The notes under the pieces were generated by a model. It made no database searches. It was not told the DNA's origin and saw nothing but the letters and a program-made list of their open reading frames with translations. Both the position numbers and the translations under genes were made by a program. Positions 1-64,000 of a stretch of DNA of 64,000 nucleotides are shown here, piece by piece; within the stretch, counting starts at the first letter, position 1; every line of letters begins with the position of its first letter. Source of the DNA: Agathobacter ruminis (lineage in GTDB: Bacteria; Bacillota; Clostridia; Lachnospirales; Lachnospiraceae); the NCBI RefSeq assembly GCF_002735305.1, contig NZ_PDYG01000018.1, positions 1 to 64,000 of the forward strand. The letters run 5' to 3'.

Positions 1-8
1 GTTCGTGA

Positions 9-2108
9 TTAAAAAATATGGAAATTAACCACAAGTCCTGCAAACACAATGGAAACCATTGAGAGCAGCTTGATCAGAATGTTGATGGACGGTCCGGAAG
101 TATCCTTGAACGGATCACCGACGGTGTCTCCGACAACGGCTGCTTTGTGGGCATCACTGCCCTTTCCACCGTGCACACCACTTTCGATGTATTTCTTGGC
201 ATTGTCCCAGGCACCACCTGCGTTAGCCATAAAAATGGCAAGCAGGAATCCGGTCGCGGTTGCGCCGGCAAGCATGCCGATGACACCATTGTGTCCGAGG
301 ATCAGTCCCACTACAATCGGGGTCACAATTGCCAGAATAGTCGGCAAAATCATTTCGCGTAACGATGCCTTGGTACAAAGGTCAACACATCTTGTATAGT
401 CCGCATCTGCCTTGCCTTCCATCAGACCAGGTATTTCCTTAAACTGGCGGCGTACTTCCTTTACAATGCTCTGTGCAGCCTTGCCTACAGAGTCCATTGT
501 CAATGCCGCAAAGATAAACGGCAGGCATGCTCCGATGAAGATTCCAATCAATACAACCGGATTCATAATCGTCATATCCAGTTTGATTTTCATATCAATT
601 TGCTGGATTTTCTGCACATAAGAAGCAATCAGTGCAAGCGCGGTCAGCGCTGCCGAACCAATTGCAAATCCTTTTCCTGTTGCGGCAGTTGTATTGCCGA
701 GTGAATCCAGTGCATCCGTTCTGCGGCGCACCTCCGGATCAAGTCCCGCCATCTCGGCGATTCCACCGGCGTTGTCCGCAATCGGTCCGTATGCGTCGGT
801 TGCAAGTGTAATGCCCAGTGTGGACAACATTCCGACTGCTGCAAGCGAAATGCCGTATAAGCCGAGATTGGCATCGCCAAATCCACCGGACACACCATAG
901 GCAGCCATAACGCAGATTGCAATAATGATAATCGGTGCAACGGTCGATAACATACCAAGTGACACACCGCCAATGATAATGGTTGCAGAGCCGGTCTCGG
1001 ACTGAGATGCAAGTTTACGGGTCGGTCTATATGTATCCGAAGTAAAATACTCTGTGAAGAAACCGATCAGTACACCGGCGAGCAAGCCTGAAATAATAGC
1101 AAAATAAAAACCAATGTAGTTCATTCCAAAAATGAAATAAACCAGCGGAAAAGCGGCGATTGCAATCATTATCGCACTACTGTTGGTGCCGCGGCGAAGT
1201 GCCTTTAACAGTGTTGACTGATCGGTGCTCTCTCCTGTACGGACAAAGAACGAACAGATGATGGAGGCCAATACACCGATTGCCGCCATTACCATCGGTA
1301 CCGCAACTGCCGAAATGGCCAGTTTGCCACTTCCAATCGCTGTAAATGCGATGACTCCGAGGGAGCAGGAAGAAATAATTGAGCTGACATATGATTCATA
1401 GAGGTCTGCCCCCATTCCTGCCACATCACCGACATTGTCTCCTACATTATCTGCGATTACCGCCGGATTACGCGGATCGTCTTCCGGAATTCCCGCTTCT
1501 ACTTTTCCGACCAGATCGGCTCCGACATCAGCAGCCTTGGTATAAATACCGCCTCCGACACGGGCAAACAGTGCCATGGATGATGCACCCATTCCAAATG
1601 TCAGCATCGCTGCGGTAATATCCGGCAGTTCCAGATGAAATACCATACGCAGTAACAGATACCAGATCGAAATATCCAAAAGTCCCAGGCCTACCACCGT
1701 AAATCCCATAACGGATCCGGCAGAGAATGCGACGCGCAGGCCGCGATTTAAGCCTTCCTGACAGGCATTTGCGGTACGCGCATTTGCACGGGTCGCAATG
1801 CTCATGCCGATAAATCCGGATAATCCGGAGAAAAATCCTCCGGTTACGAATGCAAACGGCACGAACCAGGTCAAAAGTCCGAATCCTGCCATCACACTCA
1901 AAATGACAAACATCGCTGCAAAAAATACAATCAGAATGCGATATTGTCTGGTCAGATATGCCATCGCACCCTTGCGGATGTTTCCGGATATCTTTTTCAT
2001 TGTGTCATTTCCTTCTCCGAAGGAAAGTACGTTTTTGGCTCTTGTCAGAGCAAACAGCAGCGCTAAGATAGAGCCGGCCAGTGTGAACAAAGCTAAATAG
2101 TTGTCCAT
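9..2108 (-). CDS. hppA: Membrane-bound ion-translocating pyrophosphatase (K+-dependent, probably Na+-type)
   Basis: Hydrolyses pyrophosphate and uses the energy to pump cations across the cytoplasmic membrane. The 699-residue length and about 16 hydrophobic segments fit the family. The substrate-binding motif DVGADLVGKVE lies at residues 194-204, followed by the acidic block NVGDNVGD near 221-228. Ala475 in GNTTAATGKG marks the K+-dependent subgroup; K+-independent enzymes have Lys there. Glu238 in ADLYESY sits where characterised Na+-pumping members carry their gating glutamate; plant H+ pumps have it one helical turn later. Sodium transport is therefore my inference. The gene is monocistronic, with its own promoter and a hairpin in its leader. 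Confidence 0.95.
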   Translation of the reverse strand: MDNYLALFTLAGSILALLFALTRAKNVLSFGEGNDTMKKISGNIRKGAMAYLTRQYRILIVFFAAMFVILSVMAGFGLLTWFVPFAFVTGGFFSGLSGFIGMSIATRANARTANACQEGLNRGLRVAFSAGSVMGFTVVGLGLLDISIWYLLLRMVFHLELPDITAAMLTFGMGASSMALFARVGGGIYTKAADVGADLVGKVEAGIPEDDPRNPAVIADNVGDNVGDVAGMGADLYESYVSSIISSCSLGVIAFTAIGSGKLAISAVAVPMVMAAIGVLASIICSFFVRTGESTDQSTLLKALRRGTNSSAIMIAIAAFPLVYFIFGMNYIGFYFAIISGLLAGVLIGFFTEYFTSDTYRPTRKLASQSETGSATIIIGGVSLGMLSTVAPIIIIAICVMAAYGVSGGFGDANLGLYGISLAAVGMLSTLGITLATDAYGPIADNAGGIAEMAGLDPEVRRRTDALDSLGNTTAATGKGFAIGSAALTALALIASYVQKIQQIDMKIKLDMTIMNPVVLIGIFIGACLPFIFAALTMDSVGKAAQSIVKEVRRQFKEIPGLMEGKADADYTRCVDLCTKASLREMILPTILAIVTPIVVGLILGHNGVIGMLAGATATGFLLAIFMANAGGAWDNAKKYIESGVHGGKGSDAHKAAVVGDTVGDPFKDTSGPSINILIKLLSMVSIVFAGLVVNFHIF

Positions 2109-2174
2109 ATAATCTCCTCTCTCTTCTTCTCCTTTGTTTGTGAAATTCTAAACAAAAATTCCTCAAGACAAAAT

Positions 2175-2203
2175 ATGGCCACACGTATTCCCCGTGTAGC
2201 CAT
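2175..2203 (-). terminator. Terminator-like hairpin between the ABC genes and hppA, inside the hppA leader
   Basis: ATGGC and ACACG arms pair with CGTGT and GCCAT around a short loop, with one unpaired position per arm. On the minus strand the hairpin is followed by ATTTTGTCTTG. It may end the upstream ABC transporter transcript, but it lies downstream of the predicted hppA promoter and so would also be in the hppA leader. Confidence 0.5.
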
Positions 2204-2223
2204 AAACCTTATTTACATATAAA

Positions 2224-2252
2224 ATTGTATTTCATAAAAATCAACTTGTCAA
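2224..2252 (-). promoter_or_regulatory. Promoter of hppA
   Basis: On the minus strand TTGACA (2247-2252) is separated by exactly 17 bases from TACAAT (2224-2229), a near-consensus sigma-A promoter. The predicted transcript starts near 2217 and has a leader of about 110 bases before the hppA start codon. Confidence 0.7.
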
Positions 2253-2290
2253 CAAGTTACAATTTTGTCACTTTATGACCAAATGCTCAT

Positions 2291-4015
2291 CTATACCAGC
2301 TGAAGGTCATACAGGCGACGATACAACCCATTCTGTGCAAGCAGTTCCTGATGACGACCGCTCTCACGAATCCGACCGTGATGCATAACAATAATATTGT
2401 CTGCATGCTGGATGGTCGACAGTCGATGCGCCACCATAATCGTGGTTCTGCCTTCCATCAGGCGCTCGAGGGCCTCGGTAATCAGTGCCTCCGTCTCGGT
2501 ATCGATGTTTGCGGTTGCCTCATCCAATACCAGAATCTTCGGGTCGTAGGCAAGTGTACGCGCAAATGAAAGCAGCTGACGCTGTCCGGTCGAGAGTGTA
2601 CTGCCACGCTCTGTTACCGGCTCTTCATATTGACCCGGCAAATGCTCGATAAAGGTATCCGCGTTGACGGTATGTGCAGCTTCGCGCATGGCATCTTCAC
2701 CGATTTCTTCTTTTCCGAGTGTGATATTGCTTCGAATGTCTCCCGTAAAAATAAACACATCCTGCTGAACCTGGCCGATTGCACTGCGCAGCCGGTCTTT
2801 GTCAATGGTCTTGATATCCACTCCGTCTATCAGGATTTCTCCTTTTTGAATGTCAAAATAACGGCCGATCAGATTCAAAATGGTTGATTTGCCTGCACCT
2901 GTTGCACCGACAAATGCCACTTTCTGCCCCGGTTCAATCACAAAGCTGACATCGCGCAAAATCCAGTTATCGTCTTCATACGCAAACCATACATTGCGAA
3001 ATTCAATGCGTCCGCTCAGCTGCACATCCACCGGATTTTCCGGATTTTTGATATCCGGCTGAACATCCATGATGCGGAAAATTTTGCCGGCTGATGCCAA
3101 CGATGACTGCAGCGTTCCGAATTGCTCCGCAAATTCCTGAATCGGATCAAAAATACTGCCAATATACATTACAAAGATATACAGCATTCCGAAGGATATT
3201 TCATCTGAAAGCAAAAATACGCTTCCGGATCCGATGACGAGCATCGTTGCAAGCACCGAGATGAAATAAATCACCGGACGGAAAATGGAAAATGTCATAA
3301 TTTCGCGCCAGTTTGCGCGGAACAGGTCATTGGATTTCTGCTCGAATTCACGATATTTCTTTTCTTCTCTCGCAAAAATCTGAATCAGTCGCATTCCCGA
3401 TAAATGCTCGGACAAATAAGTGTTAATGTCCGTAATTCTTGTACGCACGGCCTCATATGCTTTGCGGGAAAAATATCGGAATACGATGGTCAGTATAACT
3501 ACCACCGGCAAAAGTGACAGCGAAATCAAAGCCATTTTTGCATTATAGGCAAACATCACAACGGCATATCCGATAATTTTGATTCCGTTTTTAAACATAT
3601 TAATCAAAACGGAAGTAAACAATTCGTTGATGGATTCCGTGTCATTGACCACGCGGGTTACCAGTGTTCCGACCGGTGTATTGTTGAAAAAGGACAACGA
3701 CAGGGTATTGATATGACGGAAAATATCCTCCCTCATACGAAAGATGATATTCTGTCCCATCTTTTGTAAAATCCAGTTGTTTACGATGTTGAGCACAAAT
3801 CCGGCCACCATCAGAGCAGCATACAGGTATGCGACTTTCAGTAACTGCCGGAATACTCCTGATTTGCCGATGTTCTCCGGAATCAGATAGGTATCAATTG
3901 CATCTCCGATGACAATCGGTCTGTACAGATCCACGGCAACAATCAGCAATACCAGTACACAGGCGCTGAACATCGTGAATATATGCGGTTTCAAATAATG
4001 AAATAATCGTTTCAT
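2291..4015 (-). CDS. ABC exporter half-transporter, catalytically competent NBD
   Basis: A 574-residue fused exporter subunit: six transmembrane helices (about residues 10-300) then an ATP-binding domain. Walker A GATGAGKST is at 370-378, the signature is the variant LSTGQ at 474-478, and Walker B ILVLDE ends in the catalytic Glu499. The partner subunit encoded five bases upstream has the opposite pattern, canonical LSGGQ but no catalytic Glu. The pair therefore fits heterodimeric exporters of the BmrCD/LmrCD type, which export drugs, lipids or peptides. The substrate cannot be read from the sequence. Last gene of the metG-led run. Confidence 0.9.
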   Translation of the reverse strand: MKRLFHYLKPHIFTMFSACVLVLLIVAVDLYRPIVIGDAIDTYLIPENIGKSGVFRQLLKVAYLYAALMVAGFVLNIVNNWILQKMGQNIIFRMREDIFRHINTLSLSFFNNTPVGTLVTRVVNDTESINELFTSVLINMFKNGIKIIGYAVVMFAYNAKMALISLSLLPVVVILTIVFRYFSRKAYEAVRTRITDINTYLSEHLSGMRLIQIFAREEKKYREFEQKSNDLFRANWREIMTFSIFRPVIYFISVLATMLVIGSGSVFLLSDEISFGMLYIFVMYIGSIFDPIQEFAEQFGTLQSSLASAGKIFRIMDVQPDIKNPENPVDVQLSGRIEFRNVWFAYEDDNWILRDVSFVIEPGQKVAFVGATGAGKSTILNLIGRYFDIQKGEILIDGVDIKTIDKDRLRSAIGQVQQDVFIFTGDIRSNITLGKEEIGEDAMREAAHTVNADTFIEHLPGQYEEPVTERGSTLSTGQRQLLSFARTLAYDPKILVLDEATANIDTETEALITEALERLMEGRTTIMVAHRLSTIQHADNIIVMHHGRIRESGRHQELLAQNGLYRRLYDLQLV

Positions 4016-4020
4016 AATAC

Positions 4021-5811
4021 TTACTCTTCTTTCATCAATTCACTGCGCTTCTCTCCCGCAGCGGCTTCGAGTTGTTGCATTTCAAAGATATCATGATAAA
4101 TGCCCTTTTGCTGCATCAGTTCCTCATGTGTACCAAGTTCTGCCATGCTTCCCTCTTCGAGAACCATGATCAGATCCGCATTCTGTATCGTCGAGATACG
4201 ATGCGCAATCAAAATCGTCGTCTTGCCCTGGCGTGTCTCCCGCAAATTGCTCAAAATCTGCTCTTCCGTGTCGGTATCCACTGCCGAAAGCGCATCATCC
4301 ATAATCAGAATCGGCGCATCCATCAGCCAGGCTCTGGCAATCGCACTGCGTTGTTTTTGTCCGCCGGAAAGTGTCACGCCTCTTTCACCGACAACCGTGT
4401 CATATCCTTCCGGAAATTCCATGATGTTATCATGCACACAGGCATTCATCGCCGCTTTTTGAATCGCTTTCAAATCTGTTGTCTGCGCGCCGAATGCAAT
4501 ATTTGCCTTAAGGGAATCCGAAAACAGGAAATCATCCTGCGGCACATATGCAATATGCTCACGCAAATTCTTGAGCGGAATGTCATTGATGTCAACGCCG
4601 TCGATATAAATCATTCCCGGTTCGACATTAAACAGATGCAATAATAAATCCACGAGTGTCGATTTTCCGGAACCGGTTCGCCCTACAATCGCCATTGTCA
4701 TTCCGGCTTTGATATGCAGGTTAATATCCGTCAGGGTCTCATCTTCATTCCCTTTATGTCTGTAATTCAAATGTGAGAATACGATATCTCCTTTGATTTC
4801 AGGCACAATCGCCTGATCCATGCCCTCCCCGTTTACGCCCGGTGCCGTCAGCTCGGATTTGGTCTCAAAAATACCGCGAATTCTGTCGATCGATGCCATT
4901 CCTTTTGAAATCATCTGAATGGACTCTCCGCATGCAATCATCGGCCATACCAACATCCCGATATATTGGTTATATGCAAAAAACCGGCCCAGAGAAATTT
5001 TGCCGTTTAACACAAAATATCCACCGATTACAATCGTAATCAGGATGGAGAATCCAATCATCAGCTCCAATGACGGAATTACCACAGCCTGCAGCCGTGC
5101 AAGTCGCAGATTCTTTTTCCGCGCATTCTCATTATATTTCAGGAATTCACGGTACTGCGCGCGCTCGCGCACAAAAGCCTTGACCACACGCACACCGGAA
5201 AAGCTCTCCTGTGTGAAATCCATCAGATCGGATACCGCCTGCTGACGGGCCGCAAATCGCGGTGAAATCGTCTTGCCATAGACAAACATGCCACCGAGGA
5301 TCAAAAGCATCGGTACCATGGTTGCAAGCGTCAGCAACGGATTGACAAATACGATCATCTGATAGAGCACCATAATTGCCATGATTGTCGCATCAAATGC
5401 CGCAACCAGTGCCATTCCCATCGCCATTCGGATCGCATCCATGTCACTTGTGAAGTGGCTCATCAGATCACCTGTTTTGTTTTCGTGGTAAAAGTCGACA
5501 TCGAGTTCTTCGAGATGGCGGAACATATCATTGCGCAGGTCACGCTCAATGGAACGGGATGCACCATGAAAACAATAGCGCCACAGAAAACGCCCGATGG
5601 CAATTACCGCCCCGGACGCTAAGAATATTCCTAAGTAGAAGAGTACCTGATTCATTCCGAAGCCGCCGGTCTGCAAACCGTCCGTGATATAAGCCACAAT
5701 CTTCGGAATCAGTACATTTGCGATATCTACCGCAAGCAGGATTACCATACCCCATACATACTTCCATCGGTATCTTTTGAGATACGGAACCATAAATCGA
5801 AAAGACTTCAT
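4021..5811 (-). CDS. ABC exporter half-transporter with degenerate catalytic site
   Basis: A 596-residue TMD-NBD fusion that partners the next gene. The membrane domain covers roughly residues 15-310. Walker A GRTGSGKST is at 377-385 and the canonical signature LSGGQ at 481-485. The Walker B end reads IMDD, with Asp506 in place of the catalytic Glu. In heterodimeric exporters (BmrC and TM287 types) this is the degenerate half, which binds ATP but hydrolyses it poorly. Its LSGGQ would complete the active site of the partner. The start codon lies four bases after the stop of the GGDEF gene. Confidence 0.9.
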   Translation of the reverse strand: MKSFRFMVPYLKRYRWKYVWGMVILLAVDIANVLIPKIVAYITDGLQTGGFGMNQVLFYLGIFLASGAVIAIGRFLWRYCFHGASRSIERDLRNDMFRHLEELDVDFYHENKTGDLMSHFTSDMDAIRMAMGMALVAAFDATIMAIMVLYQMIVFVNPLLTLATMVPMLLILGGMFVYGKTISPRFAARQQAVSDLMDFTQESFSGVRVVKAFVRERAQYREFLKYNENARKKNLRLARLQAVVIPSLELMIGFSILITIVIGGYFVLNGKISLGRFFAYNQYIGMLVWPMIACGESIQMISKGMASIDRIRGIFETKSELTAPGVNGEGMDQAIVPEIKGDIVFSHLNYRHKGNEDETLTDINLHIKAGMTMAIVGRTGSGKSTLVDLLLHLFNVEPGMIYIDGVDINDIPLKNLREHIAYVPQDDFLFSDSLKANIAFGAQTTDLKAIQKAAMNACVHDNIMEFPEGYDTVVGERGVTLSGGQKQRSAIARAWLMDAPILIMDDALSAVDTDTEEQILSNLRETRQGKTTILIAHRISTIQNADLIMVLEEGSMAELGTHEELMQQKGIYHDIFEMQQLEAAAGEKRSELMKEE

Positions 5812-5815
5812 GTTA

Positions 5816-7441
5816 TTATTCTCCTGTTACTTTTCTCTCATCAGACAGATCGGTCACGCAGAAATTATTGCGGCCAATCTGTTTAATTGCATACAAATTC
5901 TCATCTGCCTTGCGCAGATAATCCCAGACACGCGAATTCCGCTTCGGTATTCCATAGCACACTCCCTGTGAGAGAGAGACCTGTGGGATTGCTTTCGAGA
6001 ATTCATGAGCAATATTTTTGTTCAAAATATGTTCTCGCAGTTCACGCGCATAGCCTGCCGTCTCCTCGAAAGTTACGTTTGTAAACATCAGCACAAATTC
6101 ATCACCACCGTAGCGCGCTGCGAAACCATGATGCGCTTCTGCGATTGCGCGGAGACTGTCCGCCACTTCAATCAGGCACTGATCACCCTGCTGATGTCCG
6201 TAATTATCATTGAATTCCTTGAAATAATCGACATCCATGATAAAAAAAGCAATGGTAGACTGACGGCTGAGCGCTTCCTGGAACGCTTCCTCCGCATAGT
6301 CGTTTAACCTGAAACGGTTTGCCAGCTTGGTCAGCGGATCCATCTCTGATTTTTCCACCAGAATCTGGTTCTGCTTTTCCACCTGAATGCGCAGCTGATT
6401 TGCCGCTTCGAGGCTTTGGCGCAGGTTGATGACATTGTTGACCATCTCCCTTGTCTCGACTTCCATGAGCTCCGAAAGTTCATAGTAGAGTCCCGTCGCC
6501 TGCAGATATTCCGCATTTCTGCCGGTCTTGCGGTAATAATGAATCTTGAGCGAAATAATCTTAAGCATCAAATCCGTACTGCCCGCGTCCTTCACCAGCG
6601 GTTCAATCGTATCCACGACTTTCCAGAAGTCATCCGCCAGATCCGTCGACAGCAACATTTTCGCATAATCGTAATAATCATCAAAATAATCCAGAATTGC
6701 CATCTTCGGCGATATTTCCGCGCTGATTTGATGTGCACACTGATTGCGCTTCTCGCTGTCGCCTTCTTCATGATACAGAATCGCTTCCGCGCAATGTACA
6801 ATATTGCGCTCGATCTGCGTCACATAATCCCAATGCTTTTCGCGAATTCCCGCAATGGCCTCTTCCGCCAGCTGGAAATATCCCAGCGCGACAAAGGTTT
6901 TGACGCGGTTGCATTCAAGCGCCAGCAAAAAGGTATGGACCGATTCGTCCATCGGGAGAGACTGGAAATACTCCATCGCCTGCTTATAATAGCGCTGCGC
7001 CTCCTGGTAGCGCGCACTGCGATGAAACAGTCCGCCGAGATTAATATTCATCAGCGCTTCCTGCTCTTTGAGATTATGCATATTCGCATATTTCACGCCA
7101 TTGGTATAATATTCCAGCGCAAGCGGAATATTCCCTCCGTTTGATGCCTTTATGCCAAGAAAGTTATAGCATCTCGCCATCAAATCGTATTCGCCGCCCT
7201 GATCGAGAAACCGGACAGCCATATTCAAAGAATCATAAAAATTCTTTCCGTCATTCAGGCAATAATACACCAGCCCACAATAAAAATAGCCGAACCCAAG
7301 CAAGGTTACATCCTGCTTCTCATTGGCATATTCAATCAGATCATTGCAGAATTTTAATGTTTTATCCGGGCTCGAGACACTGTTTTCCACAATTTCCCGA
7401 ATCCAGGTTTGTACACTTGCATCATAGTCGTTAATGTTCAT
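5816..7441 (-). CDS. TPR-repeat diguanylate cyclase (GGDEF)
   Basis: A 541-residue cytoplasmic protein without signal peptide or membrane helices. Residues 1 to about 340 are helical repeats with the alternating aromatic/alanine pattern of tetratricopeptide repeats. A coiled-coil linker (about 345-370) leads into a GGDEF domain whose intact GGDEF motif is at 445-449. The DxLTxLxNR-type opening (MDPLTKLANR) and the late KADENLY helix are present. No RxxD inhibitory site precedes the motif and there is no EAL domain. It probably makes cyclic di-GMP under control of a protein or peptide sensed by the repeats. It sits two bases after rsmA. Confidence 0.88.
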   Translation of the reverse strand: MNINDYDASVQTWIREIVENSVSSPDKTLKFCNDLIEYANEKQDVTLLGFGYFYCGLVYYCLNDGKNFYDSLNMAVRFLDQGGEYDLMARCYNFLGIKASNGGNIPLALEYYTNGVKYANMHNLKEQEALMNINLGGLFHRSARYQEAQRYYKQAMEYFQSLPMDESVHTFLLALECNRVKTFVALGYFQLAEEAIAGIREKHWDYVTQIERNIVHCAEAILYHEEGDSEKRNQCAHQISAEISPKMAILDYFDDYYDYAKMLLSTDLADDFWKVVDTIEPLVKDAGSTDLMLKIISLKIHYYRKTGRNAEYLQATGLYYELSELMEVETREMVNNVINLRQSLEAANQLRIQVEKQNQILVEKSEMDPLTKLANRFRLNDYAEEAFQEALSRQSTIAFFIMDVDYFKEFNDNYGHQQGDQCLIEVADSLRAIAEAHHGFAARYGGDEFVLMFTNVTFEETAGYARELREHILNKNIAHEFSKAIPQVSLSQGVCYGIPKRNSRVWDYLRKADENLYAIKQIGRNNFCVTDLSDERKVTGE

Positions 7442-7443
7442 GC

Positions 7444-8319
7444 CTACCCTCTTAGTCTATGCTCATAAATGATATTGCTAAGCTTTGCAAATTGCTCCAG
7501 ACTCAGCGCTTCTCCCCTGATTGTTGTAGGAACTCCCAATTCCTCAATACATTGCTGCAATTCTTCTTTCGACAATCCGAAACTGCCGAAATTGGTCAAG
7601 CCGTTTGCCAGCGTTTTTCTTCGCTGATTAAACGATGCGCGGATAATCTGAAATAACAGTTTTTCATCCTGCACATTGACCGGTGGCTTTTCATGACAGG
7701 TCAGCCGAATGACCGCGCTTCCGACATTCGGTTGCGGCATGAAACAGCTCGGCGGAACCTCCAGCATGATCTGCGGTTTCGCATAATATTGCACCGCCAG
7801 CGACAAGGCTCCGTATTCTTTGGACCCTGGCCCTTCTTTCATACGGTCCGCCACTTCTTTTTGCACCATAATCGTAATGGATTCTAACGGCACATGGCTT
7901 TCGAACAAACCCATGATAATTGGTGTCGTAATATAATAAGGCAGATTTGCCACCACCTTAATTGGTTTACCGCCATTGCGCTCCTGCGCAAGTTTTGCGA
8001 TATCCACCTTTAAAATGTCTTCATTGATAACCTCAACATTATCATATTCCTGCAGGGTATCTTCCAGAATCGGAATCAGATTCTTATCAACCTCAACAGC
8101 AACCACCGATCCGGCTGCCTCACACAAATATTGTGTCATTGTGCCGATTCCCGGCCCAATCTCAAGCACAAAGTCTTCTTTTGTCACTCCCGCTGCTTCG
8201 ATAATTCCCTCAAGTGTCGGTGGATGAATCAAAAAATTCTGACCGAACTTCTTTTGAAATCGAAATCCGTATTTTTGCAGGACCTCTATCGTATTCTTTG
8301 AATTTCCAAGTGTTGCCAT
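7444..8319 (-). CDS. rsmA: 16S rRNA dimethyladenosine transferase RsmA
   Basis: Dimethylates two adjacent adenines in the 3'-terminal hairpin of 16S rRNA during small-subunit maturation. The 291 residues carry the SAM-binding loop LEIGPGIGTMTQ near residue 53 and the catalytic NLPYYI motif near 125. The C-terminal part is the usual helical RNA-binding lobe. It follows tatD by 82 bases, a neighbourhood (metG, tatD, rsmA) common in Firmicutes. Confidence 0.96.
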   Translation of the reverse strand: MATLGNSKNTIEVLQKYGFRFQKKFGQNFLIHPPTLEGIIEAAGVTKEDFVLEIGPGIGTMTQYLCEAAGSVVAVEVDKNLIPILEDTLQEYDNVEVINEDILKVDIAKLAQERNGGKPIKVVANLPYYITTPIIMGLFESHVPLESITIMVQKEVADRMKEGPGSKEYGALSLAVQYYAKPQIMLEVPPSCFMPQPNVGSAVIRLTCHEKPPVNVQDEKLLFQIIRASFNQRRKTLANGLTNFGSFGLSKEELQQCIEELGVPTTIRGEALSLEQFAKLSNIIYEHRLRG

Positions 8320-8401
8320 TCACAGGCTCCTTTTTCTTTCGCTGTTTTATCACTTTATTTTATCATGAATTTCTTATGTCTGCCATATCCCAGCCACGCT
8401 T

Positions 8402-9187
8402 TTATCGACACGCTTGAATTTTAAACAGACGATATGCATTATCGGCAGTTGTTGATTCGACCACATCCGGTGTAATCCCCTTGATTTGTGCAATCTTTTC
8501 AATGATATGCGGGATATAGCGCGAGTCATTGCGCTGACCGCGATGTGGTTCCGGAGCCATATACGGACAGTCGGTTTCCAGCAGGATGCGTTCCAGCGGA
8601 ATCTGCTCAACAGTCTGTACCAGCTTTTTGGCATTTTTGAATGTGACAACGCCGCCAACGCCGATATAATAGCCCATTTTGACATATTCCTGCGCGATTT
8701 CCGGTGAGTAGGAATAGCAATGAATTACGCCGGGAATGCCTTCGGCAGCGGCGTTTCCCATAATTTCAAGGGTATCAGCAGCCGCATCCCGCGAATGAAT
8801 GATTACGGGAAGGTTGACTTCTGAAGCAAGTTTCAGCTGTGCCCGAAACCATTCTCTCTGACGACTCTGAACTTCCGGTTCTTTGTCCCAATAGTAGTCC
8901 AGTCCGATTTCGCCGATTGCGACGGTCTTTTCGTTTTGCGCCAATTCGCGCAGACGTTCTACGGTCGGTTCCAATTGTAAATCTCCGATTTCGCTCGGAT
9001 GAATTCCGACCGCTGCATAAATGTAATCATATTTTTGAGCCAGTTTCACGCTCTCTTCTGTCGTGGAAAGTTTTGACCCAACATTAATGACCGGGCTGAC
9101 TCCGCAGCTTGGAAGCGCTGCAAGAAGTTCATCCCGGTCTTCGTTGAATTTATGATCTTCGTAATGTGCATGTGTCTCAAAAATCAT
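8402..9187 (-). CDS. tatD: TatD-family metal-dependent hydrolase
   Basis: A TIM-barrel metalloenzyme of the TatD DNase family, implicated in DNA repair and RNA quality control. Recognisable metal ligands are ETHAHYEDHKF at the N-terminus (HxH), the IGEIGLDYY motif, the two later histidines (VIIHSRDA, VIHCYSYS) and LETDCPYMAP. The length of 261 residues is normal. Its start codon overlaps the stop of the upstream hydrolase gene by four bases, so the two are probably translationally coupled. Confidence 0.93.
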   Translation of the reverse strand: MIFETHAHYEDHKFNEDRDELLAALPSCGVSPVINVGSKLSTTEESVKLAQKYDYIYAAVGIHPSEIGDLQLEPTVERLRELAQNEKTVAIGEIGLDYYWDKEPEVQSRQREWFRAQLKLASEVNLPVIIHSRDAAADTLEIMGNAAAEGIPGVIHCYSYSPEIAQEYVKMGYYIGVGGVVTFKNAKKLVQTVEQIPLERILLETDCPYMAPEPHRGQRNDSRYIPHIIEKIAQIKGITPDVVESTTADNAYRLFKIQACR

Positions 9188-9963
9188 TGTTCGTTATTAT
9201 CCTTTATTATTTGCATTGACAGGTCAACGGTTGTCTCCATCTGTTCTTCTACCGAGATTGATGCAACTCCGTCCCCTTTTTGTTCGCCATAGTCTCCGAA
9301 ATAAGCATGACAACCGCCATCGATTACATTTTCGATATGATTGTCCGGCAAATTTTTTCGGTTTTTTTCATATTTGTCGAAGTTCATAACCCCGTCCTGC
9401 GATCCGTAGATACATGCGACTTTCAAATCCGTGTCTGTCAGATCATAGCAGGAATATGCGCCCAGCAAAATCAACCCTCGGAATGCCTGCGCATGCGATT
9501 TTGTATATTTGGACGCAAAGGCACCGCCTAGTGAATGACCGGCCATATACCAGTCTTCAATTTCCGGGAACTGTTCCGGAATACCATCTGCGGCGTTGCT
9601 TCCAAGGACTGCGAGGTTGAATGGCATATGCACCAGAACACAAAGTACCCCGTTGTCTGCAAACTTTTGCATCAACGGCGCATAGGCTTTGTAATCCACC
9701 TTGCCCCCGGGATAAAAAATCAGTCCCGCGACCGGTTTCTCCGGCCGAAAGACAATCATCTTGTCCTTGTATTCTTCAACTTCAATGCCTTCCGCAGGGC
9801 TCGTAATTGCAGCGACCGCGGCATCGCTTGCATGATAATAATCACTGACATAAAAATAAAATCCGCTTAACAATGCCAGGATGCATGCGATCACAATTGC
9901 GACGACGCGGCCGGTTCTCTTTTTCTTCTTTTCGCCCACAGTTACTCCTTGTAGTCTGTTCAT
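9184..9963 (-). CDS. Membrane-anchored alpha/beta hydrolase
   Basis: A 259-residue protein with a basic N-terminus (KKKKR) and one transmembrane helix at about residues 18-41. The remainder is an alpha/beta hydrolase domain probably facing outside. The nucleophile elbow reads AGHSLGGA, with Ser as nucleophile. A late Asp (IYGSQDG) and His (GGCHAYFG) can complete the triad. It resembles dienelactone-hydrolase-like or carboxylesterase proteins, but the substrate is unknown. It overlaps both neighbours by four bases, which suggests tight co-expression with the Nudix and tatD genes. Confidence 0.8.
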   Translation of the reverse strand: MNRLQGVTVGEKKKKRTGRVVAIVIACILALLSGFYFYVSDYYHASDAAVAAITSPAEGIEVEEYKDKMIVFRPEKPVAGLIFYPGGKVDYKAYAPLMQKFADNGVLCVLVHMPFNLAVLGSNAADGIPEQFPEIEDWYMAGHSLGGAFASKYTKSHAQAFRGLILLGAYSCYDLTDTDLKVACIYGSQDGVMNFDKYEKNRKNLPDNHIENVIDGGCHAYFGDYGEQKGDGVASISVEEQMETTVDLSMQIIKDNNEQ

Positions 9964-10505
9964 GAAATATGCGATTCGAGCATAACCAGTTCTTCCATAT
10001 CGATGCAGTTTGGAATCGATTGTTCCTGCACCGCTTTCTTTAATGCATCAAAATCCATCCACATGACACTTTCGATCTCTTCCTTCTGGAATACGATTTC
10101 CTCAGCCGGAACATCACGCCACATCATATATACTGTGGAATACTGATTGTCTTCATACGGCTCATCCCGAAACTCATTGCGAATGACAACATGTTTTCTG
10201 CCACATTCAATCAATTCATCCTCCGAGACCGTAAAATCCAGTTCTTCTTTCAATTCACGAAGTGCGGAATTGACCACTTCCATTCCTGCAGGAATATGGC
10301 CTGCGCTCGAAATATCATAGCACCCCGGGAAAGAGTCCTTGTCCTTGCAACGTTTTTGCAACAGGACCTGAACTTTCCCTTCGTGTTTTCGAAAGACCCA
10401 CACATGTGCTGTCCTGTGCGGGGTCCCGCTTCGATGAACCTCTTTCCGCTCAGCCGTTTGACCGGTCGGATTCCCTTTTTCATCGACAATATCGAGATAT
10501 TCCAT
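9960..10505 (-). CDS. Nudix hydrolase (isopentenyl-diphosphate isomerase-like subgroup)
   Basis: A 181-residue Nudix protein opening with MEYLDIVDEKGNPTG, typical of the YfcD and IPP-isomerase-like subgroup. The Nudix helix is present as GHIPAGMEVVNSALRELKEEL, with the metal-binding REL-x-EE core intact. The first glutamate of the consensus is shifted by one position (Met then Glu). It should cleave a nucleoside diphosphate linked to another moiety; the substrate is not predictable. It lies 40 bases downstream of metG. Confidence 0.86.
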   Translation of the reverse strand: MEYLDIVDEKGNPTGQTAERKEVHRSGTPHRTAHVWVFRKHEGKVQVLLQKRCKDKDSFPGCYDISSAGHIPAGMEVVNSALRELKEELDFTVSEDELIECGRKHVVIRNEFRDEPYEDNQYSTVYMMWRDVPAEEIVFQKEEIESVMWMDFDALKKAVQEQSIPNCIDMEELVMLESHIS

Positions 10506-10545
10506 GTGTGGCTCCTTTCTTAAATCATCAATTCTTTTATTACGA

Positions 10546-12534
10546 TTACGCGATTTCTGCTCCGGCCGGCATATCCTTTTCCGGAGTCATAAGAGACAGA
10601 TTTCCTTCTGCATCCTCTGCACACAGAAGCATTCCTTCGGATAATACACCTGCAAGTTTTGCCGGCTTAAGGTTTACCAAAACCATTACCTTCTTGCCAA
10701 CCATCTCTTCCGGTGAATAGTCTTTGCGGATTCCGGATACAATCTGCTTCACCTGGCTTCCGATCTTTACCTGTGAGCAAAGCAGCTTCTTGGATTTCTC
10801 CACTGCTTCACATGCAATGATCTCGCCAACCTGGAATTGCATCTTCATGAAATCGTCAAATGTAATCTCTTCTTTTGCTTCAATATCAATCACTTCTTCA
10901 TCCTCCGCTGCAGCTGTGCCGTTTAATCTGGCCTGCTCAGCCTCATATTCTGCCTTTTGCGCTGCCTGAATTTCAGCAACCTTCGGCATAATCTCTTTTG
11001 CATCCAGACGCGCAAAGAGGATTTGCGGATTGTCTGTCACTTTCTTTCCACTCTCATACAGACCAAACTTGTCGCAGTCTTCAAAATCACGCAGTGTTGT
11101 ATTCAACTGCTCCACGATTTTCTCTGCGGTCTCCGGAAGAAATGGATGAAGCACAGATGCTCCGATGGTAATGGATTCCACCAGATTATAGAGTACTTCC
11201 GCAAGGCGGTCATGCTTCGCCTCATCCTTTGCCAATACCCATGGCTCGGTCTCATCAATGTATTTGTTGCAACGACGGAACAGCGCGAATACCTCGCTGA
11301 TGCAGTCTGCCACACGCAGGCTCTTCATCTTTTCCTGTGTCTTTGCAATTGTGGAAGTCACTACTGCTTTGAGATCATCATCAACCGCTTCTGTCGCACC
11401 TGTCGCGCGTACCACTCCGTCAAAATATTTATTGCTCATGGAAATGGTGCGGTTTACCAGATTGCCCAGCACATTGGCAAGATCCGAATTAAATCTCTCA
11501 ATTACAAGATCCCAGGTGATGATTCCATCATTTTCATAAGGCATCTCATGCAATACGAAATATCTGGTCGCATCCAGACCAAACAGGCGAATCAGGTCAT
11601 CCGCATAGATGACATTTCCCTTGGACTTGCTCATCTTCTCTCCGCCCTGAAGCAGCCATGGATGTCCGAATACCTGCTTTGGAAGCGGCAAATCAAGTGC
11701 CATCAAAAAGATTGGCCAGTAAATGGTATGGAAACGCACAATATCTTTTCCAATCAAATGTAAATCTGCCGGCCAAAACTGATTGAATTGATCTGTCGAT
11801 CCGTCCGGATCGTATCCGATACCGGTGATATAGTTGGTCAGCGCATCCAGCCATACATATACCACGTGCTTTGGATCAAAATCTACCGGGATTCCCCAGC
11901 TGAAGCTGGTACGGGATACGCACAGATCCTGAAGACCCGGAAGCAGGAAGTTATTCATCATCTCATTTTTGCGCGATACCGGCTGAATGAATTCAGGATG
12001 TTCGTTGATATAATCAATCAGACGGTCAGCATACTTGCTCATCTTAAAGAAATATGCATCTTCTTTTGCAGGCTTTACTTCACGGCCGCAATCCGGACAT
12101 TTTCCATCAATCAGCTGTGACTCGGTCCAGAATGACTCACATGGTGTACAATAAAGACCTTCGTATGCGCCAAGGTAAATATCACCCTTATCATACAATT
12201 TCTTGAAGATCTTCTTTACGCATGCCTCATGGTCTGCATCTGTGGTACGAATAAATTTGTCATAGGATGTGTGTACCTGATCCCAGATATCTTTGATCTG
12301 GCCTGCCACATCATCCACATATTCCTTTGGTGTGATTCCGGCAGCTTCTGCTTTTTCCTGAATTTTTTGGCCATGCTCATCTGTGCCGGTCTGGAAAAAT
12401 ACATTGTATCCTTCCGCTCTCTTATAACGGGCAATCGCATCTGCCAAAACAGCTTCGTAGGTATTTCCGATATGCGGCTTACCTGATGCATATGCAATCG
12501 CTGTCGTAATGTAATAATTTCCTTTGTTTGTCAT
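10546..12534 (-). CDS. metG: Methionyl-tRNA synthetase
   Basis: Charges tRNA(Met) with methionine in the cytoplasm. Class I motifs are clear: HIGN at residues 21-24 and KMSKS near residue 300. A zinc-knuckle segment (CTPC then CPDC) lies near 130-150. Residues from about 560 to 662 form the C-terminal EMAP/Trbp111-type tRNA-binding domain, giving the long dimeric form. AAGGAG lies eight bases before the ATG. A sigma-A promoter lies just upstream, and the short leader contains no T-box sequence. Confidence 0.97.
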   Translation of the reverse strand: MTNKGNYYITTAIAYASGKPHIGNTYEAVLADAIARYKRAEGYNVFFQTGTDEHGQKIQEKAEAAGITPKEYVDDVAGQIKDIWDQVHTSYDKFIRTTDADHEACVKKIFKKLYDKGDIYLGAYEGLYCTPCESFWTESQLIDGKCPDCGREVKPAKEDAYFFKMSKYADRLIDYINEHPEFIQPVSRKNEMMNNFLLPGLQDLCVSRTSFSWGIPVDFDPKHVVYVWLDALTNYITGIGYDPDGSTDQFNQFWPADLHLIGKDIVRFHTIYWPIFLMALDLPLPKQVFGHPWLLQGGEKMSKSKGNVIYADDLIRLFGLDATRYFVLHEMPYENDGIITWDLVIERFNSDLANVLGNLVNRTISMSNKYFDGVVRATGATEAVDDDLKAVVTSTIAKTQEKMKSLRVADCISEVFALFRRCNKYIDETEPWVLAKDEAKHDRLAEVLYNLVESITIGASVLHPFLPETAEKIVEQLNTTLRDFEDCDKFGLYESGKKVTDNPQILFARLDAKEIMPKVAEIQAAQKAEYEAEQARLNGTAAAEDEEVIDIEAKEEITFDDFMKMQFQVGEIIACEAVEKSKKLLCSQVKIGSQVKQIVSGIRKDYSPEEMVGKKVMVLVNLKPAKLAGVLSEGMLLCAEDAEGNLSLMTPEKDMPAGAEIA

Positions 12535-12589
12535 TTTAATCTCCTTCTTGCATTCTCAAATGAGAGAGTGCGCGATTTTTCAAGTAAAT

Positions 12590-12619
12590 ATTATAATCCA
12601 CGCGTCCCGATTTCGTCAA
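12590..12619 (-). promoter_or_regulatory. Promoter of the metG operon
   Basis: Minus strand TTGACG (12614-12619), an 18-base spacer and a perfect TATAAT (12590-12595). Transcription would begin near 12583, so the large palindrome further upstream is not part of the metG leader. Confidence 0.7.
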
Positions 12620-12647
12620 TATTCGTACCAGCTCCATCACACAAAAA

Positions 12648-13243
12648 GTTACCGTTCACAGCATGCATTTCCTATCATCCTCGCCCCATGGTCCCGGTAA
12701 GCCCTTCACTTTGCAAGAATATTTTGGTTTTCATATATGCAAAGGCTCGCATCCTGATTTTCATGTGTCTTTTGCATGCCTGTACAATTTTGAAAAAGGT
12801 TTATCGTTGGCGGACACCCAAAAGTTTTCATATATGTACTTCTCATCTAAGGGATACCCGGGTGAATTGGAGTGCGCCTAGTGAAATAAAAATGAGTTTT
12901 GATGTTTATAGGCATGCGCCGCCACGGAAGGCGGCGCAAATGCGATTGCAACACGACGTTGCGTAATGCATGGTGCCTATAAACACAAAACTCATTTTGT
13001 CATTTCACTTGGCAAACGGAGTCTGAACCCGGGTATCCCTTAGACTGAGGAGTACATAATATCAATAAATGAAGTGTCCGCCACTTCATAAACCTTTTTC
13101 CAAAATAGTTCATTCACCAAAAGACACATGAGTGATGCTCGCCTTTTGCATATTGAAATCCTAAAATATTCGCAAAATGTGAAGGGCTTACCGGGACCAT
13201 GGGGCGAGGATGTTTATGATAGCGCAGGCTGTGAATGGTAAAC
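12648..13243. repeat. About 600 bp imperfect inverted repeat with branched hairpin core
   Basis: Two copies of a roughly 280 bp sequence face each other between the surface-protein gene and metG. The outer ends read GTTACCGTTCACAGC on the left and GCTGTGAATGGTAAAC on the right. A 31-base block (12678-12708 versus 13177-13207) is identical in inverted orientation. Other shared blocks include CATGTGTCTTTTG, AAAAAGGTTTAT, GGCGGACAC and AAGGGATACCCGGGT. The centre (about 12905-12985) has a GTTTATAGGC/GCCTATAAAC stem enclosing a perfect 9 bp hairpin (TGCGCCGCC) and a second small hairpin. Open frames inside lack ribosome binding sites. No transposase is present. It could be a non-autonomous mobile element or a structured RNA locus. 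Confidence 0.85.
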
Positions 13244-13250
13244 GCAAAAT

Positions 13251-13289
13251 GGACCGGTGCGCCATCGTTTCGGATGGACACACCGGTCC
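13251..13289 (-). terminator. Terminator of the surface-protein gene
   Basis: A perfect 9 bp outer stem (GGACCGGTG with CACCGGTCC) encloses a second CCATC/GATGG stem. On the minus strand it is followed by ATTTTGCGTTT. It lies 20 bases after the stop codon of the gene at 13309. Confidence 0.7.
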
Positions 13290-13308
13290 GGATCAAGTCA
13301 AGACTGAG

Positions 13309-15234
13309 TTAAGCCTGATTCATTTTGCGCAGCACTGCGTATGTTTCAAGTCCCAAACCAAATGCGAAGAGCAATAATGCCGGAACAATCGGCGCATGAT
13401 CACCCGTCTTTGGTGCCGGATTCGAATTCGTGACTTCTTTTTCTGCAATTGCAAAATTAGAGAATCCGGATACTTCACCGACGTACATATCCAGCTCTTC
13501 ATCATAGGTAAGCGGAATTTCTTCGTACTCATCCCCGTCATGAATGTTATGAAGCAATGAAATCATCTCTCCATGATAGCCTTCGAGTTCCAGCCCGATC
13601 TGTGCCGGCGTCTCGAGTTCTTCCATAGGGTTGGCCCATACATCGTCGCTGTTTCCTGTTCCCTTGAAGAATACCTGGCTCATGTTGATATCCAGGATTG
13701 CACTGATGGCATATCCGTTTTCTTCTGCATATTCGTCAAATTCAGCTGCTTTTTCATCGGAAACATCGGCATCTTCCACATACAGTCTTGCGGATCCTGC
13801 ATCGAGCGTACCCTCTGCCAACTGAATTCCTGCTTCTTTTACGGCTTCCGTCTCAACCTTTGTATCATCACTCTGCTTCTCGACATGTGCACCGATATGG
13901 AAATTGCCTTTTCCAATCTGAAAACTGAATACGGAGGTCTCCCCGATCCGAATACTCTGGCTGCCCAGTTCAAACGATTTCACCTGATAGCCATACTCCG
14001 GTTCAATCTTCATGGTAACCCAGGAACCTTCCGGAATTACCATTTCACTCATTTTGGCTCCGGTCTCAAAATTTTCCCGATCCAGCTGGAAATGTACAAA
14101 CGGATATGTCTCATGACCGTTCTCATCTATCAACTGATCAATGCTCATCGTTCTGGTCTCGCGTCCGTCATTAAAGGTTACAGACAATAATTCCAGTCTG
14201 GAATGACCAATATACTGATCGTCATATACACCTGTAATTTCCGGGTCAAAATGTTTGCTGTCATTGGTCCAAAGGAAATTGCCGATGAAACATTCCTCCT
14301 CGGTAATCGGTCTGACTTTCACTTCAACTTCATATACTTCATTGCCATTTTCAATCGTATTCGAAACCGGTACATTCGGAATCACAAGATTAATTCCCTG
14401 ATCCGTGAACGCATTCAGCCACTGATTTCGATTGTCAAAATCAATCGGTACCTGATATGGCGTACCATTAATCTTAATCGCTTCGATTCGGTTGCCCCAG
14501 TTCGTAAAAAGATTAATCGCTACAGTACTGCCGTCTCCATTCGGATTATATTCAACCGTCTGTTCTTCATATTCAGTCAGGTCACTGTTTTTGCGATACT
14601 GATTCATCGCTCTCGTGCGCTGGCTGTCGTTTACGGACACACTAACCGTATATGCATAACGCGCATAGCTTCCGGTTGCTCCATTCTCCGAAACGGTATC
14701 ATAATCATCGCGAACCATCGGGTTCACTGCCCAGTCGCCTGTCGGTCCCGTCAATCTGATCAGCGCATGATTGGAGCCCTGCGGTCCGTTGTGCCCGCCA
14801 TTGTCCTGCTTGAATTCAATATCTCTGATGGTAACTTCTGTCACATTATCTGTCACCTTGTATCCGTTCTGCCCGGTCAAAGCACCGGCAACGCCTGTGC
14901 TATCCGTAGCCAATTCCACATCGCCAACGCTTGCATCCTGATAATGGATTGCAGTCAAATCAACGCGACATCCATCATTCGGAACCAGTTTCAGATACAG
15001 ATCTTGCCCGATTGCAACAGATACGGTTGCTGTTGTCAAATCTGTAAAATCAGTTCCGTTAAGCGAATACTGTACCTTTCCGTAATTTGCAGAATCTTCC
15101 TTATACGAGACATTGATACGGACATCTGTTGCGCTCTCATATGCTGCCTTTACCAAATCCGGTTTTGCCGGCATCATGCATATACTCAAGAGCATACACA
15201 TCAATATTGAAACAATCTTTTTGCCCCTCTTCAT
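13309..15234 (-). CDS. Secreted cell-surface protein with sortase-type C-terminus
   Basis: 641 residues with a signal peptide (MKRGKKIVSILMCMLLSIC, cleavage near residue 30). The long extracellular region appears rich in beta-strands, with Asp/Asn- and Glu-rich stretches. The C-terminus has PAPKTGD (PKTG at 608-611), a hydrophobic helix and a short basic tail: a cell-wall sorting signal in which the usual leading Leu is replaced. I recognise no enzymatic domain. Opposing strand frames are shadows. A terminator follows directly and a separate terminator precedes it, so it is probably monocistronic. Function unknown; adhesion or surface binding is only a guess. Confidence 0.82.
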   Translation of the reverse strand: MKRGKKIVSILMCMLLSICMMPAKPDLVKAAYESATDVRINVSYKEDSANYGKVQYSLNGTDFTDLTTATVSVAIGQDLYLKLVPNDGCRVDLTAIHYQDASVGDVELATDSTGVAGALTGQNGYKVTDNVTEVTIRDIEFKQDNGGHNGPQGSNHALIRLTGPTGDWAVNPMVRDDYDTVSENGATGSYARYAYTVSVSVNDSQRTRAMNQYRKNSDLTEYEEQTVEYNPNGDGSTVAINLFTNWGNRIEAIKINGTPYQVPIDFDNRNQWLNAFTDQGINLVIPNVPVSNTIENGNEVYEVEVKVRPITEEECFIGNFLWTNDSKHFDPEITGVYDDQYIGHSRLELLSVTFNDGRETRTMSIDQLIDENGHETYPFVHFQLDRENFETGAKMSEMVIPEGSWVTMKIEPEYGYQVKSFELGSQSIRIGETSVFSFQIGKGNFHIGAHVEKQSDDTKVETEAVKEAGIQLAEGTLDAGSARLYVEDADVSDEKAAEFDEYAEENGYAISAILDINMSQVFFKGTGNSDDVWANPMEELETPAQIGLELEGYHGEMISLLHNIHDGDEYEEIPLTYDEELDMYVGEVSGFSNFAIAEKEVTNSNPAPKTGDHAPIVPALLLFAFGLGLETYAVLRKMNQA

Positions 15235-15330
15235 AAAAGCCTCCTTCTCCAGCTTTAAGTCCCCACGATATGTAGCATTATTATTATCTTACTATTCGGA
15301 CAATTTCGCAACTGTTTTCTGCCAATTTAA

Positions 15331-15360
15331 AAGACCGCCAGCGAATTTACTGACGGTCTT
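15331..15360 (-). terminator. Terminator of the phosphoketolase gene
   Basis: AAAGACCG-C-CAG pairs with CTG-A-CGGTCTTT around a short loop (one mismatch) directly after the xfp stop. T-runs flank it on both strands. Confidence 0.7.
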
Positions 15361-15369
15361 TTTCTTTGA

Positions 15370-17736
15370 TTATTTTAATCCGGTCCATTTCCACTCGGCA
15401 ACTTCCGGCATATCCACACCAACATCATGGATATACGTCTTGTGCTCGACCAGTTTATCCTTCATCTTCTGAATCAGGAACGCGCCCTTATTGCCAATCT
15501 GAGGCATATTATTTACCATCGCAATGACAAGGTTGAAGCGGTCAATCTTGTTTTGCACACGCATATCAAACGGTGTTGTGATGGTACCTTCCTCATGATA
15601 TCCATATACATGAATATTGCGATTGTGTCTGGTATAAGTCAGCTCGTGAATCAGTGTCGGATAACCGTGGAATGCAAATACAATCGGCTTATCCTTGGTA
15701 AAGAGTGAATCATATTCCACATCGCTCAATCCGTGCGGATGCTTGTTGCTTGGCTCCATTTTCATCAGGTCTACTACATTGACAAAGCGGACTTTTACCT
15801 CCGGCATTTCTTTATGCAGAATATCAACCGCTGCCAAAGCCTCAAGTGTCGGAGTATCACCGCAGCATGCCAATACGATATCCGGTTCTTCTCCGGTATC
15901 GGTGGATGCCCAATCCCAGATGCCGATACCCTGTGTACAATGCTTCACAGCCTGCTCCATGGTCAGCCATTGCGGTCTCGGATGCTTGCTCGCCACAATT
16001 GCATTGACATAATTCTTGCTCTTTAAGCAATGATCCATGGTCGAAAGCAGACAGTTCGCGTCCGGTGGCAAATAAAGCCTTACCACATCTGCCTTTTTGT
16101 TGGAGATATGATCCAGGAATCCCGGATCCTGATGTGTAAATCCATTATGATCCTGCTGCCATACATTTGAAGTCAAAAGCAGGTTCAGGGATGCTATCGG
16201 CTGTCTCCATGAGAGAGAATTGCATACTTTCAGCCATTTTGCATGCTGTGCTGCCATCGAGTCAATGATACGGATAAATGCTTCATAACTTGCAAAGAAT
16301 CCGTGGCGTCCGGTCAGGAGATATCCCTCGAGCCAGCCTTCGCACATATGCTCGGAAAGCATGGAGTCCATAACACGGCCATCCTTTGCGAGGAACTGAT
16401 CGGTGCCTTCCTCGATTGGGTTGTTCCAATCTCTGTTTGTCACCTCAAATACTTTGTTCAAACGATTGGACATCGTCTCATCCGGTCCGAAGATACGGAA
16501 GTTTCTCTGCTCTTCATTCAATTTAAAGACATCGCGGATATATCCGCCCAGTTCAATCATATCCTGCTTTTCCACAGCTCCCGGTGCAGGAACATCAATT
16601 GCATAATCCCGGAAATCCGGTAGGCGCAGGTCACGCAACAATTTGCCGCCGTTTGCGTGAGGATTGGCGCCCATACGTCTGTCCCCTGTCGGAGCCAGCT
16701 CTTCCAATTCCGGAATCAGGCGGCCGTTCTCGTCAAACAGTTCCTCCGGATGGTAGCTCAACAGCCAATCCTTCAGAATGTCCATATGTTCAGGCTTGTC
16801 CATCATAACCGGTACCTGATGCGCCTGGAATGAGCCTTCAATCTTGTTTCCGTCCACAACCTTCGGTCCGGTCCATCCCTTCGGTGTGCGCAATACAATC
16901 ATCGGCCAAACCGGTCTGGTTGCATCTCCTGTTGTTCTGGCATGTTTCTGGATTGCCTTGATTTCATCCATAACAGTATCCAAAGTCTCTGCCATCTTTC
17001 TGTGCATTTCCTTTGGATCAGAGCCTTCAACAAAATACGGCTTCCAGCCATTTCCCTTAAAGAATGCTTCGAGTTCTTCATGTGACAAACGCGCCAGAAT
17101 GGTCGGATTTGAAATCTTAAATCCATTCAGATGCAGGATCGGCAATACCGCTCCATCCGTAATCGGATTCAGGAATTTGTTGGACTGCCATGAAGTGGCA
17201 AGCGGTCCGGTCTCTGCCTCTCCGTCTCCGACTACGCAGGTCGCAATCAGATCCGGGTTGTCAAATACGGCACCAAATGCATGCGCAATCGAATAACCAA
17301 GTTCTCCGCCTTCATGGATGGAACCCGGATTCTCCGGTGCCACATGGCTTGAAATACCACCCGGGAAGGAGAACTGTTTGCAAAGCTTTTGCAGTCCGTT
17401 CAAATCACGACTTACATTCGGATAAACTTCACTGTATGAACCCTCCAAATAGGTATTGGCAACGAAAAAATTGCCTCCGTGTCCCGGTCCTGAAATCAAA
17501 ATCATATCCTGATCGTATTTCTTGATGATACGATTCATGTGTACATAAATAAAATTCTGTCCGGGAACAGTTCCCCAATGTCCCACAATTTTCTTTTTAA
17601 TATGCTCTTTCTTGAGCGGCTCACGCAAAAGCGGATTGTCAAGAAGATACAGCTGTGCTGCTGCCAGATAATTGGTTGCACGCCAGTAGGCGTCCATTTT
17701 GGACAAATACTCATCCGTAATTTCGTATTGGCTCAT
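15370..17736 (-). CDS. xfp: Xylulose-5-phosphate/fructose-6-phosphate phosphoketolase
   Basis: Thiamine-diphosphate enzyme that splits xylulose 5-phosphate (and often fructose 6-phosphate) with phosphate into acetyl phosphate plus a shorter sugar phosphate. This gives an ATP-yielding shunt for pentoses and hexoses. The 788 residues match the family. Landmarks are [11 protein letters not shown] and SGPGHGG near the N-terminus and the ThDP/Mg motif [20 protein letters not shown] place the start at 17736 (MSQYE) because GAGGAG lies eight bases before it; the ATG 15 bases upstream would use the Shine-Dalgarno sequence itself as coding. Upstream is a LacI-type regulator gene. Confidence 0.96.
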
Positions 17737-17893
17737 ATTACCTCTCCTCATATATTGTTAAAAATTTATCTATCAACCAAATCATATCTTTTGGGAGAGG
17801 CTGATGGCAATTCTATTCTTGTCATTTCATTCCGAATTATTGCCATAAATCATGTGGTATTTTGCTTACTTTAAGCGTAAATATTTGTTTTTC

Positions 17894-17905
17894 CGCAAAT
17901 TTGCG
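17894..17905. promoter_or_regulatory. Perfect 12 bp palindrome upstream of xfp
   Basis: CGCAAATTTGCG is a perfect palindrome in the 220-base region between the LacI-type gene and xfp. It may be an operator for xfp or part of a weak hairpin after the regulator gene. No clear -35/-10 pair for xfp was seen, and no factor can be assigned. Confidence 0.3.
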
Positions 17906-17956
17906 CGGTTTTTTTGCAATCAATGAAGCAATAATTGCATGTTTGCGATTATCAAT

Positions 17957-18955
17957 TTATAAAGTAATCACGCGTGGCAAGGTCGTATAGCTTTGGATCA
18001 TTAGTGATGGGTTTTCGATTTTGCGTACAATCATGTCGGCCGCCTGCAGGCCCATGTCATATACATTGATGTCCACCACCGTCGGCTGTGGATCAAGAAT
18101 CGAAGTATAAGGATAGATATCAAATGTCAGGAAAAACAAATCCTCCGGCACGCGGATTCCCAGTTCAGCCAAGGCCCGTGCCGCACCGACTGCAATTGTA
18201 TTATTCTCGCAGACAATTGCCTTCGGTGGCTCCTGCATTGCAAGGAGCTGCCTTACCGCATCATACCCTTCCTGCCAGGTTGAATTCGTATGAATTACAT
18301 ATTCCGGCGAAATTTTTTTATGATGTTTGAGCAGAACCGCTCGAAAACCACGCTCACGTTCTTTGGAAATCAATTCATTGCGCCTGCCTCCGATAAATGA
18401 AACCGGTGAAACATCATGATTGACCAGATAATCTGCCGCATACTGGCCTGCAAGCAAATGATTGGTGTCCACCCAGCAAAGGCGATTGTCAAATTCCGGG
18501 TGCCCGATGACAATATGTGGGAATTCATGATCTATGATCAGATTTGCAATCTCCTGATTGATGACGGAACCGTGGATGACCACGCCATCCGCACTCTTGC
18601 GGGCAATGATTTCCGCAACTGTTTCGCGCGGATGTTCATCATCTGAAATGTCCATCATTGTCATGGTGTATCCCTGTCTGGCCAAATTGGTGAACACGCC
18701 GCACATAATATCAAACATATGCGGATTGCGATATGCTTCCCCTTCTGCCAGTGCTGTCAGATAAATGATATTTCGCGTGGTGCCGCGCGCAAAGCTGACC
18801 GCACGCGCATTTGGCGTATAGTTTAGTGCAAGAATGGATGCATGCACGCGATCCTTCGTTTCTTGGGAAATCGTTTTCCAATCATTCAGCACTTTTGAGA
18901 CAGTTGACACGGACACTCCGGCATGCTTAGCAACATCTTTAATTGTGACAGCCAT
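17957..18955 (-). CDS. LacI-family transcriptional regulator
   Basis: 332 residues. The N-terminal helix-turn-helix with hinge is textbook LacI (TIKDVAKHAGVSVSTVSKVLN at residues 3-23). A periplasmic-binding-protein-like effector domain fills the rest (about 60-332). It is divergently oriented to a sugar-binding lipoprotein gene and a neopullulanase-like gene, so an alpha-glucan-derived effector is the obvious guess. It also lies upstream of xfp in the same direction. Its promoter TTGTGC-17-TATACT is at 18989-19017. Confidence 0.93.
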   Translation of the reverse strand: MAVTIKDVAKHAGVSVSTVSKVLNDWKTISQETKDRVHASILALNYTPNARAVSFARGTTRNIIYLTALAEGEAYRNPHMFDIMCGVFTNLARQGYTMTMMDISDDEHPRETVAEIIARKSADGVVIHGSVINQEIANLIIDHEFPHIVIGHPEFDNRLCWVDTNHLLAGQYAADYLVNHDVSPVSFIGGRRNELISKERERGFRAVLLKHHKKISPEYVIHTNSTWQEGYDAVRQLLAMQEPPKAIVCENNTIAVGAARALAELGIRVPEDLFFLTFDIYPYTSILDPQPTVVDINVYDMGLQAADMIVRKIENPSLMIQSYTTLPRVITL

Positions 18956-18988
18956 TGCAGTTCCTCACTTTCAGCTTGTTTTTTTGTC

Positions 18989-19017
18989 AGTATAACACAG
19001 CAAGAAATTTTGCACAA
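18989..19017 (-). promoter_or_regulatory. Promoter of the LacI-type regulator
   Basis: Minus strand TTGTGC (19012-19017), 17-base spacer, TATACT (18989-18994), about 34 bases before the start codon. Confidence 0.55.
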
Positions 19018-19031
19018 AATGATTTTTTTAG

Positions 19032-19045
19032 TATAGCGGTTTCCT
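19032..19045. promoter_or_regulatory. Possible LacI-type operator in the divergent region
   Basis: On the minus strand TAGGAAACCGCTATA contains the central CG and flanking AA/T pattern of LacI/CcpA-type sites (GAAACCGCT). It lies between the two divergent promoters and is only partly symmetrical, so this is a weak call. Confidence 0.25.
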
Positions 19046-19076
19046 AATAAATCATCATTCAAATTTCATTTTTTTC

Positions 19077-19106
19077 TTGCCGCTGCCATTCATTCATGCA
19101 AATAAT
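19077..19106 (+). promoter_or_regulatory. Promoter of the sugar-binding lipoprotein gene
   Basis: TTGCCG (19077-19082), 18-base spacer, AATAAT (19101-19106). A strong TAAGGAGG Shine-Dalgarno sequence follows before the ATG at 19147. Confidence 0.5.
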
Positions 19107-19146
19107 ATGCCTATAGCAACAAACTATTTCTAAGGAGGAACGGAAA

Positions 19147-20436
19147 ATGAAAAAGAAACTTGTTAGCTTACTTCTTTGCTCTGCACTTGTGGCAACCACA
19201 TTTGCAGGATGTGGAAAGAGCGACAAAAATGACACACAGGGGGCAACTGACACAAAAGACACTGCGAAGACAGACGATGCCATCGCTAATCTGATTGCTT
19301 CAACCGACAAGCCGGTTGATCTGACACTTTGGTGTTCCGAAACCAAAGAATATCAGACTGTTATGGCAGAATTGGTTGAGGATTTCAAGAAACAGTATCC
19401 GGATGTCACCTTTAATATCACCATCGGCGCTGAATCGGAAGCCAACTGTCGCGATGATGTTTTGAAAGATCCTGAGGCAGCTGCCGATGTATTTGTATTC
19501 CCGGATGATCAGCTTTACGATCTCGTAAATGCAAATGCATTGCAGAGTCTGGATACTTCCTATACCTACGACCCACATGAAGCCAATGCCGAGCAGACTG
19601 TTGCGGCAGCAACCATGAACGGAAAGCTCTACGCATATCCGCTTACCGCATCAAACGGCTATTTCCTCTTCTACAACAAAAAGTATTTGTCAGAAGAAGA
19701 TGTTAAGAGTTGGGACAGCATCTTAAAAGTTGCGGAAGAAAACAAGAAAACCGTCGGAATGGAAGTGTCCGGCGCATGGTATCTCTACGGATTCTTTGCA
19801 GGTGCAGGACTTGAAATGAAATCGGAGGATGGTATCAAGAACACCTGTAACTGGAATGCAACCGACACCGAAATAACCGGAGCTCAGGTAGCAACTGCAA
19901 TTGCACAGATTTGCAAAAGTCCTGCTATGAAGAACTGTGTCAATGAAGATGCACAGTCCTTCGCAAAGGACGGTGAGATGATTGCCGATGTCAATGGCAC
20001 CTGGGCAACCAATGCTTTCAAAGAAGCTTACGGCGATGATTATGCAGCAGCAAAGCTTCCTACATTCACAGTTGACGGAAAACAGATTCAGATGGGCTCC
20101 TTTGCCGGATACAAATTCATGGGTGTCAATTCATACTCCAAGAATGCCGGATGGGCTATGCTGCTTGCTGAATTCCTGACCAGTGAAACCAGCCAGACCA
20201 AGATTGCACTTGCAACCGGTGAAGGTCCTTCCAACCTCGTTGCCGCATCTTCTGATTCCATTGCATCTGCTCCGGCACTTCACGCACTTTCCGAGCAAGC
20301 TGAGTTCGCTGATTTACAACGCGTTGGTGACAATTACTGGAATTCTGCGGCTACACTCGGACAGACATTGGCCGACGGAAGCTATGATGACATTCAGAAA
20401 GCTTTGGATCTTGCAGTAGAAGGAATTACACAGTAA
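19147..20436 (+). CDS. ABC sugar-binding lipoprotein (maltodextrin type)
   Basis: 429 residues. A lipoprotein signal peptide ends in the lipobox FAGC (Cys22), followed by an Asp/Lys/Thr-rich linker. The mature part matches extracellular solute-binding family 1 (MalE-like): LTLWCSETKEYQTVMAELVEDF at the start and a NGTWATNAF segment in the middle. It would capture maltose or maltodextrins at the cell surface. No MalF/MalG permease genes or ATPase accompany it here, so it must use permeases encoded elsewhere. The next gene, 15 bases on, is a cytoplasmic alpha-glucan hydrolase. Confidence 0.9.
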   Translation: MKKKLVSLLLCSALVATTFAGCGKSDKNDTQGATDTKDTAKTDDAIANLIASTDKPVDLTLWCSETKEYQTVMAELVEDFKKQYPDVTFNITIGAESEANCRDDVLKDPEAAADVFVFPDDQLYDLVNANALQSLDTSYTYDPHEANAEQTVAAATMNGKLYAYPLTASNGYFLFYNKKYLSEEDVKSWDSILKVAEENKKTVGMEVSGAWYLYGFFAGAGLEMKSEDGIKNTCNWNATDTEITGAQVATAIAQICKSPAMKNCVNEDAQSFAKDGEMIADVNGTWATNAFKEAYGDDYAAAKLPTFTVDGKQIQMGSFAGYKFMGVNSYSKNAGWAMLLAEFLTSETSQTKIALATGEGPSNLVAASSDSIASAPALHALSEQAEFADLQRVGDNYWNSAATLGQTLADGSYDDIQKALDLAVEGITQ

Positions 20437-20451
20437 AATCGTACACCAATT

Positions 20452-22137
20452 ATGATAAAAGAAGCTATCCTGCATATGCCACTTTCTCAATATGCATATG
20501 CAACAACAGAAACAAATTTCACTCTTCGTATCCGTACTGCCAAAGGTGATGTGGAATCGGTTTGTGTCTATTACGGCGACCGTGTCGCAATGACCGAACC
20601 GGTTCCGGTCACTCCGGTACAGATGAAGCAATGTGCGCGTGATGATTTGTTTGACTATTACGAAGCCAGTATTCAAACAGATTTTACGCGTGTATGCTAT
20701 TATTTTTCCCTTACATCCGAAGGAAAAACATACTATTATTATTCCCGCGGATTCTGTGAACAAATGCGTGCAAACCGCATTGAATATTTTCAATTTCCTT
20801 ATTTGCGGCGTGAGGAACTGATGACCGAGCCGCACTGGGTCTATGATTCTGTGATGTATCATATTTTTCCGGACAGTTTTGCAACAAGTAAGGCACAGCT
20901 CTCCGGTCAGCCACAGTCCTGTGGACAATCGCACAGTCATTTGGGCGGAACCATCCGTGGAATTACAGAGAATCTCGATTATCTGCAATCTCTCGGTGTC
21001 AATTTGATTTATCTGAATCCAATTTTTGCTGCCAATTCGTACCACAAATATGATACGATTGATTATTTTAAAATCGATCCATGCTTTGGTAGCAAGGATG
21101 ACTTTCGCCAATTAGTCAAGGAATTGCACAGACGCAATATGCGTATCATTTTGGACGGAGTATTCAATCATTGTGGGCCTGACTTTTTCGCATTTCGCGA
21201 TGTCATAGCCAATCAGAAGCAATCCGCTTACCGTGATTGGTTTTATCAATTAAATTTTCCCATCCACTATTCTGACCCACCGAATTATGAATGCTTCGCC
21301 TATGTCAAAGAAATGCCGAAGCTCAACACGAGTCATCCCCAGGTGCGGGACTTCATCTGTCAAGTCGGCACTTATTGGATTCGTGAATTTGATATCGACG
21401 GCTGGCGACTTGATGTCGCCAACGAGGTAGATCATGAGACCTGGCGTGCCTTCCGTCGTGCGGTCCGCGCGCTGAAACCGGATGCGTTCCTGATTGCCGA
21501 GATTTGGGAAGATGCAGATGTATGGTTGCGTGGAGACCAGTTCGATTCGGCTATGAATTATATGTTTACGAATCTTTGTCGCGACTTTTTTGCGACTGCT
21601 ACCATCGATGCAAGGACTTTCGATGAACAATTTCAAAAAGCGCTGATGCGATATCCAACTCCGATTGCGTCTGCGCAGATGAATTTTTTGGATTCACACG
21701 ATGTGCCTCGTTTCCTTCATCATTGTGGCGGCAATTGCGACAGACTGCGCCTCGCGCTCTTTTTCCTGATGACTGCACCTGGAATCCCATCCGTATTTTA
21801 CGGAGATGAATGTCTGTTAACCGGAGATACAGAGCCTCAATACCGCGCAGCCATGCGCTGGAACCCGAACGAACAGCCATTAAAGGAGACTTTATCCGAA
21901 TGGATTCATCTGCGCCTTTCACATCCGTCATTGACGCGAGGCAATTACCGGAGCATTTATACTGACAACGATGGGGGCTATGCATTCAAACGAGAATATG
22001 TATCCACAGATGGCACAGCAGAAACCGCGCTTGTCATCCTCAATAATTCCGATTGTACACGAACCATCCGGCCGGATGATTCCTGTGAACCGGTCACTTT
22101 ACAAGCTTATGAAGGAACTGTCCTATTCCTGACATAA
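20452..22137 (+). CDS. GH13 neopullulanase/cyclomaltodextrinase-like enzyme
   Basis: 561 residues without signal peptide, so cytoplasmic. An N-terminal beta domain (1 to about 115, CBM34-like) precedes the GH13 barrel. Conserved regions are intact: DGVFNH (region I, near 235), GWRLDVANE with nucleophile Asp321, IAEIWED with acid/base Glu350, and FLDSHDVPRF with Asp417. It would hydrolyse imported maltodextrins, cyclodextrins or pullulan fragments to small sugars. It is co-transcribed with the binding-protein gene and ended by a strong terminator. Confidence 0.93.
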   Translation: MIKEAILHMPLSQYAYATTETNFTLRIRTAKGDVESVCVYYGDRVAMTEPVPVTPVQMKQCARDDLFDYYEASIQTDFTRVCYYFSLTSEGKTYYYYSRGFCEQMRANRIEYFQFPYLRREELMTEPHWVYDSVMYHIFPDSFATSKAQLSGQPQSCGQSHSHLGGTIRGITENLDYLQSLGVNLIYLNPIFAANSYHKYDTIDYFKIDPCFGSKDDFRQLVKELHRRNMRIILDGVFNHCGPDFFAFRDVIANQKQSAYRDWFYQLNFPIHYSDPPNYECFAYVKEMPKLNTSHPQVRDFICQVGTYWIREFDIDGWRLDVANEVDHETWRAFRRAVRALKPDAFLIAEIWEDADVWLRGDQFDSAMNYMFTNLCRDFFATATIDARTFDEQFQKALMRYPTPIASAQMNFLDSHDVPRFLHHCGGNCDRLRLALFFLMTAPGIPSVFYGDECLLTGDTEPQYRAAMRWNPNEQPLKETLSEWIHLRLSHPSLTRGNYRSIYTDNDGGYAFKREYVSTDGTAETALVILNNSDCTRTIRPDDSCEPVTLQAYEGTVLFLT

Positions 22138-22140
22138 TAA

Positions 22141-22172
22141 AAAGCCATGTTTGCTTTTTCAAACATGGCTTT
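22141..22172. terminator. Bidirectional terminator between convergent genes
   Basis: A 13 bp stem with AAAGCCATGTTTG pairing to CAAACATGGCTTT and T-rich flanks on both sides. It separates the amylase gene from the convergent MFS gene. Confidence 0.9.
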
Positions 22173-22186
22173 TTTCCCAACCCGGA

Positions 22187-23467
22187 TTATTCTTTTCCAA
22201 TCATCTTGTCTTTCAATGCAAAAGCAATGATTGTAGAAATCAGTGATAATACGGAGAATACAATAAATACCATCGTATAGCCCTTTATCTGCTCTCCGAC
22301 AGTTGTCAAAATCGCCGGAACAATGAGCAATGCAAACGAACGGATTCCCACTACCAGCGGCACCATCAGTTTGTTTGCCTGTGGGAAGTCATAGCGTCCA
22401 AAAATCTGGATGGTAAAGCTCGGCATCAAATTGCCAAGTCCACCTAACAGACAGGAGTACATTACCACAGAAATCAAAGTGATTGGACGATTGACCGTAG
22501 CCATTCCAATCAAAGCCACTATCATCATTGCAGTCCAGCAGATAGAGAAAATTTCTACCGCACGCTTGGTTCCGATCTTCTGATCAATCCATCCCCATGC
22601 AAAAGAAGCAAAAATACCAATGATGGACGAAATGGTCAGCCACATGATTGCCTGTGTCTTTTCGAGTCCCACACATGCCAGACGCGGAACCATCTGACTG
22701 GTCACACCAATCAGTCCGATAAACAAGAATCCAAACAATACGGTCAGGCCCCATAATTCTTTTGAACATAACAATTTCTTGAAGGTGTAATCTGATTTGT
22801 AATCACGAATCAGCTTCAGGTTTGCTTCCTTTTCTTCTTCCGTAATCGGTTCATTGTCCGGATAAGCCCCCGCCTCTTCCGGATAATTCTTGAAGAAAAC
22901 TGCTGTGATAATTGCAAGCAGGAAGCAGATTCCCATCATCAGTGTGAATGGTGCACTCAAACCGGCCTTTGTAATCAGCACCTGGAATACGCCTACCATA
23001 ATTGCACTGGAGAAGCACATTCCCATGGTCGACCAGCCAAGCGCCAGTCCCTTTTTCTTCGGGAACCAGTTGTTCATAATCTGCTGTGTGGAAACCAGAT
23101 TCAATGCATCCGAAACTGCAGTGATCATGACTACCATAACCGCATACATTGCCACACTATTGGCCTGTCCATTCAAAAACCAGATGATTCCGTAAATGAC
23201 CAGTACTGCAACCGTAGGCCACTTTACTTTGCATCGTGCAACAATCTGACCCAGAATCAATGCAACCGGAATTCCAATGAATCCACCGATTGCCGAATAA
23301 ATCAGCAATTGTTGCCAGCTCTGCCCCTCCATACCAAAGCGCATATGACCAAAGGCCTCTACGCTGACATTGAGGGTGTCCGGAGGAGTGGCTGAAAACA
23401 TATACAGAAACAGGACATAGATAATGACCAGCCAGCCCTTCTTCCCAAAGTTACTTTTTGTGTTCAT
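22187..23467 (-). CDS. MFS transporter, oxalate/formate antiporter (OFA) family
   Basis: 426 residues with twelve predicted transmembrane helices and a central cytoplasmic loop (about residues 190-220). The helix order and the NNWFPKKKGLALG motif after helix 4 are typical of the OFA branch of the major facilitator superfamily, whose members exchange carboxylates; the substrate here is unknown. I chose the ATG at 23467 (MNTKSNFGKKGW) because AAGGAGG precedes it by about eight bases. An 8 bp inverted repeat abuts that ribosome binding site. Confidence 0.88.
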   Translation of the reverse strand: MNTKSNFGKKGWLVIIYVLFLYMFSATPPDTLNVSVEAFGHMRFGMEGQSWQQLLIYSAIGGFIGIPVALILGQIVARCKVKWPTVAVLVIYGIIWFLNGQANSVAMYAVMVVMITAVSDALNLVSTQQIMNNWFPKKKGLALGWSTMGMCFSSAIMVGVFQVLITKAGLSAPFTLMMGICFLLAIITAVFFKNYPEEAGAYPDNEPITEEEKEANLKLIRDYKSDYTFKKLLCSKELWGLTVLFGFLFIGLIGVTSQMVPRLACVGLEKTQAIMWLTISSIIGIFASFAWGWIDQKIGTKRAVEIFSICWTAMMIVALIGMATVNRPITLISVVMYSCLLGGLGNLMPSFTIQIFGRYDFPQANKLMVPLVVGIRSFALLIVPAILTTVGEQIKGYTMVFIVFSVLSLISTIIAFALKDKMIGKE

Positions 23468-23480
23468 AAAAAAAACCTCC

Positions 23481-23503
23481 TTATGTAAAAATACCTTACA
23501 TAA
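23481..23503. promoter_or_regulatory. Inverted repeat next to the MFS ribosome binding site
   Basis: TTATGTAA and TTACATAA form a perfect 8 bp inverted repeat with a 7-base loop in the 5' leader. The proximal arm directly touches the AAGGAGG Shine-Dalgarno sequence. It could be an operator or an RNA hairpin controlling ribosome access. Confidence 0.4.
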
Positions 23504-23565
23504 AGAGGTTAACAGACATTGCATCAAAACACTATGCAAATATTATTCTTTTTGCAATTATAGCA

Positions 23566-24012
23566 TTATAAATAATGCTCCAAAATTTTTGCAAAGCCTT
23601 CGAGGCCTTCCCGATCCTCTTCACTGAACCGTCCAATCAAGGGACTGTCAATATCGAGTACCCCCATCACTGCTCCGCTTGCATCATGAAGTGGTACCAC
23701 AATCTCGGAATTGGATGCACTGTCACAGGCAATATGTCCCGGAAATTCATGCACATCATACACCAGCTGTGTCTGATCCTGCTGTGCCGCGGTTCCGCAG
23801 ACACCGCGTCCCAGTGCAATCTTTGTACACGCGGTCTTGCCCTGGAATGGTCCAAGCAAAAGCTGTCCTTCCTGCATCAGATAAAAACCTGCCCAGTTCA
23901 GATCTTCCAGCGCGTCAAACAACAATGCGGATGCATTGGCCAGATTGGTGATCGGATAAGACACATCTTCGCAAAGTGCCTTTAATTGTTCGCAAAGCAA
24001 TGAATAATTCAT
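23566..24012 (-). CDS. msrC: Free methionine-R-sulfoxide reductase (GAF type)
   Basis: A 148-residue single GAF domain of the fRMsr family, which reduces free methionine-R-sulfoxide. Diagnostic elements are NWAGFYL, LGPFQGKTAC and GRGVCGTA. Cys62, Cys72 and Cys96 correspond to the three redox cysteines of the family. A role in oxidative-damage repair in an anaerobe is plausible. It lies 20 bases downstream of the GH2 gene. Confidence 0.92.
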   Translation of the reverse strand: MNYSLLCEQLKALCEDVSYPITNLANASALLFDALEDLNWAGFYLMQEGQLLLGPFQGKTACTKIALGRGVCGTAAQQDQTQLVYDVHEFPGHIACDSASNSEIVVPLHDASGAVMGVLDIDSPLIGRFSEEDREGLEGFAKILEHYL

Positions 24013-24032
24013 GTTTCCTCCGTAGGCGTCTC

Positions 24033-26411
24033 CTAGCTTTCACAGACTGTAAGGTCAATGGTCACCGAATCCATTCCCGGCACACGGATAATCACCTTTG
24101 CAGGACCGGTTTCTCCGGTTGTTTTCACATAGACACCGGTTGCACCTCCGCGGAATGAAACCACATCCGGTCCAATCACAGCAATCGGTCCCTCAGTCTG
24201 AATGCTTGCAGCTTCGCCATAATAATATAATTGATTCTCATGCTCATCCGTAACAGACAGACGGATTTCTGCCACATCATACGAATGCACTTCTTTCAGT
24301 GTATCCTTTGAGAGCTGATATTTCAACTGCATTTTGGTCATCGGCATCTTCGTCACAGAAGCAACTACCTCGCCATCGCAGATTGCATCAAAACGGTAGC
24401 TGGTCGACTTGCCGCCCCAGTCTCCAATGTATTTATTAAACAACGGAACTGCCAACTTTGGATCCATATGATAAACCGCAACCAGTTTTGCTGCCATCTT
24501 TGCCAGCTTCGGTGTCATGCCCATTCCGTGAATGGCCACATAATTCATCATATCTTTGACCGCCTGCGCCTGTTTCGGCTTGAAATTCTCGCCCTTCTCA
24601 ATCGCATCACCGATATAGTCATCAATCGCAATCGGGCCGCGACGGAGTGCCGGAGTCAGAGACCGGTTCGCATCATATTCTTTGATAAAACGATCATTTT
24701 TGTACATGCGAATCGCGTCTGCATTGGTCAGCATATAGGTTTCCGTACGGTTACATGCCGGATGCTCTCCGATATCCATAGAAGAAAGCACACTGATAAA
24801 CGGATCTTTGCTGCAATCTCCCTGCGCGCGGTATACTGCTGCTGCCGGCTTCGCATTTCGGAACATATCGAGTACTCCATGGTAGCAAATGCGGTCTCCC
24901 GAACCAAAATCTTTATGTGTATTATAGTCAAACATGCACCAGCCAAACGAACCAGCGCTTTGCTCCTGCGATGCCACTTTGTTTAATACGGTTGCATGGC
25001 GAAGCATATGCTCGCGCTTTTGTTCCTCATCATCAAACATCTTGGTCGGATACATATGGCCGGCATATTCGGATACGAGATAACCTTTGCTCATGTCTGT
25101 TGTGACATTTTTCTTTTCCTGGGCGCCTTCGCCGGTTCCATCATAAGAGAAATCGTTAAAGGTATAGACATCTTCAAGCAGATTGCTCTTTTTGATAAAA
25201 CGGACGCCTCCGGTCATACGGGTATTGTCGAGTTCATGCGCAAGCGCATTTGTCTTCTCATAGAGTGCGTCATCATCCTGGGATTCATTGATTCGTACTC
25301 CCCAGAGGATGATGGACGGATGGTTGCGATATTGCACAATCATCTCGCGGACATTCTGCAGGGCCTGCTCTTTCCACTGCGCATCTCCGATATGCTGCCA
25401 GCCCGGAATCTCGGTAAATACCAACAATCCGATTTCATCGCAGCGATCAATAAAATACTGCGACTGTGGATAATGCGAAGTACGGACTGCATTGAGTGCC
25501 AGCTCATTCTTTAAGATATCCGCGTCCAGCTCCTGCATGGACTGTGGCATCGCATAGCCGACATACGGATAACTCTGATGGCGATTCAGTCCACGAAGTT
25601 TGACTTTCTTTCCGTTTAAATAGAATCCATCTGCGCGGAAAACGGCCTCGCGGAATCCGAAGCGCACTACTTTGGTATCGCAGATTTTTCCCTGTTCTTC
25701 AATTGTCACCTTCAGCACATACAATGCCGGGGATTCCACCGACCATTCTTTTACTTTTAACAATTCCCGGTGAGTATGGAATTTTTGCGATTCGATGGTT
25801 CCCTCATAATTCCACTGTTCCACCGGATTTCCGGTTTCATATTCGCATAACTCATAGGAAAGTTTTAAGTTCTTTCCTTTGCATTCTTCAGAAAGAAGAT
25901 GCTCTACTTCTAACCGATAAGAATCCTTTCCCTTTCGAAAAGGTTTCGCAAACACATCCTCGGTATGCAGTTTCTCACCGATTTCCAGATAGACATCACG
26001 ATATAAACCACCATAGGTCATATAATCAATTACCAGACCAAACGGCGGAATGTTCAAATCCTCCCGGCTGTCCAATCGAACAGTAATCTCAACTGTTGCT
26101 TCTTCCATAAAATCTGATAAGTCTGCAGAAAAAGCAGTATATCCACAGTCATGCTTTGCAATCTCTTTGCCGTTTGCAAATACAGTTGCCGAATGTGCCG
26201 CTCCTTCAAAAGTCAACAAAACTTTCTTTCCGCGCCACTCGCCCTTTGGCACCAAAGTCATGCGATAGCCGCTGAGCATTTGATAACTGTGTTCGTCAAA
26301 ATAATTGTATGGGGTCTCCACAACCGAATGCGGAATGCGGACTTTCTCGTATTGTTCGCTGCCATATTCAGGGGTAAATTCCCATGCGTCATTCAGATAA
26401 ATCTTCTCCAT
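24033..26411 (-). CDS. Glycoside hydrolase family 2 enzyme (beta-galactosidase/glucuronidase type)
   Basis: 792 residues, no signal peptide. Domain order is a sugar-binding jelly roll (1 to about 145), an immunoglobulin-like domain (about 150-255), a TIM barrel (about 260-550) and C-terminal beta domains. The acid/base is Glu376 in WGVRINES and the likely nucleophile is Glu448 in VSEYAGH. The LRGLNRHQSYP segment is typical of GH2. It cleaves a terminal beta-linked sugar, but which one cannot be decided by eye. AGGAGG precedes the ATG, and an extended -10 promoter (TGCTACAAT, 26439-26447) lies upstream. Confidence 0.92.
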   Translation of the reverse strand: MEKIYLNDAWEFTPEYGSEQYEKVRIPHSVVETPYNYFDEHSYQMLSGYRMTLVPKGEWRGKKVLLTFEGAAHSATVFANGKEIAKHDCGYTAFSADLSDFMEEATVEITVRLDSREDLNIPPFGLVIDYMTYGGLYRDVYLEIGEKLHTEDVFAKPFRKGKDSYRLEVEHLLSEECKGKNLKLSYELCEYETGNPVEQWNYEGTIESQKFHTHRELLKVKEWSVESPALYVLKVTIEEQGKICDTKVVRFGFREAVFRADGFYLNGKKVKLRGLNRHQSYPYVGYAMPQSMQELDADILKNELALNAVRTSHYPQSQYFIDRCDEIGLLVFTEIPGWQHIGDAQWKEQALQNVREMIVQYRNHPSIILWGVRINESQDDDALYEKTNALAHELDNTRMTGGVRFIKKSNLLEDVYTFNDFSYDGTGEGAQEKKNVTTDMSKGYLVSEYAGHMYPTKMFDDEEQKREHMLRHATVLNKVASQEQSAGSFGWCMFDYNTHKDFGSGDRICYHGVLDMFRNAKPAAAVYRAQGDCSKDPFISVLSSMDIGEHPACNRTETYMLTNADAIRMYKNDRFIKEYDANRSLTPALRRGPIAIDDYIGDAIEKGENFKPKQAQAVKDMMNYVAIHGMGMTPKLAKMAAKLVAVYHMDPKLAVPLFNKYIGDWGGKSTSYRFDAICDGEVVASVTKMPMTKMQLKYQLSKDTLKEVHSYDVAEIRLSVTDEHENQLYYYGEAASIQTEGPIAVIGPDVVSFRGGATGVYVKTTGETGPAKVIIRVPGMDSVTIDLTVCES

Positions 26412-26438
26412 GTTTATCCTCCTATCTCATCTAACCCC

Positions 26439-26467
26439 ATTGTAGCATAGAAAATCCCGAATTGGAA
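26439..26467 (-). promoter_or_regulatory. Promoter of the GH2 gene
   Basis: Minus strand TACAAT (26439-26444) is preceded by TGC (extended -10). TTCCAA lies 17 bases upstream as a weak -35. Confidence 0.5.
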
Positions 26468-26498
26468 ACTATTTTTATTCATTTCGTTTTCGCGATAA

Positions 26499-27122
26499 TT
26501 ACTCTATTCTGCCTTCCTGAATATGAATCATCGTGTCGCACAAATCATCCAATTCATCTGCATGATGGCTTGTCACAATCATAATCGCTTGATGCTCTTT
26601 GGCATATTCCTTGAAATATTGTTTCATTTTCGTTGCAGATTTTGCATCCAAGGCATTAAACGGTTCATCCAAAAGCAATACTTTCGGCTCTTCCATAAAG
26701 GCTTGTGCAATGCACAGTTTTTGCTTCATACCAAGAGAATATTTGCGAACAGCTTTATTTTGATAGTTAGATAAACCTACGAATTCCAGCATCTTGTCTA
26801 TCTCTTCAAGCCCGATTTTCTTTTGTATTCTTGATAATTCATACAGGTTTTCGCGTGCGGTCATATATGGAACAAATCCAATTGCGTCTCCAACCATTCC
26901 AACCGAAGGAAGAAAATGACCTTTCTTCTTTGGTTGGCCCTGCACCAGAATCTCTCCTTCTGTCAGATCATACAATCCTGCTATGGTTTTTAAAAGAACT
27001 GTTTTTCCGGACCCGTTTTCTCCAACCAAACCATATACATGCCCTTCCTCAAATTTATAATTTACCCGGTCCAATACAATCTGATCTTTATATTCTTTTG
27101 TTAAATCTTTTAACTCAATCAT
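26499..27122 (-). CDS. ABC transporter ATP-binding protein
   Basis: 207 residues, a minimal ABC ATPase. Walker A is GENGSGKT, the signature is the variant YSLGMKQK, Walker B is VLLLDEP, and a switch histidine follows (VTSHH). The YSLGMKQ form is common in ATPases that serve ABC-2 permeases, such as bacteriocin immunity or export systems. It overlaps the next upstream gene by four bases and belongs to an AT-rich four-gene cassette of membrane proteins with no obvious precursor peptide. Confidence 0.92.
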   Translation of the reverse strand: MIELKDLTKEYKDQIVLDRVNYKFEEGHVYGLVGENGSGKTVLLKTIAGLYDLTEGEILVQGQPKKKGHFLPSVGMVGDAIGFVPYMTARENLYELSRIQKKIGLEEIDKMLEFVGLSNYQNKAVRKYSLGMKQKLCIAQAFMEEPKVLLLDEPFNALDAKSATKMKQYFKEYAKEHQAIMIVTSHHADELDDLCDTMIHIQEGRIE

Positions 27123-28477
27123 AATTTCTCTATCCTATCCCTTCCGGAAAAGATGATCCATCCCATCAAGACACATGCAATCAAGAGTTGATAACCAACC
27201 TGAAACCACTGCGTATCACGGTGAGTCACATAGATTCCACCAATAAACGGAACCCATGGCTGATTCCATCTCGCAAGAATCATGTGTCCTAACATAATCA
27301 CAAAAAATGGATATCCAATATCTCGCTGACTTCGCCATGATAACAAGATTGACAGCAAAATCAATCCAACATCCATCAGCGCCAGATTACATAATAATTG
27401 AACTTCAAACCGTTGCGGCAATCGTTTCATCCATAACAGGAAACACATCCCAATCAAAACAAAATAGCAAAAGCATTGACTGGCTATTCGCATATATTGC
27501 CTGCAAACCCATGTGTGAAATCGTTGGCCTCTCAATAAGTACTGAATTGCATAACATTTTCGCTTTTGAAAATAGTAAAATGCCAAACCCAGAATTGGAA
27601 GTTGAATTCCTAAATATAGAAATAACCATAAATCGAAATGTTCAAAGCCAAAAATCATTTCAAATAAATTTTCGACTGCGACTTCTTTTGCCAATCCGCA
27701 ATAAAGAAAGGATATGCCAAGTGACGAAGCGGTGATTATCATCCAATCCCGATAATGCCATACGCGCGTTCTCATTCGTACTTTTGGAAAAGATATCATC
27801 GATTTACAATAAATCCATGTGATAAGCAGAATCATCTGGATGATCCAAAATCCGCATACCTTTGGCACAAAAACATCTTGCCAAAGTGCGTTAATCCATA
27901 AAACTTTTGAAATTGGATAACTCTGAAAATTGGAACTGCCTGATATTCCGACATTTACCATTAATAAAATCAACAACAAAATCAGCGGTAGCTTTTCATT
28001 ACGCAAATATTGACGACATAATAATTCCAATAGCCCCAATATCATTCCAAAGAAATAAATACGTATCAATAATGAAAACATACAATAAATCATCTGTTTC
28101 CCGGATTCTTTGTCTGGCACCCATGGTCCAATATTTGAAACCGCAAATACAAGCAATGCAGTTCCAAATGCCAACAGAATCAAACCAATTACCGATGCCG
28201 TCATTCTTGCGATTATCGTTGCAAATACTTTCATTCGATTCTGTTTACGCAACATGCGTGTTGCGTTCCCGTCATATAATTCAACTACAAAATGATTACA
28301 GACAAGAAAGGATATTCCAAACATCAGTAATAATGTAAATCGATCCAGTATTACTTCCGTCACCCATTCAGATAAAGTGATTCCATCCCAAGATTGCAGG
28401 ACTAGATAACCTTCCATCCAAATCAAATATACTAATGCGATTACATAATATTGCTTATTCTTTCCGCCGATATTCAT
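27119..28477 (-). CDS. Polytopic membrane protein, probable ABC permease subunit
   Basis: About 452 residues, strongly hydrophobic, with roughly ten to twelve predicted transmembrane helices and many Trp and Phe residues. I do not recognise a named family. Position and the overlap with the ATPase gene make it the likely permease. The frame opens at a TTG at 28510; I prefer the ATG at 28477 (MNIGGKNKQYY), though its Shine-Dalgarno sequence is weak. It overlaps the upstream gene by 23 bases. Base composition is visibly more AT-rich than the flanking genes. Confidence 0.7.
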   Translation of the reverse strand: MNIGGKNKQYYVIALVYLIWMEGYLVLQSWDGITLSEWVTEVILDRFTLLLMFGISFLVCNHFVVELYDGNATRMLRKQNRMKVFATIIARMTASVIGLILLAFGTALLVFAVSNIGPWVPDKESGKQMIYCMFSLLIRIYFFGMILGLLELLCRQYLRNEKLPLILLLILLMVNVGISGSSNFQSYPISKVLWINALWQDVFVPKVCGFWIIQMILLITWIYCKSMISFPKVRMRTRVWHYRDWMIITASSLGISFLYCGLAKEVAVENLFEMIFGFEHFDLWLFLYLGIQLPILGLAFYYFQKRKCYAIQYLLRGQRFHTWVCRQYMRIASQCFCYFVLIGMCFLLWMKRLPQRFEVQLLCNLALMDVGLILLSILLSWRSQRDIGYPFFVIMLGHMILARWNQPWVPFIGGIYVTHRDTQWFQVGYQLLIACVLMGWIIFSGRDRIEKL

Positions 28478-29201
28478 AAATCCAAAGTCCCACTCCGATT
28501 GCCAAAACAATAAGATCCATAATCAACACTCGATATAAACTGATATCTGCCTGTTCTGAGGGGCAAAAAGTCAGAAGAAGATTATTCTCACCTCCCATAA
28601 TTGCAGATAAAATGCATATTCCAAACGGAATCAACAAAGTAAGAAATTCATTTTTTACAATCGTTGATATTCCAAGCGCAAAAACTGCCATGGATGCCCC
28701 GGCAATTGCAGTTAATAACACAATCAAAGCCATATATAATTTCGGATTTTCTTCTGCGAAATGTGTCATAAAAGAGGTTACGGTATCCCCCGATTCATCA
28801 TATAGAGACGCAGAACATGGATTGTTCATCCACAGATAAATGGAGAAGAATGCTACCGGAACCGCAAGCGAAAGCGAACCAGTCAGTGCTGACTTCCACA
28901 GTTTTTCAATAGAATAACACTTATTATGCTTTCGCAACCGCTGGGATGAAAAATAACCGCTTTTCTGATCCGATACATAGCTGGTCGCAAAAGGCACTGT
29001 TGCCAGCACTGGGAAGAATATTCCCATCCAGCTATCCAAACCACATCCCATAGCTGTCATCAATGCGTTAATATTGTTGTCCTTACCGATTACAAACCAG
29101 ATATTTCGCGCTCTGTAATCTGCATAAAACAGTAGGACAATTCCAACCACAATCGATGCAAGAAGAAAAAAATGTCTTTTTAAATAATAATTAATTTTCA
29201 C
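28455..29201 (-). CDS. Membrane protein, probable second ABC permease subunit
   Basis: About 248 residues with roughly six transmembrane helices and an extracellular loop near the middle, resembling ABC-2-type permeases. I chose the GTG start at 29201 because GGGAG lies about six bases before it; a longer form starting at 29231 is possible but overlaps the upstream gene by 41 bases. An SDQKSGYF segment after helix 2 is typical of ABC-2 permeases. Substrate unknown. Confidence 0.7.
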   Translation of the reverse strand: MKINYYLKRHFFLLASIVVGIVLLFYADYRARNIWFVIGKDNNINALMTAMGCGLDSWMGIFFPVLATVPFATSYVSDQKSGYFSSQRLRKHNKCYSIEKLWKSALTGSLSLAVPVAFFSIYLWMNNPCSASLYDESGDTVTSFMTHFAEENPKLYMALIVLLTAIAGASMAVFALGISTIVKNEFLTLLIPFGICILSAIMGGENNLLLTFCPSEQADISLYRVLIMDLIVLAIGVGLWIYEYRRKE

Positions 29202-30051
29202 CTTTTCTCCCTTTCCATAGCCCAAAACCAATCAGCATAAACAAAAACGGAAAACTTCTTGTTCCTAACAGAGTCCAGCCCAACGGGAGATCCATGTCCT
29301 CTAAAACTTCGATTCGGCTTTCCCAAAACATCCATACTTTCAGGTAAGTAAATGCAAGTATATATGCCAGCCAGGAAGAAATAATCAAAATGCTGTTAAT
29401 CATCAAATATTTCTTCTTGGACTTTTCTTTAAACAAGTATTCATACGCCAGCAGGCCTGAAATGAATGCAAACAGAGCCCAATACCATAGGGTGTCCTTT
29501 TTGAAATAAGTTTCATAGTACCCACTGCAAGTTGGCGCATACCCTTGATTATCAATTAAGTCTTGATACCATAACAAATGATCTAGCTTATCCCAGTATT
29601 CCTGCTCCTGATCAGATAATCTGAATTTAAAATCACTAATTACGCGTACCTTTTTTACAGCATCCTCCCAGACTCCATCCTCTTCCATTTCTTGTTTCTT
29701 CTCCTGCAGTTCCGGAGATAAATCCTCTTCTTCGACAAGGACCCATTCATTTTCCCATACGCAAAAAGCCTGCCATTCATCAAACGATTCGATCCCATAT
29801 AGGTGCATATACTCATCTCTTTGAAAAGCAGGCTCTAATTTCTTTTTTAATTCTTTTATATCTTGCGCAAATAAATCAATCTCTTCCCCGGATATGTTTG
29901 CTCCATATTTTTCATAAAGGCAGACACAATCTTGAAGTCTTAAGGTCTTATTCAAATCAAGGTCTGGCAATAGAGCCCAGAAATTTGAAAGAACATAATA
30001 AATGGAGAGAAGTATGATTAAAATCCAAATCTTTTTTATTTTCTTTTTCAT
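29191..30051 (-). CDS. Membrane protein of unknown function, first gene of ABC cassette
   Basis: 286 residues. An N-terminal membrane helix (about 8-27) is followed by a roughly 150-residue hydrophilic, Glu/Lys/Trp-rich domain that should lie outside the cell, then three further helices near residues 190-280 and a basic tail. I recognise no family. The arrangement suggests a sensor or accessory subunit for the ABC transporter encoded downstream. Confidence 0.7.
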   Translation of the reverse strand: MKKKIKKIWILIILLSIYYVLSNFWALLPDLDLNKTLRLQDCVCLYEKYGANISGEEIDLFAQDIKELKKKLEPAFQRDEYMHLYGIESFDEWQAFCVWENEWVLVEEEDLSPELQEKKQEMEEDGVWEDAVKKVRVISDFKFRLSDQEQEYWDKLDHLLWYQDLIDNQGYAPTCSGYYETYFKKDTLWYWALFAFISGLLAYEYLFKEKSKKKYLMINSILIISSWLAYILAFTYLKVWMFWESRIEVLEDMDLPLGWTLLGTRSFPFLFMLIGFGLWKGRKGEN

Positions 30052-30222
30052 TAATATTGATTAGGTGTCCAATATCCGCTATATTTGTCTCAGATTACAA
30101 TATAATCCTAGCATTTTCTCAGTTTTTTATCAAACACTTTGACCGCATTTATGCGCATTGTCAGAATTGTCCCACAAATAAAATCACTGATATTATTTCA
30201 GTTTTTGTCCCTAAAACAATAA

Positions 30223-30252
30223 GATGGATAAGATTCTAAAATCTTACCCATC
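30223..30252 (-). terminator. Terminator of the ATP synthase operon
   Basis: Minus strand GATGGGTAAGATT pairs with AATCTTATCCATC (one G-T pair or mismatch), followed by TTATTGTTTT. It lies 15 bases after the atpC stop codon. Confidence 0.85.
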
Positions 30253-30266
30253 TCATAAGCAACATC

Positions 30267-30674
30267 TTATTTGTTTGCGACATCCATTCGAATCAATGCT
30301 TTACGCAACGCAACTTCTGCACGGCGTAAATCCAAATCGTCTGATTTTTCCTGGATACGGCGCTCTGCGCGCTCTTTTGCTTCTTCTGCACGCTTTACAT
30401 CGATTTCATCCGGCCATTCGGCAACTTCTGCAAGAAGTGTAACCTTCTCGCCGAGAATCTCTGCAAATCCGGCATGAACTGCTGCCACCTTGGAATCGTC
30501 CCCGTTATGAATGGTTACGGCTCCCGGGGCAAGCACCGTTGTAAGCGGAATATGATTCTTATAGATACCGATATCCCCTTCCGATGTGGTAAACTCCAGA
30601 AAATCAGACTCTCCTTTAAAGAAGATTCGATCCGGTGTTATGATTTCGACATCGAATTTGTTTCCATCTGCCAT
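30267..30674 (-). CDS. atpC: ATP synthase epsilon subunit
   Basis: 135 residues. The N-terminal beta-sandwich (FDVEIITPDRIFFKGESDFLEF through residue 85 or so) and the C-terminal two-helix domain rich in Arg, Glu and Ala match the F1 epsilon subunit. It links the gamma rotor to the c-ring and restrains ATP hydrolysis. Last gene of the operon. Confidence 0.96.
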   Translation of the reverse strand: MADGNKFDVEIITPDRIFFKGESDFLEFTTSEGDIGIYKNHIPLTTVLAPGAVTIHNGDDSKVAAVHAGFAEILGEKVTLLAEVAEWPDEIDVKRAEEAKERAERRIQEKSDDLDLRRAEVALRKALIRMDVANK

Positions 30675-30685
30675 AGGATCACCTC

Positions 30686-32104
<1,419 letters not shown>

Positions 32105-32120
32105 TTACGCCGAAACCCGA

Positions 32121-32981
32121 TTATCCGATTGCATTTGCACCGGCAATAATTTCGGTAAGTTCCTGCGTAATGGAGCCCTGACGGGCTCTGTTATATTTCA
32201 GTGTCAGATCACTAATCATTTCTTCTGCATTGCTGGTTGCGGAATCCATTGCCTGCATTCTTGCTCCGTTCTCTGAAGCAACGGCTTCCACAAGGGCTCC
32301 GTAGAACAAACTTGTCACATATTTCGGGATGATTGCGTCGAGTGCTTCTTCTTCATTTGGTTCAAAATTCATCAGAATATGATTCTGCGAATCTTCCTGC
32401 AAATCAGCCTCATCAATCTCCACAGGAAGCAGCTTAATCAGCTTAGGTTCCTGTGAAACGGTGTTTTTGAAATGCGTATAAGCCAAATATATCTCACCGA
32501 CTTCTCCATCTGCGAATGATTTGAGCACCTGCTCACAAAGTGCCATTGCATCCGGATAGGTCGGATCTTCCATCACATCGGAAGCATTCTGTGCAATATG
32601 ATATCCACGGTGATTCAGGGCATCCGCTCCCTTTCCGCCGACTGCATAAATATCCACATCCTCTTTCTTCCAATCACTTTCTGTAATCAATTTCACGACA
32701 TTGGAATTGTATCCACCGGCCAGTCCACGATTCGAGGTAATCACAACCACAGCCTTTTTTGAGGTATCTTTCCCGGTCAAATAAGGGTGATTGATATTTT
32801 GGGACTTCGAAAGCATGGAACAAACTGTATGATACATATAATTAAAATATGGATTGGTCTGTTCTGCACGCGCTTTTGCTTTCTGCAATTTAACGGTAGA
32901 AACCAGCTTCATCGCATTGGTGATCTGCTGCGTACTTGAAATACTGCTTTTTCTGCGTTTAATGTCTCTCATTGAGGCCAT
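32121..32981 (-). CDS. atpG: ATP synthase gamma subunit
   Basis: 286 residues forming the central rotor stalk. The N-terminal helix MASMRDIKRRKSSISSTQQI and the C-terminal helix with ITQELTEIIAGANA are the conserved coiled-coil ends of the family. The middle Rossmann-like domain includes TSNRGLAGGYN. Lies 43 bases upstream of atpD. Confidence 0.96.
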   Translation of the reverse strand: MASMRDIKRRKSSISSTQQITNAMKLVSTVKLQKAKARAEQTNPYFNYMYHTVCSMLSKSQNINHPYLTGKDTSKKAVVVITSNRGLAGGYNSNVVKLITESDWKKEDVDIYAVGGKGADALNHRGYHIAQNASDVMEDPTYPDAMALCEQVLKSFADGEVGEIYLAYTHFKNTVSQEPKLIKLLPVEIDEADLQEDSQNHILMNFEPNEEEALDAIIPKYVTSLFYGALVEAVASENGARMQAMDSATSNAEEMISDLTLKYNRARQGSITQELTEIIAGANAIG

Positions 32982-33002
32982 AAACTATCACCTACTTTCT
33001 AC

Positions 33003-34508
33003 CTATTTGAAGGAAGCTTTGCACTCCTCGATTGCTTTCTGTAATGTCGTCTCCGTCTCTTCGTCGATTTCTTTCTTAGAGCGGATAGACTCCAGAATCT
33101 CCGGATATTTGGTCTCTACAAAATCAAAGAGTTCTGTTTCAAATCTCAAAATATCCTCTACCGGTACATCAAGCAAATATTTCTTGGTAGCTGCATAGAT
33201 AATGACAACCTGCTTCTCCACTGCCATCGGCTTGTACTGTGGCTGCTTTAAGATTTCCTTAATGCGCGCGCCCTGTGCCAGCTGTTCCGTTGTTGCAGCA
33301 TCCAGCTCGGAACCAAACTGCGCAAATGCAGCAAGCTCTCGATACTGAGCCAACTCTACACGGATTGGTGCAGCAATCTTTTTCATTGCCTTGATCTGTG
33401 CGGATCCACCTACACGGGATACGGACAGACCTGCATTGATTGCCGGACGGAATCCGGAGTTGAACATTTCTGTTTCAAGATAAATCTGACCATCTGTAAT
33501 CGAAATAACATTGGTCGGGATGTATGCAGATACATCACCTGCCTGCGTCTCGATGATTGGAAGTGCAGTCAGTGATCCGCCGCCAAGCTTGTCAGACAGA
33601 CGCGCTGCGCGCTCCAATAATCTTGAATGCAGATAGAAGACATCACCCGGATAAGCCTCACGTCCTGGTGGTCTCTTAAGCAATAAGGAAAGTGTACGAT
33701 ATGCGGTCGCATGCTTTGACAAATCGTCATAGATGACAAGCACATCCTCACCATTCTCCATCCATTCCTCACCGATTGCGCATCCTGCATATGGTGCAAT
33801 ATACTGAATCGGTGCAAGCTCAGATGCGGTTGCGGCTACAACCGTTGTATATGCCATCGCGCCATAGGATTCCAGTTCTTTTACAAGAGCTGCTACCGTT
33901 GAAGCTTTTTGTCCGATGGCAACATAAATACATTTTACGCCTTGTCCCTTTTGGTTGATGATGGTATCAATTGCAATTGCAGTCTTTCCGGTCTGACGGT
34001 CTCCGATGATCAACTCACGCTGACCACGGCCGATTGGAACCATTGAATCGATTGCCTTGATACCGGTTTGTAATGGTGTATCTACGGATTTTCTGGAGAT
34101 AACACCACTTGCGACGCGTTCTACCGGACGGAACTTGTCGGTCTCGATTGGTCCTTTGCCGTCAATTGGCTGACCAAGTGCGTTTACGACGCGTCCGAGC
34201 ATCGCATCTCCGACAGGCACTTCCACGACGCGTCCTGTCGTCTTAACAGTATCTCCCTCGTTGATATTGTGCTGGTTACCGAGCAATACGGCTCCGACAT
34301 TATCTTCTTCAAGGTTCAATACCATTCCATAAACTTCCCCCGGGAACTCAAGAAGTTCACCTTGCATTGCATTTTCGAGTCCGTGTACACGAGCTACACC
34401 ATCGGCAACCTGGATTACGGTACCCACTTCTGCAACTTCCAGCTGGGAAGCATATCGTTTGATCTGCTCTTTAATCACAGAGCTGATTTCTTCCGGCTTT
34501 AAATTCAT
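33003..34508 (-). CDS. atpA: ATP synthase alpha subunit
   Basis: 501 residues. The non-catalytic nucleotide-binding subunit carries the P-loop GDRQTGKT and the signature [17 protein letters not shown]. The N-terminal [16 protein letters not shown] is typical. It overlaps atpH by four bases. Confidence 0.97.
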
Positions 34509-35071
34509 GGAGTGTTTTCACCTACTTTCAATTGGATTTGTGATAATTCGCGGGTCAGATTGTAGAGTTTTGTCTTAACACTTGAGTCTACAATGCGATC
34601 TCCAATGCGAATGACCAAACCGCCGATCAATGCGGCATCTACGGAATAATGCATCTCGAATTGCACATACTCTGTCGTATCGAGGAGTTTTTGCTCAATC
34701 GACTGTTTCTGTGCATCTGAAAGCGCTACGGCCGACTGTACATAAGCCGTTCCGATTTTTTTATATTCTTTGACTCTGTCAATGAAATATGCAAATACGC
34801 TCTGCAATTCTTTTGCATGATCTTTTTCTACAATCAGTGTAATCAGACCAAGCAATTCTTTCGAAATGCGGTTCGAAAAAATGTCTTCTAAGACTTTCAT
34901 TTTTTCTTCTTTTACGATTTGGGGATGGTTCAATAGCTGAGCCAGCTCCGGGTTCTCTTCGAGAATTCCGGAAAGTGCACGAACCTCTTCCAACATTGCA
35001 TCTAAGCTTTGCTGCTCAAGGGCCAGCTCAAAGAGCGCATTCCCATAAGTGGTTGATACTAGCTTAGCCAT
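34505..35071 (-). CDS. atpH: ATP synthase delta subunit
   Basis: 188 residues. It connects the F1 head to the peripheral stalk. The N-terminal helical domain starts [12 protein letters not shown]. The conserved C-terminal part contains [19 protein letters not shown]. It overlaps both atpF (13 bases) and atpA (4 bases). Confidence 0.95.
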
Positions 35072-35595
35072 GTTGATTCACCCATTTCTTTCAATGTCTC
35101 ATCTACCAGCGTATCCTGAATATTTGTGTCGATGGATGCAGCAACTGCCTTTGCAGCCATGAGAGAAGCAATCTGTATCATCTCCTGCTTCATATCATCC
35201 ATAGCATGTTTCTTCTCAAGTTCTGCCTCTTTGCGGGCATTTGCGATAATTCTGGCAGCTTCCTCCTTTGCCTCTTCCTCGATTTTCACCGCGGATTTCT
35301 TTGCCCTTGCGCGGGCTTCGGAAAGGATGACATCCACCTCTTTATCCACATTCTTGAGTTTTGTCTCATATTCTGCTTTTAATGCTGCGGCCTGTTCTTT
35401 ATCCGCTGCGGCAGCATCAATGTCATTTTTGATTCGTTCTTCACGATCCTGCAAAAGCTTTCGTGCAGGATTGAACAAAAGATATGACATCAGCATGAAT
35501 AAGAAGAATACAGCAACTGCAAGCAACAACGCATCAAAAAGTAGCTGAGGATCCAAATTAAATAAGAATGTTCCGTCTGCTAAAATTGCTAACAA
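35059..35595 (-). CDS. atpF: ATP synthase b subunit
   Basis: 178 residues. One transmembrane helix (about 18-42) is followed by a long charged coiled coil (about 50-165), the peripheral stator stalk. It matches family length and operon position between c and delta. Confidence 0.95.
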   Translation of the reverse strand: MLAILADGTFLFNLDPQLLFDALLLAVAVFFLFMLMSYLLFNPARKLLQDREERIKNDIDAAAADKEQAAALKAEYETKLKNVDKEVDVILSEARARAKKSAVKIEEEAKEEAARIIANARKEAELEKKHAMDDMKQEMIQIASLMAAKAVAASIDTNIQDTLVDETLKEMGESTWLS

Positions 35596-35639
35596 TTTCT
35601 ATTCTCCTTTCGTTCGGTTTTTTGGCTCTTTGTAAGCTT

Positions 35640-36666
<1,027 letters not shown>

Positions 36667-36670
<4 letters not shown>

Positions 36671-37125
36671 ATTGTCACCTCCTTTACCTCTTGTTTATTA
36701 CTATTTTCATCATTCTTCAGGAAAGAAGCTTCTTTTCCTGTGAATTTGTATACCAGCTTTGCCAGCACGGGCACCAGATATGCAGCAACCTTCAACCCGA
36801 ACAGACCTGCTACAGCCGTATATAAATTCCCGAATTCAAAATAGCCTAAAGCGAAAAAGAGGACGACGACCACCAGATACCGTAAAACGGATTTGATGAT
36901 GAGCGTCTTCCTGCGACCATCTACAGTAACCGAATCATAGATCACTTTGGCGAGATTATACGCCATCCACATGGCTGTTACTGCCCCATACCAAAGGCCG
37001 ATACTGTAGCCGAGTTTATCTTCGACAAACCACACTCCCACTAATTGAATAACGGAGGCATATAGCACAATTCCCAATTCCAAAAGTGGTAATGTGTCAT
37101 TTAACTGTTTCATTTTGCTGAGCAT
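36667..37125 (-). CDS. atpI: ATP synthase subunit I-like membrane protein
   Basis: 152 residues with four predicted transmembrane helices in two pairs (about 15-55 and 80-130) joined by a basic loop (DGRRKTLIIK). Position directly before atpB matches AtpI/UncI-type proteins that assist c-ring assembly. Sequence similarity is low, as usual for this family, so the assignment rests mostly on position and topology. Confidence 0.8.
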
Positions 37126-37128
37126 AAA

Positions 37129-37365
37129 TCACTCTTTCTTTTTGTCGTCCTTAAAATATTTCTTGGACATCTGATAAATGGAGTTCCCCCCCGCGATGGC
37201 TCCGATGAAAAAAAATGGAATCATAACCCACGATTGTCCCGTGCGCTTTCCAATCCACCAGCCAAGAAAAGACATAAGTCCTATGGGAACTAACATATTC
37301 AAACTAAACTGGAGAACCAATGCAAGTGTTTCCGCAACCTGATGCATCGGTTTTTTCTTTTGCAT
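37129..37365 (-). CDS. atpZ: AtpZ/AtpI small membrane protein, first gene of atp operon
   Basis: 78 residues with two membrane helices (about 14-35 and 45-65) and a Lys-rich tail. The pattern LNMLVPIGLMSFLGWWIGKRTGQ matches the AtpZ family encoded first in many atp operons, implicated in Mg2+ or Ca2+ handling or assembly. It follows the operon promoter. Confidence 0.85.
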   Translation of the reverse strand: MQKKKPMHQVAETLALVLQFSLNMLVPIGLMSFLGWWIGKRTGQSWVMIPFFFIGAIAGGNSIYQMSKKYFKDDKKKE

Positions 37366-37397
37366 AGACTTCTCCTTTTATAACAATATATAGGAAT

Positions 37398-37425
37398 ATT
37401 ATACCATTTGTTGAACCAATGTCCA
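37398..37425 (-). promoter_or_regulatory. Promoter of the ATP synthase operon
   Basis: Minus strand TGGACA (37420-37425), 16-base spacer, perfect TATAAT (37398-37403), about 33 bases before the atpZ start codon. Confidence 0.7.
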
Positions 37426-37491
37426 CCTGTTTTGGGTAAAATTGGTCAGTATTCACAACGCCGCAAACATGGATGGCGGCGGGTATAGAAA

Positions 37492-37513
37492 AGAGGGCCC
37501 ATCCGGGCCCTCT
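37492..37513 (-). terminator. Terminator of the tsaC/dCMP deaminase transcript
   Basis: A perfect 9 bp GC-rich stem (AGAGGGCCC with GGGCCCTCT, loop of four) followed on the minus strand by TTTTCTAT. A second weaker AGTCGG/CCGACT hairpin (37527-37548) lies between it and the stop codon. Confidence 0.85.
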
Positions 37514-37551
37514 GCATCATATATTTAGTCGGAGCTTGTACCCCGACTGAG

Positions 37552-38028
37552 TTAAAGCGTTATCAAAACCTCTCTTCCACTTGGCTCATACTGACGCATC
37601 AACACTCCCGCACTGCGAAGCATCAGTTTTGAGGTAATCACCGACATCGTTTCATGATATTTGTCTTCCGCATAAACAATCTCTTTAATCCCGGATTGAA
37701 TAATCGCCTTTGCACACTCATTGCATGGAAAAAGTGTCACATAAATAACTGCGCCCTCCAGCGAACCGCCCCGATAGTTCAATATTGCATTCAACTCACT
37801 GTGCGTGCTGTAGTAATATTTATTATCATCGCCTTCGCGATCCCAACTAAAATCATCATCGGAGCAACCGATTGGAAATCCGTTATATCCCATAGACAAA
37901 ATCTTATGGTCCTGGCTCACGATGCAGGCTCCGACCTGTGTATTCGGATCTTTTGAGCGCTTTGCTGACAGCATTGCCACTCCCATGAAATACTCGTCCC
38001 AGCTAATGTAATCTTCACGCTTCGCCAC
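37552..38028 (-). CDS. Deoxycytidylate (dCMP) deaminase, ComEB-like
   Basis: 158 residues. Zinc-dependent conversion of dCMP to dUMP for thymidylate synthesis. The active-site HSELNAI (HxE) and PCNECAKAI (PCxxC) motifs are intact, and SWDEYFMGVAMLSAKRSKDPNTQVG is the typical N-terminus. The start is GTG at 38028 because AGGAGG lies six bases before it, giving a 14-base overlap with the upstream gene. Linkage to a phosphatase homologue, Sua5 and the atp operon resembles the Bacillus ywl-atp region. Confidence 0.92.
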   Translation of the reverse strand: MAKREDYISWDEYFMGVAMLSAKRSKDPNTQVGACIVSQDHKILSMGYNGFPIGCSDDDFSWDREGDDNKYYYSTHSELNAILNYRGGSLEGAVIYVTLFPCNECAKAIIQSGIKEIVYAEDKYHETMSVITSKLMLRSAGVLMRQYEPSGREVLITL

Positions 38029-38512
38029 TTTCTTCCTCCTTTTCTTCCCATGGAATCTCATCATTGTTCAACATGTCAGCCAGCTTCTTAATACTTTTGC
38101 GCAAGCTTTCAAAACACAACCCATAGGTCTGTACCGTTCCACCATATGGATTTACAATATCCAGTTCCTCTCCGACCATGGATGGGAGCACTTGTATCTG
38201 CCATGGTTTCACATTTGGAAACATCTCAAACAAAGTTGCCTTTTGCCGCTCTTCCATTGCAAGCACCAATGTCCCTGCCGTGATTTCTTCTTCCACCAAT
38301 TGTTGACTGCAAAAATCAGGCAACTCAATGCCATTGCTGATCAATACCGCTTCCGCTTTTTGATTCATCGGTTCCGGAAACTGTACAACCATGCCTCTTG
38401 CCATAATTTCGACCGGTTGCGTAAGGATCAAGTCTTTCATGATACCTACCGCCATTGGCTCCCTTGCAGTCCCTGATTTACTTACAAAAATAATTCTGTT
38501 GATTCCTGCCAT
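38015..38512 (-). CDS. Catalytically degenerate low-molecular-weight phosphatase-like protein
   Basis: 165 residues with the fold and landmarks of low-molecular-weight protein tyrosine phosphatases and the arginine phosphatase YwlE. The P-loop reads SKSGTAR (11-17): Ser11 replaces the nucleophilic Cys, while Arg17 remains. The acid motif DPYGG reads NPYGG, with Asn121 for Asp. Both catalytic residues are therefore lost, yet the frame is intact and the gene is translationally linked to its neighbours. Position between Sua5 and dCMP deaminase matches ywlE. It may be a phospho-residue-binding pseudo-phosphatase. The fold call is good; the function is unknown. Confidence 0.8.
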   Translation of the reverse strand: MAGINRIIFVSKSGTAREPMAVGIMKDLILTQPVEIMARGMVVQFPEPMNQKAEAVLISNGIELPDFCSQQLVEEEITAGTLVLAMEERQKATLFEMFPNVKPWQIQVLPSMVGEELDIVNPYGGTVQTYGLCFESLRKSIKKLADMLNNDEIPWEEKEEESGEA

Positions 38513-38519
38513 ATTCCCC

Positions 38520-39599
38520 TCATTCCGATACCCGGATTACCTCATGTCCGGCTGCCTTGAGCAGACGATTCATAATTGCCTGTCCCATTTTTGGTGTTGC
38601 AAAACTTTCAGAATATATTTCTTGCGCATTCAGCGAATCGCATGTCCGCAATATTCCGTACAGATGTCGTGCGATGGATTCTTCATCTTCTCGTTCTCCG
38701 ATTGACAAAACAGTATCCGCTTCATAGCGAGATTTCGTCTCCTCGGTTGCAATGACGATGGTTCGCTTTCCTTCTATTCGATTACGACTCGTCCGACGGT
38801 TGATTTCTGCGATAACAGCCTCGGTCGCGCCTTCCACCAGCACGAGATTCCCCTTAGGCGCATAATGCTTATATTTCATGCCCGGTGCTTTCGGTTTGCG
38901 TGTATCATCTGCTGCAATGATTCCCGGATCAATAATGACTTCTTTGCCCAATACCTTTGAAAGCATCGCAGGTGTAATATAGCCCGGGCGAAGCACCATC
39001 GGCGTGTCTTCCGTCAAATCGATGATTGTCGATTCAATTCCGATTCCAACCGGACCGGCATCCAGAATCATTGCAATTTTGCCGGACAAATCCTCCCGGA
39101 CATGTGCACCTTCTGTTGGGCTCGGGCGCCCTGAAGTGTTTGCAGAAGGAGCTGCAATCAGGCAGCCGCTTCGTTTTATCAACTCCAGTGCGACTGCATG
39201 ATTTGGCATTCGAACTGCCACGGTATCCAGACCGCCTGTCGTTGCATATGGAACCTCATCACTCTTTTGTACAATCATCGTCAGCGGTCCCGGCCAGAAT
39301 GCATCCGCAAGCTTCTTCGCATCTTCGGGAACCTGCTTGCCTACCCGAAGCAGATCGCTATATTCTGCAATATGCACGATGAGCGGATTGTCCGAAGGTC
39401 TTCCCTTGGCTGCATAAATTCGTGCAGACGCGGTGGGATCCAGTGCATTGCCTCCAAGACCATATACGGTTTCCGTCGGAAAAGCTACCAGTTCTCCTGC
39501 TGCAATCAAGTCTGCGGCGATTTGCATTGCTTCCTCATCCGGCTGACCTGCATCAACGGTAATATATTTTGTTTCTATTAATTTGTTTGTTTCACTCAT
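38520..39599 (-). CDS. tsaC: Threonylcarbamoyl-AMP synthase (Sua5/YwlC)
   Basis: 359 residues, the long Sua5 form: a YrdC domain (about 15-205; FPTETVYGLGGNALD, KGRPSDNPLIVHI, SANTSGRPSPT) plus a C-terminal Sua5 domain. It makes threonylcarbamoyl-AMP from threonine, bicarbonate and ATP for the t6A modification of tRNA. The ATG at 39599 (MSETNK) is preferred over a TTG at 39635, although its AAGG is close to the start. Confidence 0.95.
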   Translation of the reverse strand: MSETNKLIETKYITVDAGQPDEEAMQIAADLIAAGELVAFPTETVYGLGGNALDPTASARIYAAKGRPSDNPLIVHIAEYSDLLRVGKQVPEDAKKLADAFWPGPLTMIVQKSDEVPYATTGGLDTVAVRMPNHAVALELIKRSGCLIAAPSANTSGRPSPTEGAHVREDLSGKIAMILDAGPVGIGIESTIIDLTEDTPMVLRPGYITPAMLSKVLGKEVIIDPGIIAADDTRKPKAPGMKYKHYAPKGNLVLVEGATEAVIAEINRRTSRNRIEGKRTIVIATEETKSRYEADTVLSIGEREDEESIARHLYGILRTCDSLNAQEIYSESFATPKMGQAIMNRLLKAAGHEVIRVSE

Positions 39600-39745
39600 A
39601 ACCTTTATTTTAACAAATATCCTTTTTTTATACAACTATACTGCTTTTTTGCACAATCGGTACGGCAACTTATCTGTACAAAAATACACTGCTTATGGTT
39701 AGTTTATTCTAATTTGTGCTTATTTCAATACATTATAATTTATGA

Positions 39746-39773
39746 TTGAAAATAGTACATTTTATGATAAGAT
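39746..39773 (+). promoter_or_regulatory. Promoter of the ferredoxin gene
   Basis: TTGAAA (39746-39751), 16-base spacer, TAAGAT (39768-39773), about 38 bases before the ferredoxin start codon in an AT-rich region. A second TATAAT (39734-39739) lies further upstream. Confidence 0.5.
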
Positions 39774-39810
39774 AAAATCAAAGTTGCTTTGTGAAAAGGA
39801 GGATATCAAT

Positions 39811-39981
39811 ATGGCATATGTAATTTCTGATTCATGCGTTAGCTGTGGAACATGTGCAGGTGAGTGCCCAGTAGGTGCTATCTCTGCAGGTGATACCCAG
39901 TACAACATCGATGCTGATGCTTGCTTAGATTGCGGCACATGCGCAGGTGCTTGTCCTGTAGGAGCTATCAACCAGGGCTAA
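39811..39981 (+). CDS. 2[4Fe-4S] ferredoxin, clostridial type
   Basis: 56 residues with two CxxCxxCxxxCP motifs (Cys9/12/15/19 and Cys38/41/44/48), each ligating one cubane cluster. A low-potential electron carrier for hydrogenase, pyruvate:ferredoxin oxidoreductase and similar enzymes. The start at 39811 follows AAAAGGAGG by seven bases; the frame upstream to 39742 has no such signal. It is the only plus-strand gene between 22,200 and 46,000 and is followed by a strong terminator. Confidence 0.97.
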   Translation: MAYVISDSCVSCGTCAGECPVGAISAGDTQYNIDADACLDCGTCAGACPVGAINQG

Positions 39982-40011
39982 TTATTGAAATTGTAAATGA
40001 ACAATGAAAAG

Positions 40012-40035
40012 AAACCGCTGCAAATGCAGCGGTTT
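40012..40035. terminator. Bidirectional terminator between ferredoxin and dnaB
   Basis: A perfect 11 bp stem (AAACCGCTGCA with TGCAGCGGTTT, two-base loop), T-run on the plus side and TTTCTTTTC on the minus side. Confidence 0.9.
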
Positions 40036-40037
40036 TT

Positions 40038-41390
40038 TTATTCGTTGGAAAATTGTTCTCGTTCAAGATTTGCAAACTGTGTGTATTGCGGCAACCATGC
40101 CAATTTGACGGTTCCAATCGGACCACTTCGCTGTTTTGCAATGATGATTTCGGAAATTCCACGGTCTTCCGAATCCGGATGATAATAATCATCACGGTAA
40201 ATAAACATTACAATATCAGCATCCTGCTCGATGGCTCCCGATTCTCTCAAATCTGATAACATTGGTCTGTGATCCGGTCTCTGCTCTACTGCACGGGACA
40301 GCTGAGACAATGCAATCACAGGTACATTTAATTCTCTGGCGAGTGCTTTTAAACCTCGCGAAATTTCTGAGATCTCCTGCTGGCGCGATTCAGAGCTTTT
40401 GCCGCCGGAACCACTCATCAACTGCAGGTAGTCAATAATAACGATATCGAGTCCCTGATCCAGTTTGAATTTACGACATTTGCTGCGCAATTCGGTCAGC
40501 GTGATACCCGGTGTATCATCAATAATCAGCTTTGAATTGCCGATAATTCCTGCTCCTTCGACCAGCTTTTCCCAGTCGGCATCCGATACGGTACCATTAC
40601 GCATAGCCTGCGCATCGACCTTTGATTCCATGGAGAGCATACGATTGACAAGCTGCTCCTTTGACATTTCCAGTGAGAATACTGCTGCCGCACGACCCTG
40701 ATTAAAGCAGATATGCTTCGCCACATTCAATACAAATGCGGTTTTTCCCATTGCAGGACGCGCTGCAATCAGGATTAAATCTGACGGCTGTAATCCGGCA
40801 GTGCGATAATCCAGATCGGTAAATCCCGTCGGGATACCGGTTACCGCCCCGCTTTGCTGAGATGCTTTTTCAATCTTCTCAAGTACATTCATCGCAACCT
40901 TGCGAATCGGAACAGCATCTTCTGTCTGTCTCGTATTCAGGATTTTAAAAATATCTCGCTCTGTTTCTTCAAAAATATAATCAAGCGATTCCTTTCCGCC
41001 ATAACAGTCATTCTCAATTCCGTCCATGATATCAATCAGACGTCGTTTAATTGCCATTTCTTTTACAATATTGGCGTAGTAGCGGATATTGGCTGAGGTA
41101 GGCACAGCTGTCACAAGGTCTCGGACGAATTCCATGGACTGCACGCTTTCCGGCACATCCTTTTCTTTCAGCTTGCTTTGCAAGGTGACCAGGTCAACCG
41201 GCTTTCCTTCGTTATACAGTTCCACCATAGATTCATAAACAACACCATATTGTTTATGATAAAAATCTTCTTTGATTAATATCTCAAGCGCTGTGCTGAT
41301 GGCATCTTTATCCATAATCATGGATCCGATGACAGACTGCTCCGCTTCTATACTATTGGGTTTGATTCGTGTAAGTATGGTCTCATCCAA
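40038..41390 (-). CDS. dnaB: Replicative DNA helicase DnaB
   Basis: 450 residues. The N-terminal helical domain (NSIEAEQSVIGSMIMD to about 115) binds primase. The RecA-like C-terminal motor has Walker A ARPAMGKTAF near 210 and the IVIIDYLQLMSG Walker B region. Unwinds the replication fork 5' to 3' as a hexamer. Follows rplI in the common Firmicute order gdpP-rplI-dnaB. Confidence 0.97.
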   Translation of the reverse strand: MDETILTRIKPNSIEAEQSVIGSMIMDKDAISTALEILIKEDFYHKQYGVVYESMVELYNEGKPVDLVTLQSKLKEKDVPESVQSMEFVRDLVTAVPTSANIRYYANIVKEMAIKRRLIDIMDGIENDCYGGKESLDYIFEETERDIFKILNTRQTEDAVPIRKVAMNVLEKIEKASQQSGAVTGIPTGFTDLDYRTAGLQPSDLILIAARPAMGKTAFVLNVAKHICFNQGRAAAVFSLEMSKEQLVNRMLSMESKVDAQAMRNGTVSDADWEKLVEGAGIIGNSKLIIDDTPGITLTELRSKCRKFKLDQGLDIVIIDYLQLMSGSGGKSSESRQQEISEISRGLKALARELNVPVIALSQLSRAVEQRPDHRPMLSDLRESGAIEQDADIVMFIYRDDYYHPDSEDRGISEIIIAKQRSGPIGTVKLAWLPQYTQFANLEREQFSNE

Positions 41391-41403
41391 ATTGGATTTC
41401 CCC

Positions 41404-41850
41404 CTATTCCGCTTCTATTTTTACGGCCAGCTCTGCAACCACTTCCGGATGAAGTTTCACTTTTACTTCATAGGTTCCGAGATTCTTGAGTGATTCAGCC
41501 AGCTTGATCTTTTTCTTGTCAATGGTGATGCCACTTTGTGCTTTCAATGCTTCTACGATTTCCTTGGATGAAACAGCACCAAAGCTCTTGCCGCCTTCAC
41601 CGGTACGAATCTTTAATTGTACGGTAACTTCTTTTAATTTGTCTGCAAGCGCCTTTGCCTCTGCAAGGTTTTCTGCTGCCACTTTATCCGCATGCTGATT
41701 CTGCAATTTCAAGTCGTTCAGATTCTTGCCGTTTGCTTCTACCGCAAGCTTTTTGGTGAACAAAGCATTTCTGGCATATCCGTCGCTGACATTTACGATA
41801 TCACCCTTCTTTCCAAGTGCTTTGACATCTTCTAACAATATTACTTTCAT
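41404..41850 (-). CDS. rplI: 50S ribosomal protein bL9
   Basis: 148 residues. N-terminal rRNA-binding domain ([19 protein letters not shown] with GYARN), long connecting helix, and C-terminal domain. The start overlaps the gdpP stop by four bases. Confidence 0.97.
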
Positions 41851-43898
41851 ACTACAATATCTCCTTCTTCCAACATACTGTCGAGCGTTTGCATAATCAC
41901 TTCTTTTGCCTGCTCAATCGTGTATCCTTCCAGTTGCGCACCTGCAACATTCATATGACCGCCGCCACCGAGTTTTTCCATGATAATCTGTACATTGATT
42001 TCGTCGATGGAGCGTGAGCTGACATAAATCCGCTCATTGTACTCTGTCAATACAAAGGATGCTTTGATTCCGACGATATTCAACAATTCATTTGCAGCCT
42101 GCGCACCGACAATCGTCGGGCTCTCAATCCCTTCGCCCGGACATACAGAGATTGCAAATGCTCCGCGGAATACTTCCGCGCGGCGCACTGCTTCTGCGCG
42201 TGCCTTATATGCATCCATATCATTTCGCATTTTCTTGCGGACACGGCTGACATCCACACCGCATCGCTTTAGATAAGCGGCAGCTTCAAAGGTTCGCACA
42301 CCGGTCTTTTGCATAAAGTTATTGGTATCAATCAGGATACCGGAATAGATGCAATCCGCTTCCGCCGGTTCAATCTTCATATTGTCATCAAAATACTGCA
42401 ATACTTCCGCTACCATTTCACATGCCGAAGAGGCATATGGCTCAATATAGGACAGCGTCGGGTTTTCAATTACTTCTGAATTCTGACGATGATGATCAAA
42501 TACTACAACAGTATTGGCGCGTTTCAACAGTTCCGGACATTCTGTGTAGCTCGGACGGTTCGTATCCACCACCATAACCACAGAGTCATAGTTCAGTGCC
42601 TCGAGCGCCTCTTCGCTATTGATAAACATATCCTCCGGATAACCTGCTTCCGGCACAAAAGTCTCAAGCAATGGGCGAACCGAACTGGTCGGATTATTAA
42701 TGACAATCTGTGCTTTCTTGCCGAGGAATTTTGCCGCACAATATACGCCGATTCCCGCACCGAGTGAATCGATATCAGTCAGGGAATGACCCATGATAAT
42801 GACATTGTCCCTGGATTCGAGGATTTCGCGAAGTGCATGAGCCTTGACGCGGGCTTTGACACGCGTATTACGCTCAACCTCTTTGGCTTTTCCTCCATAA
42901 TAGGTGATCTCTGCATCATTTTTGAGCACTGCCTGATCGCCGCCTCGTCCGAGCGCCAGATCAATGGCTGCACGTGCTGCATCATAATTTTCCGTATAGG
43001 TCTCACCGGACAGACCGATTCCGATACTCAGTGTGATTGGAACCTCATTTCCGATTTTGATTGCTTTGACATCTTCAAGGACTTTGAATTTATCCTCTTC
43101 GAGCTGTGCCAGGAACTTGTGGCGGAAAATAACAAAATATTTATCTCGCTCCACTTTGCGCACCAGACCGTCCACTTTTCCAAAGTACTGAGCCACACGC
43201 CGGTCTACCAGCGCCGTCAGGAAGGACTGCTTCACCGTCTCGATGGAACTCATTGTCTCTTCGTAGTTATCAATATATACCAGTGCCGATACAAGTTTCT
43301 GATCTTCATTCTCCTGCATATAATGGCGCAATTGCGTTTCATCAAACAGATAAATGGCAATCAGGAATTCTTCTGAATTCTCAATGCTCATCAGTGCACT
43401 ATGATCTGCGACTGTATCAAAATAGATATGATTGGCTGCTACGCGGAAGTGCTTTTCTTCCGTATCCACATAAAAATCATGCGGAAATTCCGGTTTTTGC
43501 AGTACTTCTTTTGTCAGGCTTGAAAACAAAGATGTAATCGATTTGTGATATCCCTGATCCACGCCTGTCAATCCGCGAAATTCCTGATTCATCCACAGGA
43601 TTTTACCATTGTAATCCAAAAGGGCATATGGAATCTCAAATTCATTGAGCAAATGCTTTTGTACTGTGGCATATCTGGTAGCAAAATTGATGACTTCGCT
43701 GGCCAGCTTTGGCTTAGCGTTCAAATAAAGAATCAATTCCGCACAAAAATATATCAGTGTAAAGCCTGTTGCTCCAACTCCCAGTCGCCAATCCAGTATA
43801 TATGCCGGGACTGTCAGCAATACCAGAAATCCCGTCCAATACAGCGGCAACTGCATATATGCTCTTAAGTTTCCTTTCATACGAATTCTACTCTTCAT
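41847..43898 (-). CDS. gdpP: Cyclic di-AMP phosphodiesterase GdpP (DHH/DHHA1)
   Basis: 683 residues: two N-terminal membrane helices, a PAS-like domain (about 75-160), a degenerate GGDEF domain without a GGDEF motif (about 165-320), a DHH domain ([16 protein letters not shown] and VFDHHRQ) and a DHHA1 domain ending in [12 protein letters not shown]. Degrades cyclic di-AMP and so influences potassium and wall homeostasis. The start at 43898 (MKSRIRMKG) is set by GGAGGG eight bases upstream; the longer frame to 43928 lacks a signal. An extended -10 (TGCTATAAT) lies at 43934-43942. Confidence 0.94.
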
Positions 43899-43933
43899 AC
43901 TTTCCCTCCGAGGAATTTCGATATACATTCCCC

Positions 43934-43942
43934 ATTATAGCA
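43934..43942 (-). promoter_or_regulatory. Extended -10 promoter of gdpP-rplI-dnaB
   Basis: Minus strand TGCTATAAT, a perfect -10 with the TGn extension and no good -35, about 36 bases before the gdpP start. Confidence 0.55.
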
Positions 43943-44010
43943 TTTTACTTTGTTCAAATAAAGCAGTTCCGCTGATTTTCAGTAACAATGACGATCGGAG
44001 AAAAAAGAAA

Positions 44011-44032
44011 CGGCCGTGTAAATGCACGGCCG
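44011..44032 (-). terminator. Terminator of the NfeD/band-7 transcript
   Basis: An 8 bp GC-rich stem (CGGCCGTG with CACGGCCG), followed on the minus strand by TTTCTTTTTT. Lies 18 bases after the stop codon. Confidence 0.85.
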
Positions 44033-44049
44033 CTTCTTAGTGGTTTGGA

Positions 44050-45003
44050 TTATGAATTTTCTTTCGCAACTTCTACCAGTGATTTGGCAAGTCCTGCCAT
44101 TCCCTGGATTTCGGATGGAATGATAATCTTGGTTGCTTTTCCGTCTGCAGCCTTTGCAAATGCTTCGAGGCTCTTGATCTGAAGCACTGCAGAGTCCGGA
44201 GCAGCTTCCTTTAACATGCGAAGACCGTCTGCATTCGCCTGCTGAATCTTGAGGATTGCTTCTGCCTGTCCTTCTGCTTCCTTGACCGTTGCTTCTCTCT
44301 TTGCTTCTGCGCGAAGAATAGCTGCCTGCTTCTCTGCTTCTGCATCCAAAATGGCTGATTCCTTGTTACCTTCTGCCACAAGAATGGTGGATTTCTTTTC
44401 ACCTTCTGCACGAAGGATGGCTTCACGGCGTTCACGCTCTGCCTTCATCTGTTTCTCCATCGCATCCTGGATGGCCTTTGGCGGAATGATATTCTTTAAT
44501 TCGACACGGTTTACCTTGATTCCCCAAGGATCTGTTGCAACATCAAGTGTTGCACGCATCTTGGTATTGATGGTCTCACGGCTGGTCAGTGTCTCATCGA
44601 GTTCCAAATCACCGATGATATTTCGAAGCGTGGTTGCAGTCAGATTCTCGATTGCCATAATCGGATTCTCTACGCCGTATGCATAGAGCTTTGGATCGGT
44701 AATCTGGAAATATACGACGGTGTCAATCTGCATCGTAACATTATCCTTGGTAATTACCGGCTGCGGTGGGAAATCCACTACCTGTTCCTTTAAGTTCACA
44801 CGACGTGCAATGCGGTCAATGAATGGCGCCTTGAAGTGCAAACCTACACTCCATGTGGTCAGATAACCTCCCAAACGCTCGATTACCATTGCATGTGCCT
44901 GTGGTACAATCTTGATGCAGCTGATAATAATCGCCAGTAAAATGATTAATACGACGATCAATGCAGTAATTGCCCCAAAATCTGTAACTGTTTCTAATTG
45001 CAT
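44050..45003 (-). CDS. SPFH/band-7 family membrane protein (stomatin-like)
   Basis: 317 residues. One N-terminal membrane helix (about 13-34), an SPFH domain (about 35-200; PQAHAMVIERLGGY, PPQPVITKDNVTMQID), an Ala/Glu/Arg-rich coiled coil (about 185-265) and a C-terminal tail. It resembles QmcA and stomatin proteins that form membrane scaffolds. The NfeD gene directly upstream overlaps by ten bases, the classic NfeD-stomatin pairing. Confidence 0.92.
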   Translation of the reverse strand: MQLETVTDFGAITALIVVLIILLAIIISCIKIVPQAHAMVIERLGGYLTTWSVGLHFKAPFIDRIARRVNLKEQVVDFPPQPVITKDNVTMQIDTVVYFQITDPKLYAYGVENPIMAIENLTATTLRNIIGDLELDETLTSRETINTKMRATLDVATDPWGIKVNRVELKNIIPPKAIQDAMEKQMKAERERREAILRAEGEKKSTILVAEGNKESAILDAEAEKQAAILRAEAKREATVKEAEGQAEAILKIQQANADGLRMLKEAAPDSAVLQIKSLEAFAKAADGKATKIIIPSEIQGMAGLAKSLVEVAKENS

Positions 45004-45470
45004 GATGATACCTCCTCATATTTTTCTACAATGAGCTTTACGCCTTGTATTTGTGTTACTTTGACCAGTGTTCCTTCCGGAATCACGGTCTCATCTTTCG
45101 TCGACCGTAAGGTCCATTCTTTTCCATGAATCACACCCATGCCGGTCTCATTACGGTTGTCTATCTTCTCTTTCACAGCCAATACTTCTCCCACCAGCGA
45201 GTCCGCATTCGTCGGAAGTATTCTGCGATTGACATATTTGCGTGCCAAAGGACGCGTTGCCAGCAGTGTGATCAGTGATACCACAAAGAATACCACAATC
45301 TGCAGCCAGATCGGACCTGATACTGCTGCCACAATCAATGCAAACAATGCGCCAACCGCCAGCCAGATGGAAACCAGCCCGACTGTCAGCAGTTCCACTG
45401 CCGTGAATGCGATCAGCATAATCAGCCAGATTAGAATCGGTGTCATTCGAATTGTGATTTCCAGCATCAT
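44994..45470 (-). CDS. NfeD family membrane protein
   Basis: 158 residues. Membrane helices occupy about residues 10-80, followed by a small OB-fold-like domain (about 90-150; LVGEVLAVKEKIDN, GVIHGKEWTLRS). This is the short NfeD form partnered with stomatin-like proteins and thought to influence membrane microdomains. Confidence 0.92.
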   Translation of the reverse strand: MMLEITIRMTPILIWLIMLIAFTAVELLTVGLVSIWLAVGALFALIVAAVSGPIWLQIVVFFVVSLITLLATRPLARKYVNRRILPTNADSLVGEVLAVKEKIDNRNETGMGVIHGKEWTLRSTKDETVIPEGTLVKVTQIQGVKLIVEKYEEVSSCN

Positions 45471-45495
45471 AGAAATCCCCCTCCTCTCTTTAAAA

Positions 45496-45524
45496 ATCCT
45501 ATCATTCTATGCTTATGCTTTCAA
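45496..45524 (-). promoter_or_regulatory. Promoter of the NfeD/band-7 operon
   Basis: Minus strand TTGAAA (45519-45524), 17-base spacer, TAGGAT (45496-45501), followed by a GGAGGGGG ribosome binding site. Confidence 0.6.
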
Positions 45525-45531
45525 GGTTTTT

Positions 45532-45933
45532 TTAATAAGTCAATCCGTCAAGCTTTTCGCTCGATTCTTTGTCTTGCGTTTCCACAATCCGTATCACCAA
45601 ATGGTTCGGCAGACAGGTAATCGGCATCAGCGATGTATGTACGAATCCCATGTGTTCGCAGAGATGGTCCGGACAGCTCGATTCCACAATCCCAATGCTC
45701 CCCCTGCGCACTTCGAGCACATTATATTCATCTTCGCCATATGCAATCCGTATTTGATACGGTTCCTTCACATTCGTCAAATCAATGGTCTGCAGCAATT
45801 CATCATCCCGATATACTTCGGCATAACAATCCACTGCATCCGCACGATATTCAAAATATAAAATCATCAAAATGCTTGCCACCGTAATCACGGCGATTAC
45901 CGCAGCCAGCCCTATCACTCGCTTTTTCATCAT
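45532..45933 (-). CDS. NusG domain II-containing extracytoplasmic protein
   Basis: 133 residues. An N-terminal membrane anchor (about 5-27) and an outside-facing domain of the NusG_II family (SCPDHLCEHMGFVHTSLMPITCLPNHLVIRI near the C-terminus), with three conserved cysteines. In other Firmicutes such proteins often accompany flavin or polyprenyl-related membrane proteins, but their role is not established. The ribosome binding site is weak; either of two adjacent ATG codons could be used. Confidence 0.85.
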   Translation of the reverse strand: MMKKRVIGLAAVIAVITVASILMILYFEYRADAVDCYAEVYRDDELLQTIDLTNVKEPYQIRIAYGEDEYNVLEVRRGSIGIVESSCPDHLCEHMGFVHTSLMPITCLPNHLVIRIVETQDKESSEKLDGLTY

Positions 45934-46077
45934 GTTGTCATCATATCATACTTGACCTTTCCCAACAAACATTTCCATGCATTTTTCCATAAAATGTACG
46001 GTTTCGGAAAGAGTGGACAGATTTGAAAATTTGTGTTATTGTATGAAAGTTATCAGAAAAAATAATGAGGATAGAAT

Positions 46078-46416
46078 ATGGCAAGTACACAGAGAAGTAG
46101 AAAAAGCGATCAAAAGATGATTGTGCTTTCATTTATGGCAAATATTCCGACGGTGTTGACCGGATTTTTGATTGGAGCAGCGGTTGCTGTCAATTATGAT
46201 AAGATTGATGTCATTCCAATGTTTACGCTGGCAGCATTTATTTTTTATACTGCAATGGTAATTATCTGGAGACTGGTAGGCTTCATGAGCCGCTATCGTT
46301 TCTTTATCAAATTATCCAACCAACTGTTGTATTGTGAAGCAATCTTTTTGATTGTTGTATATGCGTTTAACCTGTATGTAGATCATACGATGTTTCCGGT
46401 TGATCCGTTAATTTAA
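46078..46416 (+). CDS. Small integral membrane protein, unknown
   Basis: 112 residues with a basic N-terminus (ASTQRSRKSDQKM) and three predicted membrane helices (about 18-36, 48-68, 84-102). I recognise no family. GAGGAT lies eight bases before the ATG and a terminator hairpin follows, both of which support a real gene. It stands alone on the plus strand. Confidence 0.65.
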   Translation: MASTQRSRKSDQKMIVLSFMANIPTVLTGFLIGAAVAVNYDKIDVIPMFTLAAFIFYTAMVIIWRLVGFMSRYRFFIKLSNQLLYCEAIFLIVVYAFNLYVDHTMFPVDPLI

Positions 46417-46437
46417 TACGCTAAAAAAGTTATAAAA

Positions 46438-46463
46438 AATAAAGGTCTGAATCGACCTTTATT
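46438..46463 (+). terminator. Terminator of the small membrane protein gene
   Basis: AATAAAGGTC pairs perfectly with GACCTTTATT (10 bp, 6-base loop) followed by TTTTTTTC. Confidence 0.85.
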
Positions 46464-46480
46464 TTTTTTCGTCTTGTCAA

Positions 46481-46515
46481 GACCCCCACCTACGCTAACG
46501 CTTAGAGGTGGGGGA
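46481..46515 (-). terminator. Strong CCCCCACCT hairpin at the end of the small coupled gene pair
   Basis: CCCCCACCT and AGGTGGGGG form a perfect 9 bp stem with a loop containing the direct repeat AGCG-TT-AGCG. The stop codon of the 57-residue gene lies inside the loop. The T-run after it is poor (TCTTGAC). The shape and composition recall hairpins at the ends of IS200/IS605-type elements. Confidence 0.6.
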
Positions 46516-46668
46516 TTTCTCCGACTGAGTTGAATTTTTCTTGTCTTCGTCTTCCGTGCGCTTCACCAACAGTCCCGCAAGTATGATTCCGACGCCTACG
46601 AGCAGCAGCAGAATCAATAACGGGATGACACGCGTGTCATGTGTTGCAGCGGCAACCGTAGTTATCAT
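46495..46668 (-). CDS. Small single-pass membrane protein (57 aa)
   Basis: 57 codons, starting ATGATAACTACG, so the ATG overlaps the TGA of the upstream gene (ATGA). The peptide begins MITTVAAATHDTRVIPLL and has one strongly hydrophobic helix (about 14-35) followed by a charged tail (KRTEDEDKK) ending in SPTSKR. The overlap with the preceding gene argues for translational coupling and a real product. No known family recognised. Confidence 0.6.
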   Translation of the reverse strand: MITTVAAATHDTRVIPLLILLLLVGVGIILAGLLVKRTEDEDKKNSTQSEKSPTSKR

Positions 46669-46988
46669 TTGCATCCGTATTTCTCCATCTGATCATCAAT
46701 TTGTTTACGAAGCGGTTCAATCTGCGACAGCGTTCGCTTCATAACCATCGCATAAATCGGATAAGCCACCCCCAACAGAACAGCTCCAACCACACAGATG
46801 ATGATTGCCTGGGTAAGCATAAAATCATGCCAGACTACCAGGCAGCCGATTCCCAGCCCGAGAATCAACGCGCCGCCGAGCGCTAGTACGATTGCCATTG
46901 CTTTTGACATCTTACGCACCTGTGTCTCCATTTTGTCTAATTGCTGTCGTTTTTCTGTCAGTTCTGTCGTTATTTCGTCGATATTCAT
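46665..46988 (-). CDS. Two-helix membrane protein with flanking coiled coils
   Basis: 107 residues. A cytoplasmic helical N-terminus (MNIDEITTELTEKRQQLDKMETQ), two membrane helices (about 30-52 and 58-82) and a helical C-terminus. The start at 46988 follows AAGGAG by six bases; a frame to 47048 exists without a signal. No family recognised. Coupled to the 57-residue gene. Confidence 0.7.
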   Translation of the reverse strand: MNIDEITTELTEKRQQLDKMETQVRKMSKAMAIVLALGGALILGLGIGCLVVWHDFMLTQAIIICVVGAVLLGVAYPIYAMVMKRTLSQIEPLRKQIDDQMEKYGCK

Positions 46989-47054
46989 CGTTATCTCCTT
47001 TTTTGTTCTTATTGCTTTTATTTTACGCATTTTTGCGGACTTGTTCAAGTGGGA

Positions 47055-47083
47055 TTGAGTTCCCTTGCCATTCCTGATATAAT
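47055..47083 (+). promoter_or_regulatory. Promoter of the aldo/keto reductase gene
   Basis: TTGAGT (47055-47060), 17-base spacer, perfect TATAAT (47078-47083). Confidence 0.65.
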
Positions 47084-47122
47084 GGCGGCAAATTAATTGC
47101 CTTTTATGAAGGAGGAAAATAG

Positions 47123-47977
47123 ATGCATACTATGACCGACCGTATTTTGTTGAACAATCAGACTTCGATTCCGTGTCTGGGTTTTGGCACTTACAAGATT
47201 ACGGATGCCAAAGAGGCATACCAAAGCGTTTATGACGCCTTGTCTATCGGATACCGCCATATTGATACTGCTGCCTTTTACGAAAATGAGGCTTCTGTCG
47301 GCGCTGCAATCCGTGATTTTATGGCTGATCATCAGGTTGCCCGGGAAGAAATCTTTGTCACCAGCAAAGTCTGGAAAACAGAATTCGGAAGAGAGCGGAC
47401 GAAAAAAGCTTTTGCAAAGTCTATGGAGCTGCTCGGACTGGATTATCTGGATTTGTATCTAGTACATTGGCCATCTTCATTTGCCTTTGACGATGACTGG
47501 GAAAATACCAACCGCGATACATGGCGCGGTATGATAGACAATTACCGGTCCGGACGTGTCAAAGCAATCGGTGTATCAAATTTCCTGCCGCATCATCTGC
47601 ATGCACTGATGGATATGGAAGTGATTCCTGCTGTGGATCAGATTGAGGTCAATCCGGGATTTTTGCAGGAAGAAACCCTCCTGTTTTGCAAAGAAAACAA
47701 GATTGTCGTGGAAGCGTGGAGCCCGCTTGGCAGAGGTCTTTCTCTGAAGCATCCGCTTTTGGAATCGCTTGCTCAAAAATATCGTCGAAGCGTTGCGCAA
47801 ATCATTCTGCGCTGGGAACTGCAGCATGATATCATCCCGCTCCCAAAATCAGTCAATCCGTCTCGTATGAAAGAGAATGCGCAAGTTTTTGATTTTTCTC
47901 TTTCTTCCGAGGATATGGCAGCAATCGATGCGCTTGCGCCATACGGCAATTCCGGGCATTCTCCGGATCAGGTATAA
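47123..47977 (+). CDS. Aldo/keto reductase
   Basis: 284 residues, a single TIM barrel of the AKR superfamily (AKR5-like, resembling 2,5-diketo-gluconate reductases). The catalytic tetrad is Asp48, Tyr53, Lys82 and His115. The NADPH-binding LPKS segment is present near the C-terminus. Reduces an aldehyde or ketone; substrate unknown. GGAGG lies about nine bases upstream of the ATG. Confidence 0.93.
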   Translation: MHTMTDRILLNNQTSIPCLGFGTYKITDAKEAYQSVYDALSIGYRHIDTAAFYENEASVGAAIRDFMADHQVAREEIFVTSKVWKTEFGRERTKKAFAKSMELLGLDYLDLYLVHWPSSFAFDDDWENTNRDTWRGMIDNYRSGRVKAIGVSNFLPHHLHALMDMEVIPAVDQIEVNPGFLQEETLLFCKENKIVVEAWSPLGRGLSLKHPLLESLAQKYRRSVAQIILRWELQHDIIPLPKSVNPSRMKENAQVFDFSLSSEDMAAIDALAPYGNSGHSPDQV

Positions 47978-47988
47978 AACTACATAAG

Positions 47989-48126
47989 AAAGCATGTTGC
48001 TTGCAACATGCTCGCGCCGAGCGCGGTTGCTGAAGGCAACATATTCCTATCGCGCGAGTGCGCATCCATAGCGGAGCGCTTTTTATGATATAGGAATTTC
48101 GGAGAAATTTCCTATATCATAAAGAT
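47989..48126. repeat. Densely folded intergenic spacer
   Basis: Between convergent genes this spacer packs several inverted repeats: AGCATGTTGC/GCAACATGCT (perfect), GTTGC/GCAAC, CGCGC-rich small stems, and TTATGATATAGGAA/TTCCTATATCATAA (14 bp, perfect). An outer ATTCCTAT/ATAGGAAT pair brackets the second half. It reads like a structured RNA or an inserted repetitive intergenic element rather than a plain terminator. Confidence 0.6.
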
Positions 48127-48156
48127 AGGGCATGAAATCAATTGATTTCATGCCCT
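48127..48156. terminator. Perfect 30 bp palindromic terminator
   Basis: AGGGCATGAAATCAA and its exact complement form an uninterrupted palindrome followed by TTTTGTTTTTT on the plus strand. It ends the aldo/keto reductase transcript and lies ten bases from the stop of the convergent SDR gene. Confidence 0.85.
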
Positions 48157-48165
48157 TTTTGTTTT

Positions 48166-48942
48166 TTACATGCTGGTATATCCACCGTCTACCGGTAAAA
48201 TCACTCCGTTTACATATGTACTGCACGGTGCAGATAAGAAAATCGCAGCTGTGTCAAGCTCGCCTTCTTTTCCATATCTTGCCATCGGAATCATGGTCTT
48301 CGCATAATTCTGGAAATATTCGGAATCCAGTGTTTCTTTTGTCAGCGGGGTTTCGAAATATCCCGGACAAATTGCGTTGACTGTAATGCCTTTATCACCC
48401 CACTCTGCTGCAAGTGCGCGGGTCAGATTGACTACGCCGCCTTTGGCTGCATGATACGGAGATGCCGGTGCAATCTTGTTTCCGACCAGACCATACATTG
48501 ATGCTATGTTGATAATGCGTCCATAGTTTGCCGGAATCATTGCTTTCTTTGCAACTGCGCGTGCCATTTTGAATGAACCGAACAAGTCGATATTCATCTC
48601 GTTTGCAAACTGCTCATCAGTGATATCTTCTGCCGGTGCTACAGCGCCGGTTCCTGCATTGTTTACCAGTATATCAATGCGTCCCATTTCCTTAAGGATG
48701 GTGTCGACCGCTGCTTCCACACGCTCCGTATCGGTAATATCACATGCGACTCCGATTGCTTTTACCCCATAAGTCTCACTGATTTCCTTTGCTACTTCAT
48801 CAATCAGGTTCTGGCGTCGTGCAAGTGCTACGATATTTGCGCCCTGACTCGCAAGCGCTTTTGCCATTTGCACCCCTAATCCGGTTGATGCACCGGTTAC
48901 AACAGCTACCTGACCTGTTAAATCAAAATACTGATTACCCAT
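48166..48942 (-). CDS. Short-chain dehydrogenase/reductase
   Basis: 258 residues, classical SDR. The cofactor loop GASTGLG is at residues 17-23, NNAG near 92, and the catalytic Ser, Tyr and Lys lie in the ASMYG region and YHAAK. The PGYF segment and the C-terminal DGGYTSM resemble gluconate 5-dehydrogenase or 3-oxoacyl-ACP-reductase-like sugar dehydrogenases. Substrate not determinable. TTGGAGG precedes the ATG. Confidence 0.93.
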   Translation of the reverse strand: MGNQYFDLTGQVAVVTGASTGLGVQMAKALASQGANIVALARRQNLIDEVAKEISETYGVKAIGVACDITDTERVEAAVDTILKEMGRIDILVNNAGTGAVAPAEDITDEQFANEMNIDLFGSFKMARAVAKKAMIPANYGRIINIASMYGLVGNKIAPASPYHAAKGGVVNLTRALAAEWGDKGITVNAICPGYFETPLTKETLDSEYFQNYAKTMIPMARYGKEGELDTAAIFLSAPCSTYVNGVILPVDGGYTSM

Positions 48943-48974
48943 TTGAAAAAACCTCCAATCATTATGATAATTGT

Positions 48975-49003
48975 ATTATATCATTTGTCAGACAACTTTA
49001 AAA
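48975..49003 (-). promoter_or_regulatory. SDR promoter with an 11 bp palindrome in its spacer
   Basis: Perfect TATAAT (48975-48980) with a weak TTTTAA -35 (48998-49003). The spacer contains TTGTCAGACAA (48985-48995), a perfect palindrome around a central base, ideally placed for a repressor. Confidence 0.45.
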
Positions 49004-49055
49004 TACTTACAATAAATTCGTATTATTACCGCTTTCTCTTCTAATTACCAAACAG

Positions 49056-50249
49056 TTATTGCTTGCCATACTCCTCTGTGACAAACTTTTTGAATACCGG
49101 AATCGATCTCTTTACTTTTTCTGTGTCGATGCAATATGCCATTCTGAAATATCCCGGGCATCCGAAATTGTCTGCCGGCACCAGAATCAGGTCATAAGCT
49201 TTTGCCTTTTGGCAGAATGCAACTGCATCCTTCTCAAGCGCCTTCGGGAAAATGTAAAATGTGCCGGCCGGTTTTACAACCTCAAATCCCATATCGGTAA
49301 GTGCATCATAAAGCAGATTCATATTGGTTTCATATACCGACAGATCACTGGTCTCATCAAGACACTGCATGACTGCCAGCTGCGCGGTGGAAGATGGACA
49401 GTTGTGTCCGATGCCGCGGCTGATCTGCCCCATCATGACTGCCAGAATATCTGCATCTGTGCATTTTGGATTTATGGCCACATACCCGATTCGTTCTCCC
49501 GGAAGAGACAGACTCTTGGAAAAAGAATAACAGGTTATGGTATTGTCATAGAATCGTGCAGGATATGGTGCATCCGCACCTTCGAATATGATTTCACGAT
49601 ATGGTTCATCGGAAATCAAAAAGATATCATGTCCGAATTCCTGCTGTTTTTGCGATAGCATTGCAGACAGTTTTTCAATGGTTTGCGTATTGTATGCGAC
49701 GCCGGACGGATTGTTTGGTGTATTGATCAGCACAGCCATGGTCTTTTCGTTGAGTGCCGCATTAAACGCGTCAAAATCAATCTGAAAGTCGTCCGTCTTT
49801 GGTGGTACTACGACCATCTTTGCTCCGGTTCTTCGAATATATTCCCGATATTCCGGAAAAAATGGAGCGAATACTATGATTTCATCTTCGGGCTTTGTCA
49901 CAGCACGGAAGGCATGTGCCAATGCGCCGGCAGCGCCACTCGCCATAAAGATGTGTTTGCCCTCATAATTCATACCGAATCGACGGTTCAGACTCTGTGC
50001 GACGGCTTCCCTTACAGTCTCAATCCCCAGTGACGGACTGTATCCGTGTATGGTCATCGGATCTTCTTCCCGGTACATCCGGATTACGGTATCCGTATAA
50101 TGCTGCGTGGTCGGTACACTTGGATTGCCCAGACTGTAGTCATAGACATTCTCATAGCCGATTTCTTTCCCACGCGCAGTTGCATATTCGCTCAGTTCGC
50201 GAATCACTGATTTTTGCGTTAACATCTGCTTGTACGATTCGTTGATCAT
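49056..50249 (-). CDS. Class I/II pyridoxal-phosphate aminotransferase
   Basis: 397 residues, fold-type I, aspartate/alanine aminotransferase-like. The cofactor lysine is in SFSKSLSLPGERIGY. NTPNNPSG and SDEPYREI supply the other PLP contacts, and the C-terminal FRMAYCI carries the carboxylate-binding Arg. As the last gene of the polyamine run, 15 bases after the Crp/Fnr gene, it could serve amino-donor or aspartate metabolism for the pathway. That link is inferred from position only. Confidence 0.92.
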   Translation of the reverse strand: MINESYKQMLTQKSVIRELSEYATARGKEIGYENVYDYSLGNPSVPTTQHYTDTVIRMYREEDPMTIHGYSPSLGIETVREAVAQSLNRRFGMNYEGKHIFMASGAAGALAHAFRAVTKPEDEIIVFAPFFPEYREYIRRTGAKMVVVPPKTDDFQIDFDAFNAALNEKTMAVLINTPNNPSGVAYNTQTIEKLSAMLSQKQQEFGHDIFLISDEPYREIIFEGADAPYPARFYDNTITCYSFSKSLSLPGERIGYVAINPKCTDADILAVMMGQISRGIGHNCPSSTAQLAVMQCLDETSDLSVYETNMNLLYDALTDMGFEVVKPAGTFYIFPKALEKDAVAFCQKAKAYDLILVPADNFGCPGYFRMAYCIDTEKVKRSIPVFKKFVTEEYGKQ

Positions 50250-50264
50250 TTCCCACTTTCCTTT

Positions 50265-50870
50265 CTAAGACTCATCCAAAAGCTGAATTTTGCCTCTTTT
50301 CAATACCAGTTGTTGATTTGTTTCCAGATATTTCAATACTCGGCTGACCACTTCCCTCGCGGTACCGAGATGGTTTGCAATGCGTTCATGCGTGATTGTC
50401 AGCTCTCTGCTCTCCTGTATCTGCGCTTCTTCTTTCAGATAGTTGAGAATCCTTTGGTCCATGCGATTCCACAAAATATCATTGAGCAATTGCAGAATCT
50501 GGTTCATTCGCCTTGCCATAATATCATTGACATAGTTGACAAATGCCGGATTATCCTGCAGTTTACGGTATTCCGCAATCGATATGACTTCTATCGTACT
50601 TTCAATTTCCGCTTCAATATAAATATCAAAGTTGATATTTTGGAATACGCAAGACGCGGAAAACAGACACAGTTCGCCTTCCTGCAAACGATACAATGTC
50701 ACTTCCCGGCCTTCCGGCGACAGGATATATACACGCAGACAGCCTGAGTTGACAAAGAACAAACCTTCGCAGGCGTCCAGCGGAGAATGGAGTAATACGC
50801 CTTTTTCGTAGGTTCTTACCTCTATCGGGATATTTTCAATTTGATAATTGATCAATACTTTTTCAATCAT
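50265..50870 (-). CDS. Crp/Fnr-family transcriptional regulator
   Basis: 201 residues: an N-terminal cyclic-nucleotide-binding-like beta barrel (about 15-110), a dimer helix (about 112-140) and a C-terminal winged helix (about 145-198; HERIANHLGTAREVVSRVLKYL). No cluster of N-terminal cysteines as in oxygen-sensing Fnr. The effector is unknown. It lies inside the polyamine operon, three bases after the EamA transporter, so it may control this operon or a linked transporter. Confidence 0.9.
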   Translation of the reverse strand: MIEKVLINYQIENIPIEVRTYEKGVLLHSPLDACEGLFFVNSGCLRVYILSPEGREVTLYRLQEGELCLFSASCVFQNINFDIYIEAEIESTIEVISIAEYRKLQDNPAFVNYVNDIMARRMNQILQLLNDILWNRMDQRILNYLKEEAQIQESRELTITHERIANHLGTAREVVSRVLKYLETNQQLVLKRGKIQLLDES

Positions 50871-50873
50871 TTA

Positions 50874-51785
50874 TTATTCGCCTTCTATGATTGCCAGTGT
50901 CAGGATACCAATGATGACCAATGCCAGAAACAGATATTGCTTCCATGTCAGTTTTTCCTTCAAAAAGATGCGTGAGAATATCAGTGATACCACGCATACC
51001 GCAGAGATAATCGGTGCAGCGATTGCGCCGTTGCCGCTCATCGCAAATACATAGGTAAACTGTCCCGCAGTCTCGCATACTGCTGCCAGAACTTTGTCTC
51101 TTTGCTTTGGCAATTCAAATTTGACTTTTTTGATTTTCATGAAGATCAACAGCACCAGAGCGACCATGGCAAAAGTCAGCTCATAGGATGTGTTTGCAAC
51201 CTGCTCGATGGTATCTTCATTGATATGCACCAGCGGACTGGTCTCCATCTCGAGGAAATAGATGTCGAGGAAGCTGCCGAGTGCATCGAGGATTGCGTAA
51301 CAAAATGGCATTGCAAATGCGATGATTGCAAGCTTTTTGCCGATTTTCTTCTTTCGGTTGGTTGAACCTGTATTCTCGAGAAATCCCAATCCGAGGATTC
51401 CGACTACGATGATTAGAATTGCGGCAATCGAGCCTTTGGACAGACTCTCGCCGAGAAAGATCACGCACATCAGGGAACATAATGCACCTGATGTATTTTC
51501 AATCGGGTCTGAAATGGATTCTTCAATGAAGCGCATTCCAAAGAATGAAAATGCCATGGATATAATATAGCAAAGCGATACCGGTAAGTACCGAATCAGA
51601 TTCATCGGATCATATCCGATATCCTGTGTGCACAATGTGAAGATGGCATGCAATCCCATTACTACACCGACGCAGACCGTAATTTTCAAATGTGCAAATT
51701 TTTCATCCGGCCTGGCGCCCTTCTTGTAAAACAATTCCGCCAATCCCCAAATGAGTGTTGTTGCTAATGTAAAAAATAACCACAT
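50874..51785 (-). CDS. EamA/DMT-family transporter
   Basis: 303 residues with ten predicted helices in two halves and a longer central loop (about 140-200), typical of the drug/metabolite transporter superfamily. The final helix motif EKLTWKQYLFLALVIIGI is typical. Encoded 27 bases after aguB, it is a candidate exporter or importer of a polyamine or precursor, but DMT substrates cannot be read by eye. Confidence 0.87.
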   Translation of the reverse strand: MWLFFTLATTLIWGLAELFYKKGARPDEKFAHLKITVCVGVVMGLHAIFTLCTQDIGYDPMNLIRYLPVSLCYIISMAFSFFGMRFIEESISDPIENTSGALCSLMCVIFLGESLSKGSIAAILIIVVGILGLGFLENTGSTNRKKKIGKKLAIIAFAMPFCYAILDALGSFLDIYFLEMETSPLVHINEDTIEQVANTSYELTFAMVALVLLIFMKIKKVKFELPKQRDKVLAAVCETAGQFTYVFAMSGNGAIAAPIISAVCVVSLIFSRIFLKEKLTWKQYLFLALVIIGILTLAIIEGE

Positions 51786-51812
51786 GATGGTATTCCTTTC
51801 TGAAGGTTTCTG

Positions 51813-52688
51813 TTATTGTGTCAAATCCCCGTAGCATTCCGGTCTTCTGTCCCGGAACAGCCCCCAACTCATGCGATTTTCTCTGATCTCATCGAGATCG
51901 TATGTATGAATCAAAACCGTCTCGCTCTCGCGGTCCGCCTGCTCTGTCACTTCTCCTGTTTCGTCTGTCATAAAGGAACTGCCGTAGAAATTCAGGGACG
52001 ACTCCTGTCCGCCGTTTTCCTTGCATGGCTTCACTTCCTCCAGACCAATTCTGTTTGCGGCTATCACCGGCATCAGATTACTTCCCGCATGTCCCTGCAT
52101 GCAGCGTCTCCAGTGTGGCATACTGTCACATTCAATAATCGGCTCACTACCGATTGCAGTCGGATAAAACAGAACTTCCGCGCCCTGCACTGCCATTGCA
52201 CGCGCGCACTCCGGAAACCATTGATCCCAGCAGATTCCCACTCCAATCGTGCCATATCTGGTTTCCCAGACACGAAATCCGGTGTTCCCCGGTGTAAAAT
52301 AAAATTTTTCCTGATAAAAATGATCATCCGGAATATGTGTCTTGCGATAGACGCCTAAAAGGCTACCGTCCGCATCGATGACTGCAACACTGTTATAGAG
52401 GACATTGCCGTCTTTTTCATAAAAGCTGATTGGCATGACGATTGCAAGTTCTTTTGCAATTTTGCGGAAGTGCAAGACCGCATCATTGTGCTCAACCGGC
52501 TTTGCAAAATCATAATATTCGTATCTGCGCTCCTGGCAGAAATATTGCCGTTCGAACAGTTCCGGAAGCAGCACAATCTGTGCGCCCTCAGCAGCTGCCT
52601 GCCGCACAAGTGCCTCAGCATGTGCAATATTTTCTTCCACAACGGATGTGCAGCGCATCTGCACTGCTGCAATCGTTACATTTCTCAT
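51813..52688 (-). CDS. aguB: N-carbamoylputrescine amidase
   Basis: 291 residues of the nitrilase superfamily. The catalytic triad is recognisable: Glu43 in LLPELFE, Lys in YRKTHIPD, and Cys in GVGICWDQWFPE. It hydrolyses N-carbamoylputrescine to putrescine, ammonia and CO2. Three bases separate it from aguA, and the pairing supports the specific assignment over other nitrilases. Confidence 0.95.
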   Translation of the reverse strand: MRNVTIAAVQMRCTSVVEENIAHAEALVRQAAAEGAQIVLLPELFERQYFCQERRYEYYDFAKPVEHNDAVLHFRKIAKELAIVMPISFYEKDGNVLYNSVAVIDADGSLLGVYRKTHIPDDHFYQEKFYFTPGNTGFRVWETRYGTIGVGICWDQWFPECARAMAVQGAEVLFYPTAIGSEPIIECDSMPHWRRCMQGHAGSNLMPVIAANRIGLEEVKPCKENGGQESSLNFYGSSFMTDETGEVTEQADRESETVLIHTYDLDEIRENRMSWGLFRDRRPECYGDLTQ

Positions 52689-52691
52689 GAT

Positions 52692-53798
52692 TTATTCTCC
52701 CTTCGGAATCGGAATCTGTTGCGTAATGCAATGAATATTTCCGCCACCTACAATAATTGCTCTCGCTTCTATCGGATAAATCTTGCGCGTCGGAAACAGA
52801 GCTTGCAGACATTCCACTGCGACCCTGTCATTTTCATCACCAAACTGCGGCACAATGATGCCGCCATTGGCGATATAAAAATTGACATAACTCGCTGCGA
52901 GCCGCTCTCCGGCTTCACGCATATCTTCGCCTTCTTCAAATACGAATCCGTCCAGCTCCTCCTGCGTGATGCAGACCGGATTCTTCGGAATCGGCAATTT
53001 ATGAACGGTAATTGCACGACCTTTTGCATCCGTCTGCGCAAGCAATGCTTTTTCGCAGGCACGGCTCATCTCATATTGAGGATCGTTCGGATCATCGGTC
53101 CATGCCAGAACCACTTGTGCCGGACCCACGAAGGCACAGATATTATCCACATGTTCATTGGTTTCATCCTGATATATTCCGCATGGAATCCATACTACCT
53201 TTTGGGCACCGAGATAATCGCACAACTGTGCCTCGATTTGTTCTTTTGTCATCTGCGGATTTCGTCCTCTGCTGAGCAGACAGGCTTCTGTCGTCAGGAT
53301 GGTTCCTTCCCCATCACTGTGAATGCTTCCGCCTTCCAATACAAAAGGATGCGCATCAAAACAATCCATCTGCAGAGCATCACAGATTTGTGCCGCGGCT
53401 GCATCATCCTTATCCCAGTGTGCATACAGCCCATCATATTCGCCACCCCAGGCATTAAATGCCCAGTCGATTCCGCATACTTCTCTGTCGTTCGTGATAC
53501 AGGTCGGACCGACATCGCGCGCCCATGCATCATCAGTTTCAATGCAAAGGATATGGATCTTTTCATCATTGCAAAATACCTGCTGTACCTGATTGCGATG
53601 CTGCAGATCTGTCAGCATCCACACTTCTTCGGATTCCGCAATTGCGCGTGCAATCTGCGTAAATGCGGATTGTGCAGCCGTCGCCTGATGCGGCCATGAT
53701 CCCGGTCTCACCGGCCAGATCATCACACAGCCTTTATGTTTCTCATATTCCGCAGGCATCCTGAATCCGTCTGCACGCGGTATCGTCTCTCGTTTCAT
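52692..53798 (-). CDS. aguA: Agmatine deiminase
   Basis: 368 residues of the peptidyl-arginine-deiminase-like family. Signature segments are [34 protein letters not shown] and the C-terminal [13 protein letters not shown] with catalytic Cys357. It converts agmatine to N-carbamoylputrescine and ammonia. Lies between carboxyspermidine decarboxylase and aguB. Confidence 0.96.
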
Positions 53799-53819
53799 TC
53801 ACTGATTCCCGTTTCTTTG

Positions 53820-54965
53820 CTACGACAGTCTGTTTTTAAAGTCTTCGTAGCCGAATTTTCTGATGCATTCACAGGTGCCATCCGCTTTCATTCTGTAAAT
53901 GGATGGCAATGGAATTCCATTAAATGTATTATTTTTGACCATCGAATAGATTGCCATATCTTCAAATACAAGGCGATCTCCGATGGAAAGCGGTCGGTCA
54001 AATGCGTAATCACCTATGATATCTCCCGCCAGACAGGTGTAAGAGCTGAGGCGGTATTTATACGGCTTTTCGCCCCACTCACCACTGTCGCGAAGCGGCG
54101 GACGATATGGCATTTCAAGGACATCCGGCATATGGCATGCCGCAGATGCATCCAGAATTGCGGTTTGAATATCATTATCCACAATGTCCATCACCTCAGT
54201 CACCAGATATCCGGCGTTGAGCGCAATTGCTTCTCCCGGCTCCAGATATACCTCCAGCGCATAACGCTTGCGCACATCTTTTACCAGTTGAATCAGAAGT
54301 GCGCGGTCATAGTCCTCGCGCGTGATGTGATGTCCGCCGCCCATATTCAACCATTTCATTTGCTGCAAATAGGTACCGAATTTCTCCTCCACTGCTGCAA
54401 GCGTAGTGGCAAGGTCATCCGCATTCTGCTCACAAAGCGTGTGGAAATGCAGTCCTTCGACGCCGTCTAATACAGTCGGATCCTGCGCAAGCGCTTTTTG
54501 CAGATTCGATGCGGTGACACCGAGTCGCGATCCCGGTGCACATGGATCATATATTGCATGATCGCCCTGTGTGGAGCATTCCGGATTGATGCGCAAACCG
54601 ATTCCTATATGATGTTCCAGACATATGTCTTTGTATTTTTGCAGTTGTGCAATCGAATTAAAAACAATATGGTCGCAAATTTGTACCAGCTCATCCATAT
54701 CTTCGCTTTTGAATGCCGGAGCAAATACATGATTCTCTTTGCCCATCTCTTCTTTCCCGAGACGCGCTTCATAGAGACCGCTTGCAGTCGTCCCGCTTAT
54801 ATAGTTTGCGATTAACGGATATTCACAATAATTAGAAAATGCCTTCTGCGCAAGGAGAATCCGGCATCCGCTTTCCTCCTCCACGGCTTTTAAAATCTCC
54901 AGATTGCGAATCAATTGTCCTTCATCAATTACATACGATGGGGTTGGAATCTGTCCAAAGTCCAT
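53820..54965 (-). CDS. nspC: Carboxynorspermidine/carboxyspermidine decarboxylase
   Basis: 381 residues, fold-type III PLP decarboxylase. The cofactor lysine is Lys41 in LAQKAFSNY. HFHTLCEQN and MGGGHHITR segments are typical of NspC. Produces spermidine from carboxyspermidine (or norspermidine from the shorter homologue). I prefer the ATG at 54965 because AAAGGG lies eight bases upstream; an ATG at 54983 is also in frame. Follows the dehydrogenase gene directly. Confidence 0.94.
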   Translation of the reverse strand: MDFGQIPTPSYVIDEGQLIRNLEILKAVEEESGCRILLAQKAFSNYCEYPLIANYISGTTASGLYEARLGKEEMGKENHVFAPAFKSEDMDELVQICDHIVFNSIAQLQKYKDICLEHHIGIGLRINPECSTQGDHAIYDPCAPGSRLGVTASNLQKALAQDPTVLDGVEGLHFHTLCEQNADDLATTLAAVEEKFGTYLQQMKWLNMGGGHHITREDYDRALLIQLVKDVRKRYALEVYLEPGEAIALNAGYLVTEVMDIVDNDIQTAILDASAACHMPDVLEMPYRPPLRDSGEWGEKPYKYRLSSYTCLAGDIIGDYAFDRPLSIGDRLVFEDMAIYSMVKNNTFNGIPLPSIYRMKADGTCECIRKFGYEDFKNRLS

Positions 54966-54987
54966 ATCTTTGCCCTTTTCCATTCTG

Positions 54988-56247
54988 TTAGTCTACCAAT
55001 ACCGGATTTTCGACTACCTGCCATGGCAATCCCCATTTGTTCAATGCTTCCATGTATGGATCCGGATCAAATTCATCTGTCGTGAATACACCCGGCTGTT
55101 TCCATTGGCCGGTTACTACCATCATGGCTCCAATCATCGCCGGTACACCTGTCGTATATGAAATCGCCTGAGAACCGACTTCTTTGTAACATTCCTGATG
55201 ATCGCAGACATTGTAAATATAGATAGAGCGTTCTTTTCCATCCTTGATACCGGTGAAAATACATCCGATATTGGTCTTGCCGACGGTTCTCGGTCCAAGA
55301 GAAGCCGGATCAGGAAGCAATGCCTTCAAAAACTGAATCGGCACAATCTCCTGTCCGTTGTAATTGATCGGAGTTGTGCTGAGCATTCCGACGTTTTCCA
55401 GACATTTCATATGTGTCAGATAACTCTGTCCGAATGTCATGAAGAAGCGGATACGCTTTACTTCCGGCATGTTGCGGCCAAGCGCTTCAATTTCTTCATG
55501 GTGAAGCAGATACATATCCTTTTTGCCGACGCCGTCGAAATCATATTCTCTCTTGATGCTCATCGCCGGTATTTCAATCCACTTTCCGTTTTCCATATAG
55601 GAGCCCGGTGCTGATACCTCACGCAGATTGATTTCCGGGTTGAAGTTGGTTGCAAACGGATATCCGTGATCTCCGCCGTTGCAGTCAAGAATATCAATGG
55701 TATGAATTTCATCAAAATAATGCTTCTTTGCATATGCGGCAAATACGGATGTCACACCCGGATCAAATCCGGTTCCCAAAAGCGCGGTCAGTCCTGCTTC
55801 CTTAAATTTGTCCTCATAAGCCCACTGCCATGAATAATCAAAATATGCTGAGAATCCAAGGTCTTTGCAGCGCTTGTCATAAACGGCGCGCCAAGCCGGA
55901 TCGTCAATGTCTTCCGGCTCGTAGTTTGCTGTGTCGATATAGTCTACTCCGGCAGCCAGACATGCATCCATAATGGTCAGATCCTGATATGGCAGAGCCA
56001 CATTCAATACCGCGGTCGGTGCGTAATCTTTGATCAATTTGGTCAGAGCTTCGACATCATCCGCATCAATCTGCGCGGTTTTGATGACGGTCTTTGTGGT
56101 ATTTTGTAATTTCTCTTTCATCGCCTCACACTTGCTGACGGTGCGGCTTGCGATCATAATCTCCTCAAATACATCACTGTTCTGGCAGCACTTGCTGATT
56201 GCAACCTGTGCAACGCCTCCACATCCGATAATTAATAATTTTGCCAT
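54988..56247 (-). CDS. Carboxynorspermidine/carboxyspermidine dehydrogenase (saccharopine dehydrogenase-like)
   Basis: 419 residues. An N-terminal Rossmann fold (LLIIGCGGVAQVA) and the saccharopine-dehydrogenase-like body. It condenses putrescine (or diaminopropane) with aspartate beta-semialdehyde and reduces the imine with NADPH to carboxyspermidine. The neighbouring nspC makes this assignment much firmer than lysine metabolism. Ribosome binding site AAAGGAG. Confidence 0.94.
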   Translation of the reverse strand: MAKLLIIGCGGVAQVAISKCCQNSDVFEEIMIASRTVSKCEAMKEKLQNTTKTVIKTAQIDADDVEALTKLIKDYAPTAVLNVALPYQDLTIMDACLAAGVDYIDTANYEPEDIDDPAWRAVYDKRCKDLGFSAYFDYSWQWAYEDKFKEAGLTALLGTGFDPGVTSVFAAYAKKHYFDEIHTIDILDCNGGDHGYPFATNFNPEINLREVSAPGSYMENGKWIEIPAMSIKREYDFDGVGKKDMYLLHHEEIEALGRNMPEVKRIRFFMTFGQSYLTHMKCLENVGMLSTTPINYNGQEIVPIQFLKALLPDPASLGPRTVGKTNIGCIFTGIKDGKERSIYIYNVCDHQECYKEVGSQAISYTTGVPAMIGAMMVVTGQWKQPGVFTTDEFDPDPYMEALNKWGLPWQVVENPVLVD

Positions 56248-56248
56248 T

Positions 56249-57121
56249 TTATATCTCCTTTCGTGCGGACTTTTCTTCTTCTTCGAGCAAGTCCTCTACA
56301 TATCTCGGTAACATGAATGCACCCTTGTGCAGATTGGTTGTATAATACCATGTCTTGAGTTCACGCGCCTTCCATCTCTTCGCGTCGAGATCGCGAAGCG
56401 GATGATATTTTTTGGATGCAAATCCAAACATCCAGTACCCGGATGGACAGGTCGGAATATTGGCCTGATAGACACGATTGATTGGGAAGCTCTTGTATGC
56501 TTTGCGGTGCATCGCGCGGAATGCTTCCTCATCTTCATCATAAAACGGACTGCCATGCTGATATACCATGATGCCGTCTTCTTTCAGCGCACGGTAACAG
56601 CTTCCGTAAAATTCCTTGGTGAACAATCCCTCTGCATAGCCAAACGGGTCTGTCGTATCATTGATAATCAAATCATATTTGTCACGGCATCTTCGCAGGA
56701 AGCGCAAGCCATCCATATGTGTGACGGTTACGCGTTCATCGTCGAATCCTTTCGCCGTCTCCGGAAAGAATTTCCGGCTGATTTCGAGGAACATCTCATC
56801 CTGCTCCACGACATCGATGTGTTCAATCTCCGGATATTCGGTCAGTACACGCGCAACGCCTCCGTCGCCTCCACCGATGATCAATACATCTTTGACCTGT
56901 GGATGAACCGCCATCGGTACATGCACAATCATCTCGTTATAGATGAATTCGTCCGCTTCCGAAAAAATGATTTCGCCGTCAAGCACAATCATTTTGCCGA
57001 GTTCCTGTGTCTCAAAGACATCGATTCTCTGATATTCCGACTGCGCACTGTACAATTGTTTATTGACACGGATGCTTGTCTTTACATGCTCCGTCTCCAT
57101 TTGTGAAAACCAAAAATCCAT
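56249..57121 (-). CDS. speE: Spermidine synthase family aminopropyltransferase
   Basis: 290 residues. The nucleotide-binding GGGDGGVAR loop, VVEQDEMFLEISRKFF and the catalytic DTTDPFGYAEGLF (both aspartates of the DxxD motif) are intact. The family transfers an aminopropyl group from decarboxylated SAM to putrescine. No SAM decarboxylase (speD) gene is present in the window. Start at 57121 (MDFWFSQ) because AAGGAG lies nine bases upstream inside the end of speA; the longer frame to 57187 has no signal. Confidence 0.93.
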   Translation of the reverse strand: MDFWFSQMETEHVKTSIRVNKQLYSAQSEYQRIDVFETQELGKMIVLDGEIIFSEADEFIYNEMIVHVPMAVHPQVKDVLIIGGGDGGVARVLTEYPEIEHIDVVEQDEMFLEISRKFFPETAKGFDDERVTVTHMDGLRFLRRCRDKYDLIINDTTDPFGYAEGLFTKEFYGSCYRALKEDGIMVYQHGSPFYDEDEEAFRAMHRKAYKSFPINRVYQANIPTCPSGYWMFGFASKKYHPLRDLDAKRWKARELKTWYYTTNLHKGAFMLPRYVEDLLEEEEKSARKEI

Positions 57122-57126
57122 ACTCT

Positions 57127-58578
57127 CTACTCCTTGATGACATTGATCAGCGCAACGGTCGGATCCAATGTTCCCTGCAGGCTGCATCCTTTTTCTTTTG
57201 CAAAATCAATATATTCAATAATCTCACTCGTAATACGCTCGCCCGGTGTCAAAATCGGAATGCCCGGCGGATAGCACATTACCAGCTCCGCACAAATGCA
57301 TCCACTGGTTTCATGCAGCGGTTTTTGCACCTTTTCGGCATAAAATGCCTGTTGCGGTGTCATCACATTCTGCGGCTGAATGAATTCGCCGCAATACAGA
57401 TCGCTGGAATCACGTTCATACAATCGCTTGATATCTTCAAGTGCTCCAACCAGTCGCTCGATATCCTGAATGCGATCTCCGATTGAGATATATGCAAGAA
57501 TATTTCCAATATCTCCGAATTCAATCTGAATATCATATTCGTCGCGCAGCAGATCATATACTTCGATTCCGGTCAAACCAATTCCCTGTGTATAGACAGA
57601 CAGCTTGGTTACATCAAAGTCATACACGCTGTCTCCATCAATCAATTCTTTTCCATAGGCATAGAATCCGCCAATCTCGTTGATCTCCTCGCGCGCATAT
57701 TCTGCCATATGTGCCACCTTTTCGAAGGATTCCTCCCCGCGCAATGCCAGATTGCGGCGTGACAGATCCAGACTCGAAAGCAGCAGATATGATGCACTGG
57801 TTGTCTGGGTCAGATTGATAATCTGCCGCACATATTCTGCATCCATGCTCTCTCCGCACAGCAGAATCGAGCTCTGTGTCAGCGAACCGCCGGATTTGTG
57901 CATGGAGACTGCGGCCATATCCGCGCCGGCTTCCATCGCGGAGACCGGAAGATTTTGGTTAAAATACAAATGTGTGCCATGCGCCTCGTCAACCAGCACT
58001 TTGATTCCGCGCTCATGCGCAATCTTTACGATTTCTCTTAAATTGGAACAGATGCCGTAATAGGTTGGATTGTTAATCAGAATCGCTTTTGCATCCGGAT
58101 TCTCATCCATCACCTTACGCACCGATTCCACTTCCACACCGAGTGCAATGCCAATCTTCGGATTCACTTTGACTTCCACATAAACCGGTACGGCGCCACA
58201 GAGAACCATGGCGTTGATGACGCTCTTATGGACATTGCGCGGAATGATGATTTTGTCTCCTGCTTTGCAAACGGACAGAATCATGGATTGTACCGAACTG
58301 GTTGTGCCATTGACCATCAAAAACGCATGCGATGCCGAAAACGCATCCGCAGTCAGCTCTTCCGCTTCACGGATGACCGAAACCGGATGACCGAGATTAT
58401 CAAGCGGTTTCATGGAATTGACATCCAATCCAACACATTGTTTGCCCAGCAATTCCATCAACTCCGGATTGCCTCTGCCTCTCTTATGTCCCGGTACATC
58501 AAACGGTACCACTCTCTTTCGTTTGAATCGCTCCAATGCTTCACAGATTGGCGCACTCTTTTGCTCGAACTTATGCAT
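57127..58578 (-). CDS. speA: Arginine (Orn/Lys/Arg) decarboxylase, fold-type I
   Basis: 483 residues, short form of the prokaryotic ornithine/lysine/arginine decarboxylase family as in Bacillus SpeA. VPGHKRGRGNPE near the N-terminus, NNPTYYGIC, DEAHGTH and the PLP lysine in SMHKSGGSL are all present; the C-terminal domain has the conserved PGIPILTPGE. Because aguA and aguB follow, arginine to agmatine is the likely reaction. First gene of the operon, behind a terminator-like leader. Confidence 0.93.
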   Translation of the reverse strand: MHKFEQKSAPICEALERFKRKRVVPFDVPGHKRGRGNPELMELLGKQCVGLDVNSMKPLDNLGHPVSVIREAEELTADAFSASHAFLMVNGTTSSVQSMILSVCKAGDKIIIPRNVHKSVINAMVLCGAVPVYVEVKVNPKIGIALGVEVESVRKVMDENPDAKAILINNPTYYGICSNLREIVKIAHERGIKVLVDEAHGTHLYFNQNLPVSAMEAGADMAAVSMHKSGGSLTQSSILLCGESMDAEYVRQIINLTQTTSASYLLLSSLDLSRRNLALRGEESFEKVAHMAEYAREEINEIGGFYAYGKELIDGDSVYDFDVTKLSVYTQGIGLTGIEVYDLLRDEYDIQIEFGDIGNILAYISIGDRIQDIERLVGALEDIKRLYERDSSDLYCGEFIQPQNVMTPQQAFYAEKVQKPLHETSGCICAELVMCYPPGIPILTPGERITSEIIEYIDFAKEKGCSLQGTLDPTVALINVIKE

Positions 58579-58617
58579 TTCCTGTCCCTTAACCTTTTAT
58601 TTCTCTCGATAAAAAAA

Positions 58618-58643
58618 AGCAAGTGATATCATCATCACTTGCT
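58618..58643 (-). terminator. Intrinsic terminator in the speA leader
   Basis: On the minus strand AGCAAGTGAT pairs perfectly with ATCACTTGCT around a 6-base loop and is followed directly by a run of T (about eight). It lies only 40 bases before the speA start codon, downstream of a strong promoter, so transcription of speA must read through it. Confidence 0.88.
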
Positions 58644-58649
58644 CGCTTA

Positions 58650-58810
58650 TTATGCTATCTTTCGTTTCCGCTTTTCAGAGTAAATTTTGGCTACTCTTAT
58701 TGACCGTTTCACAAGATGATGATAAACCCGATTATAAAGTAATCAACTTATAAAATTTGAGCTTTTAACTCAATCAATAATTCGCTAGGCAAAACTTGCT
58801 CCGTTTTTAT
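58650..58810 (-). pseudogene. Possible remnant of a small helix-turn-helix gene in the speA leader
   Basis: One frame encodes TEQVLPSELLIELKAQIL and then stops (58748-58810). Another frame downstream encodes a segment containing SIRVAKIYSEKRKRKIA before its stop at 58650. These resemble the two ends of small Firmicute proteins of about 85 residues (LPEELL-type N-terminus and a YxLSEKSIQRI-type C-terminus). The middle appears deleted and frame-shifted. The resemblance is from memory and not verified. Confidence 0.35.
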
Positions 58811-58822
58811 CTAACATTATAA

Positions 58823-58851
58823 AGTATACTTTTCACCATGTGTCATGTCAA
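58823..58851 (-). promoter_or_regulatory. Strong promoter upstream of speA
   Basis: Minus strand consensus TTGACA (58846-58851), exactly 17-base spacer, TATACT (58823-58828). The start would be near 58816, giving a leader of about 240 bases before speA. Confidence 0.75.
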
Positions 58852-58911
58852 TAGATTTCAATATCGATTATTATCTTTTTCCCAATACACATTTTAGCGT
58901 ATAGCAAATGA

Positions 58912-58934
58912 CAGCCATGCAAATTGCATGACTG
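58912..58934 (-). terminator. Hairpin after the DUF4234 gene
   Basis: CAG-CATGCA and TGCATG-CTG arms form a 23-base near-perfect palindrome with one mismatch, 24 bases after the stop codon. The T-run is poor, so terminator function is uncertain. Confidence 0.4.
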
Positions 58935-58958
58935 CCCTTTGTTTTCGTAAAATATCTT

Positions 58959-59558
58959 TTACATCATGTATCCATGTGCTCGATTATATCCGATGCAGAT
59001 TAGATTGGTATTCTTAATCAGGATATTCATTGCGACTAAAGCACCGATTCCGCAAAGTAATGATCCAAAAATGAACCACATAATTACGGTTGTACCGTTC
59101 TCCTGGAAAGTAAGACCATAGCGAGGTCCGTTTGCAGCCAAACGGTTACCAAGCTTATAATACCAAACATAAGCATAGATTCCGCAGGTTATAATACTTA
59201 ACAAGATAAATGCCACAAGGCCTGCTGTTGATTCTCCGTCCCCTTCACAAGCTGTGTTAACATCCTGTGCCATCTTATAAACAAACCAATATCCATAAAT
59301 TCCACAAGTGATGATTGTCAAAATTATGTACGTAATCAAACTACGGTTTGTCTGCAGAGGCCCCTGTCCCGGATTTACATTCCCGGTAAATTCATTACCG
59401 ATATTTCTGAATTCTGAATGTAGGCTCTGCTCTGCATTATTGAAGGCCTGCTGCGCATTGTTCACGAATGAACCATTGTTAACTCCACATTTTGCACCGC
59501 ACTCTGGGCAGAACTGTGATCCATCAGGAATACTCTTTCCACAATTTGAACAAAACAT
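58959..59558 (-). CDS. Zinc-ribbon DUF4234 membrane protein
   Basis: 199 residues. An N-terminal zinc ribbon (Cys3, Cys6, Cys17, Cys20: FCSNCGK and FCPECGAKC), a Gly/Asn linker, and a membrane region with two repeats of the YxILxIITCGIYxYxW pattern (about 75-95 and 118-138) plus a final helix. This is the DUF4234 family; function unknown. Probably co-transcribed with the DUF2752 gene twelve bases upstream. Confidence 0.88.
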   Translation of the reverse strand: MFCSNCGKSIPDGSQFCPECGAKCGVNNGSFVNNAQQAFNNAEQSLHSEFRNIGNEFTGNVNPGQGPLQTNRSLITYIILTIITCGIYGYWFVYKMAQDVNTACEGDGESTAGLVAFILLSIITCGIYAYVWYYKLGNRLAANGPRYGLTFQENGTTVIMWFIFGSLLCGIGALVAMNILIKNTNLICIGYNRAHGYMM

Positions 59559-59570
59559 TTTTTCTTCCTC

Positions 59571-59990
59571 CTAGTTAAATAATTTAATAATACTCTTTAA
59601 CCGACTATATAGAAATCCGTTAGTCGGATTAAATACTACAATATCTTGATTCGGAAACTGCATCCGAATCACATAAACAATAAGAAATACGACCACTGCA
59701 CATCTGCAGAACCAAGTATATATCGGTTTCCATCGGTCTGATCTTGTTGTCTTGAGTATCCATAATACAAACCAGATGATAGGCATCATCCATAGTGGAT
59801 GATAATAAAATGCCTCCTTAAAGTGCAAATGAATACATGCATGACACGCACGTGTCATTCCACAGCCCGGACATGACACACCTGTCAGAAATTTGATTGG
59901 ACATCCGATACCTATTACAGATAAGAAGATATAAAACAGAATAATTGCAAGAATGGCAATCAGCCAATCTCTTATTTTTTTATATTTCAT
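59571..59990 (-). CDS. DUF2752 membrane protein
   Basis: 139 residues with three to four membrane helices. The family hallmark GIGCPIKFLTGVSCPGCGMTRA is present near residues 30-52. Function unknown; DUF2752 genes are often found next to zinc-ribbon or DUF4234 membrane proteins. AAGGG lies five bases before the ATG at 59990; an ATG one codon upstream is equally possible. Confidence 0.85.
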   Translation of the reverse strand: MKYKKIRDWLIAILAIILFYIFLSVIGIGCPIKFLTGVSCPGCGMTRACHACIHLHFKEAFYYHPLWMMPIIWFVLWILKTTRSDRWKPIYTWFCRCAVVVFLIVYVIRMQFPNQDIVVFNPTNGFLYSRLKSIIKLFN

Positions 59991-60181
59991 CATTTCCCTT
60001 CGCATATCAGATTCCAAGCTTTATCTAAAATTCAACAATTAGAGTTTATCCTATCTTCATTAATTATACAAGAAATCTTTTCACAATCTCGAATTATATT
60101 GTTCCGTTAATCTATTCTCATCCACAATCGTTTACCTAATAACCAAAAGAATAAACAAAACAACAAACTTCAAATTATCGA

Positions 60182-60976
60182 TTATCTATTTCTATTTTTT
60201 TCAATCCATTCTGTGGCGAAATCAACAAGCTGACGCTGATTCATAACACGGACGGTAGCATCTCCGATTGTTGTCTTTACTATCTCGTACTTTTCCTCGA
60301 AAGCTTTGCCAATATCCACGAAATCCTCCCCATCCACAAGTAAAGTCTCAAAGCCTATCCACTTTCTCTCACCATTTTCCTTCACTGCACAGTGGACAGT
60401 CTCTGTTGTCTTACCCGGGTAATCAGCTCTTACATCTGCCAGATGAATGGATGTATTCTTGTCATAATCAACACCTAGCAGAAGTACCTTGCCATCCTGC
60501 TGATACAACTTTCCCACAGGGGAATTTTCCCCAAATATATCCACTAAATCATGGTTTTCTGTAAAGTATTTAGCAAGCTTGCCCCAGGCTGCCACTGAGC
60601 GAACAGGATGATCGCTTCTTTCACTTCCCGGCAATGTACGGAAAAGCTCCGCCACAGCTCCCATTGTATTTGTCGGTGTCAAATACTTGTCATAAGCTGG
60701 CCAGTTATCACGAATATCCTGCCACCACTCCTTTGGTTCTTCCCAGTGAACACCAGCCTCTGGATCCATATTCTTCCAACTCTGTGTAGGCATGATGATT
60801 GTACCCTCATTTCCTACAACCTCCAGCAATGCCTCAATCACTACCTGGGCACCACCGCAGACAAATCCAAAGGCAGACAGTGATGTGTGAACCATTACGA
60901 TATCACCTGCCTGAATGCCAACTTCCTTTAATCCCTCTACAATGTGATTTTTTGTTACAAATTTTCTGTTTGCCAT
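60182..60976 (-). CDS. AAC(3)-family acetyltransferase
   Basis: 264 residues of the aminoglycoside 3-N-acetyltransferase family (YokD-like). Signature regions are MVHTSLSAFGFVCGG, MPTQSWKNMDPE and SDHPVRSVAAWG with the conserved His. It transfers acetyl from acetyl-CoA to an amine. Genomic members are not always resistance enzymes, so substrate is open. It starts nine bases after the end of a decayed gene. Confidence 0.88.
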   Translation of the reverse strand: MANRKFVTKNHIVEGLKEVGIQAGDIVMVHTSLSAFGFVCGGAQVVIEALLEVVGNEGTIIMPTQSWKNMDPEAGVHWEEPKEWWQDIRDNWPAYDKYLTPTNTMGAVAELFRTLPGSERSDHPVRSVAAWGKLAKYFTENHDLVDIFGENSPVGKLYQQDGKVLLLGVDYDKNTSIHLADVRADYPGKTTETVHCAVKENGERKWIGFETLLVDGEDFVDIGKAFEEKYEIVKTTIGDATVRVMNQRQLVDFATEWIEKNRNR

Positions 60977-60985
60977 TATTCCCTC

Positions 60986-61279
60986 CTATGCAACTTCGTA
61001 GCGTTCAACTACTATTCCATTTCTAAATTCTAATCCTTTAAGATTATATTTTCTTGTTGCCTGGCAGTGCTTAATATTGTTCTTTCCACCAATAATAATT
61101 GGCAATCTAAGCACAACCATCTCAGCAACCATGTTCTTTTGAATCAGTGTCCAGTTAAGTGTTCCTCCACCCTCTAGCATGATTGTGTGAATCTCGTAGT
61201 CGTTCTCTAAGATTTCAAATGCCTTGGCTACCTCTATCACTTCGCCAACGGCTTCATGGCCTAAAATAATATCCGGCAC
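60986..61279 (-). pseudogene. Chimeric remnant: alcohol-dehydrogenase fragment fused to RibD C-terminal domain
   Basis: The frame starts with a GTG and encodes 97 residues. The first 18 (PDIILGHEAVGEVIEVA) look like a zinc-alcohol-dehydrogenase GHE motif. The rest (from KAFEILENDYEIHTIMLEGGG) looks like the C-terminal half of a RibD reductase domain. The same frame stays open upstream for about 25 codons (IRTIIGGNETVV) without a start codon. Neither enzyme is complete. It probably arose by deletion. Confidence 0.6.
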
Positions 61280-61614
61280 TACTGTTTCATTTCCACCTAT
61301 TATTGTCCGAATCCGTGCGCAAGACTCGCGAGCGAGTCTTGACTTAAAAATCTATATCGCACCATGCGCTTCGTTAATAAACATAGTGATTTAATCGTTT
61401 AAATTTGTCAACGAAATTTTACGAAAATTTTTGTAGAAATGAAGAATTTGTAGATTTCAACCAATTTTACCGGAAACATTTCCGGAAACTTCTGTTCTAT
61501 ATGTCTATTGTTTTTTACTTTGGTGTGTTAAAATACTGCCTCATTGCTATAAATATATAACTGCTAAGAAAAGGTCTCACCGTTACCATCCACAGTCTGT
61601 TTTATGATAAAAAA
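61280..61614. other. AT-rich spacer without genes
   Basis: No gene seen. It holds a perfect 10 bp hairpin CAAGACTCGC/GCGAGTCTTG (61320-61341), a CCGGAAA/TTTCCGG hairpin (61470-61485) and a minus-strand TTGACA (61405-61410) without a convincing -10. Confidence 0.5.
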
Positions 61615-61642
61615 AGAGACAGACCAGAAATGGTCTGTCTCT
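61615..61642 (-). terminator. Terminator of the rpsF-ssb-rpsR operon
   Basis: A perfect 11 bp stem (AGAGACAGACC with GGTCTGTCTCT) followed on the minus strand by TTTTTTTATC, 14 bases after the rpsR stop. Confidence 0.92.
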
Positions 61643-61655
61643 AAAAAATACGATA

Positions 61656-61910
61656 TTAGTCCTGTACGTAAGGCATAAGAGCAACGTGACGAGCACGCTT
61701 GATTGCTACAGTAAGAGCTCTCTGATGCTTTGCACAGTTTCCTGTAATTCGACGAGGAAGGATCTTGCCTCGCTCTGAAACGAATTTCTTTAATTTGTTG
61801 GTATCCTTGTAATCGATTACATTATCTTTACCACAGAATACACAAACCTTTCTTCTTCTACGGATTGGGCGTCTCTTTGCAGGTGCGCCTTCTTCTCTAT
61901 TAAAAGCCAT
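61656..61910 (-). CDS. rpsR: 30S ribosomal protein bS18
   Basis: 84 residues. The core reads [25 protein letters not shown], typical of bS18. The N-terminal [18 protein letters not shown] contains two Cys, the zinc-ribbon-like form found in some Firmicutes. Last gene of the operon. Confidence 0.97.
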
Positions 61911-61927
61911 GAATTTTTCCTCCTGTT

Positions 61928-62365
61928 TTAATTAAACGGTATCTCTTCGTCAATTCCGTCAGGGATGTTCATGAATCCGCTATCTGCTCCGCTTGGTTCC
62001 GGTGCGCCTGCCGGACTAAATCCGCCATTGTTTCCGGACGAAGACTTGCTCTCTGCGAATTCAATATTCTCTACGACAACATCGGTAGTGTAGACTTTCT
62101 GTCCGTCTTTGTTTGTATAACTTCCGGTCTGAATGCGACCTTCCAAAACAAACTTGGTTCCCTTGTGACCGAATCTCTCGAGAAACTCTGCAGTCTTGCC
62201 AAATGCAACACAGTTGATGAAATCAGTCTGTGCTTCCTCTCCCTGTCTCTGGAAGCGGCGGTCAACTGCAAGTGAAAAACGAGCAATTGCTCTTGCATTG
62301 TCCCCCTGAGAATATCTGATTTCCGCATCGCGGGTTAATCTTCCCATTAAAATTACTTTATTCAT
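61928..62365 (-). CDS. ssb: Single-stranded DNA-binding protein
   Basis: 145 residues. An OB fold ([33 protein letters not shown]) over residues 1 to about 105, a Gly/Ser-rich linker and the acidic tail ending EEIPFN, which binds partner proteins. Placed between rpsF and rpsR as in Bacillus. Confidence 0.97.
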
Positions 62366-62387
62366 ACCTTATCCTACTTTCTAAGTT

Positions 62388-62678
62388 CTACTGCTCGTCT
62401 TTCTTGACGCATAAGAAACGAAGAACATTATCCATGATACGAACATCCATCTCAATCTGAGCTGGTGCAGATGTCTCTGCTTCGAACTGGATGAAATAGT
62501 AGAATCCTTCAGCCTGATGCTGGATTTCGTAAGCAAGTCTCTTCTTGCCTGACTCCTCTACTTCTGATACAGTACCGCCGGCACGAGTAATATACTCTTT
62601 TGCCTTCTCAACTACTGCAGCTCTCGCATCATCTTCGATCTTTGCACTTACGACGAGTGCCAATTCATACTTTGTCAT
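62388..62678 (-). CDS. rpsF: 30S ribosomal protein bS6
   Basis: 96 residues: MTKYELALVVSAKIEDDARA at the start, GKKRLAYEIQHQAEGFYY in the middle. Binds next to bS18 on 16S rRNA. First gene of the operon; GGAGG lies eight bases before the ATG. Confidence 0.97.
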   Translation of the reverse strand: MTKYELALVVSAKIEDDARAAVVEKAKEYITRAGGTVSEVEESGKKRLAYEIQHQAEGFYYFIQFEAETSAPAQIEMDVRIMDNVLRFLCVKKDEQ

Positions 62679-62685
62679 GCGATTT

Positions 62686-62752
62686 TTACCTCCTTTTGGT
62701 CTCTGGCCCGTAAATCTTTACGAGCAAGGAATTTAATATACCACGAAACCAT
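62686..62752 (-). promoter_or_regulatory. rpsF leader, possible S6:S18 autoregulatory element
   Basis: The transcript from the promoter below contains a CGTAAA/TTTACG hairpin followed by GGGCC, just before the ribosome binding site. Many Firmicutes carry an S6:S18-binding leader with a CCG bulge here. I see a plausible hairpin but cannot confirm the consensus. Confidence 0.3.
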
Positions 62753-62781
62753 ATATTATCAGAAATCACACACGATTGCAA
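62753..62781 (-). promoter_or_regulatory. Promoter of the rpsF operon
   Basis: Minus strand TTGCAA (62776-62781), 17-base spacer, TAATAT (62753-62758). It lies directly after the DUF951 stop codon. Confidence 0.6.
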
Positions 62782-62784
62782 GCA

Positions 62785-62979
62785 TTATTTGGGTTTCTTT
62801 GTCAAACCTCGTGTATTTTTTTCTACCAGCCTGCGTGCAACCATGACCTGATGCCCGCATCCATTGCATTTCAGACGAAAATCCGCACCGACACGTAGGA
62901 TTTCCCATGTATCGCTTCCGCATGGATGTGGTTTCTTCAATTTTACAATATCGCCCACTTCATAATTGTATTCATTCAT
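62785..62979 (-). CDS. DUF951 family small protein
   Basis: 64 residues: YNYEVGDIVKLKKPHPCGSD followed by a CNGCGH motif, the DUF951 pattern (three Cys, probable metal or RNA binding). Usually encoded near ribosomal and replication genes in Firmicutes; function not established. Overlaps the sirtuin gene by four bases. Confidence 0.92.
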   Translation of the reverse strand: MNEYNYEVGDIVKLKKPHPCGSDTWEILRVGADFRLKCNGCGHQVMVARRLVEKNTRGLTKKPK

Positions 62980-63746
62980 AATGTCATCCCCTGCTCTTTT
63001 GCAAGTTCTCCGAAGACTTCACCAATGCGTTCCCGGATAATCATTGTATTTGCAGCCTCTCTGACATGAAGCTGGCTCTGATTGATGACCACAAGATACT
63101 TGCCCCGGAAATAATTAATAAAGGAAGCAGCCGGATAAACAGCCAGTGATGTGCCTCCAATGATCAACATATCAGCTTTCGCAATTGCATTTACCGCCTG
63201 CGCAACTGCGTCTTCCGGAAGTCCCTCCTCATATAAGGTAATATCCGGACGAATGATTCCTCCGCAGGTGCAGTGCGGGATTGCTTCCTGCGATGCAAAG
63301 ATATAATCAGACGGATAGGTTTTGCCACAATTCATACAATAATTGCGCAATGCGCTTCCATGTATTTCAAAGACACGCTTGCTTCCGGCCTTTTGGTGTA
63401 ATCCATCGATATTCTGCGTAACCACACCGATCAGTTTGCCTGATTCTTCAAGCTTTGCAAGATATCTATGAGCCTTGTTCGGCTCAATCTCTCTCGTGTC
63501 CATTTTCTGTCTATGAAACTCAAAATAGACATTTGGATTGTCTCTCAAGCAGCTGTGACTCAATAAATACTCCGGCTGATAACGGTCGAAGCGTACATCA
63601 TGCTGATTGTACAAACCATCTTTGCTCCGGAAATCCGGTACGCCGCTTTCTGTGGACACGCCCGCTCCGCCAAAAAAACAAATCTTGTCAACGGCTTCCA
63701 TCCATTGTGCCAGTTCTTTGATCTGATCTCTTGCTTCTGCTTCCAT
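62976..63746 (-). CDS. cobB: NAD-dependent protein deacylase (sirtuin, Sir2/CobB)
   Basis: 256 residues. [34 protein letters not shown] and the active-site His followed by the zinc module (CMNCGK and HCTCGG) are all present. It removes acyl groups from lysine using NAD+. Encoded between rsmI and DUF951; overlapping stop and start suggest co-translation with DUF951. Confidence 0.95.
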
Positions 63747-63754
63747 CTTTCCTC

Positions 63755-64000
63755 CTATAAAAGTGCCTGATAAATATCACGCTTGCTGACACCGCGATCT
63801 TTCGCCACCAGCTTCATCGCCTCTTTTTTGTCGATGCCCTGCGACAAATACTGCTCCATATGGTCTTCTATACTGATTTCCTCCCATGACTGCTGCTCTT
63901 CCTTGCGGATTTCCTCATGGGATTTGCCTTCGAGAATCAATACATATTCGCCTTTCGGCTCATGGTCTTCATAATATGCGATTGCTTCTTCAAGCGTTGT
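63755..64000 (-). CDS. rsmI: 16S rRNA (cytidine-2'-O)-methyltransferase RsmI, C-terminal fragment
   Basis: The last 81 codons of a gene that runs off the right edge. The readable part includes GEYVLILEGKSHEEI and ends KDRGVSKRDIYQALL, the typical C-terminal extension of RsmI. It methylates the ribose of C1402 in 16S rRNA. Incomplete only because the window ends. Confidence 0.85.
   Translation of the reverse strand, partial: TTLEEAIAYYEDHEPKGEYVLILEGKSHEEIRKEEQQSWEEISIEDHMEQYLSQGIDKKEAMKLVAKDRGVSKRDIYQALL

Follow-up and report, generated by a model that had tools for sequence, protein, structure and literature searches.

In the window, i.e. the whole 64-kb stretch of Agathobacter ruminis DNA that was analysed, genes of polyamine metabolism follow one another on the minus strand behind a leader of about 170 nt, counted from the probable transcription start to the terminator. 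The parts of this region are as follows, with the basis of each assignment in brackets.

58823 to 58851, minus strand: sigma-70-type promoter TTGACA-17-TATACT (sequence reading; 11 of 12 consensus positions)
58611 to 58644, minus strand: intrinsic terminator, hairpin and U run (sequence reading, terminator scan, conservation in leaders)
57127 to 58578, minus strand: speA-type Orn/Lys/Arg decarboxylase, the first gene under the putative control (closest NCBIfam models of LdcC/SpeA type, under the cut-offs of those long forms)
56249 to 57187, minus strand: speE, spermidine synthase (TIGR00417 above cut-off)
54988 to 56247, minus strand: carboxynorspermidine synthase-like gene, CANSDH (NF043000, E 2e-123, under the equivalog cut-off)
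53820 to 54983, minus strand: nspC, carboxynorspermidine decarboxylase (TIGR01047 above cut-off)
52692 to 53798, minus strand: aguA, agmatine deiminase (TIGR03380 above cut-off)
51813 to 52688, minus strand: probable aguB, N-carbamoylputrescine amidase (sequence reading and operon position only)

The promoter which a sequence-only reading of the region had placed before speA was present as claimed. Its boxes, TTGACA (58851-58846) and TATACT (58828-58823), are separated by a 17-base spacer, and it was the top of five matches in the region (shuffled sequences gave a mean of 1.7 at a laxer threshold). Sister species, denoted here by G codes, contained TTGACA...TATAAT at nearly the same spacing to the conserved core described below. 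A terminator-like hairpin at 58936-58910 belongs to the gene upstream of the leader, so that the leader can be regarded as a separate transcription unit. The hairpin with about eight T claimed shortly before speA was likewise real. It consists of a perfect 10-bp stem (AGCAAGUGAU/AUCACUUGCU, 58643-58634 with 58627-58618), extended in the terminator scan to 12 pairs over 58644-58617, with eight consecutive T next to it (58618-58611); 32 bases separate the last of these from the speA ATG at 58578. Three terminator-like sites were detected in the region, as against 0.2 expected from shuffles.

When the leader was used as a BLASTN query, matches were obtained in 25 of the 62 genomes of the genus. 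Two strongly conserved blocks were found in this alignment of relatives, which the earlier reading had proposed, and the top-scoring loci were situated just upstream of close speA homologues. Alignment of 37 cores, each of about 105 nt and nearly invariant, yielded three helices, P2, P3 and P4. A covariance model built on this alignment (R1) matched the A. ruminis core over positions 1-111 of 111 with 107.8 bits (E 2.9e-20), a score to be read as that of a training row, the A. ruminis sequence being one of the 37; the BLASTN matches to relatives are independent of the model. The elements of the leader, listed in the direction of transcription, are:

58790 to 58803, minus strand: P1 5' strand, CGGAG C AAGUUUUG, including the distal GAGCAAGU copy at 58801-58794 (minimum-free-energy (MFE) pairing with 58689-58676)
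58687 to 58790, minus strand: conserved core domain, aptamer-like (full-length R1 match)
58773 to 58780, minus strand: P2 5' strand UUAUUGAU, pairing with 58704-58697 (99.1% of cells paired)
58759 to 58771, minus strand: P3 hairpin GAGUU-AAA-AGCUC (two-sided changes in 3 of 5 pairs)
58747 to 58755, minus strand: P4 5' strand UUUUAUAAG, pairing with 58715-58707 (two-sided changes in 3 of 9 pairs)
58730 to 58744, minus strand: P4a hairpin GAUUA-CUUUA-UAAUC (covariation among unique cores)
58712 to 58723, minus strand: antiterminator strand AUCAUCAUCUUG, its 3' end overlapping the P4 3' strand (native versus swapped pairing; truncated-transcript MFE)
58707 to 58715, minus strand: P4 3' strand CUUGUGAAA (overlaps the 3' end of the antiterminator strand)
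58697 to 58704, minus strand: P2 3' strand GUCAAUAA (covariation test; invariant or nearly so in the core alignment)
58676 to 58689, minus strand: P1 3' strand, CAAAAUUU A CUCUG (MFE pairing; relatives have GACUCUG here)
58628 to 58641, minus strand: terminator 5' arm and loop segment, CAAG [UG] AUGAUGAU, pairing with the antiterminator strand (predicted fold)

Covarying base pairs, for which a test in relatives had been suggested, were indeed present. Among 97 R1 matches, 98.9% of cells pair, compared with 97.5% when the letters of the 3' strands are shuffled, and seven pairs show two-sided changes, compared with 1.0 in shuffles (none of 500 shuffles reached seven). Sliding the partners by one to three columns lowered pairing to 35-49%, a control that leans in favour of the structure, as the alignment of R1 matches is fitted to it. 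Most pairs of P2 and P4 show little covariation because the core is so invariant. As for P4a, it was missed by MAFFT with RNAalifold because of misalignment; when checked hairpin by hairpin, the 190 unique cores contained GGUU/AACC in 113 cases, GAUU/AAUC in 25 and GGCC/GGCC in two, i.e. this hairpin also covaries. The A. ruminis leader as a whole is more stable than its shuffles (z = -2.68). By sequence comparison, then, the core is a conserved structured domain resembling an aptamer, composed of P2, P3 and P4 with P4a and closed by P1, the 5' strand of which reads CAGAGUAU-GUUUUGC in sister species. Some variation was also encountered: one diverged member (L067 in G011; R1 E 7.8e-8) has an altered P3, and two loci upstream of potA (L221 and L254) contain large insertions within the core, apparently in the loop of P4.

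No reading frame is conserved along with this structure, and leader-peptide attenuation, in which a translating ribosome would govern termination, was rejected on that account. The A. ruminis leader does contain at its 5' end a frame of ten codons (ATG...TAG, encoding MLDKNGASFA), which would be its starting point. This frame has no ribosome site, however, and L063 reads ATG TAG at the same place; it is the RNA structure that is conserved, and we assign the peptide a negligible probability.

The antiterminator strand AUCAUCAUCUUG (58723-58712) is complementary to the terminator 5' arm (CAAG-UG-AUGAUGAU, 58641-58628). Over 47 leaders, duplexes formed with the leader's own arm averaged -14.25, compared with -11.13 (sd 0.33; none of 5000 swaps as low; z = -9.6) when arms were swapped between species, which corrects only partly for relatedness; with one leader per distinct segment, z was -9.0. 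In the larger set of 176 unique leaders, the values were -14.76 kcal/mol for own and -11.78 for swapped terminators (sd 0.18; best of 5000, -12.39), whereas a control segment just downstream of the antiterminator strand showed no preference (-5.50 vs -5.48). Leaders without a recognisable SpF59 domain (see below; 36 leaders, including some with diverged domains) had a mean of -12.84. Using a thermodynamic model, which leaves out co-transcriptional kinetics and tertiary contacts, we found that an A. ruminis transcript ending in the terminator loop has the antiterminator as its MFE structure, with P2 and P4 broken, and that the full leader folds into P1, core and terminator at -47.2 kcal/mol. 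This order of predicted folds is expected of a transcriptional OFF switch, which a ligand would bias. When the terminator 5' arm pairs with the P4 3' strand, neither P4 nor the terminator can form, so that the comparison of leaders reveals an expression platform with mutually exclusive states.

The sequence-only reading had assigned the role of competitor to another segment. It had noticed an octamer, GAGCAAGT, occurring both at the 5' end of the leader (58801-58794) and in the terminator 5' arm (58644-58637), and both copies are there; the distal copy was assumed to capture the terminator 3' arm. This pairing is not conserved, and the competitor that relatives share is the P4 3' strand. At the distal GAGCAAGU site, sister species have GAGUAUGU (G042 and G012) or GAGUAUUU (G055), two or three substitutions apart; the site is part of the P1 5' strand, and the bases that the sisters have in common belong to P1, whose pairing constrains the remainder. 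Over the same 47 leaders, the pre-core region paired with its own terminator 3' arm hardly better than with swapped ones (z = -2.3; the P4 3' strand and the 5' arm reached -9.6), and the distal copy was rejected as a conserved antiterminator on this swap test. Sequestration of the 3' arm by the distal copy, which the exact octamer repeat in A. ruminis would favour, is therefore very improbable as the switch itself. Forced, this pairing gives -41.5 kcal/mol as compared with the MFE of -47.2, and in the predicted fold with the antiterminator forced, the distal copy also takes the terminator 3' arm. Since the two pairings are compatible, the distal copy may reinforce the ON state, in A. ruminis only. 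A second possible competing pairing was observed elsewhere: AGAGU-like sequences lie 5' of the core (in P1, 58803-58799) and just 3' of it (58697-58693), in relatives likewise, and both copies can pair with the downstream ACUCU (58681-58676).

What stands of the earlier proposal is the kind of element, an attenuator or riboswitch-type leader of the polyamine operon with conserved core, terminator and covarying antiterminator; the pairing partner has to be replaced. Similarly, of the two features it expected to see conserved in relatives, a terminator recurs in 176 of 188 unique leaders, placed after the core and before the gene, and the GAGCAAGU pair differs even among sisters. Two leaders of speA in the same genus (L071 in G028 and L085 in G008) have a promoter and a terminator hairpin with no core, possibly as remnants of sensor loss.

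In most relatives, a match to RF02440 (SpF59_sRNA or 'ldcC RNA'), a family of 54 nt which Rfam files as sRNA, lies directly 5' of the core. A search of 291 genomes from the class detected RF02440 in 33, and at the retrieved loci the core follows it immediately. Both core and expression platform lie outside the RF02440 model. The full element, as these alignments present it, has two domains spanning about 200 nt and a terminator, and Rfam models only its 5' quarter; to judge by the name 'ldcC RNA', a part of it had already been noticed. In five Bacillaceae loci before CANSDH (L150, L207, L215, L220 and L229), the SpF59 domain is altered, with the conserved CAUACGGACAG changed into variants such as AUCGGUUCG, and the diverged member in G011 mentioned above also has a diverged SpF59 domain.

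The A. ruminis leader has no such domain. RF02440 gave no match in the 64-kb window at the gathering score, in the leader at E <= 10, or in the A. ruminis genome, and the domain cannot be hidden further upstream because the promoter adjoins P1 and leaves no room. Rfam as a whole returned only chance-level matches for the leader (gathering score and E <= 10) and nothing relevant for relatives without the SpF59 domain: with this domain gone and the core lacking an Rfam match, such leaders escape Rfam. The only gathering-level Rfam match in the window is an orphan family, the TwoAYGGAY RNA (RF01731), at 12865-13024 on the plus strand (69.9 bits vs gathering 43).

A. ruminis, G042, G012 and G055 have all kept the core without the SpF59 domain. 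In the SpeA tree they are grouped with L200 and L167 (99% SH-aLRT), of which L167 still has the domain. Leaders without it are scattered over this tree, which requires ten changes with the first labels. Relabelling L213 and setting aside the incomplete leaders L194, L233 and L244 lowered the total; at least eight changes are forced by starred branches, and seven would suffice if L167, against the evidence of its sequence, were scored as having lost the domain. This implies about eight gains or losses of the SpF59 domain on the SpeA tree. In relatives, SpF59 would thus be an accessory domain before the core, and as the A. ruminis lineage does without it, switching probably requires no more than the core.

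A stand-alone small RNA, running from a promoter to a terminator of its own, would agree with the Rfam type 'sRNA', with the pneumococcal F59 being reported as an RNA (PMC3395615) and with the short terminated transcript that is to be expected here. The RNA is fixed directly upstream of polyamine genes on the same strand, however, and its terminator cannot coexist with one of the core helices, so that the short RNA would be the terminated product of the attenuator. We consider an independent small RNA highly improbable; neither it nor a decayed small gene, the other alternative of the earlier reading, was supported.

Within the family, R1 matched 50 of 200 genomes (one per genus), and across the phylum 20 of 398; the A. 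ruminis genome contains a single copy of the core. At least 118 contigs from named genomes share an exact 22-base string of the core, with 93 Clostridia, 19 Bacilli, four Negativicutes and two unplaced among the matches listed. Polyamine genes followed in 210 of 213 loci with a classifiable downstream gene (some of them near-copies; six further loci were incomplete). By tblastn similarity, the downstream genes were SpeA in 103 loci, SpeD in 43, PotA in 36, CANSDH in 27, SpeE in one and others in three. The one SpeE assignment (L226) is weak and probably reflects a match at the wrong place. In L140, L181 and L227, the full two-domain RNA precedes a gene for a lipoprotein-like secreted protein, with peptidase-like sequence after it in L140; these three loci are a counterpoint to a polyamine reading.

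That the leader acts in cis as an attenuator is well supported by these comparisons. Since an aptamer-like core is combined with genes of both synthesis and import under one kind of element, we infer a riboswitch with a polyamine ligand. Altogether, we consider it likely that the A. ruminis leader is a cis-acting transcription attenuator, most probably a polyamine-sensing OFF riboswitch, whose ligand is predicted from gene context. When polyamine is scarce, the core would not hold P4, and the free P4 3' strand would capture the emerging terminator 5' arm, allowing RNA polymerase to read into speA-speE-CANSDH-nspC-aguA-aguB. When the polyamine end product (spermidine as a first guess) is abundant, it would bind and stabilise the core, the terminator would form and transcription would stop.

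The same attenuator could also be read by an RNA-binding protein, i.e. an antiterminator or repressor, with no small molecule involved. What is in evidence is the cis-architecture alone, and a near-invariant sequence would suit a protein site as well. However, such helices together with a tight sequence core are what one typically sees in aptamers, and three classes contain the RNA; we consider a protein reader unlikely. About equally improbable, in our judgement, is a riboswitch-type leader responding to some other ligand, for example arginine, agmatine, SAM or decarboxylated SAM. SAM-related compounds have known riboswitches, which provide a precedent, and speA, speD, potA and CANSDH have in common a pathway, not a single reactant. 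Yet potABCD, which serve import, have to do with neither SAM nor arginine, feedback of an end product on both synthesis and import fits a polyamine best, and no SAM-class Rfam family reached threshold in the 64-kb window. SAM-I itself was absent from the window at the gathering score and from the leader at E <= 10.

Returning to a polyamine-sensing riboswitch, one close comparison is RF02440. In relatives it stands immediately before the core that A. ruminis also has, and the genes that follow are speA/ldc, speD, potA or CANSDH; the A. ruminis leader, although entirely without this 54-nt 5' domain, occupies the corresponding place directly upstream of an Orn/Lys/Arg decarboxylase gene. It would seem that what Rfam lists as an 'sRNA' makes up half of a cis-regulatory element, and that switching is done by the unlisted half. 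In pneumococcus, F59, the founder of the Rfam family, is an 82-nt transcript between SP0915 and SP0916 and upstream of the latter (PMC3395615), and SP0916 is an arginine decarboxylase according to the title of PMC7531197; F59 thus attests to a short RNA being made from one leader in this family.

The open-access literature searched yielded no description of the core, and neither did look-ups in Salvail 2023, Brewer 2021, Narunsky 2024, Stav 2019, Mann 2012, Warrier 2018 and the pneumococcal SP_0916 paper. Other candidate RNAs near polyamine genes are the odc1 motif and a potE-associated candidate (Brewer et al. 2021, PMC8632094). There, odc1 is presented as a small pseudoknot-containing element associated with genes for ornithine decarboxylase, and no architecture in common with the core was apparent from this description.

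The closest proven case is the spermidine riboswitch derived from SAM-I (Salvail et al. 2023, PMC10853860). According to that paper, it has only 13 representatives; this OFF-type switch of Gram-positive bacteria precedes polyamine genes, ldcC and speE among them, and spermidine causes it to terminate transcription. The use of dedicated polyamine riboswitches by bacteria has been contested, and the same paper calls earlier evidence unconvincing. The A. ruminis leader likewise combines polyamine genes with terminator control, in an OFF-type arrangement of terminator and antiterminator that is predicted here, and this expression platform is testable in a single tube. Compared with the SAM-I variant, the RNA class of A. 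ruminis has another fold and is far commoner, with one kind of element spanning synthesis (speA, speD and the carboxynorspermidine route) and import (potA). Tentatively, and with somewhat more doubt than confidence, we propose that the core represents an undescribed, widespread class of polyamine riboswitch with its own fold, distinct from the SAM-I-derived one, in which SpF59 would be an optional accessory or second sensor dropped in some lineages.
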